A stretch of DNA of 39,757 bases from a virus. Numbering within the stretch: position 1 is the stretch's first letter; each line of letters begins with the position of its first letter. The position numbers were made by a program, and so were the translations under genes. Shown here piece after piece: positions 1 through 39,757 of the stretch. Location of the stretch: positions 1 through 39,757 of the IMG/VR virus record IMGVR_UViG_3300008259_000532, one strand, 5' to 3'. Below the pieces are notes generated by a model. It was not told the DNA's origin. It saw only the letters and a list, made by a program, of their open reading frames with translations, and did not search any database.

Positions 1-86
1 ACTGAAGTTCCAAAAGAATCAAACAGATAAGAAAATCTTCGTAGATGTAATGTATTCATGCCATTACAGTTTCTAGTGAATATCAT
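1..86 (-). CDS. tiny W/C/F/S-rich-type ORF, cut by window edge
   Basis: An ATG at 86 opens a minus-strand frame with no stop before the window edge (28 codons visible). It begins MIFTRNCNGMNTLHLRRF and goes on to a segment containing FDSFGTS. It starts one base after the stop of the gene at 88-276, so it looks like the next member of the same packed series. No ribosome binding site is obvious and coupling to the upstream gene is likely. I cannot assign a function. The support is context and composition only. Confidence 0.4.
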   Translation of the reverse strand, partial: MIFTRNCNGMNTLHLRRFSYLFDSFGTS

Positions 87-87
87 G

Positions 88-276
88 CTAATCTCTCCAC
101 CCCCAGCACTTACTATAGAACACCCATCTATTGGTTAACATGGATGTTTTGTTCAACAATATGGAGCACCTATCCCTTTTGCCAGTAAAATTTTCTCCCC
201 AAATATCCCCTCTTGATCCATGATGACTCCATATTTGATAACCGAATGGTCTAGAAGAGCCGAATTTATAGAACAT
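88..276 (-). CDS. 62-aa Trp/Cys-rich peptide of unknown function
   Basis: The ATG at 276 overlaps the TAA stop of the gene before it (TAATG), a typical translational-coupling junction. The product has six tryptophans in 62 residues and contains RGDIWGENF and NRWVFYSKCWGW. The W-G-E triplet resembles W-[ST/N]-E motifs in other small genes further along this strand (2156-2386, 2546-2872, 2965-3162). There is no signal peptide or membrane segment. I see no known domain. It is one of a series of small minus-strand genes that may be diverged paralogs. Confidence 0.5.
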   Translation of the reverse strand: MFYKFGSSRPFGYQIWSHHGSRGDIWGENFTGKRDRCSILLNKTSMLTNRWVFYSKCWGWRD

Positions 277-509
277 TAATCTATCCCCAACAAAAAGGAA
301 TCATTCTTTTGGCTGCAAGTGATATTTTTAGTCCAATGATGTGAAAATGACAACGCTGCTCTGGCTGTAACAGCCCTTGTATCACATAAACACCAGTTAT
401 TCTTCCAATTATGACTACCAGAGAATATTTGACTGAATATTGCACAGTCATGGCCGTTTACAAAAAGCATTTCATCTTCTTTTTTTATTTTTTTATGATA
501 AATTTTCAT
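276..509 (-). CDS. 77-aa Trp/Cys-rich peptide of unknown function
   Basis: This is a minus-strand ORF starting at 509, with a second ATG at residue 14 that may be the true start (MLFVNGHDCAIFSQ). Neither start has a strong ribosome binding site. The protein contains SHNWKNNWCLCD and SFSHHWTKNITC and is rich in N, S, W and C. Its stop overlaps the start of the next small gene (TAATG). No family is recognised. The coupled junction and matching composition argue it is real despite its small size. Confidence 0.5.
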   Translation of the reverse strand: MKIYHKKIKKEDEMLFVNGHDCAIFSQIFSGSHNWKNNWCLCDTRAVTARAALSFSHHWTKNITCSQKNDSFLLGID

Positions 510-576
510 TATATAATCAAAGTCTTAAAATGCAATAAAATTTTGCCATAGTAGTTGGTATGTCGTAAGGAATAAT

Positions 577-1218
577 ATGAATGAAATAAACCAAAAAATA
601 TATGAAAATTTAGAGTTGTGGCCTGAAGATACAGATGGCTGGGGAGATGATTCTATTTTTGAAGAAATGATATCTATGTCTTTGCCTTCAGTTGTAGTAG
701 AAATAGGTTCTTGGAAAGGCCAATCAACTATTAACATGGGCAAAATTTTAAAAAAACTAGGATTGAAACATACCAAGATATATGCCATTGACACATGGTT
801 AGGAGCGACAGAATTTTGGACAACACACAAGGATACTCCAGAAAGAAATCTCCATCTTAAAAATGGTTATCCTCAAATATATTATCAGTTCTTGAGTAAT
901 GTTGTTCACAATAATTTACAAGATACGATTATTCCAATAACAAATACATCAATTACAGGCTTAAAAATATTGAAACACCATGCGATAAAGCCAGAGCTTG
1001 TTTACATAGATGCATCTCATGAAGAGGAAGATGTTTACGCAGACTTGAAGTACTCATTTGATATGGTAGAAAAAGGAATTGTTTTTGGTCATGATTATGA
1101 TTGGTGTGCAGGTGTAAAAAGTGCCGTAGACAGATTTGCAAATGAGAACAGACTAAGGCTTGAATCTAAAGCAGCTTTTTGGTTTATAAAAAAGTTGAAA
1201 TATCCACAAAAAAAATAA
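577..1218 (+). CDS. class I SAM-dependent methyltransferase (Methyltransf_24-like)
   Basis: A 213-aa protein with a Rossmann-type methyltransferase layout. Motif I is VVEIGSWKGQST (about residues 40-51), where an acidic residue and glycines would bind S-adenosylmethionine. Then come IYAIDTW (motif II, acidic end of beta-2) and LVYIDASHEEEDVYADL (motif IV region with D and H). The last motif resembles the YIDG-H-Y stretch of Methyltransf_24 / cephalosporin-hydroxylase-like enzymes, which often modify sugars or small metabolites. The start is set by AAGGAA upstream of the ATG. It stands alone on the plus strand inside a block of tiny minus-strand genes. The substrate is unknown; glycan modification would fit the glycosyltransferases elsewhere in the window. 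Confidence 0.75.
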   Translation: MNEINQKIYENLELWPEDTDGWGDDSIFEEMISMSLPSVVVEIGSWKGQSTINMGKILKKLGLKHTKIYAIDTWLGATEFWTTHKDTPERNLHLKNGYPQIYYQFLSNVVHNNLQDTIIPITNTSITGLKILKHHAIKPELVYIDASHEEEDVYADLKYSFDMVEKGIVFGHDYDWCAGVKSAVDRFANENRLRLESKAAFWFIKKLKYPQKK

Positions 1219-1255
1219 TTTTTTTATGATCTAAAAATTTGTAGACTTATCGTGG

Positions 1256-1420
1256 TTATTTCTGGAGAGCATTTTTATGTTTCCTTTTCTCTCTATACTG
1301 TCTAATTTTGTCTTGATTATTTGCTTCCCATATTTTTCTTTGTTCACGAAGTTTTTCTTTATTCTTAATTCGCCATGCTAACCTTGCTTCTTCTCTTCTG
1401 ATTCTACTTTTATATGGCAT
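1256..1420 (-). CDS. 54-aa basic, charged helical protein
   Basis: A short gene starting at 1420 with a strong GGGAG ribosome binding site seven bases upstream. The product begins MPYKSRIRREEARLAWRI and is almost entirely charged helix, with repeated RxxR, REQRK and REKRK segments. Such R/K/E-rich stretches with spaced W and Y residues also occur as N-terminal regions of phage HNH endonucleases, but no HNH core follows, so it is not a nuclease as it stands. It could be a nucleic-acid-binding peptide. The function is not known. Confidence 0.6.
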   Translation of the reverse strand: MPYKSRIRREEARLAWRIKNKEKLREQRKIWEANNQDKIRQYREKRKHKNALQK

Positions 1421-1474
1421 TACTTCTCCCTTCTTTTAATTTTTCCACAACTAATGTCACAACACAAGAAATAA

Positions 1475-1501
1475 AGCTGTGACATAACAAATGTCACAGC
1501 T
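1475..1501 (-). terminator. hairpin, possible minus-strand terminator
   Basis: A perfect 11-bp inverted repeat (AGCTGTGACAT with ATGTCACAGCT) encloses a 5-nt loop. On the minus strand it is followed by TTTATTTCTT, which is T-rich but interrupted. It lies just downstream of the 52-aa gene at 1529-1687, so it may end that unit. An operator or processing site is also possible. Confidence 0.45.
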
Positions 1502-1528
1502 ACACCTGTCCAAAATCCATCCCAATAA

Positions 1529-1687
1529 CTAGACATTACGGTCACTCACAGGATTGCATGCAATACTATTAAATATATTTTTCATTTCTGTTGTCATAGA
1601 ATCATACCCTAAATTAGATAGATGCCGGTTTGAATGCAGGTGTTTTATAATGTCTTCCATAATTTTTTCTTCTAATGACTTGTCCAT
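1529..1687 (-). CDS. 52-aa protein of unknown function
   Basis: A small gene starting at ATG 1687 with GGAG seven bases upstream. The product begins MDKSLEEKIMEDIIKHLHSN and looks helical at the N-terminus. It has no membrane segment and no recognisable motif. It sits between the zinc-ribbon gene (1730-1921) and the basic helical gene (1256-1420), all on the minus strand, and is followed by a hairpin at 1475-1501. The good ribosome binding site is the main support. Confidence 0.55.
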   Translation of the reverse strand: MDKSLEEKIMEDIIKHLHSNRHLSNLGYDSMTTEMKNIFNSIACNPVSDRNV

Positions 1688-1729
1688 GTTCTACTCCAAA
1701 TGCGAAAAAAACTATGAATCCAATTCGAA

Positions 1730-1921
1730 TTAAAGGTCGGAAGGCTTGCCAATTCCAGAAAAGTTGCTCATTCTTTTTGCAACTTCCGTAGCAATTGCAT
1801 ATTGGGGATGAGATTGTTCTTTTGTTTGGCAGGTGCCACAAATATAGTCTGAATTAAATTTGCTCATACAGCAGTCAGACATAGATTGACGACAACGGTC
1901 ACATTTCGTTGGATACGGCAT
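1730..1921 (-). CDS. 63-aa zinc-ribbon protein (CxxC...CxxC)
   Basis: Start ATG at 1921 with AAGGAG five bases upstream. The protein begins MPYPTKCDRCRQSMSDCCMS, then has FNSDYICGTCQ and ends with FSGIGKPSDL. The two CxxC pairs (KCDRC and ICGTC, about 20 residues apart) suggest one structural zinc site. I recognise the overall pattern (CxxC, MSxFN, ICxxC, HPxY, then a GIG end) from small zinc-finger-like hypothetical proteins that are common in phages and some bacteria. No biochemical function is known to me. A longer in-frame extension upstream to 2002 lacks a ribosome binding site and was not used. Confidence 0.75.
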   Translation of the reverse strand: MPYPTKCDRCRQSMSDCCMSKFNSDYICGTCQTKEQSHPQYAIATEVAKRMSNFSGIGKPSDL

Positions 1922-1973
1922 AGAAACTCCTTTTAAAAAACACTTAGGCATAATACTATAAAAAATTACTGAA

Positions 1974-2159
1974 TCAAACCCAATCGCTGGAATAAAATCC
2001 AAAATTTTTAGATTGTTGAAGTCGTAGATTAGTATTTCTGGCTGAAAAACTTTTCCAAAGATATGAATACGGCATAAAATGATGGAAGAAACAAGCTATA
2101 TTGGAACTTGCTTTTTGATGCAATATCCAGCAGCATGATTCTGCATGTAACAACCTCAT
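1974..2159 (-). CDS. 61-aa Cys/Phe/Trp-rich peptide of unknown function
   Basis: The ATG at 2159 overlaps the TGA stop of the preceding gene (ATGA), with GGAG about nine bases upstream. The product has AESCCWILH and ends in FYSSDWV. The upstream neighbour ends in SWSDWV, so the two adjacent genes share a C-terminal SDWV and a matching DNA stretch (AGCGATTGGGT). This looks like local duplication followed by divergence. No domain is recognised. A competing 92-codon frame (2029-2307) overlaps this one, so the choice is not fully certain. Confidence 0.5.
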   Translation of the reverse strand: MRLLHAESCCWILHQKASSNIACFFHHFMPYSYLWKSFSARNTNLRLQQSKNFGFYSSDWV

Positions 2160-2386
2160 ACCCAATCGCTCCAACTGTGCTGTTCTTCAAATGAAAATTC
2201 TTTCCATACTGTAGATTCGCAAGCACCAAACACTTCACTCCAAGCTTGCCCTGTATTTCTACTAACTCTATTGAATCTACTTCCAAAAGCCAAACAACAA
2301 TATTCATTAGGTCTGAATGTCACACCGAATCTTTGATTTCGGGCGAATACAGAATAAGTGTGTCTGCATGTGTAATTGAAAATCAC
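2156..2386 (-). CDS. 76-aa Trp/Phe/Ser-rich peptide, GTG start
   Basis: Starts at GTG 2386, which overlaps the stop of the previous gene (GTGA), with GGAG six bases upstream. The protein contains VFARNQRFGVTFRP, AWSEVFGACESTVWKEFSF and the end SWSDWV. The segment W-S-E-x2-F-x3-E-S resembles W-T-E-x2-F-x2-E-S in the gene at 2965-3162 and W-N-E in the gene at 2546-2872, the best sign that these small genes form one family. It is followed by an ATGA junction into the next gene. The function is unknown. Confidence 0.5.
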   Translation of the reverse strand: MIFNYTCRHTYSVFARNQRFGVTFRPNEYCCLAFGSRFNRVSRNTGQAWSEVFGACESTVWKEFSFEEQHSWSDWV

Positions 2387-2568
2387 GGGCTTCTCCACAA
2401 CATATTGAAGCAATGACTGTCATAAATAAACGGATGACTGAATAATTGGCTTTGAGTTCTGCCGTCAAAGCTAAGTGCTCTATAAAGTTCACTATTATTT
2501 ATGTCTTTGAATGAGCAAGCGTTACCTGCTGAAAAAACATCACAATTAAAATTTAAAACCTTTAACAT
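2383..2568 (-). CDS. 61-aa Ser/Phe-rich peptide of unknown function
   Basis: ATG at 2568, overlapping the 3' end of the gene at 2546-2872 by 23 bases and joined to the next gene by a GTGA overlap. It contains FNCDVFSAGNACSF and LFSHPFIYDSHCFNMLW. The composition (F, S, C, N) matches its neighbours. There is no clear ribosome binding site, so expression probably depends on coupling. No known domain is seen. Confidence 0.42.
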   Translation of the reverse strand: MLKVLNFNCDVFSAGNACSFKDINNSELYRALSFDGRTQSQLFSHPFIYDSHCFNMLWRSP

Positions 2569-2872
2569 GACTTTCGTTGAAAACCTTTGATTCAGTTATG
2601 CCTGAAGGCCACCATGATCTCGGTTCGGTTGTCCAGTTCAAACTTCTTTTGACTCTTTTATCACCATACTTTGACCAATAGTAAAGTATAGTGGATCGAT
2701 CAGCGTTTGGAAACCTTTCTCTTTGTCTCCATGGTGATGAATACAGAGAAGTAATAAAAACATAACTTTTGTGACTTAGATCAACAGTTCTTTTTTGTTC
2801 ATTCCAACTTGTATTTAATACTGGAGGCTTGTTAGTTGTAAAACCATATACTGAAAATGGAATTTCTGACAT
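2546..2872 (-). CDS. 108-aa Trp/Ser-rich protein of unknown function
   Basis: ATG at 2872 overlaps the TGA stop of the 27-aa membrane peptide gene (TGATG). The product begins MSEIPFSVYGF and contains NTSWNEQKRTVDLSHKSYVF, LYSSPWRQRERF and EPRSWWPSG. The W-N-E...S...K-x-Y-x-F arrangement resembles the W-[ST]-E segments of 2156-2386 and 2965-3162. It is the longest gene of this series. There is no signal peptide. It is not recognised as a known family. Coupling to the preceding membrane peptide suggests the two are made in similar amounts. Confidence 0.6.
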   Translation of the reverse strand: MSEIPFSVYGFTTNKPPVLNTSWNEQKRTVDLSHKSYVFITSLYSSPWRQRERFPNADRSTILYYWSKYGDKRVKRSLNWTTEPRSWWPSGITESKVFNESHVKGFKF

Positions 2873-2955
2873 CACTCTCTCACTTTCTCTGCAACTATAT
2901 ATATCATACCCACTAGTACAGATACAGCGACGAGAAAAGAAAGAGTATTAATCAT
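2872..2955 (-). CDS. 27-aa single-pass membrane peptide
   Basis: A very short gene with an excellent ribosome binding site (AGGAG, six bases before ATG 2955). The product begins MINTLSFLVAVSVLVGMIYI and ends VAEKVRE: one hydrophobic helix of about 20 residues and a short charged tail. Its stop overlaps the start of the 108-aa gene (TGATG). Phages use peptides like this as holin-like, spanin-like or host-membrane effectors; nothing here says which. Confidence 0.65.
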   Translation of the reverse strand: MINTLSFLVAVSVLVGMIYIVAEKVRE

Positions 2956-2964
2956 GGTGATCTC

Positions 2965-3162
2965 CTAAATGTTGCCAGACCAATGTCCCCAGCTGCTATT
3001 TAAATTGAACTCATCTCCCCAAGTAAAATGTCTGCTGAAAAAGTATTTGTTAGAAAAACACTCTGATTCTAATATAAAATCTCTTTCTGTCCAACAATCA
3101 GACCGATTCCAATTATTTTGGAATTGGCAAACATCACTTCGTTGGCCAACTTTAAACAACAT
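2965..3162 (-). CDS. 65-aa Trp/Phe-rich peptide of unknown function
   Basis: ATG at 3162 with a weak GGAAA upstream. The product contains QNNWNRSDCWTERDF, FFSRHFTWGDEF and ends SSWGHWSGNI. Its stop lies immediately before the AGGAG of the membrane-peptide gene. The W-T-E-x2-F-x2-E-S segment aligns by eye with W-S-E-x2-F-x3-E-S in 2156-2386. No known domain is seen. It is a probable member of the local small-protein family. Confidence 0.5.
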   Translation of the reverse strand: MLFKVGQRSDVCQFQNNWNRSDCWTERDFILESECFSNKYFFSRHFTWGDEFNLNSSWGHWSGNI

Positions 3163-3164
3163 TT

Positions 3165-3347
3165 TCAATTTCCAAAAGCAAAAGAACGAGAATTAAACTG
3201 TGAGAATAGGACGCTGCCAGTTCTTTCAAAAAAAGCTATTGAAAAACTACTATGGAATTTAAAACCATATGAGTATTTATATCTTGCTAACCGTGTGCCA
3301 GAATATCTTCTTTCAAATCTGAATGATTTGCTTTCTGGGAAGAACAT
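3165..3347 (-). CDS. 60-aa Phe/Ser/Arg-rich peptide of unknown function
   Basis: ATG at 3347 lies inside the end of the gene at 3287-3553 (61-base overlap, different frame). The product begins MFFPESKSFRFERRYSGTR and contains FKFHSSFSIAFFERTGSVLF followed by SQFNSRSFAFGN. The F-S-Q-F-N-S-x-S-F segment resembles F-G-Q-F-S-E-S-S-T-F in the separate small gene at 32960-33160 on the other strand. The ribosome binding site is weak. The overlap is long for two real genes, so one of the pair may be non-coding. Confidence 0.38.
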   Translation of the reverse strand: MFFPESKSFRFERRYSGTRLARYKYSYGFKFHSSFSIAFFERTGSVLFSQFNSRSFAFGN

Positions 3348-3553
3348 AGGCTCATGAACCTCTGGTATGGAATAAACTTCTGTTCAACGCCATGCCAAAT
3401 TTCAATTTTGTCGAAGTTTTCTGCTCGGATATTTTCTTTGCTGTCAATCCAGACTTGATTTGGACAGCAGCAGCCTTTGGTCACTCTACTTTTTACACCA
3501 ATCCATGCATGAAATACAGAGTATGAGTTGCATTCTAAACATTTAACTACCAT
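3287..3553 (-). CDS. 88-aa Cys-rich protein of unknown function
   Basis: Start taken at ATG 3553. The product begins MVVKCLECNSYSVFHAWIG and continues with KGCCCPNQVWIDSKENIRA. Three cysteines in a row after an N-terminal CxxC could make a small zinc-binding fold. No strong ribosome binding site is seen, and a GTG one codon earlier is possible. It begins the packed series of small minus-strand genes that runs down to about 1974. The function is unknown. Confidence 0.45.
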   Translation of the reverse strand: MVVKCLECNSYSVFHAWIGVKSRVTKGCCCPNQVWIDSKENIRAENFDKIEIWHGVEQKFIPYQRFMSLCSSQKANHSDLKEDILAHG

Positions 3554-3630
3554 CACCCAATCTCTGCTGCCCAAAATATTTCAAGACACATTAGGAAATG
3601 TGTTTACGAAAGTCAAATAATTACATGACT

Positions 3631-3837
3631 TTATTTGGGTTTTGAATTTTCTTTTTGCCAAGCTTCAAAGGCAGCAGAAAGAGCAAGGGCTTCGTCATCA
3701 ATTTTTTTCATCTGGAGTTTGTGATCCTCCAAAAGTTTTTTGAGTTCTGCGCTGGCTTTTTTCTTAGCCTCATGAAGTTGTGAAATTTTTTGGGAAAATT
3801 CAACAAACTTGTCAGATAGTAAAAGTTCTGGGTTCAT
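3631..3837 (-). CDS. 68-aa coiled-coil protein
   Basis: ATG at 3837 follows the stop of the gene at 3842-4369 by four bases, so it is probably translated by coupling; it has no ribosome binding site of its own. The product begins MNPELLLSDKFVEFSQKISQ and is then rich in K, E, L and A (EAKKKASAELKKLLEDHK), a predicted coiled coil. It ends EAWQKENSKPK. No enzymatic motif. It could be a partner or antitoxin-like subunit of the nuclease-like protein upstream, but nothing in the sequence proves it. Confidence 0.6.
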   Translation of the reverse strand: MNPELLLSDKFVEFSQKISQLHEAKKKASAELKKLLEDHKLQMKKIDDEALALSAAFEAWQKENSKPK

Positions 3838-3841
3838 AATT

Positions 3842-4369
3842 TTAAATGAGTAAAGGTTGATATTTTTCTTTAAATTGAGAAAAATCGAGGAGATCACTAT
3901 AAAGCATATTCCAGCAATCTGCTTTTACTACGAAATTATTGCTGCCATCAACTTGTCCCTTTTTCAAGAATCTCGCTTCTTTCATATATTCTTTTTTGTC
4001 GTAGTATCCCATAATATAAACAGAAATAGGAAGCAACATATCTTGTGGCCAAAGTACTCTTGTAAAAACATAATATTTACAATTTTGTTTAGTATTGAAA
4101 TTGGCAATACTTGCTTCATGGTATGACTGTGGAATGACAGATGTTTTCTTGGCTTTTACATCTAAAGATATACTATTGTATGTTATGTCATAGTTGTATG
4201 TGTTATTTCTTTGAGATTCGATTTTGAGATACGATTTTACTGCCTCTTCTCCAACAAAGCCTGTAAAGTTGCCTTTACCTCTTAGGATAGAGTTTTTGCA
4301 TTCTCCCAAAGATATGGAATCCTTGTAGGCACGAAGAACCATATCCTTGGTAAGCTTAATATTTATCAT
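3842..4369 (-). CDS. probable PD-(D/E)xK-type nuclease
   Basis: A 175-aa protein, start ATG 4369 with GAGG upstream. It carries the spacing expected of a PD-(D/E)xK core: a conserved helix FVGEEAVKSYL with glutamates, then YNYDITYNSISLDVKAKK, where D (YD), D and K (DVK) would bind metal. It later has KYYVFTRVLW and RFLKKGQVDGSNNFVVKADC. I recognise this layout from small proteins of T4-like and other phages that belong to the restriction-endonuclease-like fold. The target is unknown. It could cut host DNA, act in recombination, or resolve structures. It is coupled to a coiled-coil gene downstream. Confidence 0.6.
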   Translation of the reverse strand: MINIKLTKDMVLRAYKDSISLGECKNSILRGKGNFTGFVGEEAVKSYLKIESQRNNTYNYDITYNSISLDVKAKKTSVIPQSYHEASIANFNTKQNCKYYVFTRVLWPQDMLLPISVYIMGYYDKKEYMKEARFLKKGQVDGSNNFVVKADCWNMLYSDLLDFSQFKEKYQPLLI

Positions 4370-4423
4370 ATTTTTCCTCTTTGTTACATTTTAACGGTAA
4401 AACCATTTGTAGCAAATTTATGG

Positions 4424-4452
4424 TTGTCGTTTTTTATTGAGTCCCGTATAAG
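4424..4452 (+). promoter_or_regulatory. sigma70-like promoter
   Basis: TTGTCG, a 17-base spacer and TATAAG, about 40 bases before the start of the gene at 4493. One of a set of similar promoters in this window with 17-base spacing. Confidence 0.55.
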
Positions 4453-4492
4453 ATAAGGATGTAAATGGAGGATTGTACAAGGAGGAATCACC

Positions 4493-5701
4493 ATGAATCG
4501 CAACAAAATTCAAAAAAAGAAAGAAAGAGAAGAAAGGCTTCGTAAACAAAAGCACTTTGAATCAGTTAGAGGTTTATATCCTCAATTTTCATTTGTAAAC
4601 GAACATATCTGTGATAGAGACTATGTAGATATTGTTAAAAAAGCTGTAAAAGATATCAACTTTCAGACCTTCAAATTCCATGATGCACATGATGACATAT
4701 ATCACGAATTCTTGAAGAATATTGTCAAGTTTGGGTTCAAGCCAGCTTTTTTCATGGCAGCTGGGATAGAGGAATTTGCTCATAAAATTTCCCGAATGGA
4801 TGTAAAAAAGGGCACTCAATTCTTAATGAGTGAGGAGCCTGAAGTTGTTGAATTCAATAAAAGGGCATCCAATTTCGCAAGCCAGCATGAAAAGTTGCTA
4901 CTTGCTATTGGAGATAATATACTTTTTTCTAAAGGCAAGGATGGTCTTTTCAAGTATTGGCCAAATCAAGGTTTCAGACTGTGCTTTGTTGACAATAAAA
5001 TTTGTTTTGTATTTCAAAGGATTAATAAAATAGAGTCTGATGGTAGTACATGCTATCAGTATATGATACCCAATAAAATCAAATGGCACAGTAAAGAGTA
5101 CGATATGGTTTTCACTCATCATGCCATGAGCCGGATTATTCAAAGATTTTCGAATAGGGGTAAAAGTTCATATTGTAGTTTCATCTTACTTTATGAATTC
5201 TTTAATAATTTGAAATACAATCTAGCATTTCATGCTGGAGGTAGGAGGTTCATTCAGTTTTATTTCCCAGTATTTAGCAAGCTCTTAACAGTTGTGAAAA
5301 AGATTGTAGAGAAAGAGCCTGAGTTGAAGTCGATTCATGGCAATATTATTCCTAATACCGAAAAACGAGATGTGTATGTGAAATGCTTCTCTTCACCCAT
5401 GGACTTCAAAGATAATATTGCAACCATTATCACGGCATTATTGCCGGGATATCACCCCACTCCTGAATCTTACATGTATTCGTCTCCGGGCATCAAAAAC
5501 ATGAAGGAAAAAGACAGGTTTAGGCACCTCTATTTTTCAGAGGTTGATATTACATCTGATGATTATGTTGATGCTTTTCAGTTTTTCCACAATAATGGAA
5601 TTCAACAAGTATTCGTTGAGAAATCAGTAAAAGAAACCAACCCGTTCAGAATTCGTAATTATTTCGATAACGAAAATATGATTTACGACAAATTAAATTA
5701 A
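4493..5701 (+). CDS. 402-aa protein of unknown function
   Basis: Start ATG with a perfect AGGAGGA upstream. The N-terminus is very basic (RNKIQKKKEREERLRKQK). The middle holds FTHHAMSRIIQRFSNRG (about residues 205-221), an HHAxxR-xxQR pattern that appears in several uncharacterised phage and bacterial proteins. The C-terminal part has LPGYHPTPESYMYSSPG and ends with a short acidic region. There is no signal peptide, membrane segment or nucleotide-binding motif. Preceded by a sigma70-like promoter and followed 60 bases later by a small gene on the same strand. I do not recognise the family. Confidence 0.7.
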   Translation: MNRNKIQKKKEREERLRKQKHFESVRGLYPQFSFVNEHICDRDYVDIVKKAVKDINFQTFKFHDAHDDIYHEFLKNIVKFGFKPAFFMAAGIEEFAHKISRMDVKKGTQFLMSEEPEVVEFNKRASNFASQHEKLLLAIGDNILFSKGKDGLFKYWPNQGFRLCFVDNKICFVFQRINKIESDGSTCYQYMIPNKIKWHSKEYDMVFTHHAMSRIIQRFSNRGKSSYCSFILLYEFFNNLKYNLAFHAGGRRFIQFYFPVFSKLLTVVKKIVEKEPELKSIHGNIIPNTEKRDVYVKCFSSPMDFKDNIATIITALLPGYHPTPESYMYSSPGIKNMKEKDRFRHLYFSEVDITSDDYVDAFQFFHNNGIQQVFVEKSVKETNPFRIRNYFDNENMIYDKLN

Positions 5702-5761
5702 TTTTTTTGTTGTAAATATTGATTTTTCTTTTATGATTGCTTTCCCAACTGGAGGCAATAC

Positions 5762-5974
5762 ATGAATAATTCCAAAAATGGTCATGAAAAACTTTTCAAA
5801 GTTATCATGAATAGAAAAGTAATTTCAAAGTTTAATTATCAAGAACTCGAAGAGTTGAACTTTGCGTTAAGTGACAGAATATCTAAAGTCACAAAAAAAT
5901 CAGATGATGTCAGATATGTCAAATTCATAAATAAGCTTTTGAGTAAAATACGCAAAAAGATTGAGTCGTATTAA
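5762..5974 (+). CDS. 70-aa basic protein of unknown function
   Basis: Starts at ATG 5762 with GGAGG upstream. The product begins MNNSKNGHEKLFKVIMNRKV and is lysine-rich with a helical middle (NYQELEELNFALSDRISKV) and a basic tail. It follows the 402-aa gene and is closed by a strong bidirectional terminator. No domain is recognised. It could be a small DNA- or RNA-binding protein. Confidence 0.6.
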   Translation: MNNSKNGHEKLFKVIMNRKVISKFNYQELEELNFALSDRISKVTKKSDDVRYVKFINKLLSKIRKKIESY

Positions 5975-5976
5975 TA

Positions 5977-6012
5977 AAAAAAGGGGAAGGACAGTAGTCC
6001 TTCCCCTTTTTT
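5977..6012. terminator. bidirectional rho-independent terminator
   Basis: AAAAGGGGAAGGAC and its complement enclose a 4-base loop, with A-run before and T-run after. It lies between convergent genes (5762-5974 plus, 6031-6276 minus) and can end transcription from both sides. Confidence 0.9.
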
Positions 6013-6030
6013 AGATTGTGCCCTTAGCAA

Positions 6031-6276
6031 TCAGGGGGTTACGATGAATACACCACCTGCACCATTTGAAATGTCGGTGAGTGTTTGGAAATCATCGTTG
6101 AAAGTTGCGCCGTCATTGAGTTCCCAAACCATGCGTTGTTGTAGGTCAGAAGTATTTACAACTTCGATATAACCTGTGCGCTGAGCGGAAACACCGTTGC
6201 TGACGCTTGTGTCTAGTGAGCCCTCTGTTCCTAGGTTGACTAGGCTAGGGGTCAATTTTAGTAAATAATTAGCCAT
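6031..6276 (-). CDS. 81-aa probable virion-associated protein
   Basis: ATG at 6276 with AAGGAG eight bases upstream. The product begins MANYLLKLTPSLVNLGTEGS, then has RTGYIEVVNTSDLQQRMVW and ends GAGGVFIVTP. It is beta-rich and low in charge, as in small capsid-decoration or tail proteins. A late-type box (GCATAAATA) lies about 45 bases upstream. No specific family is recognised; a virion role is an inference from composition and promoter type. Confidence 0.55.
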   Translation of the reverse strand: MANYLLKLTPSLVNLGTEGSLDTSVSNGVSAQRTGYIEVVNTSDLQQRMVWELNDGATFNDDFQTLTDISNGAGGVFIVTP

Positions 6277-6320
6277 TAAATATCTCCTTGTATAAAGACA
6301 TGCATGCCATTAGGCAACAT

Positions 6321-6329
6321 TATTTATGC
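6321..6329 (-). promoter_or_regulatory. late-promoter-like box GCATAAATA
   Basis: ATAAATA on the minus strand, about 45 bases before ATG 6276. It matches the core of T4-type late promoters (TATAAATA). Confidence 0.4.
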
Positions 6330-6345
6330 AGAAAACAATCATTTT

Positions 6346-6816
6346 TCAAAACTTACTAGTTAAAATAACAGTACAGTAATTGTTAAAAACCGCAACACCA
6401 ATATAATAAAAGTTATCACTTAGTAGCGTATTCCTTCCAATCGTATCAGAAAGAATGTTTCGTATTAAGTTTTCAGTATTACATTCATGATAAGAATGTG
6501 CTGGAATTAGGTACATATTCTTGCAAAAAATGTTGTTTTTATGCAGTCTATAACTCAACTGCAATCCTTTCATATCATACATGATACGATTAGACTTGGC
6601 CATCTCAAAAGAATATTCAGTAGCAATTTTTTCAAGGCTGCTGTTGTGTATAAATGGTATTAAACTATTCTTATTTCTGAATATGTTTAGAGATTTCTCG
6701 ATGTAAATGCTGCTTGATTTGTTATCTGGATTTGGTATTATTTCTTTAGATGGACTGATAGATTTTTTTATAGCATTTAAAAAGTTAAGTATTAACATTT
6801 TAATTTTTTCTATCAT
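6346..6816 (-). CDS. divergent CAP-superfamily (SCP-like) domain protein
   Basis: A 156-aa protein. The N-terminus (MIEKIKMLILNFLNAIKK) is hydrophobic and basic and may be a signal or membrane anchor. The rest follows the CAP/SCP order: SLIPFIHNSSLEKIATEYSF (helix with the usual L..d..L...A pattern), MAKSNRIMYD, then NLIRNILSDTIGRNTLL and FYYIGVAVFNNYCTVIL, matching the 'S..HR.nil...f..iGvg......w.v' end of CAP domains. The two histidines and glutamates of the CAP cavity are not conserved in place, so it may be inactive or bind something else. GGGGG lies six bases before ATG 6816 and a late-type box is upstream. Confidence 0.5.
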   Translation of the reverse strand: MIEKIKMLILNFLNAIKKSISPSKEIIPNPDNKSSSIYIEKSLNIFRNKNSLIPFIHNSSLEKIATEYSFEMAKSNRIMYDMKGLQLSYRLHKNNIFCKNMYLIPAHSYHECNTENLIRNILSDTIGRNTLLSDNFYYIGVAVFNNYCTVILTSKF

Positions 6817-6834
6817 TTTTGCCCCCTAATTTTT

Positions 6835-6843
6835 TATTTAGTC
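6835..6843 (-). promoter_or_regulatory. late-promoter-like box GACTAAATA
   Basis: CTAAATA on the minus strand about 20 bases before ATG 6816; one mismatch from the ATAAATA core found before other late-type genes here. Confidence 0.3.
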
Positions 6844-6848
6844 CTCTG

Positions 6849-6877
6849 TAGTCGCAAATATTTTTTCCCGGTATATT
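6849..6877 (+). promoter_or_regulatory. sigma70-like promoter
   Basis: TAGTCG, 17 bases, TATATT, about 35 bases before ATG 6912. The -35 is one base from the TTGTCG used at 4424. Confidence 0.4.
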
Positions 6878-6911
6878 GTCTCAGAGAACATTAAAAACTA
6901 GGAGGAACAAT

Positions 6912-7247
6912 ATGAGTGCAAGCAGCGCAATTTTTGATGAGTTGGAATTTGGTTCGAAACCCTACAAAGAGATGTCTCTTGACATAAAAAAATGTGACTA
7001 TCTAGAAAAGGCAAAGCTGGAGGTTAAAGCTTTTAAGCAGCAATTGATAAGAACTTTTGGTCAAGTTGAAAACACAAAATTTGTCATCAGAAAGTATAAA
7101 AAAAGTGGAGTAACATTTTATGGCGTATGTCTGGTCTATAGCGTCAATGATTGGGATGCTATGAATTTTGCTTTCGGAGTGGAAGATAGAATTCCAGATT
7201 TTTGGGACGATGAATCTTTGAAGAATTTGAAACTTAATGATTTTTAG
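6912..7247 (+). CDS. 111-aa protein of unknown function
   Basis: Start set by AGGAGGAA six bases before ATG 6912; an in-frame TTG at 6876 is not supported. The product begins MSASSAIFDELEFGSKPYKE, has a basic middle (KLEVKAFKQQLIRTFGQ) and ends in an acidic DFWDDESLKNLKLNDF. No domain is recognised. Its TAG stop shares bases with the stop of the convergent gene (TTAG at 7244-7247). Confidence 0.65.
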   Translation: MSASSAIFDELEFGSKPYKEMSLDIKKCDYLEKAKLEVKAFKQQLIRTFGQVENTKFVIRKYKKSGVTFYGVCLVYSVNDWDAMNFAFGVEDRIPDFWDDESLKNLKLNDF

Positions 7248-7840
7248 CTTTTTCTTACAAATTTGTTGTTGTCCCTGACATAGTGCAACACATTTTCGTA
7301 GGGAATTCTAACAAAATCTTCGATTGCACTACCTTTGTTGATACCAGAGCAGCAGAATTTTCTTACTCTGTGACAACCATGCTCTGGCATCACGAAGTTA
7401 GCACTTGCTGGTACGCTACGATGGCCCATGTATTCCTCACCACAAGATTCCATGGCCATTGAAGCGTATTTCATAGGAATCAATAAGAATTCGGATAAGT
7501 CTTCTTTCCCCATGAAGTAAAAGCCTTTACCGCTAGTTATCTTCGCATACTTATATTTTCTAGCTGGTACATCTATTCCTTCATAAATGTAGTGCCAATG
7601 TTTATCGCTTTTTATTTCTGCTTCCACAAATACCGTCATATCTCTATCATAAAAATATACTCGCAAGTCTGGTTGCTGAAATAATCTTCTCCCCAACTCA
7701 TCTAAATCATTGCACTCTACTTTAGCCCCTTGGCTGGAAAAATAAAGTGTTGCAAATCTTTTGCCTTTTTCATCAAAGATATCATTTCTTTCACGATTGA
7801 ATTTGCCTGAGATGATTCCATTCCTAAAATATGTTGTCAC
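7244..7840 (-). CDS. 198-aa protein, possible PD-(D/E)xK-like fold
   Basis: Start is GTG 7840 with GGAG about nine bases upstream. The middle reads VYFYDRDMTVFVEAEIKSD, with the D...E-x-K arrangement of a restriction-endonuclease-like core (about residues 66-78), followed by HYIYEGIDVPARKYKYA. The C-terminal third has HGCHRVRKFCCSGINKGS, with C and H residues that may bind zinc. I see this as a possible nuclease or DNA-mimic fold but cannot confirm it. No partner gene is linked. Confidence 0.5.
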   Translation of the reverse strand: MTTYFRNGIISGKFNRERNDIFDEKGKRFATLYFSSQGAKVECNDLDELGRRLFQQPDLRVYFYDRDMTVFVEAEIKSDKHWHYIYEGIDVPARKYKYAKITSGKGFYFMGKEDLSEFLLIPMKYASMAMESCGEEYMGHRSVPASANFVMPEHGCHRVRKFCCSGINKGSAIEDFVRIPYENVLHYVRDNNKFVRKS

Positions 7841-7907
7841 AATTAATTCTCCAGACGATTTACTATTTTATTTCTAGCAGGCTCAAAATTCAAGAAAGGG
7901 GCACAAA

Positions 7908-8153
7908 ATGGCGAAGGGATTGAAAGGTACGACAATCAAGGCTAAGAGAATTGCTGACATGCAATCAGTTGTAAATCAATTGAAGCATCCAGCAGCAGCT
8001 GCAAAATATAATCATGTTCGTATTCAACTTGAAGATGGAAAGGAGGTCCACTTGCTGTTTACTGATTCAGAGGTAAAAAGGGCTGTGGACCGTGCCAAGA
8101 AAAACCCGGAAGACTGCCCCAAGGCATCTCTCTTCCGTGATATATTTGATTGA
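7908..8153 (+). CDS. 81-aa conserved hypothetical protein
   Basis: ATG at 7908 with AAGGGG upstream. The product begins MAKGLKGTTIKAKRIADMQS, then HVRIQLEDGKEVHLLFTDSE and ends SLFRDIFD. I recall near-identical small proteins with this 'MAKGLKGTTIKAKR ... LEDGKEVHLLFTD ... KNPEDxPK' pattern in phage genomes, but no function is known to me. It is closed by a strong terminator at 8176-8210, so it is transcribed alone or ends a unit. Confidence 0.7.
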   Translation: MAKGLKGTTIKAKRIADMQSVVNQLKHPAAAAKYNHVRIQLEDGKEVHLLFTDSEVKRAVDRAKKNPEDCPKASLFRDIFD

Positions 8154-8175
8154 CCGAAAAGCAATTATTTGTACA

Positions 8176-8210
8176 ATAAAGCCGAAGGATGACTTCGGCT
8201 TTATTTTTTT
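8176..8210 (+). terminator. rho-independent terminator
   Basis: ATAAAGCCGAAG and CTTCGGCTTTAT form a perfect 12-bp stem with a GATGA loop, followed by seven T. Directly downstream of 7908-8153. Confidence 0.92.
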
Positions 8211-8221
8211 ATGGAGGACAA

Positions 8222-8512
8222 ATGACACGCACCTTGAAAAGAGGGGATATTACAGTTGATGTTGATTTAGGTTCTGCTTGGAAATTATACGACAACCACA
8301 ATATCAATAAAAGTGTAGCTTTTTATTACGGGCCTATTTTCAAGACTAAGGAGCGAGTTTTTTGGATGGAAACAGATAGAGGCGGTTTTGTAATCGATCC
8401 GTCAGCTGATTTAAAATGTATTTCAGAAGCTACTGGGCTTTCCGAGTATTCCTTAATAAACATTCTACAAGACCCTAAAGAGAAGTATCATAGATTGAAA
8501 ATACAGAACTAA
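8222..8512 (+). CDS. 96-aa protein of unknown function
   Basis: ATG at 8222 with GGAGG upstream; an in-frame ATG at 8189 lies inside the terminator hairpin and is rejected. The product begins MTRTLKRGDITVDVDLGSAW, has RVFWMETDRGGFVID and ends HRLKIQN. No membrane segment, no known motif. It precedes the virion-type gene at 8551 by 38 bases. Confidence 0.65.
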   Translation: MTRTLKRGDITVDVDLGSAWKLYDNHNINKSVAFYYGPIFKTKERVFWMETDRGGFVIDPSADLKCISEATGLSEYSLINILQDPKEKYHRLKIQN

Positions 8513-8550
8513 TAGACACTATATATCAATAATTAATATGAGGTATGCCA

Positions 8551-9936
8551 ATGTCTGATAATGTCCGTCTCACAGATCATGACAAAGTTTTAGCTGCTGA
8601 TGAAATAGGAAATGTAAAACATCTTAAGGTCAAACTTCAGTATGGTGGTGAAAATACTGCTGTTGATGTGAGTGAAAGTAACCCCCTGCCAGTCGGTACA
8701 ACCGGAGGTAATAATCTTGCAATCACCCTTGGAGACTCTCCCGCAATAGATGCATTCGGCAGGCTTAGAGTTAGTAATCCTTCATATGTTTTTGAGAACC
8801 AGAACCAATATGATGCACAGCCATTAGTTTATAATACTGTAACAACAGGAGATGGTGGGTCATCTCATATAGCATTAGAATCAACTGTTCAGTTATCGGT
8901 AGGTGGTACGCTCAACGATAAAGCAATTAGACAAACAAAACAATATTTTAGATATCAGCCCGGAAAGTCACATCTCATACTAGTCACAGGTGTATTAGGG
9001 GCATCTGCTTCAGGAGTTCGTAGAAGGATCGGCTATTTCGATGATGCTGGTGGTATGTTTTTTGAGCAAATCCCAGCATCTGGAGGAAATACTGGAGTTA
9101 AAGTTGTAATCAGAACTAATTCAAGCGATCAAGGAGTTGATCAATCTGCATGGAACATCGATAAAATGGATGGTTCTGGTGCGAGTGGGATCGACTTAGA
9201 TTTTACCAAAGCACAAATATTTTTGATTGACTTAGAATGGCTTGGTGTTGGTAGGGTTAGGTATGGTTTTGTAGTCAACGGCTTAATCTATTATTGCCAT
9301 GAAGTCAATAATGCAAATGTTGTTACTGCTGTTTACACGACAACTGCCAATCTGCCTCTAAGATACGAGATAGAAAATACAGCGAACGGTGCTGCTGCAA
9401 CTATGAAATGCATTTGCGGTGCTGTTGTTTCTGAAGGGGGATATGATAAAGTCGGCTATCCATTTGCAGTTGGAAAAGGTTCGACTTTTACATCTGTACA
9501 AACAAGAAGGCCTGTTTTAAGCATTAAACCCAGAACCACATTTAATAGCATTACAAATAGGATGGAATTTGATATTACTGGTGTAGAAGTTACAAGTGGA
9601 ACATATACTTCTTACTATGAAATTGTTTATAATGGAACTTTGACTAATGCTTCTTTTAACAATGTTAATACGACATATAGTGGAATGAGTTATGATACAG
9701 CTGCAAATGCTATTACTGGAGGCATCGTTATCGCAGCTGGTTATGCGGTTGCTGGTGGTCCGGGCGCTAATGCGACTGGTGGCATAACCCAGAGGGTTGT
9801 CAAAGTTCCCTTAACCGTCAATTACGCTGGGACAGATGCAGATGTAATTTCAGTTGTTGTTACAAGCTGCGATACTCAAGACCCTCCAAGAGCAGCTAGC
9901 GTTGGAGCCGTTATCAGCTGGCAAGAACTAAGATAA
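8551..9936 (+). CDS. probable virion protein (tail or head decoration)
   Basis: A 461-aa protein. Start taken at ATG 8551 because GAGG is seven bases upstream; ATG 8545 is in frame but too close. It begins MSDNVRLTDHDKVLAADEIG and continues VKHLKVKLQYGG. This opening (M-[SA]-D-N-V ... D-E-[IV]-G ... K-V/L) is familiar from phage tail-associated or head-fibre proteins. The rest is beta-rich, full of G, T, N and V, with a large domain around RTFNSITNRMEFDITG-like sequence near residues 325-345 and a repetitive C-terminus. It has no enzymatic motif. The convergent membrane-protein genes lie three bases away. Confidence 0.65.
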   Translation: MSDNVRLTDHDKVLAADEIGNVKHLKVKLQYGGENTAVDVSESNPLPVGTTGGNNLAITLGDSPAIDAFGRLRVSNPSYVFENQNQYDAQPLVYNTVTTGDGGSSHIALESTVQLSVGGTLNDKAIRQTKQYFRYQPGKSHLILVTGVLGASASGVRRRIGYFDDAGGMFFEQIPASGGNTGVKVVIRTNSSDQGVDQSAWNIDKMDGSGASGIDLDFTKAQIFLIDLEWLGVGRVRYGFVVNGLIYYCHEVNNANVVTAVYTTTANLPLRYEIENTANGAAATMKCICGAVVSEGGYDKVGYPFAVGKGSTFTSVQTRRPVLSIKPRTTFNSITNRMEFDITGVEVTSGTYTSYYEIVYNGTLTNASFNNVNTTYSGMSYDTAANAITGGIVIAAGYAVAGGPGANATGGITQRVVKVPLTVNYAGTDADVISVVVTSCDTQDPPRAASVGAVISWQELR

Positions 9937-9938
9937 AA

Positions 9939-11234
9939 TTAATCTGGCAGCAACGGTTTTGATCTAATAAGACCAAGTTCCGCTGCTGCTTTACTTACTG
10001 GTGGAAGGCTTCCAAATTTTTTGAGCACGGCATCATTTGCTAAACGATCAGCATGGTTTGACACAAAATTTATTTTTTTACTTACTGGACTGTTATACAC
10101 ATCCTTATGTGTATCTATGTAAGCTTGTTTGAGGGCTGCATGGGTTTCGTGTGCTGACAAGTTGGGATCAGATAGTATCTGTTGTTTCATATTGATAAAT
10201 TCTTTATCAGCTTGTTTCAACAAAGCTAGAGGATTAGTACTAATGTTGGCAGGTGTGCTTGGTGCGTTATTGGATAAGATTGCTTCATTCTCTGCCTTAG
10301 CTCTTAAAATATCATAGTTTTTATAAATTCCAACATCCTTGTGCGTGTCCATAAATGCCTTTTGTATTTGAAGCTTCATTTCATAGGGTGACAAGTTTGT
10401 ATTACTTAATATATTTTTGGCAAAGTTTCCTAAAGCTTGGAGACTTCCTTCGACAACGGCTTCGATCTTATTCTGAATATTATCAAAGAATCCACTTACG
10501 AAACCAACCCCTTGGCCAATTTTTCTACCGATCCAATTTAGAATTTTGCCTTCATTTAGTAATTCATAATTTGGATTTGAAATCCATTCTTTGAAAGAAA
10601 TATTGTTGATGTAGCCAAGAGTTTTGATTTCTTTGTAGAGCAAGTAATTATTGTAATCAGAACAGAAAACCCATTCTGTAGCCGTGACCAATTTTTTTTT
10701 CTTTTTCTTTTTTTTTCTTCGGATTATAGGAATGTCCTCTGCGGGCTTAATAGCATCTTTTGCTGCTTGTGCTGCTGCTTGTGCCTCTGCTTCTTTTTTG
10801 CGTCTGTCCTCATCTGTGCCAAATACTTTATCAAAGCCTTTTCCAGCTACACCCAAGACAGGGGTAACAAAGATTTTTCTGGTAAAGTACAAAAAAGCTG
10901 CCATCGGGATGGCTCCCGCCCCGCCAGTCACACCAGCTGCCAACAGAGCAGCAGCTAAAGGTGCAGAAACGCCAGTAACCTCTTGGGCCTTGTTGACGAA
11001 TTGTTTTGTTTTTTCTATGGCTGGCATGACTGCGTTTTTAAATTTTTCCCATGTTGGGTTTTTACCGTCCGCTCTTAATGCTTTATCTTCTTCAGTCTCG
11101 GTTGGATTCCAGTATGTGTAGCCAGATTGATAACCACGCTTGGCGTGTTTCCACATGTCCTTAATAAATTGAATTTCATCAAGCCTATCTTGCTCACATA
11201 AATCAACGAATTTTGCAAAAGTTATGTCATTCAT
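9939..11234 (-). CDS. 431-aa membrane protein, paralog of the next gene
   Basis: ATG at 11234 overlaps the stop of 11234-13378 (TAATG). N-terminus: FVDLCEQDRLDEIQFIKDMW, matching FIKTCEQDRLDEIQFLKNAW in the neighbour. Then a hydrophobic stretch (SAPLAAALLAAGVTGGAGAI, then AFLYFTRKIFVTPVLG) also shared with the neighbour, a run of eight or more lysines (about residue 170), FKEWISNPNYELLNEG (shared), and two internal repeats each containing DTHKDV (near residues 300 and 370). The lysine run is coded by a pure A-rich tract. Context suggests a structural, injected or membrane-associated phage protein. The function is unknown. Confidence 0.7.
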   Translation of the reverse strand: MNDITFAKFVDLCEQDRLDEIQFIKDMWKHAKRGYQSGYTYWNPTETEEDKALRADGKNPTWEKFKNAVMPAIEKTKQFVNKAQEVTGVSAPLAAALLAAGVTGGAGAIPMAAFLYFTRKIFVTPVLGVAGKGFDKVFGTDEDRRKKEAEAQAAAQAAKDAIKPAEDIPIIRRKKKKKKKKLVTATEWVFCSDYNNYLLYKEIKTLGYINNISFKEWISNPNYELLNEGKILNWIGRKIGQGVGFVSGFFDNIQNKIEAVVEGSLQALGNFAKNILSNTNLSPYEMKLQIQKAFMDTHKDVGIYKNYDILRAKAENEAILSNNAPSTPANISTNPLALLKQADKEFINMKQQILSDPNLSAHETHAALKQAYIDTHKDVYNSPVSKKINFVSNHADRLANDAVLKKFGSLPPVSKAAAELGLIRSKPLLPD

Positions 11235-13378
11235 TATCGTTTACCGCCTCGCATAAACTGTTCTAATTCAAATTTTCTGTCTCTGAGTCTGTCAGCTTGT
11301 TTCGAAAACAGTTCTCCAATCTTTTCTAAATTAGATTTGGGGCCAGCAATCCCTTCTCTTCCAACTTTTTCTAATACTTCATTCCAATAAGTTTTCAAAG
11401 TTTGATATTCAGGGGAATCAAATTTGACTTCTGTTCCTGTGTCCTTCAAAAAGTCTGCAAAAGATTCATCGACACCTTTGTTTTTGATGACATCTGGCAA
11501 CCAACTTCTCAAATTAAGGCCTGTTTTATTGAGGGTTTTTTCAATATAAGAAAACATGTTGTGTTTGTTAAGTATTATGTTGTTGTAATTATCAATATTT
11601 GCCATAGAAGCATCAATATCTTTCATACTGGCAGAGCCGAGTTTTTGCCTGAGTAAGGACTCGGCATTTTTGTATAAAGCACTATTTTTAACTGTGTCTA
11701 TTATAGATTTTACTTCTGCTTTGCTCTGTATCACATTTCCAAATTGATCAACAGCGGAGTCATCTGGAGCCATCATACTTGGATCAATATCAGATGCTAC
11801 CGCATCGCTTGCTGCTTGCCCAGCATCGGCCTTGCTTTGAACTATGTTGCCAAATTGGTCAACAGCAGAATCGTCTGGTGCCATTGAAGATACATCAATG
11901 TCTGGTATTGGCTTGCCCGTCTTTTGTGAAAAGCGCTCTAAGGCATCCGTAAACCTTTTGAAGTAACTCGATCCTAGTGAGGATGCTTTTTCATAGGCTG
12001 CGCTGAATTCTGCCTTAGTTTGAGCAGCATTCATGACAGCAACAGCATCTTTATCTGGATTTTGCATATCTCTCATGACATCGACTAATCTCTGTTTTAT
12101 AATTCCCCACTTTGTTACAAGACTGTCTACAATGTCTTTGCCTTGCGCTAGGGCCTGCTTCGCATCAACGGCTCTTTGAGCAACGCCTACTGCATCTGTA
12201 GAATCAGGATTAGCCCAATTTTCAGGTGGCATTCCAGCATTGGGATCAGCAGCAACATCTTCGGGAGTAGAAGGTGCTTGACCACCATAAGATTTAGCAA
12301 TTTGATTTAGTTCTGCTACTTCAGCTGGAGGTACTTTAGCGCCCATGCCTATAGCTGTTTTTACTGAAGAAACAGCATCGTTTACGATAGGTGCGGTCAG
12401 TTTGGTAATAGTCCCACCAACAAGCACACCGATTGCCATTAAAAAGAGGAATTTGCCGATAGGCACTTTCCATTTCCAAACCCATTGAAGAGCCGATGCA
12501 ATACCGTTGTAAAGGAATTTTGCAGTCTTTTTCACAGCTGATGACACGAATCCGGCAACATGACCAGCGCCTCTGCCGATAAGGTTCAGCAAGTAATCGC
12601 TAACTCTTCCTTCAGTTAGTAGTTCATAATTTGGATTTGCAAGCCACTCCTTGTAGCTCACATCAATATCACCTTCATTTTTAAGAAATTTATATAAGCT
12701 ATAGTTTCTGAAGTCGTTGGTGAATGTCCACTCATTGATGAGTGAAAAGCTTTCTTTTTGAACTTTAGGCCCTCTGATAACATTTCTTGCCGTATCAACA
12801 GCCGTATCATACACTTTCCCGGCAAAACCCAAGATTGGTGTCATCAATATTTTTCTGGTGAAATAAAGAATCACAGCTGCCGGAATTGCAGCCATGCCTC
12901 CGTACCAGCCAGCAAATATAATTGCTATGGCTAATGGTGCGCTTATGCCTGTCATGCGTGAAGCTGCAAGTATCACATCCTTCATCTTGACGGCAAAAGA
13001 TTTTACCTTATCCCAAAGTCCTTGATATTTTTCTGTGACTGCGTCAGGGTTTGCATCTTTGGGTGGTGCTTCTAAATTTATTTTTGATATATCGGTAGTA
13101 GAAATACTTTGAGCAGCGAAAGGGTCGGTTGGTTTTTGTGCTCCTTGAGCCGGTTGTTGCTGTTCAGGTTCTTGTTTTTGATCCCAAGAACCGAAAGCTG
13201 ATTTGAATCCACCTTTGAGCTTGTCCCAAGCGTTTTTCAGGAATTGGATTTCATCTAAACGATCCTGTTCGCAAGTCTTTATAAATTCTTTGAAAGTTAA
13301 ATATGGAAAATATTCCCCATTTTCAAGAATGAATGGATTTTGTTTAACAGAATTAGCTGATTTAATAATATTTTCCAT
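11234..13378 (-). CDS. 714-aa multi-domain membrane protein
   Basis: Starts at ATG 13378; no clear ribosome binding site. Domains by eye: N-terminal TCEQDRLDEIQFLKNAW box (about 33-49), proline/glutamine linker, hydrophobic block with LYFTRKILMTPILGFAGK (about 165-185), KEWLANPNYELLTEGR box, an amphipathic stretch, then a clear membrane helix GKFLFLMAIGVLVGGTI, and a long hydrophilic C-terminal part with two copies of MAPDDSAVDQFGN. The N-terminal half is shared with the 431-aa paralog downstream. A late-type box precedes the gene. Likely a virion-internal or injected protein, by inference from size, context and promoter. Confidence 0.7.
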   Translation of the reverse strand: MENIIKSANSVKQNPFILENGEYFPYLTFKEFIKTCEQDRLDEIQFLKNAWDKLKGGFKSAFGSWDQKQEPEQQQPAQGAQKPTDPFAAQSISTTDISKINLEAPPKDANPDAVTEKYQGLWDKVKSFAVKMKDVILAASRMTGISAPLAIAIIFAGWYGGMAAIPAAVILYFTRKILMTPILGFAGKVYDTAVDTARNVIRGPKVQKESFSLINEWTFTNDFRNYSLYKFLKNEGDIDVSYKEWLANPNYELLTEGRVSDYLLNLIGRGAGHVAGFVSSAVKKTAKFLYNGIASALQWVWKWKVPIGKFLFLMAIGVLVGGTITKLTAPIVNDAVSSVKTAIGMGAKVPPAEVAELNQIAKSYGGQAPSTPEDVAADPNAGMPPENWANPDSTDAVGVAQRAVDAKQALAQGKDIVDSLVTKWGIIKQRLVDVMRDMQNPDKDAVAVMNAAQTKAEFSAAYEKASSLGSSYFKRFTDALERFSQKTGKPIPDIDVSSMAPDDSAVDQFGNIVQSKADAGQAASDAVASDIDPSMMAPDDSAVDQFGNVIQSKAEVKSIIDTVKNSALYKNAESLLRQKLGSASMKDIDASMANIDNYNNIILNKHNMFSYIEKTLNKTGLNLRSWLPDVIKNKGVDESFADFLKDTGTEVKFDSPEYQTLKTYWNEVLEKVGREGIAGPKSNLEKIGELFSKQADRLRDRKFELEQFMRGGKR

Positions 13379-13401
13379 AATAATTATATACTTTTTAAGG
13401 T

Positions 13402-13605
13402 TTATTTATTCTTTTTCTTTTTGCCTTTATAAAGATCGCCTCCGGGCTTTAGTCTTTTGGCAAGTTTGTACTGTGGGCTACCCTCTGGGCACTTTTTGCT
13501 GCCCATGTCTGCACAACGACCGGGATGCTTAATTGCACCAGCAATCCATTGTTTTTCTTCTAATACATAACCTTTTTCTTCGCAGTACTCATGAAACGAT
13601 TTCAT
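13402..13605 (-). CDS. 67-aa basic protein (phage small-protein family)
   Basis: ATG at 13605 with AGAAGG upstream. It begins MKSFHEYCEEKGYVLEEKQW and continues with IAGAIKHPGRCADMGSKKC. The 'W-I-x-x-A-I-K-[HKR]-P-G' segment is familiar from small phage proteins, often in head-morphogenesis neighbourhoods, but without known function. Two cysteines, many lysines, and a tail of KKKKNK. Lies just upstream of the 714-aa gene. Confidence 0.65.
   Translation of the reverse strand: MKSFHEYCEEKGYVLEEKQWIAGAIKHPGRCADMGSKKCPEGSPQYKLAKRLKPGGDLYKGKKKKNK
13403..13411 (-). promoter_or_regulatory. late-promoter-like box GAATAAATA
   Basis: ATAAATA on the minus strand about 25 bases before ATG 13378. It overlaps the last codons of the gene at 13402-13605. 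Confidence 0.4.
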
Positions 13606-13646
13606 ATTAACACCTTCTAAAAGATAGTTAATATATGTATGTTTTA

Positions 13647-14321
13647 TTAAAGGAATCTTAAGGTTGTATCAGTTGCTTTATCATACTCAAATATTCTGTA
13701 TGTCAACTCGCTAGCCATCATACCTTTTTTCTCGTTGCCCACCACGCTGATGGGAATGTTTGTTGGCAGGGAAGAATTTGTCAAAAATTTAGTGAAATAG
13801 TTGCCAATTAATATGAATGGATAGAACCATTTCGGAACAATATCTTTTACTAAGTAAGCTCCACCCAAATCCAAACCACAGTTACCGTACATCATTTTAA
13901 CGGCTTCGGTGCAGTAGAATGACATGGGATCGTTGAAGTTGAAATCATAGCTTGGATCAAGTTCTAAAAAACCTTTGATTTGATTTTCGATGCAATTTTC
14001 AATATCTTTAGTTTTATTCTGCAATCTGTAGACACAAAAATCTGTCATATACCAGTTGTCAAACCAGTCTATTACTCTGAGTTTTCTTGTTCCCCAATCT
14101 GACACATCTATTGCGTATGTTTCACCATTCTCTACAAGGATGAGAGTGGCGTGAGAGTATAATGATTTGGTAAAAGTTTGGATCAGTTTGCCAAAAGGTA
14201 TTCCTAATGGACCTGTGACATCAGATGCATTATAAACTATATCACCAGTCTCAAGGGGAATTTGTTTTAGTTGTTGTACTATTTGTTTTCGTCTCTCGTA
14301 TAATGGTCCCGGCTTGAACAT
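13647..14321 (-). CDS. permuted papain-like (YiiX/NlpC-P60-type) hydrolase
   Basis: A 224-aa protein, ATG 14321 with AGGA upstream. It has the order typical of permuted NlpC/P60-like (YaeF/YiiX) enzymes: ETGDIVYNASD (about 24-34), LYSHATLILVENGETYAIDV with the candidate catalytic His57, and MSFYCTEAVKMMY with the candidate nucleophile Cys137. In this fold the His comes before the Cys, the reverse of normal papain. It could cleave peptidoglycan cross-bridges, or act on lipids or amide bonds. The neighbourhood (virion and small membrane genes) would suit a wall-degrading role, but the family includes other activities. Confidence 0.7.
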   Translation of the reverse strand: MFKPGPLYERRKQIVQQLKQIPLETGDIVYNASDVTGPLGIPFGKLIQTFTKSLYSHATLILVENGETYAIDVSDWGTRKLRVIDWFDNWYMTDFCVYRLQNKTKDIENCIENQIKGFLELDPSYDFNFNDPMSFYCTEAVKMMYGNCGLDLGGAYLVKDIVPKWFYPFILIGNYFTKFLTNSSLPTNIPISVVGNEKKGMMASELTYRIFEYDKATDTTLRFL

Positions 14322-14342
14322 GATGAATCCTATTTTTCGTAT

Positions 14343-14350
14343 TATAAATA
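14343..14350 (+). promoter_or_regulatory. TATAAATA box (T4-late-like)
   Basis: An exact TATAAATA, about 37 bases before the GTG start of the 34-aa membrane peptide. Confidence 0.4.
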
Positions 14351-14386
14351 TAAGAGTAGAGGGTTTGGATTACTGCGGAGAAGCTT

Positions 14387-14491
14387 GTGACTCGTTTTGA
14401 GGAAATGATTTTCAGCATTTTACTTATTTTATCTGTAGTGGTGTTTCCTCTACTATATTTTTGGGTTTGTAAGAAATTACTCGAAGACTAG
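14387..14491 (+). CDS. 34-aa single-pass membrane peptide, GTG start
   Basis: GTG at 14387 with GGAG six bases upstream; an ATG at residue 7 has a ribosome binding site too close to it. The product begins MTRFEEMIFSILLILSVVVF and ends LLYFWVCKKLLED: a short charged N-terminus, one hydrophobic helix of about 22 residues, and a basic/acidic tail. Preceded by a TATAAATA box. It sits next to a wall-hydrolase-like gene on the other strand, so a lysis (holin- or spanin-like) role is possible but unproved. Confidence 0.55.
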   Translation: MTRFEEMIFSILLILSVVVFPLLYFWVCKKLLED

Positions 14492-14529
14492 AATTTGTTA
14501 ATATAGAAACTTTACTCAAGGAAGCAAAA

Positions 14530-14991
14530 ATGAAAAAAATATGTGCCTTGCTTATTCCATGTGAAGGAGAAATAAAATTAATAGAGATAAATGATGATAT
14601 AGAAGAAAAGCAAAAAATGGTAGGCGGGCCAATAAGCCATGTGTCTGTTGCCGAAGACAATCCTTTTTTGATTGTTGTAAATAAAGACGCAAAGTCTAAT
14701 AAACTTCCTTTGAATATTCGTGGAACTTGTATTGCAAATAGTTTTTGCAGAGTGACCAATCAGTTTTTTCGTGATATAGCTGTTTTCGGTGATGTTTTGG
14801 TAGAAGGATGTCGTGTTGACAATGAATTACAGGAATTTGAAAGTTGTTCTCTGCCAATACTCTATCTTGAGGAAATAATAGAATTCTGCAACAAAGCAGA
14901 CATATGGTGGAACTCTATGGGTAAAAAGATTGCCAACTCAGCTTATATTAAATGGCTTACCAAACCACAAAATATTGAAGAAGAATTTTAG
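14530..14991 (+). CDS. DUF3846-like protein
   Basis: A 153-aa protein, ATG 14530 with AAGGAAG upstream. The first ~100 residues follow the DUF3846 pattern: beginning ICALLIPCEGEIKLIEIND, an ...EEKQKMVGGPISHV turn, FLIVVNKDAKSN-K-LPLN, then DIAVFGDVLVEG. The C-terminal 50 residues (EIIEFCNKADIWWNSMGKK) are extra and unrecognised. DUF3846 is found in phages and plasmids with no proven function. The assignment is from memory of the family pattern. Confidence 0.6.
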   Translation: MKKICALLIPCEGEIKLIEINDDIEEKQKMVGGPISHVSVAEDNPFLIVVNKDAKSNKLPLNIRGTCIANSFCRVTNQFFRDIAVFGDVLVEGCRVDNELQEFESCSLPILYLEEIIEFCNKADIWWNSMGKKIANSAYIKWLTKPQNIEEEF

Positions 14992-15019
14992 TTGCATTTT
15001 TAAAATCTGTTGGTAGCAT
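14992..15019 (+). promoter_or_regulatory. possible sigma70-like promoter, extended -10
   Basis: TTGCAT, 16 bases, TAGCAT preceded by TGG, about 75 bases before ATG 15096. The -35 is weak. Confidence 0.35.
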
Positions 15020-15095
15020 GCAGTTGTCCCGGCGCAGGGTTAATCAAGCGAGTCAGAGTGCGCCATCTGATTCGAATCACGGAGGAAGTACAATA

Positions 15096-15467
15096 ATGTT
15101 GCGTTTTGCTTTTGCTGCTCTGGCAATCATGTCTCTGGCCACCGAGTCTTTTGCAGGCCCTTTCGGGCTTTTCAAGAGAGGCAGCAGTAACAACTACAGC
15201 AACCAAAACACTAACAATTCAGGAGGAACAGTCTATTATGACAACGGTGAATTGTATTCAGCGCAAGGTGTTGCTAACCGAATGGCACGACTGCTTCGTA
15301 TGGCCCACCTAGGCAACCCAACTGGTGGTTATGAGGGAGTGGGAATGGGCGGTTCACCCCAAGCAGCAATCCAAAATTGCTGTTATTATGGCAGAAGGCC
15401 TCTCCGTGATAGTGGTGTGGCACAAGGTGCTAACGGCATGTGGTATGCATGCTGCCGTTACAACTAA
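15096..15467 (+). CDS. small secreted protein with Cys-rich C-terminus
   Basis: ATG 15096 with GGAGG upstream; an in-frame ATG at 15018 would put the signal peptide in the middle and has no ribosome binding site. The product starts with a signal peptide (MLRFAFAALAIMSLATESFA, likely cut before GPFGLF). Then follow a serine/asparagine linker, YSAQGVANRMARL, GVGMGGSPQAAIQNCCYYGR and the end ANGMWYACCRYN, with two CC pairs that could form disulfides. I recall proteins with this 'GMGxSPxxAxxNCCYxGxR ... GWYACxRY' pattern from planctomycete genomes, which is the main clue to the host. The function is unknown. Confidence 0.7.
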   Translation: MLRFAFAALAIMSLATESFAGPFGLFKRGSSNNYSNQNTNNSGGTVYYDNGELYSAQGVANRMARLLRMAHLGNPTGGYEGVGMGGSPQAAIQNCCYYGRRPLRDSGVAQGANGMWYACCRYN

Positions 15468-15487
15468 TTTATTTTAAAATTTGACAT

Positions 15488-15547
15488 AACGAGCAGTAAC
15501 CTCACGAAGGCGGGCCACATAGTGTGGGAGGTTGCTGCTCGTTTTTT
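15488..15547 (+). terminator. long rho-independent terminator
   Basis: A 16-bp stem (one G-U) begins AACGAGCAG and ends CTGCTCGTT, with a smaller inner hairpin (CCACA/TGTGG) in the loop, then TTTTTT. It closes the secreted-protein gene. Confidence 0.88.
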
Positions 15548-15558
15548 CGTAATTATAC

Positions 15559-15567
15559 TAATAAATA
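15559..15567 (+). promoter_or_regulatory. late-promoter-like box TAATAAATA
   Basis: TAATAAATA 22 bases before ATG 15589; the same nine bases occur before 34780 and (minus strand) before 24483. Confidence 0.45.
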
Positions 15568-15588
15568 ATAATACAAGGAAAATACACT

Positions 15589-16776
15589 ATGCCATTTATT
15601 TCAAGACCTGACGGTGATGTTAAAAAAGTTTTTATTACTGACGCTTGGCTTCTCGACCAGTTTGTAGGAAGCACTCTTTGGTCTTGGGGAAGAAATTATC
15701 AAGGAGGACTGGGGGACAACTCCGTAACCAGCAGAAGCTCTCCTGTTCAGACTGTGTCTGCTGGCACAAACTGGAAAGAAATTCATCTTGGCTCATATCA
15801 TTCATTGTCTATAAAAACTGACAATGCACTCTGGGTATGGGGCTATAACAATCACGGCCAACTAGGTACTAACAATGTAACTAATTATTCCTCTCCCGTG
15901 ACTACAGCTATATCTGGAACATTTTGGAAAACATGTGCTGCTGGATACTACCATAGTGCTGCTATAAAGACAGATGGAACGCTCTGGATGTGGGGATATA
16001 ATGCAGATGGAGAGCTTGGAGATAATACAGTAACAAAAAGAAGCTCTGGTGTACAAACAGTAGCAGCTGGTACAAACTGGAACAAAATATCTTGCGGTGG
16101 ATATCATACTGCTTGCATAAAAACAGACGGTACGCTTTGGCTATGGGGGTATAACAACCAAGGGCAGCTTGGAGATAATACTAGAACTCATCGTAGTTCT
16201 CCTGTCCAAACAGTAGCTGGTGGAACTAATTGGCTAAATGTTTCTTGCGGAGGATTTTCAACGGCAGCAATTAAGACGGATGGAACTCTCTGGACTTGGG
16301 GAGGCAACAGCTTCGGTGGTTTAGGAGATAACACAATTGTTGATAAGTCATCTCCGATCCAAACAATAACAGGAGGGACAAGCTGGAAACAAGTTTCGAT
16401 GGGTGGTGGCAACCACACGGGGGCAATCAAGAATGACGGAAGCCTCTGGATGTGGGGGTATAACCTTACAGGATCATTAGGGGATAATACTATTACTAAC
16501 CGCTCATCTCCCGTTCAAACTGTATCTGCCGGAACAAGTTGGAAACAGGTTGATTGTGGAGGGTTTGGACAATCAACAGGAGCCATAAAAAGTGATGGAA
16601 GTCTTTGGTGTTGGGGAAGAAATGTTATTTTTGGCACATCCACCATAACCGGCCAAATAGGAACCAATGCTGCCCTGCAATTTTATTCATCTCCAATTCA
16701 AACAGTTGCTGCTGGAACAACTTGGAAACAGGTTTCTGTTGGATACAACAGAACTGCTGCGGTAAAAAATGGTTAG
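15589..16776 (+). CDS. RCC1-repeat beta-propeller protein
   Basis: A 395-aa protein, ATG 15589 with AAGGA upstream. After a short N-terminal region (MPFISRPDGDVKKVFITDAW) come seven repeats of about 50 residues. Each starts with LW-x-WG-x-N-x2-G-x-LG and contains SSPVQT, then GT-x-W-K, GG...AIKTDG. This is the RCC1/BLIP-II pattern and should fold as a seven-bladed propeller. It lacks any catalytic motif. A late-type box and the neighbouring virion genes suggest a surface or tail protein that binds a host ligand (inference). Confidence 0.85.
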   Translation: MPFISRPDGDVKKVFITDAWLLDQFVGSTLWSWGRNYQGGLGDNSVTSRSSPVQTVSAGTNWKEIHLGSYHSLSIKTDNALWVWGYNNHGQLGTNNVTNYSSPVTTAISGTFWKTCAAGYYHSAAIKTDGTLWMWGYNADGELGDNTVTKRSSGVQTVAAGTNWNKISCGGYHTACIKTDGTLWLWGYNNQGQLGDNTRTHRSSPVQTVAGGTNWLNVSCGGFSTAAIKTDGTLWTWGGNSFGGLGDNTIVDKSSPIQTITGGTSWKQVSMGGGNHTGAIKNDGSLWMWGYNLTGSLGDNTITNRSSPVQTVSAGTSWKQVDCGGFGQSTGAIKSDGSLWCWGRNVIFGTSTITGQIGTNAALQFYSSPIQTVAAGTTWKQVSVGYNRTAAVKNG

Positions 16777-16784
16777 TTTTTTAT

Positions 16785-16813
16785 TTGATTAATATGGCGA
16801 AACTTGTTATGAT
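16785..16813 (+). promoter_or_regulatory. sigma70-like promoter, extended -10
   Basis: TTGATT, 17 bases, TATGAT preceded by TGT, about 45 bases before ATG 16858. The same -35 and -10 hexamers occur at 32492-32520. Confidence 0.65.
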
Positions 16814-16857
16814 AAGACTTGTTTAAAGAGTCTTTTCATTCAACAAGGAGAAGAGCA

Positions 16858-17061
16858 ATGGACTGCATTCGAGTTAAGATTGAAAATGGTTCTTATCAAC
16901 CTCTTTCTAATCAAGTGGAAGACTGGGAAGCAGTCCTTTCGTTTGCTGAAAAGACTGAACATGTGTGCCATATAGAAGGCTATAACCCTTATACAGAATG
17001 TTACAAAGTTGTCGTTGGACAGGATGAATACTTGTATTTGGTAGAAATGTTTCAATGGTAA
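16858..17061 (+). CDS. 67-aa protein of unknown function
   Basis: ATG 16858 with AAGGAG upstream. It begins MDCIRVKIENGSYQPLSNQV and ends YLYLVEMFQW. It looks like a compact beta/alpha protein without membrane segment or known motif. First of three co-directional genes (16858, 17071, 17464) with short gaps, driven by the promoter at 16785. Confidence 0.65.
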   Translation: MDCIRVKIENGSYQPLSNQVEDWEAVLSFAEKTEHVCHIEGYNPYTECYKVVVGQDEYLYLVEMFQW

Positions 17062-17070
17062 GGAGGCAAT

Positions 17071-17448
17071 ATGACAAATCTCAATAAATTGTTAGATAAT
17101 AACGAATTTGATAAAATTTTAGAGTACGCTATCAAAAACGAAAATGATGAATTTGACATCATTGGACAAAAAAAACTCATTCGGTATTGCACATCAAGAG
17201 GTGCGGATACAAAATGTATTGAAAAGACGATATCCGAATATCTGAAAACTGGTGAATACAAGAAGATTGAACCATTTATGGAATTTGCTAATGTGGACAC
17301 TTTGCTCATTCGGTCAGTAGAATTGAATTGGCCTGATGGAATTAATTTTGCTATCAGGAGGGGAGCAAAAAACATAGACTTTGCAATATTCAAAGCAGTT
17401 CAAATGCAAAACTATGAATTAGCTGAATATTTGCAACGCAAAAAGTGA
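17071..17448 (+). CDS. 125-aa helical-repeat protein (ankyrin-like)
   Basis: ATG 17071, AAGGAGG upstream. The sequence is all helix. The end has an ankyrin-like pair, SVELNWPDGINFAIRRGAKN then IDFAIFKAVQMQNYELAEYL. It starts ten bases after the stop of the preceding gene and ends 15 bases before the next helical-repeat gene. Such proteins usually bind other proteins. The target is unknown. It may be a fragment or partner of the 315-aa protein downstream. Confidence 0.6.
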   Translation: MTNLNKLLDNNEFDKILEYAIKNENDEFDIIGQKKLIRYCTSRGADTKCIEKTISEYLKTGEYKKIEPFMEFANVDTLLIRSVELNWPDGINFAIRRGAKNIDFAIFKAVQMQNYELAEYLQRKK

Positions 17449-17463
17449 CAGGAGGGCTGAAAT

Positions 17464-18411
17464 ATGTTTACTAATACTGAAATATCAAATTTGCTCGATA
17501 CTGGGGATTATCGACAACTCATTTTCTCAATCATGAGAAATAAAGAATATGATATGAAAGATAGAAAAGATATTTACAAGTATCTCAAAAGAATTCAAGC
17601 TTTTAACAGTATGGACAGAATAGATGAAAGTCAATTTCTTTGTACTTTAGGTGATAAAGATATCATTTCTACATTTCTTGCAGAGGACTTTTCCCTTTTG
17701 ACAACGGGAGAGCAAGAACAAATTTTTTCAATTTTATTTGAGTGTTATGATTACAAGCAAATGCAAGAAATTTTGCCTGATGAGATTTATTTTTGCAAAG
17801 ATTTTTTCAATAAAATTCTTGATGGATTTGCAGATACACCAGACTATTTTCGAAGTTTTGTAATCAGCAAATTGGATATTCATAAAATGCGTCTCAACGC
17901 ACACGGTGAGGCTATTTTGTTGGCAATTGTTAAAAGAAAGTACTTGCTTCATTATTTTGTGAAACTATTTGAGGATGCAAAGAAAATTCAAGAAACTGAC
18001 AATTGGTTAAAGAATTTTCTGCATGCCAACATAGGTGTGCATACAAACTTCAAAGAAGAAGATTTGGTTTTTATATCTAAGTATTATAATCTGAAAGATA
18101 TTTTCAGACAAGATGTTTTGAAATATTACTTCAATAGTGTCTACAAATGGGGAAAGCCCAGTAAGCAGAAATTAGATTTGGCAAGTTCGATTGTCAAAAC
18201 AGGATTCAGAGGTGTGACGAGCGTATTCACGGAAGCAGTCAAACGAAATGATATTGAAATGGTGAAGCTACTTCTCCCGTGTAAACCTCGTCTCGACAAA
18301 GCTATGGCTTGCATCAATTCTGTACAAGTGGGAGATTTACTCAATGTCGCAAGTCAAGAAAGGGTAAAGAGAAAGGGCAAGAATTCTCTTGATCAACCTG
18401 TGGATCAGTAA
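17464..18411 (+). CDS. 315-aa helical-repeat protein (ankyrin-like end)
   Basis: ATG 17464 with AGGAGG upstream. It starts MFTNTEISNLLDTGDYRQLI and is helix-rich throughout. The last part reads FTEAVKRNDIEMVKLLLPCK, like one ankyrin repeat, and the protein ends in a basic, Gln-rich tail. Its N-terminal 30 residues resemble the start of the 125-aa gene before it (LLDTGDYRQLI against LLDNNEFDKIL), so the two may be related by duplication. No enzymatic motif. A protein-binding role is likely. Confidence 0.6.
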   Translation: MFTNTEISNLLDTGDYRQLIFSIMRNKEYDMKDRKDIYKYLKRIQAFNSMDRIDESQFLCTLGDKDIISTFLAEDFSLLTTGEQEQIFSILFECYDYKQMQEILPDEIYFCKDFFNKILDGFADTPDYFRSFVISKLDIHKMRLNAHGEAILLAIVKRKYLLHYFVKLFEDAKKIQETDNWLKNFLHANIGVHTNFKEEDLVFISKYYNLKDIFRQDVLKYYFNSVYKWGKPSKQKLDLASSIVKTGFRGVTSVFTEAVKRNDIEMVKLLLPCKPRLDKAMACINSVQVGDLLNVASQERVKRKGKNSLDQPVDQ

Positions 18412-18429
18412 GCATATTTTTATTTTGAG

Positions 18430-18458
18430 TTGTGTTTTTTTCGTGCGTTTGGTATCAT
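18430..18458 (+). promoter_or_regulatory. sigma70-like promoter, extended -10
   Basis: TTGTGT, 17 bases, TATCAT preceded by TGG, about 65 bases before ATG 18523. It probably drives the ribbon-helix-helix gene. Confidence 0.55.
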
Positions 18459-18522
18459 GTTCACATAGGGAATGAATCACTTCGATTCTCCCGGTTTCTT
18501 TTACTTTTTTAAGGAGGATGCG

Positions 18523-18732
18523 ATGTCTGATAAGAAGCAAGCTACCGCAACTAACACCGAAGACCGCAAGAGCAATGGCAACAGCATTTTGCTGCGTATG
18601 AGTCCTGTTCTGGCCGATGCTCTTCGGACTATTTCCAAGCGTGAAGAGCGCACTTTGACTACCATCATGTCCCGTGCGTTCAAGGACTACATCAAGACCA
18701 ACCATCCTGATATTAAGTCCGATATTGAGTAA
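18523..18732 (+). CDS. ribbon-helix-helix DNA-binding protein
   Basis: ATG 18523 follows AAGGAGG; an upstream in-frame ATG at 18472 has no ribosome binding site. A flexible N-terminus (MSDKKQATATNTEDRKSNGN) is followed by the ribbon SILLRMSP, helix ADALRTISKREERTL and helix TTIMSRAFKDYIK. This is the RHH/Arc-CopG layout: a beta strand, a first helix, and a second helix after a short turn. Likely a dimeric repressor, perhaps of its own gene or of the tRNA and GHKL/MoxR/VWA cassette downstream. Inference only. Confidence 0.7.
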   Translation: MSDKKQATATNTEDRKSNGNSILLRMSPVLADALRTISKREERTLTTIMSRAFKDYIKTNHPDIKSDIE

Positions 18733-18746
18733 TCAATATGCATGCT

Positions 18747-18795
18747 GTTTTCAAGTCCCTAGTCAATTTGTAAGTTGACTAGGGACATTGAAAAC
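18747..18795. repeat. long perfect hairpin between RHH gene and tRNA
   Basis: An inner 11-bp stem (TCCCTAGTCAA with TTGACTAGGGA, 8-base loop) is flanked by an outer 8-bp stem (GTTTTCAA with TTGAAAAC). There is no T-run, so it is not a standard terminator. It could be an RNA-processing or operator site. Confidence 0.6.
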
Positions 18796-18813
18796 CTAGA
18801 ATAGAAGAGATAG

Positions 18814-19082
18814 GCCCTCATAGCTCAATGGAAGAGCAACAGCCTTCAAAAGGAGCGTTATAAGAGAAATCTTATAATGGATCGTGTCAAATTCGGTGAA
18901 TCCTTAACTGGTAACGCCGAGCCAAGCCCGGAAACGGGAAGGTGTAGAGACTGAACGGCACGGACCTGAACAGATAATGCTGAAGGTCAAGACACAGTCC
19001 AGACCACGAACCCACATGGGGCGGTGAAAACCGTAGTGGTATGCTAAGCTGTAGGTTACAGGTTCGAGTCCTGTTGAGGGTA
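18814..19082 (+). tRNA. tRNA-Arg(UCU), interrupted by a group I intron
   Basis: Exons are 18814-18846 and 19044-19082. Joined, they give a full cloverleaf: acceptor GCCCTCA/TGAGGGT (one G-U), D stem GCTC/GAGC, anticodon stem ACAGC/GCTGT, T stem ACAGG/CCTGT with loop TTCGAGT, discriminator A. The spliced anticodon loop is CUUCUAA, so the anticodon is UCU (Arg, AGA). No 3' CCA is encoded. Unspliced, the first exon would read UCA, the UGA anticodon, which is misleading. AGA is a common codon in AT-rich phages, so the tRNA may aid translation of phage genes. Confidence 0.93.
18847..19043 (+). ncRNA. group I intron (IC3-like), 197 nt, no ORF
   Basis: The intron sits after U34 of the tRNA anticodon. 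It matches the well-known tRNA-Ile intron of Azoarcus in core segments: GTGTCAAATTCGGTGAA, GGTAACGCCGAGCCAAGC, GAAGGTGTAGAGACTGAACG and AAGACACAGTCC (18989-19000, the P7 region). It has GAAA-capped hairpins at 18858-18877 (TTATAAGA/TCTTATAA), 18927-18938 (CCCG/CGGG) and 19022-19033 (CGGT/ACCG). The last base is the required G. P1 is likely CCUU/AAGG, which would put A-U rather than the usual G-U at the splice site; the 5' boundary is inferred from the tRNA fold. No homing endonuclease is encoded. Confidence 0.92.
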
Positions 19083-19087
19083 TTTCT

Positions 19088-19101
19088 GGCGAATCTTTTT
19101 T
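19088..19101 (+). repeat. GGCGAATCT-T-run motif, copy 1
   Basis: GGCGAATCTTTTTT lies 52 bases before the GHKL gene. A near-identical GGCGAATCTATTTTTT is at 20609-20624 before the MoxR gene. Confidence 0.45.
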
Positions 19102-19152
19102 AACTAATGATTAGTATTGTTCCTTAACCAGTAATCACTAAAGGAGTATATA

Positions 19153-20604
19153 ATGCAGTATCTGAAGATTGAAAATGTTGGCGTTTGTCCTACTGAAGGT
19201 TTCACCATTTTTGGTGCGTCTTCTAAATCTGAAAATACCGATCCGAATATTATTGGCACATTTGGCTCTGGTGCAAAGCATGGCATTTCTCTTGCCTTGC
19301 GTCAGGGTTTGATGCCTGTTGTATATTGCGGTAAAGTTCGTCTGGCCTTTTACACTAAGCCTCTCAAGATTAAAGGTGTTTCTGGAGAAGCGGTTCACCA
19401 ACAACTGTGCGTTAAGATTTCTGGTCAAACTGAAGATAACAAGACGATCAATCAAGATCGTGAATTGGATCATACTCTTTCTTATGGCAATAAAGATTGG
19501 AATGAGCTTTCTTTGGCTTTGCGTGAGTTTGTTTCAAATGCAATCGATGCTTGCTACGAGCAGGGATTGTCCCCAGACTCCATGAGTGTTGAGTTGGTGG
19601 AAGAAAATCAAGTTCGTGCCAAGGGTGGTACAACTCGCATTTTTGTTCCAGCTACCATGGATGTCATGCGTTTTCATCAAGAAATTGGCAAGTGGTTTCT
19701 TCACTTTAGTGAACCACAAAGCATGGAAAATAAGTTGCTTTTCAAAAAGAATCGAAATTGCGTTGATAGTTCAGGTAACAAAAAGTCTACTGCCGTAATC
19801 TACCGCCGTGGTGTGAGGGTGCGGGAGTTCACTTCTTCTGATATTCCCAGTCTTTTTGATTATAACATCCCTGATTTGCCAATCGATGAATCCAGAACTA
19901 TCGATGACTGGAAGGCTAAGTTTGAGTGTGGTCAAGCTTTGGCGCAAACGGAAGACCCAACTGTTCCTACTTTGATGTTTCAAAAGCTTGTGAAGAATGA
20001 GAGTTGTTGGGAACTGGAGCAAGATGGCTTTGCGTTGACTTACTGCATTTCTGATAAACAAAAGAAACAGCAGATATGGCAAAATGCTTTCTTTGCAGTT
20101 TGTGGTAAGAATGCAGTCATCACCACTAGTGCTCTTGCTGATCGTTGCAAGGAAAAAGGCTACACACCTATCGTGCTATCAAACGCACAGAGTGGATTTC
20201 AGAAGTTTTTGAAAGAAATGAATATTCTTTCTGATGTGGATGTTTTGACTGCTAATGATTTGAATGGTCGCAAGATTTTTGCTCCTTCCTTGGCTGTTAC
20301 CCAAGCCCTTAATTGGGTCTGGGAAAAGCTGGAGAGCATTGATATGACCTACAATCGGCCAAAACCTGAACTTCGTTGCTTTCGTCAGCTGACGGAAGCA
20401 TCTTCCATGACATTTGGTTACTGGCTCGACGGAACGATTTACATCAATGAGGATATTTCGCAGAATAGTAATAACTCTTTGATGGATACCATGGTTGAGG
20501 AAGTAGCGCATCACATTACCAAGGCAACAGATGGTAGTCGTGATTTTGCCAACTTCCTGATCCGCATGTCTGTTGAACTTGCGAAGTCTACCGACCCCAA
20601 GTAA
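19153..20604 (+). CDS. GHKL-type ATPase with metallopeptidase-like C-terminus
   Basis: A 483-aa protein, ATG 19153 with AAAGGAG upstream. It has IIGTFGSGAKHGISLAL (33-49, G-box-like) and ALREFVSNAIDACYEQG (122-138), an N-box-like helix in which E125 and N129 would bind Mg-ATP. In most GHKL proteins the N-box comes first, so the order here is unusual. The C-terminus has TMVEEVAHHITKATDGSRDF (446-465), an ExxxHH variant of the HExxH zinc motif. First gene of a cassette with a MoxR AAA+ ATPase and a VWA protein on the same strand. The combination suggests ATP-driven remodelling or proteolysis control, perhaps in phage-host conflict (inference). Confidence 0.65.
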   Translation: MQYLKIENVGVCPTEGFTIFGASSKSENTDPNIIGTFGSGAKHGISLALRQGLMPVVYCGKVRLAFYTKPLKIKGVSGEAVHQQLCVKISGQTEDNKTINQDRELDHTLSYGNKDWNELSLALREFVSNAIDACYEQGLSPDSMSVELVEENQVRAKGGTTRIFVPATMDVMRFHQEIGKWFLHFSEPQSMENKLLFKKNRNCVDSSGNKKSTAVIYRRGVRVREFTSSDIPSLFDYNIPDLPIDESRTIDDWKAKFECGQALAQTEDPTVPTLMFQKLVKNESCWELEQDGFALTYCISDKQKKQQIWQNAFFAVCGKNAVITTSALADRCKEKGYTPIVLSNAQSGFQKFLKEMNILSDVDVLTANDLNGRKIFAPSLAVTQALNWVWEKLESIDMTYNRPKPELRCFRQLTEASSMTFGYWLDGTIYINEDISQNSNNSLMDTMVEEVAHHITKATDGSRDFANFLIRMSVELAKSTDPK

Positions 20605-20608
20605 AACC

Positions 20609-20624
20609 GGCGAATCTATTTTTT
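20609..20624 (+). repeat. GGCGAATCT-T-run motif, copy 2
   Basis: GGCGAATCTATTTTTT just after the GHKL gene and 46 bases before the MoxR gene; partner of 19088-19101. Confidence 0.45.
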
Positions 20625-20669
20625 CTCAATATTACAATCATCTTAGGTCCATTTTATAAAGGAGATAAT

Positions 20670-21761
20670 ATGTCTAGAAGGAAGTCACCAGAAGCTTTGT
20701 ACATCGAATCCAAGCTTAAAAATGATCACAATCTACGATATGCCGATCTGGTAAAAATGCCAGACTACGCTTATGATATCGAAAATGCATATTTCAATAC
20801 TGTCAAAAGTCGTTTTAGAAAGGTGACGGCTGAAAAAGCTTTTGCTGTGGTGCCACAAGTTGCAGAATTTGACTCAGAGGATGTAAGTGACTTTGAGCCA
20901 GAGTATGATGAGCAGGCATCCAAGTTGATTCCATCTCTTGACCCGTATTTTGCAATCACAGAAGAGGGCAATAATTTTATTGGGCTTGTGCAGTCAATGA
21001 GCAGGGTCAACAATTTAAATATTAGACTGGTTGGTCCAGCAGGTTGTGGCAAAACCAGCTTTGCAACACAATACGCTGCAAAAAATAACTATCCTTGTTT
21101 GATTATGGACTGTGCTAATGTTCGAGAGCCTAGAGATTGGTTCGGATATCGAACATTTGATCCAGTTACTAAAGAAATTGTCTGGCATGAGAGTCTCTTT
21201 GTTAAGATGGTTGAAACTGCACATAGTGTTATTGTTCTCGATGAGCTTAACCGTGTGTCTCCGTTGGTGATCAATACGCTGATTCCTTTGCTTGACCATC
21301 GTCGCTCTACTTATCTTGAGGAAGCTGGCAAGAACATCAGTTGTGCTGAAGGTGTTACATTCTGGGCTCCAATCAACGAAGGCAGTCAGTTTACCGGAAC
21401 GATTGCTCTTGATGAAGCAATCTCTGATAGATTTGGTCTTGTTATGGAGTGTAAATTTTTGCCATCAATTGAAGAAAAGCTGGTTTTGCATAAAAAGACT
21501 GGTTTGGAGGAATCAGTTTGTGAAAAACTTGTTGATATTGCAAATCAAGTAAGAATCAAATCACAGATGGATTCAGTTGATAGTTACAGCAAGCCTATTT
21601 CTACACGAATGCTTGAGAATGCTGCAAGAGCTTTCAAAAAGCAGGGGGTGAAGTCTTTGCAATTTACTCTTTTGAACCACTTCAGTTCGGCTGGTGGTGC
21701 TGCGAGTGAGAGGAATAATTTGAGAACCCTGCTTGTTGGCAAATTCGGACTACTTTCATAA
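20670..21761 (+). CDS. MoxR/CobS-like AAA+ ATPase
   Basis: A 363-aa protein, ATG 20670 with AAAGGAG upstream. After a 110-residue N-terminal region comes the AAA+ core: Walker A GPAGCGKTS (122-130), Walker B VIVLDELNR (187-195), sensor-1-like TFWAPINEGSQFTGT, and DEAISDRFGLVMEC with the arginine-finger region. It ends in a helical lid. MoxR/CobS ATPases work with VWA partners to remodel protein complexes or insert metals; several phages carry CobS/CobT-like pairs. The VWA gene starts 12 bases after the stop here, so they form a pair. Confidence 0.85.
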   Translation: MSRRKSPEALYIESKLKNDHNLRYADLVKMPDYAYDIENAYFNTVKSRFRKVTAEKAFAVVPQVAEFDSEDVSDFEPEYDEQASKLIPSLDPYFAITEEGNNFIGLVQSMSRVNNLNIRLVGPAGCGKTSFATQYAAKNNYPCLIMDCANVREPRDWFGYRTFDPVTKEIVWHESLFVKMVETAHSVIVLDELNRVSPLVINTLIPLLDHRRSTYLEEAGKNISCAEGVTFWAPINEGSQFTGTIALDEAISDRFGLVMECKFLPSIEEKLVLHKKTGLEESVCEKLVDIANQVRIKSQMDSVDSYSKPISTRMLENAARAFKKQGVKSLQFTLLNHFSSAGGAASERNNLRTLLVGKFGLLS

Positions 21762-21773
21762 TAAGGAGAATTT

Positions 21774-23549
21774 ATGAGCAGCAAAACTAATCTTGGGTAT
21801 GATGATAGGTATTTCAAAGACAGCCTTCATCAGACCGAAGAAGATTTGCATAAGACTTTGAAGGAACTAAACAAAACAATCAATTTGACTGCAAATAGTT
21901 CAGACGGATACGAGAAATGTCTATGCGTTAAATATAGTAACGGCAAAGTTACAAATGATTTGTTGTCAGATGTTCTTTATGTCTCTCCAGATAGTTTGCT
22001 GGACGAGGATATGAAGTTAATTGACAAGGATCAGAAGTATTTTGATGTCCTAGACGGGTTGAATGGTCAGGCCTTGCTTTGTTCTTTTATTAAGAAGAGT
22101 ATTCATGTTGATTCAGCATTGCAGTTCAAGAATTCCGATTCTTGGGCTGTGCGTAATATTTTTATGACAGATTTGCAGTCTGGTGCAAGCAATGAAGTCT
22201 TTTCAAAATGGCCCGGTTTTTTGAGTTATGTAACTCAACAAATGGTGGTGTTTGGACAACAAAAGAAAAAGATAGAGGAGAATTTAGTATCAAATATTGC
22301 TAAAGGATCAGTTGAGTTCGATGACATTGTAGAGTTACTTTGTTTCAATAGATTAAGTCCAGAAAAAATTGATTATTATATTTTTCCACAAGAATTTAGA
22401 GACAAGATCGATGAAGTTGATACACATTTTAATGACAGATTAAATTCATTTGTTACAGACCAATATAAGTTTGATCGTGCGGTCAACTTGTATCAAGACA
22501 TGCTCGAAATGTTAGAGCCTAGTGAAACTCAAAAATCGACTATCACATTGAATGATATTACGATAGAAACAAACAATTCTGCCAAAGATAGGCCTTTGAC
22601 TGGTGGGGATGCTTATAACAACAATATTTCAATTCCCGGAAATATTATTAGTAGCTCTCTCGATCACAACAAGAATCTTAGAGATAGGACAAAGTCTTTT
22701 GATGATCATTTGAAATCACCAGTCTACAACAAAGATAACTATTTGACACATTTGAGCTATAAGCTTGTTGTTCCAGCTGTAAATACAGAAACTATTGAAG
22801 CATACAAGAAGATTGTTCATGCACATAAGAAATCTATTAAAGATTTAGAAACTTCTTTTATGTTTAGAAACAATGTTAACCAAACTTTTACTTACGGCAC
22901 TAACTCTGGAGACCTTGACGATAATAGTTTTTACAAAACTTTTCTTGGAGAGCATGACAAAATTTATTATCAAAAGGATTTAGTATCTAGAAAAAAATAT
23001 CATGTAAGTATTGCTCTAGATCAAACTGGCTCGATGGCTGGCAGCATGAGAGAAGCAGCAACTTTGGCAATAATTATGGCTGAAGCTTTGAAGAAAATAA
23101 AAGATGTAGATTATTCAATTTATGGTTTTAACACGGGTACAGATGTAGAAACCCATGTGTATAAAGATCATAACTATAACAAGACAGAGGCTTTGTCAGA
23201 AATATTGGCATCTGGCAATACAGCTATGGGGTATCACTTGTGTGCAATTGCAGATAAGATTATTACACAAAATCCGTTTGTTGAAAACAAGATATTGTTT
23301 ATGATTACGGATGGTGAGCCAACACATGGATCGGTTGGTAAAAATCCCGTTGAATTAACCGCTTATGCAGTTGAAAAGGCAAGAAAAGCTGGGGTTAAGG
23401 TTTATGGTATCGGAGTTCACAACGCTTTTTCAGAGCAAACGGGCAAGGCGTTGTTTGGAGCAGGCAATTTCGCAGTTATTCAGGGTATAAAGGGTACCTT
23501 GCCATTATTAAGAAATAAATTGGCAACCTTCTTAAAAAGGGTTGCCTAA
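21774..23549 (+). CDS. VWA-domain protein (CobT-like partner of MoxR)
   Basis: A 591-aa protein, ATG 21774 with AAGGAG upstream. The N-terminal 400 residues are helical and charged with no known motif. The VWA domain begins with a MIDAS motif, SIALDQTGSMAGSMREAATL (Asp416-x-Thr-x-Ser420, a DxTxS variant of DxSxS). It continues through ASGNTAMGYHLC (the MIDAS threonine loop) and ILFMITDGEPTHGS (the MIDAS aspartate). Arrangement and size are like CobT, the partner of CobS. It probably presents a metal-bound surface that recruits a substrate to the MoxR ATPase just upstream. Confidence 0.85.
   Translation: MSSKTNLGYDDRYFKDSLHQTEEDLHKTLKELNKTINLTANSSDGYEKCLCVKYSNGKVTNDLLSDVLYVSPDSLLDEDMKLIDKDQKYFDVLDGLNGQALLCSFIKKSIHVDSALQFKNSDSWAVRNIFMTDLQSGASNEVFSKWPGFLSYVTQQMVVFGQQKKKIEENLVSNIAKGSVEFDDIVELLCFNRLSPEKIDYYIFPQEFRDKIDEVDTHFNDRLNSFVTDQYKFDRAVNLYQDMLEMLEPSETQKSTITLNDITIETNNSAKDRPLTGGDAYNNNISIPGNIISSSLDHNKNLRDRTKSFDDHLKSPVYNKDNYLTHLSYKLVVPAVNTETIEAYKKIVHAHKKSIKDLETSFMFRNNVNQTFTYGTNSGDLDDNSFYKTFLGEHDKIYYQKDLVSRKKYHVSIALDQTGSMAGSMREAATLAIIMAEALKKIKDVDYSIYGFNTGTDVETHVYKDHNYNKTEALSEILASGNTAMGYHLCAIADKIITQNPFVENKILFMITDGEPTHGSVGKNPVELTAYAVEKARKAGVKVYGIGVHNAFSEQTGKALFGAGNFAVIQGIKGTLPLLRNKLATFLKRVA
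23522..23546 (+). terminator. hairpin at the end of the VWA gene
   Basis: GGCAACC and GGTTGCC form a stem inside the last codons, followed by TAATTT. It lies between convergent genes. The T-run is poor. Confidence 0.4.
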
Positions 23550-23550
23550 T

Positions 23551-24483
23551 TTATGATTCTTGTCTAAACCACTCTGCAAAATTCAAATGGCCTTCGGATT
23601 GTGATCTCCAAGCTGGATAAAGCAGACTAGTTGGCGCAGGCTTCTTGGATAACATGTAGAGTTCTTTCCCAGATGCTAGGTAAGGGTCCACTTTGATATT
23701 GCTCTTGGGCAAACATTGGTTTGGAATAAATCCAGTCAATTCTGGGTGTTTTTGCATGTCAGGGTGGCAAAGTATTGAAAGTGCAGCTTGATACATTTTA
23801 GATTCTGCTGGGCTGCTGTGAATTAATCCTCTTAGTTTAACCATATCTTCGGATTTTACTTTAATCCCATTTATAACATATTCAGGTTTGAGAGGTAGTT
23901 TAGCAATTTTTCTTGGCGCTTCTTCAGGTGCTGACTTGTCAGCAATTGGTGAAAAAAGATATGGTTCTCCTTTGAAGGGGACGATTGCCCATTCTTTTGC
24001 CATGCCTTTTCCGTATCTTTTAAAAATTTCAGAAGTGACTGCGGGATCATGCAAAAAGGTTTCAAACTTTGGATGTTCTTTGCCTTGCCAAAACGCTATG
24101 ACAAGTTCTTTGTCTAGTACTGCAATTCTCCCCGCCAGAGCATCTCCAAAATTTAGGCATTTCCCTCGTATGCCAAAAGTAGACTTCCAATCTGATGGAT
24201 TGATTCCCATTTCTTTGAGCTTGGCATCTAAAAATGGAAAATTTTCTTTAGTTTTATAGTTTAATAAATCTTCTATTTGAAAAGATGTCACAACGCCTTT
24301 GGCTTTTGGGAAAATATCATAAAATGTAGTTTTATTATTTGCTAAGTCATCATGTGCTTCGGGACAGTCTACATGATGAAAGGATTTATTATAAAAAAAT
24401 GTTATGCAGGGGTATTCGGTATCATGTTTGCGTTCATCATACAAGAAGTCTGGGTCCACTTTTTTTAAGTAGCTTAGGTCCAT
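23551..24483 (-). CDS. 310-aa protein of unknown function
   Basis: ATG 24483 with GGAGAG upstream. The protein begins MDLSYLKKVDPDFLYDERKH, contains FGIRGKCLNFGDALAGRIAV and ends with NFAEWFRQES. It has no signal peptide or membrane segment and looks like a mixed alpha/beta protein. A TAATAAATA box lies about 20 bases upstream, the same as before the virion-type genes, so it may be a late or virion protein. It converges on the VWA gene with a one-base gap. No family is recognised. Confidence 0.6.
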   Translation of the reverse strand: MDLSYLKKVDPDFLYDERKHDTEYPCITFFYNKSFHHVDCPEAHDDLANNKTTFYDIFPKAKGVVTSFQIEDLLNYKTKENFPFLDAKLKEMGINPSDWKSTFGIRGKCLNFGDALAGRIAVLDKELVIAFWQGKEHPKFETFLHDPAVTSEIFKRYGKGMAKEWAIVPFKGEPYLFSPIADKSAPEEAPRKIAKLPLKPEYVINGIKVKSEDMVKLRGLIHSSPAESKMYQAALSILCHPDMQKHPELTGFIPNQCLPKSNIKVDPYLASGKELYMLSKKPAPTSLLYPAWRSQSEGHLNFAEWFRQES

Positions 24484-24505
24484 GGTCTCTCCATTTTATC
24501 TAGAC

Positions 24506-24514
24506 TATTTATTA
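24506..24514 (-). promoter_or_regulatory. late-promoter-like box TAATAAATA
   Basis: The same nine bases as upstream of 15589 and 34780, about 22 bases before ATG 24483. Confidence 0.4.
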
Positions 24515-24584
24515 TTTTTATTTTTATTTTAGTTGTCATTCGATTTTGTATCAGTAAAATAAAACTATTACTTGGAGGATTCCC

Positions 24585-25199
24585 ATGTCAAAGTATCTTG
24601 TAGTTGATTGTGAAACAACTGGTCTCGATCCAGAAATACATGGATTAATTACTTTAAGTGCAGTCGTATACGATGGAAAAAAGAAAGTTTCCCAATGGCA
24701 TGGAGCTAACAAAGACTGGCAGCAGTTTACAATAGATGCTTCTGCCCTCAAGGTTAATGGAATTAGTCTGTTTCAGACAGAGTATTTTTCTGTTCTTACA
24801 AAAGACATAATAGAGGGAACAACAGAAAAAGGTTATTATCTCATAGAAAATTATAGCACATTTGTGCGTTTCTTCGTCAGCTGGTTGCTTGAAAACGCAA
24901 CTGATTGTGATTTTTTGTTAGGAATGAATGTTCAATTTGATTTGTCATTCATAAAGAAAGCTTGCAATACATTCAATATGAAGATTGATAGTTTGTTGCC
25001 CAGAAAACAAATTGATCCGTTAATTATTGCGTCTGCTGCTCTTGATAGCGGTAAGCTCAAATCTGATTTAAAGTATATAAACAGTCAATCGATGTACAAT
25101 ATGTACGAAATTAATTCTCAAGGTATACATCGATCAGATGTTGATGTCGTTCTTGCATTTGAACTTTGGCAAAAAATGAAAAAAGACATTTTTGCTTAA
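24585..25199 (+). CDS. DEDDh 3'-5' exonuclease (DnaQ-like)
   Basis: A 204-aa protein, ATG 24585 with GGAGG upstream. All four acidic residues and the histidine of DEDDh exonucleases can be seen: YLVVDCETTGLDP (D8, E10), GMNVQFDLSFIKKA (D119) and GIHRSDVDVVLAFELW (H182, D187). Fold and length are close to the proofreading epsilon subunit (DnaQ) or RNase T. It lies a few kilobases from a DnaE-like polymerase on the other strand, so it could be its proofreader, though the sequence does not prove a physical link. Confidence 0.85.
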   Translation: MSKYLVVDCETTGLDPEIHGLITLSAVVYDGKKKVSQWHGANKDWQQFTIDASALKVNGISLFQTEYFSVLTKDIIEGTTEKGYYLIENYSTFVRFFVSWLLENATDCDFLLGMNVQFDLSFIKKACNTFNMKIDSLLPRKQIDPLIIASAALDSGKLKSDLKYINSQSMYNMYEINSQGIHRSDVDVVLAFELWQKMKKDIFA

Positions 25200-25230
25200 T
25201 AATTTCAAAATGATTAACTAAAATAATTTT

Positions 25231-26361
25231 ATGAAAAAGTGTAAAGCAAAATTTGTTTTTAACACAATGGTTTCAAATGAGAGCCATTGCATCCTTAGAA
25301 TGCTTGAATCGGTCTACAAATATGTAGATTATTGGGTAATTCAAGACAACGGTTCTACGGATGGAACTCAAGATTTGATCAAAAACTTCTTCGCAGAGAA
25401 AGGCATTCCGGGATTTCTTTACGAAATTCCTTGGTCTGGCTGCATGGGTCAGAATCGAGATCACACAGTTCAAACATGTTTGAAAGCAGATCATGGTTGT
25501 GATTGGATTTTGCGGGTTGATGCAGATGAAGTGTTAGAGGTTGATGATGACTTCGACTGGTCAATTTTTGATGAAACCAGCATTCAAAGTTTTGATGTAC
25601 CAGCTAAATCTGGTGTCGTAAATTACTACCGCTGTTGGCTTTGGAATGCCAAATTGCCATGGAAGTTCAAGCATGATAAGCGCCATGAATGTATCATGTT
25701 GGACAGGGATAATGTAGGAGAAAATTTCCAAAGAGTTCAACTGCCACCTAGTTTTCGTCACAAAGTGATTGCAGATGGGCAGACCTACTCAAATCCATTC
25801 AAGTATTACATCGATGCTCTTGAATTAGAAAAAGACATGATCGTGAAGAAGGAGATGCTGACCGACCAGTATCACTTGTGGTACTTGGGTAAAAGTTATC
25901 ATGATAATGTGCCATCTGGTCATCTCCCATTTGGTGAATTGCATAATCATGAACTAGCTAGGCGAGGATTGTTTTATTTTGAGAGATTCCTTGAAGTAAG
26001 ACACCAGTTTATGTCAGCTGGAACAATTAAATATGTTGATGAAATGGCATACACAGGATTTCTGTGTATGGCACATTTATACTCCGTGATGGGAGATTTA
26101 GAAAAAGAGATTTGGGCTCTTAAAACTGCTGAAATGACTTGCCCAAGAAGGAATGAACATCTTAAGAGATTGGCTTGGCTTTACCATCGCAATAAAAGAT
26201 TTGCAGAGATGCTACAAGTCACAACTCGAATGATGGACCCTCAAAGAACTAACCCTTATCCGAGTCTTTGTGTTGTTCTTGAAGACGATGCTTACCACAA
26301 TACAGGAACATTGGTACAAGACTTACATCGCTTAGCTCTTGAATGCAACCAAATGCACTAA
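25231..26361 (+). CDS. family 2 glycosyltransferase
   Basis: A 376-aa protein, ATG 25231 without a clear ribosome binding site. GT-A signs: NTMVSNESHCILRMLESV at the N-terminus, WVIQDNGSTDGTQDLI (nucleotide-binding loop, about 35-50) and WILRVDADEVLEV with a DxD metal motif (D97-A-D99). The C-terminal third has helical, TPR-like segments. Its stop overlaps the start of the first carbamoyltransferase gene (TAATG), so the two are probably made together. It likely adds a sugar that is then carbamoylated (inference). Confidence 0.8.
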   Translation: MKKCKAKFVFNTMVSNESHCILRMLESVYKYVDYWVIQDNGSTDGTQDLIKNFFAEKGIPGFLYEIPWSGCMGQNRDHTVQTCLKADHGCDWILRVDADEVLEVDDDFDWSIFDETSIQSFDVPAKSGVVNYYRCWLWNAKLPWKFKHDKRHECIMLDRDNVGENFQRVQLPPSFRHKVIADGQTYSNPFKYYIDALELEKDMIVKKEMLTDQYHLWYLGKSYHDNVPSGHLPFGELHNHELARRGLFYFERFLEVRHQFMSAGTIKYVDEMAYTGFLCMAHLYSVMGDLEKEIWALKTAEMTCPRRNEHLKRLAWLYHRNKRFAEMLQVTTRMMDPQRTNPYPSLCVVLEDDAYHNTGTLVQDLHRLALECNQMH

Positions 26362-27926
26362 TGAAAAATGTAGCTATTTATGGATACCATGACGCATCTT
26401 TATGTTTGAAAGATAACGGTCGTTATTACATTTATGAAGCGGAAAGATTTTTCGGAAAAAGATACTCGATACTGACTCAAGAGTTCAAAAATCATCCTAT
26501 TGTTGGGCATTTAGTTCCTTCAGATTCGCAATTTCATGCATTCTTTGATCACATCAAAAACAAACATAAATTTGAAACTATTGAAAATCTTTACTATCAC
26601 GACATGTATCCTCCAGATATCAATAAAATCAAGCAATTTTTTCATGTCCAAAATTTCAGAAGCTTCAATCATCATGATGCACATGCTTGGAGCGCATATT
26701 GCCAATGTCCTTTTGATGAAACATATATCATCACATATGATGGAAATGGAAAAAACTTAGTTGGTCCAGAAAGTAGTTTTGTGCTGTGGTACGCAACGCC
26801 AACAGAAGTAAAAAAATTAAACGACTTCCAGCCATGGGGTTCATACAGCCTTGGTAATTGTTACATCGCACTTACAAATTGTCTGGCTTCGATCAAAAAG
26901 AAGAAAAATTTTGGTTTGCCCAGCGCTGGTAAGCTGATGGGTCTTTGTTCTTATGGTCAACCAAGAGAAGCATGGAAGCAAGTTATAAGAGAGTTCTTTG
27001 ATAGCGGTTCCAAAGATGCAGCCCAAGGTGTTGCTAATGTTGTTGGATTTGATCCAAGAGAATATGACACGATATCTGGCAGGGATGAGTTAGATTTTGC
27101 AGCAACTATTCAATGGGCTTTTGAAGATAAGTTTTTTGGAATTTTCAACGATTTAAATATTCCTCCGAATTCAAATTTATGTCTGGCTGGGGGCTGCGCC
27201 CTTAATATAATTGTAAATCAAAAGCTATTTGAGATGGGATATAATGTCTATGTTCCACCTAATAGTGGGGACTGTGGCATTACACTTGGGGTTGTAGCCC
27301 ATGAAAACCAAGATAGAAAAATAGATGCAACATATTGTGGTTATGAGATTTTAGATTATGGGTATTACGATAGTAGTTTTTACAGACACGATGTCACCAA
27401 TCAAGAAATAGCAAAAATTCTTTTTGAGCAAAAGAAAATTATTGGTTACATTCATGGCAATAGTGAGTGTGGTCCTAGAGCTTTGGGTAACCGTAGTATT
27501 CTTTGCTACCCAGATATTGCAAATTTAAAAAATAAGTTAAATAGTGAAATCAAATTTAGAGAATGGTATAGACCATTTGGAGCAGTAACAAAGTTGGAAA
27601 ACTTGGAAAAATATTTTTACAAGGCTTGCGAATCACCATTTATGAATTTTTGTCCAATTTTGAAAGAACAATACAGGTGGCCATCAATTACACATGTTGA
27701 TAACACTTGCAGAATACAAACGGTTACTCGACTTCAGCATCCCGATTTGTATGACATTCTTACTCAAATAGAGAATCTAGGAGGAGAGGGAATCCTTCTG
27801 AATACATCATTTAATATAAAGGGTAAGCCAATTTTAACTACTATGCGAGATGCATTTGAGGTTTTAGAACAAACTAAGCTTAATGGCTTTGTACACAATA
27901 ATTTATATTATACGAGAGAGGTGTGA
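26361..27926 (+). CDS. O-carbamoyltransferase (NodU/CmcH family)
   Basis: A 521-aa protein. ATG 26361 is preferred because it overlaps the GT stop and gives the usual VAIYGYHDASLC start of the family; an earlier in-frame ATG at 26343 lies in the upstream gene. Metal-binding motif FNHHDAHAWSAY (H104, H108), YDGNGKN loop, PPNSGDCGITLGV with the third metal ligand, and the C-terminal signature SECGPRALGNRSIL and LLNTSFNIKGKPI. Known relatives (NodU, CmcH, TobZ) move a carbamoyl group from carbamoyl phosphate to a hydroxyl of a sugar or antibiotic. Followed by a close paralog. Confidence 0.88.
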   Translation: MKNVAIYGYHDASLCLKDNGRYYIYEAERFFGKRYSILTQEFKNHPIVGHLVPSDSQFHAFFDHIKNKHKFETIENLYYHDMYPPDINKIKQFFHVQNFRSFNHHDAHAWSAYCQCPFDETYIITYDGNGKNLVGPESSFVLWYATPTEVKKLNDFQPWGSYSLGNCYIALTNCLASIKKKKNFGLPSAGKLMGLCSYGQPREAWKQVIREFFDSGSKDAAQGVANVVGFDPREYDTISGRDELDFAATIQWAFEDKFFGIFNDLNIPPNSNLCLAGGCALNIIVNQKLFEMGYNVYVPPNSGDCGITLGVVAHENQDRKIDATYCGYEILDYGYYDSSFYRHDVTNQEIAKILFEQKKIIGYIHGNSECGPRALGNRSILCYPDIANLKNKLNSEIKFREWYRPFGAVTKLENLEKYFYKACESPFMNFCPILKEQYRWPSITHVDNTCRIQTVTRLQHPDLYDILTQIENLGGEGILLNTSFNIKGKPILTTMRDAFEVLEQTKLNGFVHNNLYYTREV

Positions 27927-29497
27927 TTGTGGACATGGCAGTTTATGGCTACCATGATGGTTCTGTTTGTATCAGAGATGATGATGGTAAATATCATATT
28001 TATGAAGCTGAGAGATTCTTCGGGAGAAGGTATTCTCTTATCACCAGAGAATTTGAATTAGAAGAAAATGTATCTTTTTTAACTCCTACAGAAGATGAGT
28101 TCAACAATTTTTTTGTTCACATAAAAAACAAACATAAAGACAATCGAATAGAAAATTTTTATTATCATGACATGTATGCTCAAGATTTGGCTGTCTTGAA
28201 TTCAATTTTTGATATTAAAAACTTCAGAAGCTATGATCACCACTATTCTCATGCCTGTAGTGCATATTATCAATCTCCATTTGATGAATGCTACATAATA
28301 AGCTACGATGGTTCTGGCAAGAATACAAATCATACCATGAGTTCTTTCGTATTCTGGCATGCCAAACACAATGAAATAATTAAGTTAAGAGAATTCACCC
28401 CTCACACAGCATTTAGCTTGGGTGATTGTTATATTGATCTTTCTATTTGTTTGTCTTCAATAAACGGATCAGAATTCTTTGGATTGCCGAGAGCAGGCAA
28501 ACTGATGGGTCTTTGCGCCCATGGAAAACCACGGGAAGAGTGGAAAATTCCAATAGCCAAATATTTCGATAATCCCGGATATTTAAGTTTGAATGCTTTG
28601 GCAAATCAAATAGGTTTATATGTCCAGCATTGGCACACCTTGTCTGGACAGGATGAGTTAGATTTTGCTGCTACCATCCAATGGGCTTTTGAAGATAAGT
28701 TTTTTAGATTATTCAATCTTATGAAGATACCTAAAGGTTCAAACATATGCATGGTTGGAGGTTGTGCCATGAATATTGTTGTGAATCAAAAGTTATTTGA
28801 AATGGGATACAATATTTATGTGCCACCGAATGTTGGTGACTGCGGGTTAACTTTTGGAGTTTTAGCCGATATTTATAAAGATAAAAATATTGACCTCACC
28901 TATGCTGGTTTTGATATTTTAGATGAAGACTATCGAGATCATGAATTTAACTGCGAATACATCAGAGAATCTAGTATTGCTAATTTATTATTTTTTGAAA
29001 AACAAATAATAGGGCTCATGCAAGGCAAAAGTGAATGTGGCCCGAGAGCTTTGGGCAATCGCAGTATTCTTTGTTATCCTGATATTCCAGACCTGAAAAA
29101 TAAGTTGAATAGTGAAATAAAATTTAGAGAATGGTTCAGACCTTTTGGAGCAGTCACGAAACTGGATGCTCTCGATAAATATTTCTATAATGCCTGTGAA
29201 TCAAGACACATGACATTTTGTCCTACTTTGAAAGAAGAGTATCGATGGCCATCCATTACGCATGTCGATAATACTTGTAGAATTCAAACAGTTACAAAGG
29301 AGCAAAATTACAAGCTGTATAAAATACTCGATGAAATTGAAAAATTAGGTGGTGAGCCCATCTTACTGAATACTTCTTTCAACATAAAAGGCAAGCCAAT
29401 TCTTACAACATTAAAAGATGCGTTTGAAGTTTTGAAACAAACAAAACTGAATGGTTTTGTTTGCGAAGATTTATATTTCAAGAATAACTTGAATTAA
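27923..29497 (+). CDS. second O-carbamoyltransferase (tandem paralog)
   Basis: A 524-aa protein. GTG 27923 overlaps the stop of the first copy (GTGA). A GTG two codons and an ATG four codons later are alternatives. It is well over half identical to the first copy by eye and keeps all key motifs: YDHHYSHACSAY, YDGSGKN, PPNVGDCGLTFGV, SECGPRALGNRSIL and LLNTSFNIKGKPI. The sequences differ most in the middle (about residues 190-230 and 330-360), where substrate choice may differ. Its stop shares bases with the stop of the convergent polymerase gene (TTAA). Confidence 0.88.
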   Translation: MIVDMAVYGYHDGSVCIRDDDGKYHIYEAERFFGRRYSLITREFELEENVSFLTPTEDEFNNFFVHIKNKHKDNRIENFYYHDMYAQDLAVLNSIFDIKNFRSYDHHYSHACSAYYQSPFDECYIISYDGSGKNTNHTMSSFVFWHAKHNEIIKLREFTPHTAFSLGDCYIDLSICLSSINGSEFFGLPRAGKLMGLCAHGKPREEWKIPIAKYFDNPGYLSLNALANQIGLYVQHWHTLSGQDELDFAATIQWAFEDKFFRLFNLMKIPKGSNICMVGGCAMNIVVNQKLFEMGYNIYVPPNVGDCGLTFGVLADIYKDKNIDLTYAGFDILDEDYRDHEFNCEYIRESSIANLLFFEKQIIGLMQGKSECGPRALGNRSILCYPDIPDLKNKLNSEIKFREWFRPFGAVTKLDALDKYFYNACESRHMTFCPTLKEEYRWPSITHVDNTCRIQTVTKEQNYKLYKILDEIEKLGGEPILLNTSFNIKGKPILTTLKDAFEVLKQTKLNGFVCEDLYFKNNLN

Positions 29498-31209
29498 ATT
29501 TCAAAAAGCATTTTTTGATTTGGGACTTTATTTAATTTTGAAAATATATATTTACTACATTGAATTGATCTGTTAGAAAATATTCCTTCTCCTTCAATTG
29601 TGTCATATCTGTCAAATTCGTGTGCTCCATCTAAAACTAAATCATAATATTTGTTCATGGATGTTCCAATTGTTATAAATGTTATCTTCCTACCATGAAC
29701 TGTATGGTGTCTGCCTGTGGCAATCAATCCTTTAAAATTAACATAATTATTATTTTCTTTGGAAAACATTCCCGGCATAAATCTATTGCTTATCCAATAT
29801 CCTCTTTGTTGATATTGGTGCCAACCATCACCAGAAGATTCTGGAAATTTAGGATGCAGTTCATCTCCTATTAGTTTCCAAGGCCCTTTGCCAAAGGCAG
29901 CAAATTTCAAACCGGCTTTCTTAGCCTCCTGTATATGGACCCAAGGTCTATACAAAGATTGAGCATGATTCAAAGCAGACCACCAAAATTTCTTTGGTTG
30001 ACGAACTTTTTCGTATGCCAAAGCCCAGACTAAATTGCCATAACTAGTCGCATGAGCATGACAAAAACTGTAAAGAGAAAAATAACCAAGCTCTTTTAGA
30101 ATGAATTCTTTTTCTGGATGATATTTTATCTTTTCAGCAAATTCATCCATTTTGATTTTGTTTTTTTTACCAAATCCTTTACGATATAGTTCTGCATCTG
30201 ATTCAGAACAGTTTAAAAGCTTCTGAATAAAAAGAATTCCATCATCGTCATATATTAATTGACCACGATGGTTTCTTTCCTTATGGAATTGATCTAATAC
30301 ACGAATTTTTCTTCCATCAGCCGAAGGCAATGGTCTTATCAAGGCAAGCGAAAATATCACATCTTTTCTGCATTTTGGCTGGACATCAACATGCAATCGT
30401 CTCTGAGCAGGGCTTTCTCCAAAAGTTACTCCCCATGTATTGCCTGAACGAAACAGATTTGCAGTTGATTCATCGTATTCTGGATAATCTTCTAAACTTC
30501 TAGAAGATAGTTCGTTTAGTTGTGCCAAACCCCTGTTGCACAAAATATCAATCTTGAACAATCCTTTTTGTTCAACTTCATCCTTATTCAATTTAATTTG
30601 ATCATTTGTAAGCTTTAATTCTTCGGGAACACAATCTGGGAAAACAACAATTCCTCCACAATGCAGGGAGTAATTTTTAAAAGTTCCTTCTAATTCTTTG
30701 GCTCTATCCAGAATAGATTCAATTCTAGAACCAGCAATATTTTCAAAATCAAAATACTTGGGCATAAATTTTCTATTGCCATGTTCCCTTATGGCTTGTC
30801 GAACAGCAGAGTTAGGACGGTATAAAACATGATTGCTTATTCTTGCAACTCTATTTGGGTATTTTTCTTTGACTAATTCTATTACACTATCTCTTTGGTT
30901 ATATGCAAAGTCTATGTCAATATCTGGAAGGTCTGAGCGGTTTTCATGCATGAAACGGCTCAAGACAAAATTGTTTTTAACAGGGTCCATATTGTGGATG
31001 CCCATTAAATAACAAATTAAGCTACATCCGGCAGAGCCTCTAGTGATAAAACGATATTCAGGAACCAAGTCCAGAATTTCTCTGACTTGAATGAATGATT
31101 CAGCAAAACCAAATTTCTCAATCAAAGCCATTTCTCTGGCATATCTGGCCAGATAGGCTTCTTCTTGAGGTAGCTTTCTTCTGAAATATTTTTCAACCTT
31201 CTGGATCAA
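29494..31209 (-). CDS. DnaE-like C-family DNA polymerase without PHP domain
   Basis: A 571-aa protein, half the size of a bacterial alpha subunit. It starts where the DnaE palm begins. RGSAGCSLICYLMGI matches the GxGSGAxSLVAY motif; the catalytic aspartates are in LPDIDIDFAYNQRD (D96, D98) and GLFKIDILCNRG (D221); LHCGGIVVF matches HxGGV. Then FCHAHATSYGNLVWALAYEK (fingers) and GLIATGRHHTVHGRKITFIT (OB-like). The N-terminal PHP domain (~270 residues) is absent, with no sign of it upstream. The only usable start is TTG 31209, inside the preceding 79-aa gene. A full active site suggests a working polymerase. Confidence 0.85.
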   Translation of the reverse strand: MIQKVEKYFRRKLPQEEAYLARYAREMALIEKFGFAESFIQVREILDLVPEYRFITRGSAGCSLICYLMGIHNMDPVKNNFVLSRFMHENRSDLPDIDIDFAYNQRDSVIELVKEKYPNRVARISNHVLYRPNSAVRQAIREHGNRKFMPKYFDFENIAGSRIESILDRAKELEGTFKNYSLHCGGIVVFPDCVPEELKLTNDQIKLNKDEVEQKGLFKIDILCNRGLAQLNELSSRSLEDYPEYDESTANLFRSGNTWGVTFGESPAQRRLHVDVQPKCRKDVIFSLALIRPLPSADGRKIRVLDQFHKERNHRGQLIYDDDGILFIQKLLNCSESDAELYRKGFGKKNKIKMDEFAEKIKYHPEKEFILKELGYFSLYSFCHAHATSYGNLVWALAYEKVRQPKKFWWSALNHAQSLYRPWVHIQEAKKAGLKFAAFGKGPWKLIGDELHPKFPESSGDGWHQYQQRGYWISNRFMPGMFSKENNNYVNFKGLIATGRHHTVHGRKITFITIGTSMNKYYDLVLDGAHEFDRYDTIEGEGIFSNRSIQCSKYIFSKLNKVPNQKMLFEI

Positions 31210-31432
31210 TGTGCTTCATCCCTAATTTAATATGCATGATTCCTCTTTCCAATTCCCTTATTCCATGAGCTAAATTTTCAGATTTGTAGCCCATTTTTTC
31301 TGTGATTACTTTTGTTGCTTTCAAGTGGTCTACCACGACACCTAAAACATCATGAGGTGTTTTTTCGTCACAAAGCTTGTCGATGATTGAAATCCATTTT
31401 TCATTCAACGACCTGTAGTTGATTCCACGCAT
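31193..31432 (-). CDS. 79-aa protein coupled to the polymerase gene
   Basis: ATG 31432 with AGGAG about nine bases upstream. It begins MRGINYRSLNEKWISIIDKL and is mostly helical, ending MKHIDPEG. It overlaps the polymerase start by 17 bases in another frame, so it probably sets polymerase expression by coupling, or a frameshift could fuse the two. No known domain. It is not a PHP remnant by eye. Confidence 0.6.
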   Translation of the reverse strand: MRGINYRSLNEKWISIIDKLCDEKTPHDVLGVVVDHLKATKVITEKMGYKSENLAHGIRELERGIMHIKLGMKHIDPEG

Positions 31433-31496
31433 GAGAGAGGCTCCTGAGAGGATTTTTCAGTTTATATGAGTTCCCAAGTTTTTTCAACAATTTTGG

Positions 31497-31525
31497 TTGT
31501 TTTTGTTTCAGCCGATTGGTATAAA
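31497..31525 (+). promoter_or_regulatory. sigma70-like promoter, extended -10
   Basis: TTGTTT, 17 bases, TATAAA preceded by TGG, about 50 bases before ATG 31574. Confidence 0.6.
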
Positions 31526-31573
31526 GACTTCGGTTTTGATGAATAATTCTGTTCAACAGGGAGGAAAATTAAA

Positions 31574-31762
31574 ATGGCTAAGTCGAAGCCCGCTTTTGAT
31601 CGTGTTGAAATTGATAAGACGCATGCTGAAACTATCGGTGATGCGATGAAGGCATACATTGGCCAGCCTGTGGCCATTTTGTGCGCCAGATTCAATTATA
31701 GGGGTATTTTGAGCAAGGTTGGCAAGGACTACTTATCATCAGTATCAACGCTGTCGAACTGA
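31574..31762 (+). CDS. 62-aa protein, probably frameshifted at its end
   Basis: ATG 31574 with GGGAGG upstream. The product begins MAKSKPAFDRVEIDKTHAET and contains YIGQPVAILCARFNYRGILS then KVGKDY. I recall small proteins with this pattern that continue '...GDDYL(V/I)LSNAVxVE'. Here the annotated frame ends SSVSTLSN. Reading on in the -1 frame after KDY gives LIISINAVELIYQPAW and more, up to a TGA at 31801-31803. So a one-base loss or a programmed -1 shift is likely, and the intended protein would be about 76 residues. Followed by a terminator. Confidence 0.6.
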   Translation: MAKSKPAFDRVEIDKTHAETIGDAMKAYIGQPVAILCARFNYRGILSKVGKDYLSSVSTLSN

Positions 31763-31814
31763 TTTACCAACCAGCTTGGTGTTTTGCCGATTTAAATGAT
31801 TGATATGTCAATGT

Positions 31815-31850
31815 AAACTCTTCCTGTTTCCAAAAAACAGGAAGAGTTTT
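31815..31850 (+). terminator. rho-independent terminator
   Basis: AAACTCTTCCTGTTT with a complementary AAACAGGAAGAGTTT, small loop, then TTCTTGT. It follows the frameshifted gene's extended end at 31803. Confidence 0.75.
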
Positions 31851-31886
31851 CTTGTAATTTTGATTTATTGTAGTGGAGGGAATCAA

Positions 31887-32495
31887 ATGAAAAATACCGG
31901 ATTCAATTCTTGGAAAGCTCGACTTGAATTCATGGGCCAAGAGTTCCCGTTTACCAAACCGGAAGAGGGAATTGTTACAATTAAAAACGAAGAAGGTAGA
32001 CTGCATGCCGATAATGAACCGGCATGGAGATCGCCTACGAGAATCATTTGGTATCGTGACGGCAGAAAGCATGGGATTGATGCCGATATTCATGGCAGCA
32101 TTACTTACTATTACGAAAACATTAGGATTCCTCCACGCTATCACCAAGCTGTGGGTGAGCCAGAGATTTTGACAGTTGAAGAGGTATTGAAGCATCAAAA
32201 TGCTGAAATACGATATGTAGGAATTAAAATCATCGGGTACGATAGAATTCGTACTCACAAAAACTGTAAGCTCGTTGATACCTGCAAAAAAACAGGCATG
32301 GAGCTTTTTAGTATCAAGGGTATTTTTGATGATCCGGTTTGTGTTTTGAAAGTGATTAATAGTACCGCAGAGCCAGATGGTACTTTTAAAAACTACTATT
32401 TGACGGTCCCTCCTAACATGAAAAAATGCAAGGAGGCGGTTGCATGGACTTTCAGAATGACTGCGGATGATTACGCTCCAATGCAAGAAACTTGA
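31887..32495 (+). CDS. DUF6745-like protein
   Basis: A 202-aa protein; ATG 31887 with GGAGGG upstream (an ATG at 31800 lies before the terminator and is rejected). Family-like segments: GRLHADNEPAWRSPTRIIWY, HQAVGEPEILTVEEVLKHQN then AEIRYVGIKIIGYDR, and PDGTFKNYYLTVPPNMKKCK followed by EAVAWTFRMTADDYAP. This 'EPDG...VPP...EAxAWTF...Y' ending is the DUF6745 signature as I remember it. DUF6745 has no known activity. It is paired with the next gene, and I recall the same pairing in bacterial genomes. Confidence 0.65.
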   Translation: MKNTGFNSWKARLEFMGQEFPFTKPEEGIVTIKNEEGRLHADNEPAWRSPTRIIWYRDGRKHGIDADIHGSITYYYENIRIPPRYHQAVGEPEILTVEEVLKHQNAEIRYVGIKIIGYDRIRTHKNCKLVDTCKKTGMELFSIKGIFDDPVCVLKVINSTAEPDGTFKNYYLTVPPNMKKCKEAVAWTFRMTADDYAPMQET

Positions 32496-32520
32496 TTGGC
32501 TGGCGTACATATGGTATGAT
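32492..32520 (+). promoter_or_regulatory. sigma70-like promoter, extended -10
   Basis: TTGATT, 17 bases, TATGAT preceded by TGG, about 40 bases before ATG 32559. The hexamers are identical to those at 16785-16813. Confidence 0.7.
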
Positions 32521-32558
32521 TGTGTGTGGCATTTTGTGCTTTCAAAAGGAGAAAGATC

Positions 32559-32885
32559 ATGAAAAGTTTCCAAGCAAGACAAGGTGATATCTATTTCAAG
32601 GCTTGCAATAAGCCAGATATCACCAAAATGAAAAAGAAAACCGATGGCATATTTGCCTATGGTGAAGTCACGGGTCATGCTCACCGGCTGACAACTAACA
32701 TCTCTGACTGTGAATCCTATGTAGATGAAAACGGAGATATCTACATTCTCTCCGATAAAGAGATGCAAGTTGGACACGATGAGCACAATGTAATCACTTG
32801 TCCTCCTAATACTTGGATTTGTGTAAGCCGTCAGAGGGAATATGATCCGGCTGCTGCTGAAAAAGAGCGCAGAGTTGCTGATTAA
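32559..32885 (+). CDS. 108-aa conserved protein with EVTGHAHR motif
   Basis: ATG 32559 with AAGGAG upstream; an in-frame GTG at 32520 is inside the promoter. It begins MKSFQARQGDIYFKACNKPD and contains FAYGEVTGHAHRL and VGHDEHNVITCPPNTWI, then QREYDPAAAEKE. I recall this family (RQGDV..., GEVTGHAHR, HEEH, QREY) in planctomycetes and other bacteria, often beside DUF6745. The His residues could bind a metal; the function is unknown. A strong terminator follows. Confidence 0.7.
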   Translation: MKSFQARQGDIYFKACNKPDITKMKKKTDGIFAYGEVTGHAHRLTTNISDCESYVDENGDIYILSDKEMQVGHDEHNVITCPPNTWICVSRQREYDPAAAEKERRVAD

Positions 32886-32904
32886 GAAATCTTAAGTTTC
32901 ATAG

Positions 32905-32945
32905 AAAAAGCCAAGCAAGAGTAAATATTCTTGCTTGGCTTTTTT
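32905..32945 (+). terminator. rho-independent terminator
   Basis: AAAAAGCCAAGCAAGA and TCTTGCTTGGCTTTTT form a 16-bp perfect stem with a short loop, then a T-run. It closes the 32559 gene. Confidence 0.92.
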
Positions 32946-32959
32946 ATTTGGTAAAAAAT

Positions 32960-33160
32960 ATGCAACAAAAATTAGCTGATTATATATCTCGCTGCTGGGG
33001 AAGCAATTACTATTGCACAGAGTTATGTAACAGGGTTTGCAATTGCGGAACATTCGGACGATCTTTCAAATCGTCCGATGTTTACAATAACGACATGTTG
33101 AAATCTTTTGTCTTCGGTCAATTTAGTGAATCATCTACATTTAAAAGAAATAACTTTTAG
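32960..33160 (+). CDS. 66-aa Cys/Phe/Ser-rich peptide
   Basis: ATG 32960 just after the terminator; an upstream TTG (32948) is also in frame. It begins MQQKLADYISRCWGSNYYCT and has ELCNRVCNCGTFGRSFKSS and FVFGQFSESSTFKRNNF. Composition matches the small minus-strand genes at 1-3.6 kb, and the F-x-Q-F-[NS]-x2-[ST]-F segment resembles the end of 3165-3347. Its TAG stop shares bases with the convergent gene (TTAG). The ribosome binding site is weak. Plausible but not secure. Confidence 0.4.
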   Translation: MQQKLADYISRCWGSNYYCTELCNRVCNCGTFGRSFKSSDVYNNDMLKSFVFGQFSESSTFKRNNF

Positions 33161-34656
33161 AATGGTGTTGTTTCATTCCAGTCTACGCCATTATTTGTGA
33201 CAGTTTTATTTTGACTGCTGCTGTCTTTTAATTTTTCAGAATCACTTGAAGCAAGTAACAGCAATTTGGCATTTGCATCTGGTGTTATAGGAGCACTTGG
33301 AGGAGTGAAGGGTGCATTGTACAATGCGGTTCCCTTGACGAATTGGAAATTTGTTATGTACCCTAGGAAATCAGAACCACCACGGGTTGATTCCGTACCT
33401 ATGTACAACAAATTACTGCTGTCTGTTATATCATCGCTGTTAGCCCCGCTGTAAACTTGGGTACCGTTCACATAAGCAGTAAGAGTTCCTGAAGCTCTAC
33501 AAACAGCTATGTGAGTCCAAGAGGTATAAATGCCTGAAATATTACCGCAATCTATCAAATTTCCATTTGTCCAAAAATAAAATGTATTTTCACTTGACTC
33601 CATGCTACAAGCGATACTTGCTGATGGCCAAGCATTCACCGAAAATACTCTTTCATTTCCACCAGTCGGGAATTGATATTGGAACCATTCGACTGTGAAA
33701 TCTCCAGTACCTACAGCCCAGTCACTACTTGCAGGAACTGTCAAATAACTATTATTGAAATGCAAGCTACCACCAAGACCTACTGGAGAGTAACCGCCTC
33801 GAATGCCGTAATATAACATTTCAAGCTGTGTTCCACCCGGATTGATTTGACTGTAAGCATTTAATGTTTGAAGAGCTTGTTCTCCATACAATGTGAATTC
33901 ATCACCATGTTTTAATTCATAAGGCCAATTTTCAATCCAAACAGTCTGGTTTTCTAGATTTCGAATAATGTTGTTCACATTTGAGTCTGGAAAATTTTGC
34001 CCTACAAATTGTAATGGATCGTAGGTTTTCACTCTGAATATAACTTCTGGATATGGATATTGATTTGATTTTTGCCCGCTTATACTCAAATATGTAAAAT
34101 AGCTTCTAGTTGGATCTTCATCTTGGTCAGCATCGAATCCAATTCTATATGGACCAGCCGGAAGAACTTCATTCAAAACTAATGAATTGATTGCAACGCC
34201 TGTTGCACTTGCTCCATCATATACTTCGTAAGAAAATGTACCCGCTGATGGATCGTAAACAATCTTACAAGTGTATGTATTTCCAATACTCAAATCTGAG
34301 CCAGCACCTTCACCATCCTGAGTTATTCCAGATATCATCGGGCTCCCGCAGTCTACCTGAAAAGCAATTCTGGTTGTACTTGTGCCCCAAGACCATTCTG
34401 GCTCAATATTTGGATTGAAAATACAAATTGAATGATCGGCGCAATTATTTACTTGTACAAAAGTAGCTATAATCTCAGTTTTATTATCACTTGGGATATC
34501 AAAAGTTGTTCTAATAGGGTAAGAAACATCATCTGAAGTACCTGAAAACCACATTCCTGAAGAATCGAAACCGAAGTTTACATCAACGGTTGTTTTTTCA
34601 GTATTTGGGTAATAATCAAGCCAACTTGGTTTTGTTTCTAGGTTGCTGGTATACAT
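33157..34656 (-). CDS. 499-aa lectin/LamG-domain virion protein
   Basis: ATG 34656 with AAGGG upstream. The N-terminal ~200 residues look like an L-type-lectin beta sandwich (IAFQVDCGSPMISG, YTCKIVYDPSAGTFSYEVYD). The C-terminal ~200 residues are a clear LamG/ConA-like domain: LHFNNSYLTVPASSDWAVG, FTVEWFQYQFPTG, WTHIAVCRASGTLTAYVNGT, then LYIGTESTRGGSDFLGYITN and FQFVKGTALY. Phages use such domains on tail fibres or capsids to bind sugars. A late-type box precedes it. Divergent from the lectin-like gene at 34780. Confidence 0.75.
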   Translation of the reverse strand: MYTSNLETKPSWLDYYPNTEKTTVDVNFGFDSSGMWFSGTSDDVSYPIRTTFDIPSDNKTEIIATFVQVNNCADHSICIFNPNIEPEWSWGTSTTRIAFQVDCGSPMISGITQDGEGAGSDLSIGNTYTCKIVYDPSAGTFSYEVYDGASATGVAINSLVLNEVLPAGPYRIGFDADQDEDPTRSYFTYLSISGQKSNQYPYPEVIFRVKTYDPLQFVGQNFPDSNVNNIIRNLENQTVWIENWPYELKHGDEFTLYGEQALQTLNAYSQINPGGTQLEMLYYGIRGGYSPVGLGGSLHFNNSYLTVPASSDWAVGTGDFTVEWFQYQFPTGGNERVFSVNAWPSASIACSMESSENTFYFWTNGNLIDCGNISGIYTSWTHIAVCRASGTLTAYVNGTQVYSGANSDDITDSSNLLYIGTESTRGGSDFLGYITNFQFVKGTALYNAPFTPPSAPITPDANAKLLLLASSDSEKLKDSSSQNKTVTNNGVDWNETTPF

Positions 34657-34687
34657 AATTTTCCCTTTTTATAAATCTATACTTTTT

Positions 34688-34697
34688 TATTTATTGT
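34688..34697 (-). promoter_or_regulatory. late-promoter-like box ACAATAAATA
   Basis: ATAAATA on the minus strand about 35 bases before ATG 34656. Confidence 0.35.
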
Positions 34698-34727
34698 TAA
34701 TTTGTTGTTTTTATTAAGAGGCTAAAT

Positions 34728-34755
34728 TATAAATATGTTTATATAATAATAAATA
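34728..34755 (+). promoter_or_regulatory. TATAAATA and TAATAAATA boxes
   Basis: An exact TATAAATA at 34728-34735 and TAATAAATA at 34747-34755, both within 55 bases of ATG 34780. Either could be a late promoter. Confidence 0.45.
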
Positions 34756-34779
34756 ACATATACCTTACAAGGAGACAAT

Positions 34780-35469
34780 ATGGACGCAGAAAACGATTTA
34801 GTTGCTCAGGGCAATTTAATACATCCGAATTATTTGCAATATCAAAGTATTGGAGACACAGACATCAACTGGGTTTCCACAGACGGAGACCCATCCTCAG
34901 TAGCTGATGCAACTATTTCAGGTGATGCCAGCTTTAATAGTACTAACGAAGGGGTTTGGTTGACACCAGCCACCGATGGAACAACCGGATATCTTTATTG
35001 GCAAAAAGATTTCGATTACACTAAAAATATAATCATTTCCGCAACAACTCGCTCTGGTGGTGGTGATGGTGGTGATGGAATTACTTTCTTCCTAGGTGGA
35101 TCAGATGTTGTTTCACAGGATGGAGAAGGCCATGATTCTTTATCAATATATGTTGATGAGTTCAATTCTGATGTGGTTTTAGTTCAGAAAGACCTTGCAA
35201 CTGTAGGCCCATCTGTTTCCACTCTCAAAACTCTTGATGATAACACCTATAATTTTTGGGAAATCGTTTATGAGTACAAAGATGCCGATTCAAGGATTCT
35301 ACATGTTTTGTTGAATAAAAGATATGTATCACGAATCGATGTAGGCAGTTGGACTCCCGGTGGCAACTACATCGGAATTTCTGGATGGTGTGGTTCAGTT
35401 AACAATGTGCATAGCGTGAAAAGCTTCCAAGTAAAATCAGCAAGAGGATGGATTGCTTTAACTCAGTAA
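34780..35469 (+). CDS. 229-aa L-type-lectin-like beta-sandwich protein
   Basis: ATG 34780 with AAGGAG upstream. It begins MDAENDLVAQGNLIHPNYLQ, then STNEGVWLTPATDGTTGYLY, and has GDGGDGITFFLGGSDVV (the glycine-rich D-G-I-x-F loop typical of L-type lectins), NFWEIVYEYKDADSRILHVL and GNYIGISGWCGS. It ends AKGWIALTQ-like (SARGWIALTQ). Related in fold to the first part of the divergent 499-aa protein. A late box and strong terminator flank it. Likely a virion surface protein that binds glycans. Confidence 0.7.
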   Translation: MDAENDLVAQGNLIHPNYLQYQSIGDTDINWVSTDGDPSSVADATISGDASFNSTNEGVWLTPATDGTTGYLYWQKDFDYTKNIIISATTRSGGGDGGDGITFFLGGSDVVSQDGEGHDSLSIYVDEFNSDVVLVQKDLATVGPSVSTLKTLDDNTYNFWEIVYEYKDADSRILHVLLNKRYVSRIDVGSWTPGGNYIGISGWCGSVNNVHSVKSFQVKSARGWIALTQ

Positions 35470-35490
35470 TTCAAAATTTTATAATTACAT

Positions 35491-35529
35491 GAGACCTTGT
35501 CAAAACTTTGACAAGGTCTTTATTTTTTT
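35491..35529 (+). terminator. rho-independent terminator
   Basis: GACCTTGTCAAA and TTTGACAAGGTC form a 12-bp stem with a tiny loop, then TTTATTTTTTT. It closes the lectin-like gene. Confidence 0.92.
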
Positions 35530-35586
35530 ATGTGTTATAATTATTCAGTTTGCAATAATTTTGCGGTTTAATAAAAGGATTGAAAA

Positions 35587-35820
35587 ATGGCTAAGAAAAC
35601 TGTTATTGACGAAGATAAAACATTTAGTATGATCATGTTGGTGATTTGTGGTTTGTTTTTGACTGTCATAATTTCTTTTTACTTTGCAGAAGTGAAAAAG
35701 ACAGAATACTTAGACGATTTAATAAACAAAATGAATGACGAAAATCAAATGATCATGAATGAAAACCAAATGTTAAGAAATGAAATTTTTGAACTGAAGA
35801 AAAAAAGGACTGGAAATTAA
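35587..35820 (+). CDS. 77-aa membrane-anchored coiled-coil protein
   Basis: ATG 35587 with AAAGGA upstream. It begins MAKKTVIDEDKTFSMIMLVI; one membrane helix (IMLVICGLFLTVIISFYFAE, about 16-35) is followed by a coiled coil with two NENQM repeats (KMNDENQMIMNENQMLRNEI). One-pass topology with the coil on the far side is likely. It could be a spanin-like or host-membrane protein, but there is no lipobox or neighbouring lysis gene to show it. Confidence 0.7.
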   Translation: MAKKTVIDEDKTFSMIMLVICGLFLTVIISFYFAEVKKTEYLDDLINKMNDENQMIMNENQMLRNEIFELKKKRTGN

Positions 35821-35823
35821 TTC

Positions 35824-36048
35824 ATGAAACTATGTCATCGAACGAATTCCATAAGTGTGGTGCGATGTTGGGCCAATAATTCAAATGGATCAAAATTGTA
35901 CAGCACTATTTCTCCTTCCAGTTTTTTTGTCACAAATGTAGTCAATTCATTTCTGTGGAACCTATCTGGAAATCTTTTTAAAAGAGGCGCTTTTAGTTTT
36001 TTGTTTGATGGCATGTTATGTTCTCACAACTGGTCAAGGAAAATTTAA
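35824..36048 (+). CDS. 74-aa Trp/Ser/Asn-rich ORF overlapping the next gene
   Basis: ATG 35824, three bases after the stop of the membrane protein, in a frame that overlaps the TPR-methyltransferase by 41 bases. It contains VVRCWANNSNGSKLYSTI, SFLWNLSGNLFKRGAF and LCSHNWSRKI. Composition (W, S, N, F, C) matches the small-protein family at 1-3.6 kb. It fills a 180-base gap that would otherwise be empty. No ribosome binding site is obvious. Confidence 0.38.
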   Translation: MKLCHRTNSISVVRCWANNSNGSKLYSTISPSSFFVTNVVNSFLWNLSGNLFKRGAFSFLFDGMLCSHNWSRKI

Positions 36049-36973
36049 AGTGAATCCAATCCTAGAATTGTGTCAGTTGTTTTGCAAAAAAGGCAAAACA
36101 AAATTTGCAATCAAATTATTAGACGAGTTATCAGAAATTCTGATAGACCCACATCAAGGATTTATTTTGGGTTCGTGTTATCAAGAGATAGCAGAGTTTC
36201 AAAAAGCTATTGATGTTTTTGAAAGTTGTGTTGAGTACTTGCACTCTAAGGATCAAGCATACAGACAACTTAGCATTTGCTACGCTAATTTGTTACAAAT
36301 TGAAAAAGCACAAAAGTATTTAGATATGTGCTTCGATGTAGAAAACCAATTGATTGCCAAGGCAAACTTAAAACGGATCAAGGATGAAATAGAGCACTTA
36401 GGGTCGAATCATGGCTTTTGGTCAACTCATGAAAACCATATTCATAGTCCCAACCTTGCTAGATTCATTTCTTCATTGTTGACTAAAGACAGAAATATAT
36501 ATGACTTTGGTTGCGGTGATGGATTTTATTTATCAACTTTACAAGAGTCTGGATTTGATAAACTCACAGGCTTTGAGGGGAGCCCATCAACCAGTCCTAA
36601 ATTCAGCAACATCCACAAGCAAGACCTAGCTGAATTGTTTAGTGTGCCAGAAAAAGGTCATGTAATCTGTCTTGAAGTAGCGGAGCATATTCCAAGGGAA
36701 TATGAAAACATTCTTATTTCAAATATAACTAATGCATGTCATGGATATCTTATATTTAGTTGGGCAGTAAGGGGCCAAGGTGGAACTTGCCATGTAAATT
36801 GCAGAAACAATGACGAAGTTCTTGAAATGTTCTCCTCTCAAGGGTTTATTTTTTGTAAAGAGCTTACTACAAAAGCAAGGCTTCTTATCGAAGATCATTG
36901 TGACTGGTTCAGAGATACTATATTAATATTTTCAACTCATCAAGAGGAGGAAAATGCCATACATAAAAATTAA
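36008..36973 (+). CDS. TPR plus SAM-methyltransferase fusion
   Basis: Start ATG 36008 (a TTG at 36005 is also in frame); no strong ribosome binding site. The first ~130 residues are TPR-like helices (ILELCQLFCKKGKTKFAIKL then LDEL, and AIDVFESCVEYLHSKDQAYR). Then comes a class I methyltransferase: NIYDFGCGDGFYLSTLQESG (SAM-binding GxGxG-type loop), LTGFEGSPS, GHVICLEVAEHIPREYEN and GYLIFSWAVRGQGGTCHVN. FkbM- or UbiE-like enzymes with TPRs often act on glycans or lipids. Overlaps the next gene by 20 bases. Confidence 0.8.
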   Translation: MACYVLTTGQGKFKVNPILELCQLFCKKGKTKFAIKLLDELSEILIDPHQGFILGSCYQEIAEFQKAIDVFESCVEYLHSKDQAYRQLSICYANLLQIEKAQKYLDMCFDVENQLIAKANLKRIKDEIEHLGSNHGFWSTHENHIHSPNLARFISSLLTKDRNIYDFGCGDGFYLSTLQESGFDKLTGFEGSPSTSPKFSNIHKQDLAELFSVPEKGHVICLEVAEHIPREYENILISNITNACHGYLIFSWAVRGQGGTCHVNCRNNDEVLEMFSSQGFIFCKELTTKARLLIEDHCDWFRDTILIFSTHQEEENAIHKN

Positions 36974-37181
36974 TAATTATGTTGTAGTTAAACATAAAAA
37001 TAATACTGGAGACTTTTATGCCGTGCATGCAATAACTTCGGCATTTGATGAACCGTTGACTTATTGTCAAGAACCTGTTAAGTTAGAAGCCGATACTTTG
37101 GCTGATCTGCAATCAAAAGTTTTTCAAGTAAGCAAGAGTGTTTTGGCAAATAAGCTAGTAGTTTCTGATTCAGAAAAATGA
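36954..37181 (+). CDS. 75-aa protein of unknown function
   Basis: ATG 36954 with GAGGAGG upstream, starting inside the end of the methyltransferase gene. It begins MPYIKINNYVVVKHKNNTGD, has EPVKLEADTLADLQSKVFQV and ends VVSDSEK. A small alpha/beta protein with no known motif. It precedes the RNA ligase by 28 bases and may be co-translated with its neighbours. Confidence 0.6.
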   Translation: MPYIKINNYVVVKHKNNTGDFYAVHAITSAFDEPLTYCQEPVKLEADTLADLQSKVFQVSKSVLANKLVVSDSEK

Positions 37182-37209
37182 TTTGACTTAGGCTTTTGGA
37201 GATCAAGTC

Positions 37210-38295
37210 ATTTTTACTCTTGAAAAAGCATGGCAAGCATTAGAAGGCAGAAAAGAATTTGCCATCGTTGAAACTTATAACACTATAACTATTGATTATA
37301 TTGTAATATCAGATGATACATTCTCCGATGATGAGTTTGGTCGTATTCGAAGAAACTTTCGAGGAGTTGTTTTCAACAAGAAGACAGGAGAAATAATCAG
37401 TCTTCCGTTTCACAAGTTTTTTAATCTCAATCAGACAGTAGAAACTCAATTCCATTTGCACAAACACAAAAAAGCGTATGTTTTTGAAAAACTTGATGGG
37501 AGCATGATTCATTTTTTCAGGATGCCTGACGGTAGCGTCACATGCTCAACATGTCGGTCAACAAACTCTATTCAGGCAAAACAAGCAAAAGAATTTGCAT
37601 TCAACAATGCTTATCTATTGAATAAGATTGTGCAAAGCATAGATTATGGGTTTACTCCAATTTTTGAATGGGTAGCCCCGCATAATCAAATAGTGTGCCA
37701 TTATAAAAATCCGAGACTTGTTTACCTCAATTCTAGGAATAGATCAACCGGAGATTATTTTTTTGAGGAGAAGTATGCAGACAAAGCTGTGCGGTATGAC
37801 ATAGAATTTTCGGATATTCTGAATCACATAAACGGAACTGAAATGGAAGGTTATGTTTGTCATTTAAGCTGTGGGACTATACTGAAGGTAAAAACACCAT
37901 GGTATTTAACTAGGCATCGTGCTGTTGACATAATGATGAGCCCTAAGTACAAGGTTATGGACTTAGCATTACAGGGTTGTCTGGATGATGTAATTTCAAA
38001 TGCTCCTGATATGCATAAGCAGGTTTTGATGGATATTGATTCTGTTGTAAAAAATGATGTAGTAGAGTTTCATGCTGCATTAATTGAAGAGTATAGTTAT
38101 TTGACAAGAAATCTGGAAATGAACGATACTGCATCCTGTAAAAAACAAGTTGCATCAGCATGTCAAGCAAGCCCAAATTTTCCGGCTATGATGATGTTGT
38201 ATCAAAATAAAGATACAAAAAGTTTCGTGAGTAAAAAATTATATGAAAAATATAAATCTTTGTACCCCAATAAACTGTTAAATTCTGAAACATGA
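37210..38295 (+). CDS. T4 Rnl1-like RNA ligase, apparent ATT start
   Basis: The frame is open from 37192 to 38295. The best start is ATT 37210, eight bases after GGAG; no ATG, GTG or TTG precedes the conserved N-terminus. The product (361 aa; T4 RnlA is 374) has RNFRGVVFNKKTGEIISLPF then HKFFNLNQ (the typical Rnl1 region just before motif I), AYVFEKLDGSMI with the nucleophile Lys94 (KxDG), GTEMEGYVCHL (motif IV) and LKVKTPWY (motif V). It joins 3'-OH and 5'-phosphate RNA ends using ATP, most likely to repair cleaved tRNA. A TTG at 37456 would cut off the N-terminus. Confidence 0.85.
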   Translation: MFTLEKAWQALEGRKEFAIVETYNTITIDYIVISDDTFSDDEFGRIRRNFRGVVFNKKTGEIISLPFHKFFNLNQTVETQFHLHKHKKAYVFEKLDGSMIHFFRMPDGSVTCSTCRSTNSIQAKQAKEFAFNNAYLLNKIVQSIDYGFTPIFEWVAPHNQIVCHYKNPRLVYLNSRNRSTGDYFFEEKYADKAVRYDIEFSDILNHINGTEMEGYVCHLSCGTILKVKTPWYLTRHRAVDIMMSPKYKVMDLALQGCLDDVISNAPDMHKQVLMDIDSVVKNDVVEFHAALIEEYSYLTRNLEMNDTASCKKQVASACQASPNFPAMMMLYQNKDTKSFVSKKLYEKYKSLYPNKLLNSET

Positions 38296-38396
38296 TCAAC
38301 ATTAATCTCAGTTTTGAGGCAAAATGTTTGATTTTATCAATAATTTTCGGCATAATTTTAGGATTGACAATAGCTACAGTAGTGGTGGCTTTCTGA
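38292..38396 (+). CDS. 34-aa membrane peptide
   Basis: The ATG overlaps the RNA ligase stop (ATGA). It begins MININLSFEAKCLILSIIFG and continues with a hydrophobic helix to ATVVVAF at the end. One membrane segment, no charge at the C-terminus. Likely translationally coupled. Unknown function. Confidence 0.5.
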   Translation: MININLSFEAKCLILSIIFGIILGLTIATVVVAF

Positions 38397-38405
38397 TGGG
38401 GATTT

Positions 38406-38513
38406 ATGGAAGTAATAAAAAATTTTTTGTCTCAACCCTCTGTTGCTATGTTAGGGTTTTGTTTATGTTGGATAACTATTTTTATAATCCATTTGATTAA
38501 AGACAATCGTTGA
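38406..38513 (+). CDS. 35-aa membrane peptide
   Basis: ATG 38406 with GGGG upstream. It begins MEVIKNFLSQPSVAMLGFCL then CWITIFIIHLIKDNR: an amphipathic start, a hydrophobic helix and a basic tail. It ends one base before the glycosyltransferase gene. Two small membrane peptides in a row recall phage lysis or host-membrane modules, but there is no proof. Confidence 0.5.
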   Translation: MEVIKNFLSQPSVAMLGFCLCWITIFIIHLIKDNR

Positions 38514-38514
38514 T

Positions 38515-39757
38515 ATGTTAAGATTGTTACCAGAAATAGACATTTTTGTGTTGGGCCATGAGAAATGTCAGATAGACAAAATTCCTAGTAAACCATTTTT
38601 ACATAAAATAAATTTAAATCAATTAGAACTACCGATAAAAAATACAAATGATCTAGCAGAAAATAGATTCTTTTTACTTAAAAAAGAACAGTTTAATAAT
38701 TGCAAAGATTACATAGGCGTTTTGACATCAAATTTTGATACGAAGTATCCAAATTTACTAAGTCTTGAAAATTTTGATCAAATAAGAGAGAAATTAAAGC
38801 ATGATACTGTTTATGCAGCCAGCCCAACAGAAACATTCTATGAGGGGAAGTGGTTAAAATATACTTACAAGTATCATCTCACTATACAAAAATATATTGA
38901 GGATATGGCAAAACAATTCCATTTATCTTTAGAGGAAAATCCCACTTTATGGGCAAATAATTTTATTTGTCACAAAAGTATCTTCTTCAAATTTTTGGAA
39001 TTTTTCCAAAAAGTTTTTTCTTACATGCATCAGAAGTATGAATACAGTTATCAAATGAAAGTTGATGATCCGTCAAGGACTGCTGCGTATGTTTATGAGC
39101 GGATTAGTATGTTATATTTTTCTAATAGAAAAGATTTAAAAATTTATAAAATACCAAATAAAAAACCATTTTCCTTAGACTGTGTGAATTGGATTTCTTT
39201 GGCATCTGAGAACTATAAAATTTTAAGTAAAGGATGCATCGATGATTTGATAAAACTTGGTGTAAGTAATGAAAATATAACTCATAAAAATATACCTTTG
39301 CCAGACTACATGAAAGGTGAAATTAGATTTGGGAGTGATATATGGCATCATTCCATAAAAAACAAAATTGAATTAATAATCGAAATATTAAAGAAAAACT
39401 CTACAAACGAGAGATACGATTATTTTATTTGTCATGATTGTGATGTTCAATTTTTTCCTGAAAGGCTATCTGTTTGGGAAGAGCTTTTTGAATATGTGGA
39501 CTCCACTAATTATGATTTTTATTTCCAACCAGAAATTGTGTATGAAAATTATGAGTTGTGTGCTGGGTTTTATATAATAAAAAAAAGCAGAATACAAAAA
39601 GCTATCTATTTTTTGAATTTAGTATTAGAAAATCTTAAAAACACACCCCAAGAGCAATTAGAGTTTGCGGATCAATCAGTTATCAAAAACCTTCAGCATA
39701 AGACAAAATTTGTGTTACTCCATGAAAAATATTGTGCTTTTGCGGGTCGATTTAACG
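38515..39757 (+). CDS. two-domain glycosyltransferase (C-terminally cut by window edge)
   Basis: ATG 38515; 414 codons are visible and no stop before the end. The N-terminal part (FVLGHEKCQIDKIPSKPFLH, IGVLTSNFDTKYPNLLSLEN) looks like a sugar-transferase-type domain. The C-terminal part is clearer: YDYFICHDCDVQFFPERLSV with a DxD (D308-C-D310), DFYFQPEIVYENYELCAGFY and QEQLEFADQSVIKNLQHKTK, as in Nucleotid_trans-type (GT77-like) enzymes. It probably builds a glycan with the GT2 and carbamoyltransferases. Start two bases after the stop of the preceding membrane peptide. Confidence 0.65.
   Translation, partial: MLRLLPEIDIFVLGHEKCQIDKIPSKPFLHKINLNQLELPIKNTNDLAENRFFLLKKEQFNNCKDYIGVLTSNFDTKYPNLLSLENFDQIREKLKHDTVYAASPTETFYEGKWLKYTYKYHLTIQKYIEDMAKQFHLSLEENPTLWANNFICHKSIFFKFLEFFQKVFSYMHQKYEYSYQMKVDDPSRTAAYVYERISMLYFSNRKDLKIYKIPNKKPFSLDCVNWISLASENYKILSKGCIDDLIKLGVSNENITHKNIPLPDYMKGEIRFGSDIWHHSIKNKIELIIEILKKNSTNERYDYFICHDCDVQFFPERLSVWEELFEYVDSTNYDFYFQPEIVYENYELCAGFYIIKKSRIQKAIYFLNLVLENLKNTPQEQLEFADQSVIKNLQHKTKFVLLHEKYCAFAGRFN

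Follow-up and report, generated by a model that had tools for sequence, protein, structure and literature searches.

A group I intron within the anticodon of a phage tRNA-Arg(UCU) gene and its relatives in other viral tRNA genes

Can a phage tRNA gene whose anticodon is split by 197 bases still give rise to a tRNA, and what is the sequence that splits it? The question is raised by a tRNA-Arg(UCU) gene on the plus strand of a 39,757-base virus record (the window, by which we mean the whole stretch analysed). A preliminary description had placed a group I intron of this length between U34 and C35 of the gene, and our analysis bears this out on three counts: a match to the model RF00028, the tRNA formed by the joined exons, and homologues in which the site is empty.

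The interrupted gene and the phage that carries it

The gene occupies positions 18814-19082. Its 5' exon (18814-18846) ends at U34, the 197-nt intron (18847-19043) ends in a terminal omega-G at 19043, and the 3' exon (19044-19082) starts at C35. Joined at 18846/19044, the exons are recognized by ARAGORN as a 72-nt tRNA-Arg(tct) with the anticodon UCU. This product had been called a perfect tRNA. It does fold as tRNA-Arg(UCU), but its first acceptor pair is G1.U72 and the CCA end is not encoded. The exon junction is fixed by intron-free homologues, which run straight through at that point. A 24-base piece of the 3' exon has matches in 29 viral contigs, 24 of which (several being near-copies) read ...ACAGCCTT^CTAAGC... 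without interruption. Three others carry the same intron as the window (L002, L004 and L019), one has a different intron at the same site (L011), and one (L029) has the 3' half of tRNA-Arg only. In L029 this exact 3' half, at 11049, is preceded by unrelated sequence and is perhaps an attachment site. Pseudomonas phages K4 and PPAT likewise possess the intact gene without an intron, annotated in PPAT as tRNA-Arg.

The four records that carry this intron (the window, L002, L004 and L019) are 99.6-100% identical over their aligned stretches, and the sister records differ further from the window by deletions in the gene before the tRNA. That small Arc-like gene (phrog_582; window 18472-18732) is intact in the window and in L334, the record of L019, and is shortened in the sister contigs, with 177 bases missing in L002 and 64 in L004. 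The occurrence of the intron in four records makes an assembly artefact unlikely, though two of the records have neighbouring metagenome numbers. An Infernal search with Intron_gpI, which the preliminary description had suggested as a check, matched the whole of RF00028 to 18836-19020 with 51.4 bits (E 2.4e-10 for the window), a margin of only 1.4 bits over the gathering score of 50. On the strength of this E value and of the empty-site homologues we reject a chance match as the explanation of the intron.

Run with default settings on the window, ARAGORN reports only a tRNA-Ser(GCT) at 19010-19082, and with introns allowed it reports a tRNA-Leu(CAA) with a 195-base intron. The earlier warning that automatic annotation could be misled is thus justified, but not the form that the error was expected to take, as the UCA misreading was not reproduced by ARAGORN in either mode. 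RF00005 also reports 19010-19082, with 29.2 bits against a cut-off of 29, and this agreement with ARAGORN could be taken to mean that the gene is uninterrupted and that its product is this tRNA-Ser(GCU)-like molecule or another unspliced tRNA. Against such a reading, which we regard as exceedingly improbable, the 19010-19082 tRNA has P9 of the intron for its 5' half and barely reaches the cut-off, its 3' half is identical over the 24-base pattern to the uninterrupted tRNA-Arg(UCU) of 24 of the 29 contigs, and the half-tRNA at 18814 would be left unexplained. An interrupted tRNA-Arg(UCU) gene is the reading that we retain. When default ARAGORN was applied to nine loci with such introns (L281, L206, L208, L033, L034, L188, L130, L141 and L011), the interrupted gene was, judged by position, reported in none, and nothing at all was reported in four named-phage stretches. 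RF00028 at its cut-off missed all three of the named-phage introns tried (L033, L206 and L208). The authors of tRNAscan-SE 2.0 state that detecting introns of this kind was outside the design of the program. Phage tRNA counts from standard tools can miss genes.

The phage context given in the preliminary description is confirmed by comparison with PHROGs, which identifies a virion structural protein (phrog_1645, E 6.9e-95), a protein with a baseplate wedge-like domain and a DNA polymerase, the last being nearest to that of an uncultured 484-kb phage (37% identity). Also encoded in the window are two Nol-like carbamoyltransferases in tandem (26343-29494; phrog_1601) and a protein resembling RCC1, the regulator of chromosome condensation (15589-16773; phrog_4219). 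The record may be a fragment. A sister record of 145,015 bases has one tRNA match, the interrupted tRNA-Arg(UCU), and one RF00028 match, the intron of that gene; its terminase match is weak (E 7e-6). RF00028 detected no further introns in this sister record, a negative that is weak because the model at its cut-off missed three relatives. AGA accounts for 161 of the 319 arginine codons in 22 window ORFs picked by size, so that the only tRNA detected in this phage decodes the most frequent of its arginine codons and is interrupted.

Upstream of the tRNA lies a near-perfect inverted repeat on the plus strand (18747-18795; 22 pairs, one bulge and a 4-nt loop; fold energy -30.3 kcal/mol, z -8.4), which may be a terminator, an operator or an RNase III site. 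The -35-like box of the tRNA falls within the 3' arm of this repeat and belongs to a promoter-like site TTGACT-16-TAGAAT (18775-18802, plus strand) that scores 10 of 12 matches in a consensus scan and ends 11 bases before the tRNA. Promoter-like sites in this region are no more frequent than in shuffles (2 found, mean 1.6).

The group I fold and its fit to the exons

We aligned the window intron with 24 introns from virus loci and 7 from bacterial genomes, and this 32-intron alignment supports the proposed group I fold, pseudoknot included. It took in 25 of 30 viral and 7 of 41 bacterial introns among the matches listed and left out L036, L055, L107, L115 and L169, of which L055 and L169 fit P10 badly and were retained in the P10 counts given below.

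All elements of the fold lie on the plus strand. P2, with a GAAA loop, spans 18856-18879 and has the lowest share of paired cells of all the helices (70.8%). The 5' strand of P3 (18883-18888) has its partner at 18957-18962, and that of P7, with a bulged A (18947-18952), at 18996-19000. The pseudoknot formed by these two helices is supported by 99.0% and 99.4% of cells paired, respectively, and by changes on both sides at 5 of 6 pairs in P3 and 2 of 5 in P7. Between them lie P4-P5 (18892-18921, with P4 formed by 18892-18897 and 18916-18921), where 94.8% of the P4 cells and 72.9% of the P5 cells are paired, and P6-P6a with a GAAA loop (18922-18942), defined by the pair list and the alignment. 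P8 (18963-18988) has 91.9% of cells paired and both-side changes at 4 of 5 pairs, and P9 with P9a and a GAAA-capped P9b (19003-19040) has 97.5-99.2% paired. The three GAAA-capped hairpins noted in the preliminary description are present and correspond to P2, P6a and P9b, and both of the core motifs that it quoted, AAGACACAGTCC and CAAATTCGG, are found. By analogy, P7 would be the guanosine-binding helix.

Over the whole alignment 90.3% of cells are paired, compared with 74.9% in shuffles and 30-45% when the partners are slid. Changes on both sides are found at 40 of the 58 pairs, with a covariation score of 0.432 against 0.150. Part of the excess over the slid versions is built in, because we derived the structure from the window itself and used conserved core motifs to find the relatives; the both-side changes are independent of how the structure was derived.

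We considered whether the intron might be dead, having decayed and lost its splicing, so that the tRNA gene would now be a pseudogene. P5 is reduced to two pairs in the window, its third pair being a U-U mismatch, the RF00028 margin is small, and the acceptor pair 1-72 is G.U. The lost P5 pair means little, however, since it is missing in 26 of the 32 aligned introns, and it is the sole exception among the 58 listed pairs, 57 of which form. The invariant core positions are retained, P1 and P10 both fit the exons, and four records retain intron and exons together, so that we judge a dead intron to be very unlikely. U34.G18853 and the terminal G19043 are also present, both having been conditions of the search for relatives.

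Introns of subgroup IC3, found in tRNA genes, are short, have no P5abc or P7.1/7.2 and carry GNRA loops on P2 and P9. The window intron has these features and may belong to the subgroup. The name IC3 appears in the title of a reference cited by a review (PMC3984707). No ORF of at least 60 aa overlaps 18847-19043, and no homing endonuclease is encoded in the window intron.

P1 can be drawn in two registers in the window. The preliminary description favoured an A-U pair at the splice site, which results when C31-C32-U33-U34 pairs with A-A-G-G; alternatively, C32-U33-U34 (18844-18846) pairs with the internal guide GAG (18853-18855), placing the canonical U.G at the cut. The A-U register is complete in 1 of the 32 aligned introns, namely that of the window, whereas all pairs of the U.G register (CUU/GAG) form in 24. 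Of the eight exceptions, two are gapped in the alignment at the splice site and six lie after position 35. We reject the A-U register on this comparison, even though it gives the stronger hairpin in isolation (-1.7 compared with +1.1 kcal/mol); the minimum-energy fold of the 20-nt P1 region uses the U.G register (-2.6 kcal/mol).

For the wider comparison of guides we dropped introns longer than 280 nt, rows without P1, 'Stop' and 'Gln' rows, and 5' exons lacking the anticodon base. This kept 136 introns, 125 of them distinct (90 bacterial and 35 viral; among the matches listed), with the doubtful rows L215 and L287 staying in and four Arg(CCU) rows counted as viral in the guide and P10 counts and in the tree (4 of the 35 distinct viral introns). 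Introns after U34 combine CTT with the guide GAG in 67 of 69 distinct cases among the matches listed, five introns after U35 have TTT/GAA, and after U36 we find CAT/GTG and CCT/GGG. Both the match of guide to exon and the constancy of the guide are largely built in, because the script that located P1 accepted only guides of three or more pairs with a G facing the final U of the exon. The position of the guide beside P2 was not imposed by the search script.

P10 was not a selection criterion for the introns. In the window it would consist of two pairs, formed between an AG strand (18851-18852) and C35-U36 of the 3' exon (19044-19045). Its first pair is present in 21 of the 23 distinct viral U34 introns, compared with 11.25 expected, and none of 5000 permutations reached as high a count; the permutation overstates the independence of the sample, because introns of one tRNA species are related. 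The identity of this pair goes with the viral target: it is A-U in 12 of 13 tRNA-Leu, U.G in 7 of 7 tRNA-Lys, G-C in 1 of 2 tRNA-Thr and C-G in the one tRNA-Arg. Viral and bacterial introns together give 46 of 69 (31.1 by permutation; among the matches listed), leaving by subtraction 25 of 46 in bacteria, among the matches listed, a much weaker signal than the viral one.

Related introns in phages and bacteria

The window intron belongs to a wider set: viral contigs contain similar ones in the tRNA genes for Lys(UUU), Leu(UAA), Thr(UGU) and Asn(GUU). A 16-base motif spanning P7-P9 is present in 75 viral stretches, one of them with two sites; adding the window, L034 and the phage Daredevil gave 79 sites for testing. 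From 40 of these a tRNA could be rebuilt, near-copies included: 14 Lys(UUU), 8 Leu(UAA), 6 Met/Ile(CAU), 4 Arg(UCU), 4 Arg(CCU), 2 Thr(UGU) and 2 Asn(GUU), all four Arg(UCU) cases coming from the phage of the window. The other 39 comprise stretches that end too soon, introns in capsid genes, apparent chance matches and filter failures. Another core motif led to at least 28 rebuilt tRNAs among 122 sites listed. The phage label of most contigs is that of IMG/VR. Since their exons are identical to bacterial ones, the four Arg(CCU) contigs are probably host DNA at prophage ends, and we do not count them as phage tRNAs; some of the viral Leu(UAA) contigs may also be DNA of host type. Among 32 records with tRNA introns, many of them short, a terminase was detected in 8 with phrog_2 (two weakly, including the sister of the window) and in 5 with PF03237.

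Two of the phages are cultured. Gordonia phage Daredevil has a tRNA-Lys(UUU) with a 238-nt intron (NC_048021.1 41860-42097, minus strand), identified from its joined exons in a gap without annotated features; because its T-loop reads ATCGAAA, this tRNA was rebuilt only with the T-loop filter relaxed to allow an ATCGA start. In Agrobacterium phage Atu_ph07, joined exons give a tRNA-Leu(UAA) with a 278-nt intron (NC_042013.1 112939-113216), and a hypothetical CDS is annotated over the 3' exon. Two uncultured phages also have an interrupted tRNA-Leu(UAA), with an intron of 205 nt in the 735-kb LR756501 and of 700 nt in the 595-kb LR756511 (L034 402-1102). The latter intron encodes an HNH protein (PF01844, 26.3 bits; cut-off 21.4). 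The word 'intron' is absent from the main text of the huge-phage paper. At exactly the tRNA-Arg(UCU) site that is interrupted in the window, a second phage has a different insert of 305 nt (L011; G003 21016-21209), for which RF00028 gives 44.3 bits, under its cut-off, and our script finds no P1. This phage, G003, has 25 tRNA matches at E 0.01 and a terminase match at E 1e-38.

Bacterial genome contigs contain the P7-P9 motif in at least 119 stretches. With a loose script, 108 of the 119 stretches listed could be assigned to a tRNA, some of these rows being spurious, with Leu(UAA) (40) and Arg(CCU) (37), the latter a further bacterial tRNA gene with a group I intron, as the most frequent. One among the matches listed, L281 from a gammaproteobacterial MAG, has an Arg(UCU) intron after U34, the same site as in the window. 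The L281 gene is probably chromosomal, as it is flanked by tRNA-Pro and tRNA-His, and on account of this bacterial case the Arg(UCU) intron is not a phage speciality. A tRNA-Leu(UAA) with a 204-nt intron of the same class also occurs on a conjugative Bradyrhizobium plasmid (L211 1455-1659), a possible vehicle for the intron.

The best-scoring relatives of the window intron are other viral introns, in tRNA-Lys, capsid, CAU tRNA and tRNA-Leu genes. By BLAST it is closest to that of a phage tRNA-Lys (L130; 78% over 155 bases), followed by L191 and L198 (77%), L059/L121 and the tRNA-Leu of L133. L059 and L121, viral loci with CAU-type 3' exons, rank 4th and 5th of 200 loci, and the CAU-type L047 comes 156th and its copy L071 157th, ranks that were taken for hand-listed CAU-type loci only; because L059 and L121 rank so high, sequence alone does not separate the intron types cleanly. 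In L198 the intron divides a major head protein gene into one part that aligns with positions 3-205 of phrog_3437 (294 positions) and another that aligns with 202-293. The introns of L198 (7542-7725) and of the similar loci L191, L161, L178, L172 and L186 are 75-77% identical to that of the window. A related stretch lies between two capsid CDS in Pelagibacter phage HTVC120P.

In a tree built from 206 columns the viral introns mostly group together, with targets switching inside that group. The label changes needed among the matches listed number 7 for virus or bacterium (37 in shuffles), 20 for target gene (68) and 12 for target gene within viruses (26), with four Arg(CCU) and nine capsid rows counted as viral; the nine 'capsid' sequences were taken as segments of fixed extent around the motif and received their label from similarity, L198 alone having been read. 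One clade that is purely viral (support 0.97) mixes tRNA-Lys introns after U34, tRNA-Lys introns after U35 and tRNA-Leu(UAA) introns, and one Leu and one Thr intron form a pair (support 0.93). The window intron itself is poorly placed (supports 0.82 and 0.75).

Splicing, spread and known systems

We consider it highly probable, from the sequence comparisons, that the locus is a phage tRNA-Arg(UCU) gene split by a group I intron that is removed by two-step splicing and is most likely a passenger, kept because it splices accurately. The guide GAG would pair with C32-U33-U34 of the 5' exon as P1, the U34.G pair marking the cut; a guanosine held in P7 would attack after U34 in the first step; and P10 would hold C35-U36 of the 3' exon while U34 attacks after the omega-G at 19043, giving a joined tRNA whose anticodon UCU reads AGA. 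Splicing would proceed in infected cells without protein, and the tRNA would serve the AGA codons of the phage itself. C35 is a main determinant for arginyl-tRNA synthetase, and since it sits in the 3' exon, arginine should not be attached to the unspliced RNA.

That the intron lies inside the anticodon could instead mean that it is a control device, withholding the anticodon loop until splicing and so delaying the tRNA or hiding it from host anticodon nucleases. tRNA-Lys(UUU) and tRNA-Arg are targets of known nucleases of this kind, and U34 is present in 28 of the 40 tRNAs that were rebuilt (14 Lys, 8 Leu, 4 Arg(UCU) and 2 Thr). U34 tRNAs share a pyrimidine followed by U33-U34, however, so the guide alone explains this preference of site, and related introns are also present in bacterial tRNA genes and in the phage major head protein gene. 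A control function is in our estimation unlikely, and we continue to favour the passenger.

Related introns appear to have moved among phage tRNA genes. In the absence of a coding sequence of at least 60 aa, spread of the window intron needs co-inheritance, recombination, an endonuclease acting in trans or reverse splicing. A more specific proposal, that phages own a lineage of tRNA introns which spreads from one tRNA gene to another with its guide unchanged, we put forward as tentative, at somewhat short of an even chance. The C32-U33-U34 paired by GAG is common to U34 tRNAs, and a new target would for this reason need only a changed P10. The tree speaks for the proposal, as does the fit of P10 to the target, seen in 21 of the 23 viral U34 introns; against it counts that the constancy of CTT/GAG (67 of 69 U34 introns among the matches listed) is largely a product of the search.

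Comparison with the Azoarcus tRNA-Ile(CAU) intron, which the preliminary description thought very similar, holds loosely, for the kind of core. The Azoarcus intron has the same kind of core with GAAA-capped hairpins, but its type is inserted after U36 with a CAU/GUG P1, an arrangement that we see in the CAU-type viral locus L047 (intron after U36, guide GTG). The window intron follows U34 with the guide GAG, like the introns of Leu(UAA) and Lys(UUU) genes, and its best relatives are viral.

Bacterial tRNA genes have long been known to contain group I introns, and the literature records them in tRNA-Leu(UAA), tRNA-Ile(CAU) and tRNA-fMet (PMC3984707, PMC8450103). The window intron shares with them a core of about 200-250 nt, the elements P1-P10, the P3/P7 pseudoknot, a site in the anticodon loop and U.G at the 5' splice site. 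It differs in residing in a phage genome and in interrupting tRNA-Arg(UCU) after U34, where its bacterial counterpart is L281. The group I introns known from phages, in T4, SPO1, Twort and Bastille (PMC3984707, PMC11878797), are likewise ribozymes in phage genomes, but those reported interrupt protein-coding genes and not, as here, a tRNA gene. A 2014 review places phage group I introns only in protein genes and none in tRNA genes (PMC3984707). By this reachable record, an intron in a phage tRNA-Arg(UCU) is unusual, as the preliminary description had said, and among the papers listed by searches of the open-licence literature none could be recognised as describing a phage tRNA with a group I intron, which is not proof of absence. 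The rule is broken in uncultured phages and in two cultured ones. With such introns one can test directly how a tRNA intron comes to occupy a new target, and whether splicing serves phages to time or protect their tRNAs. Theta ribozymes, too, lie beside phage tRNA genes, where they cut the 3' trailer (PMC10879173). Like the window intron they are catalytic RNAs proposed to mature a phage tRNA; theirs is a cut in the 3' trailer, whereas the window intron splits the anticodon and must join the two halves of the tRNA.
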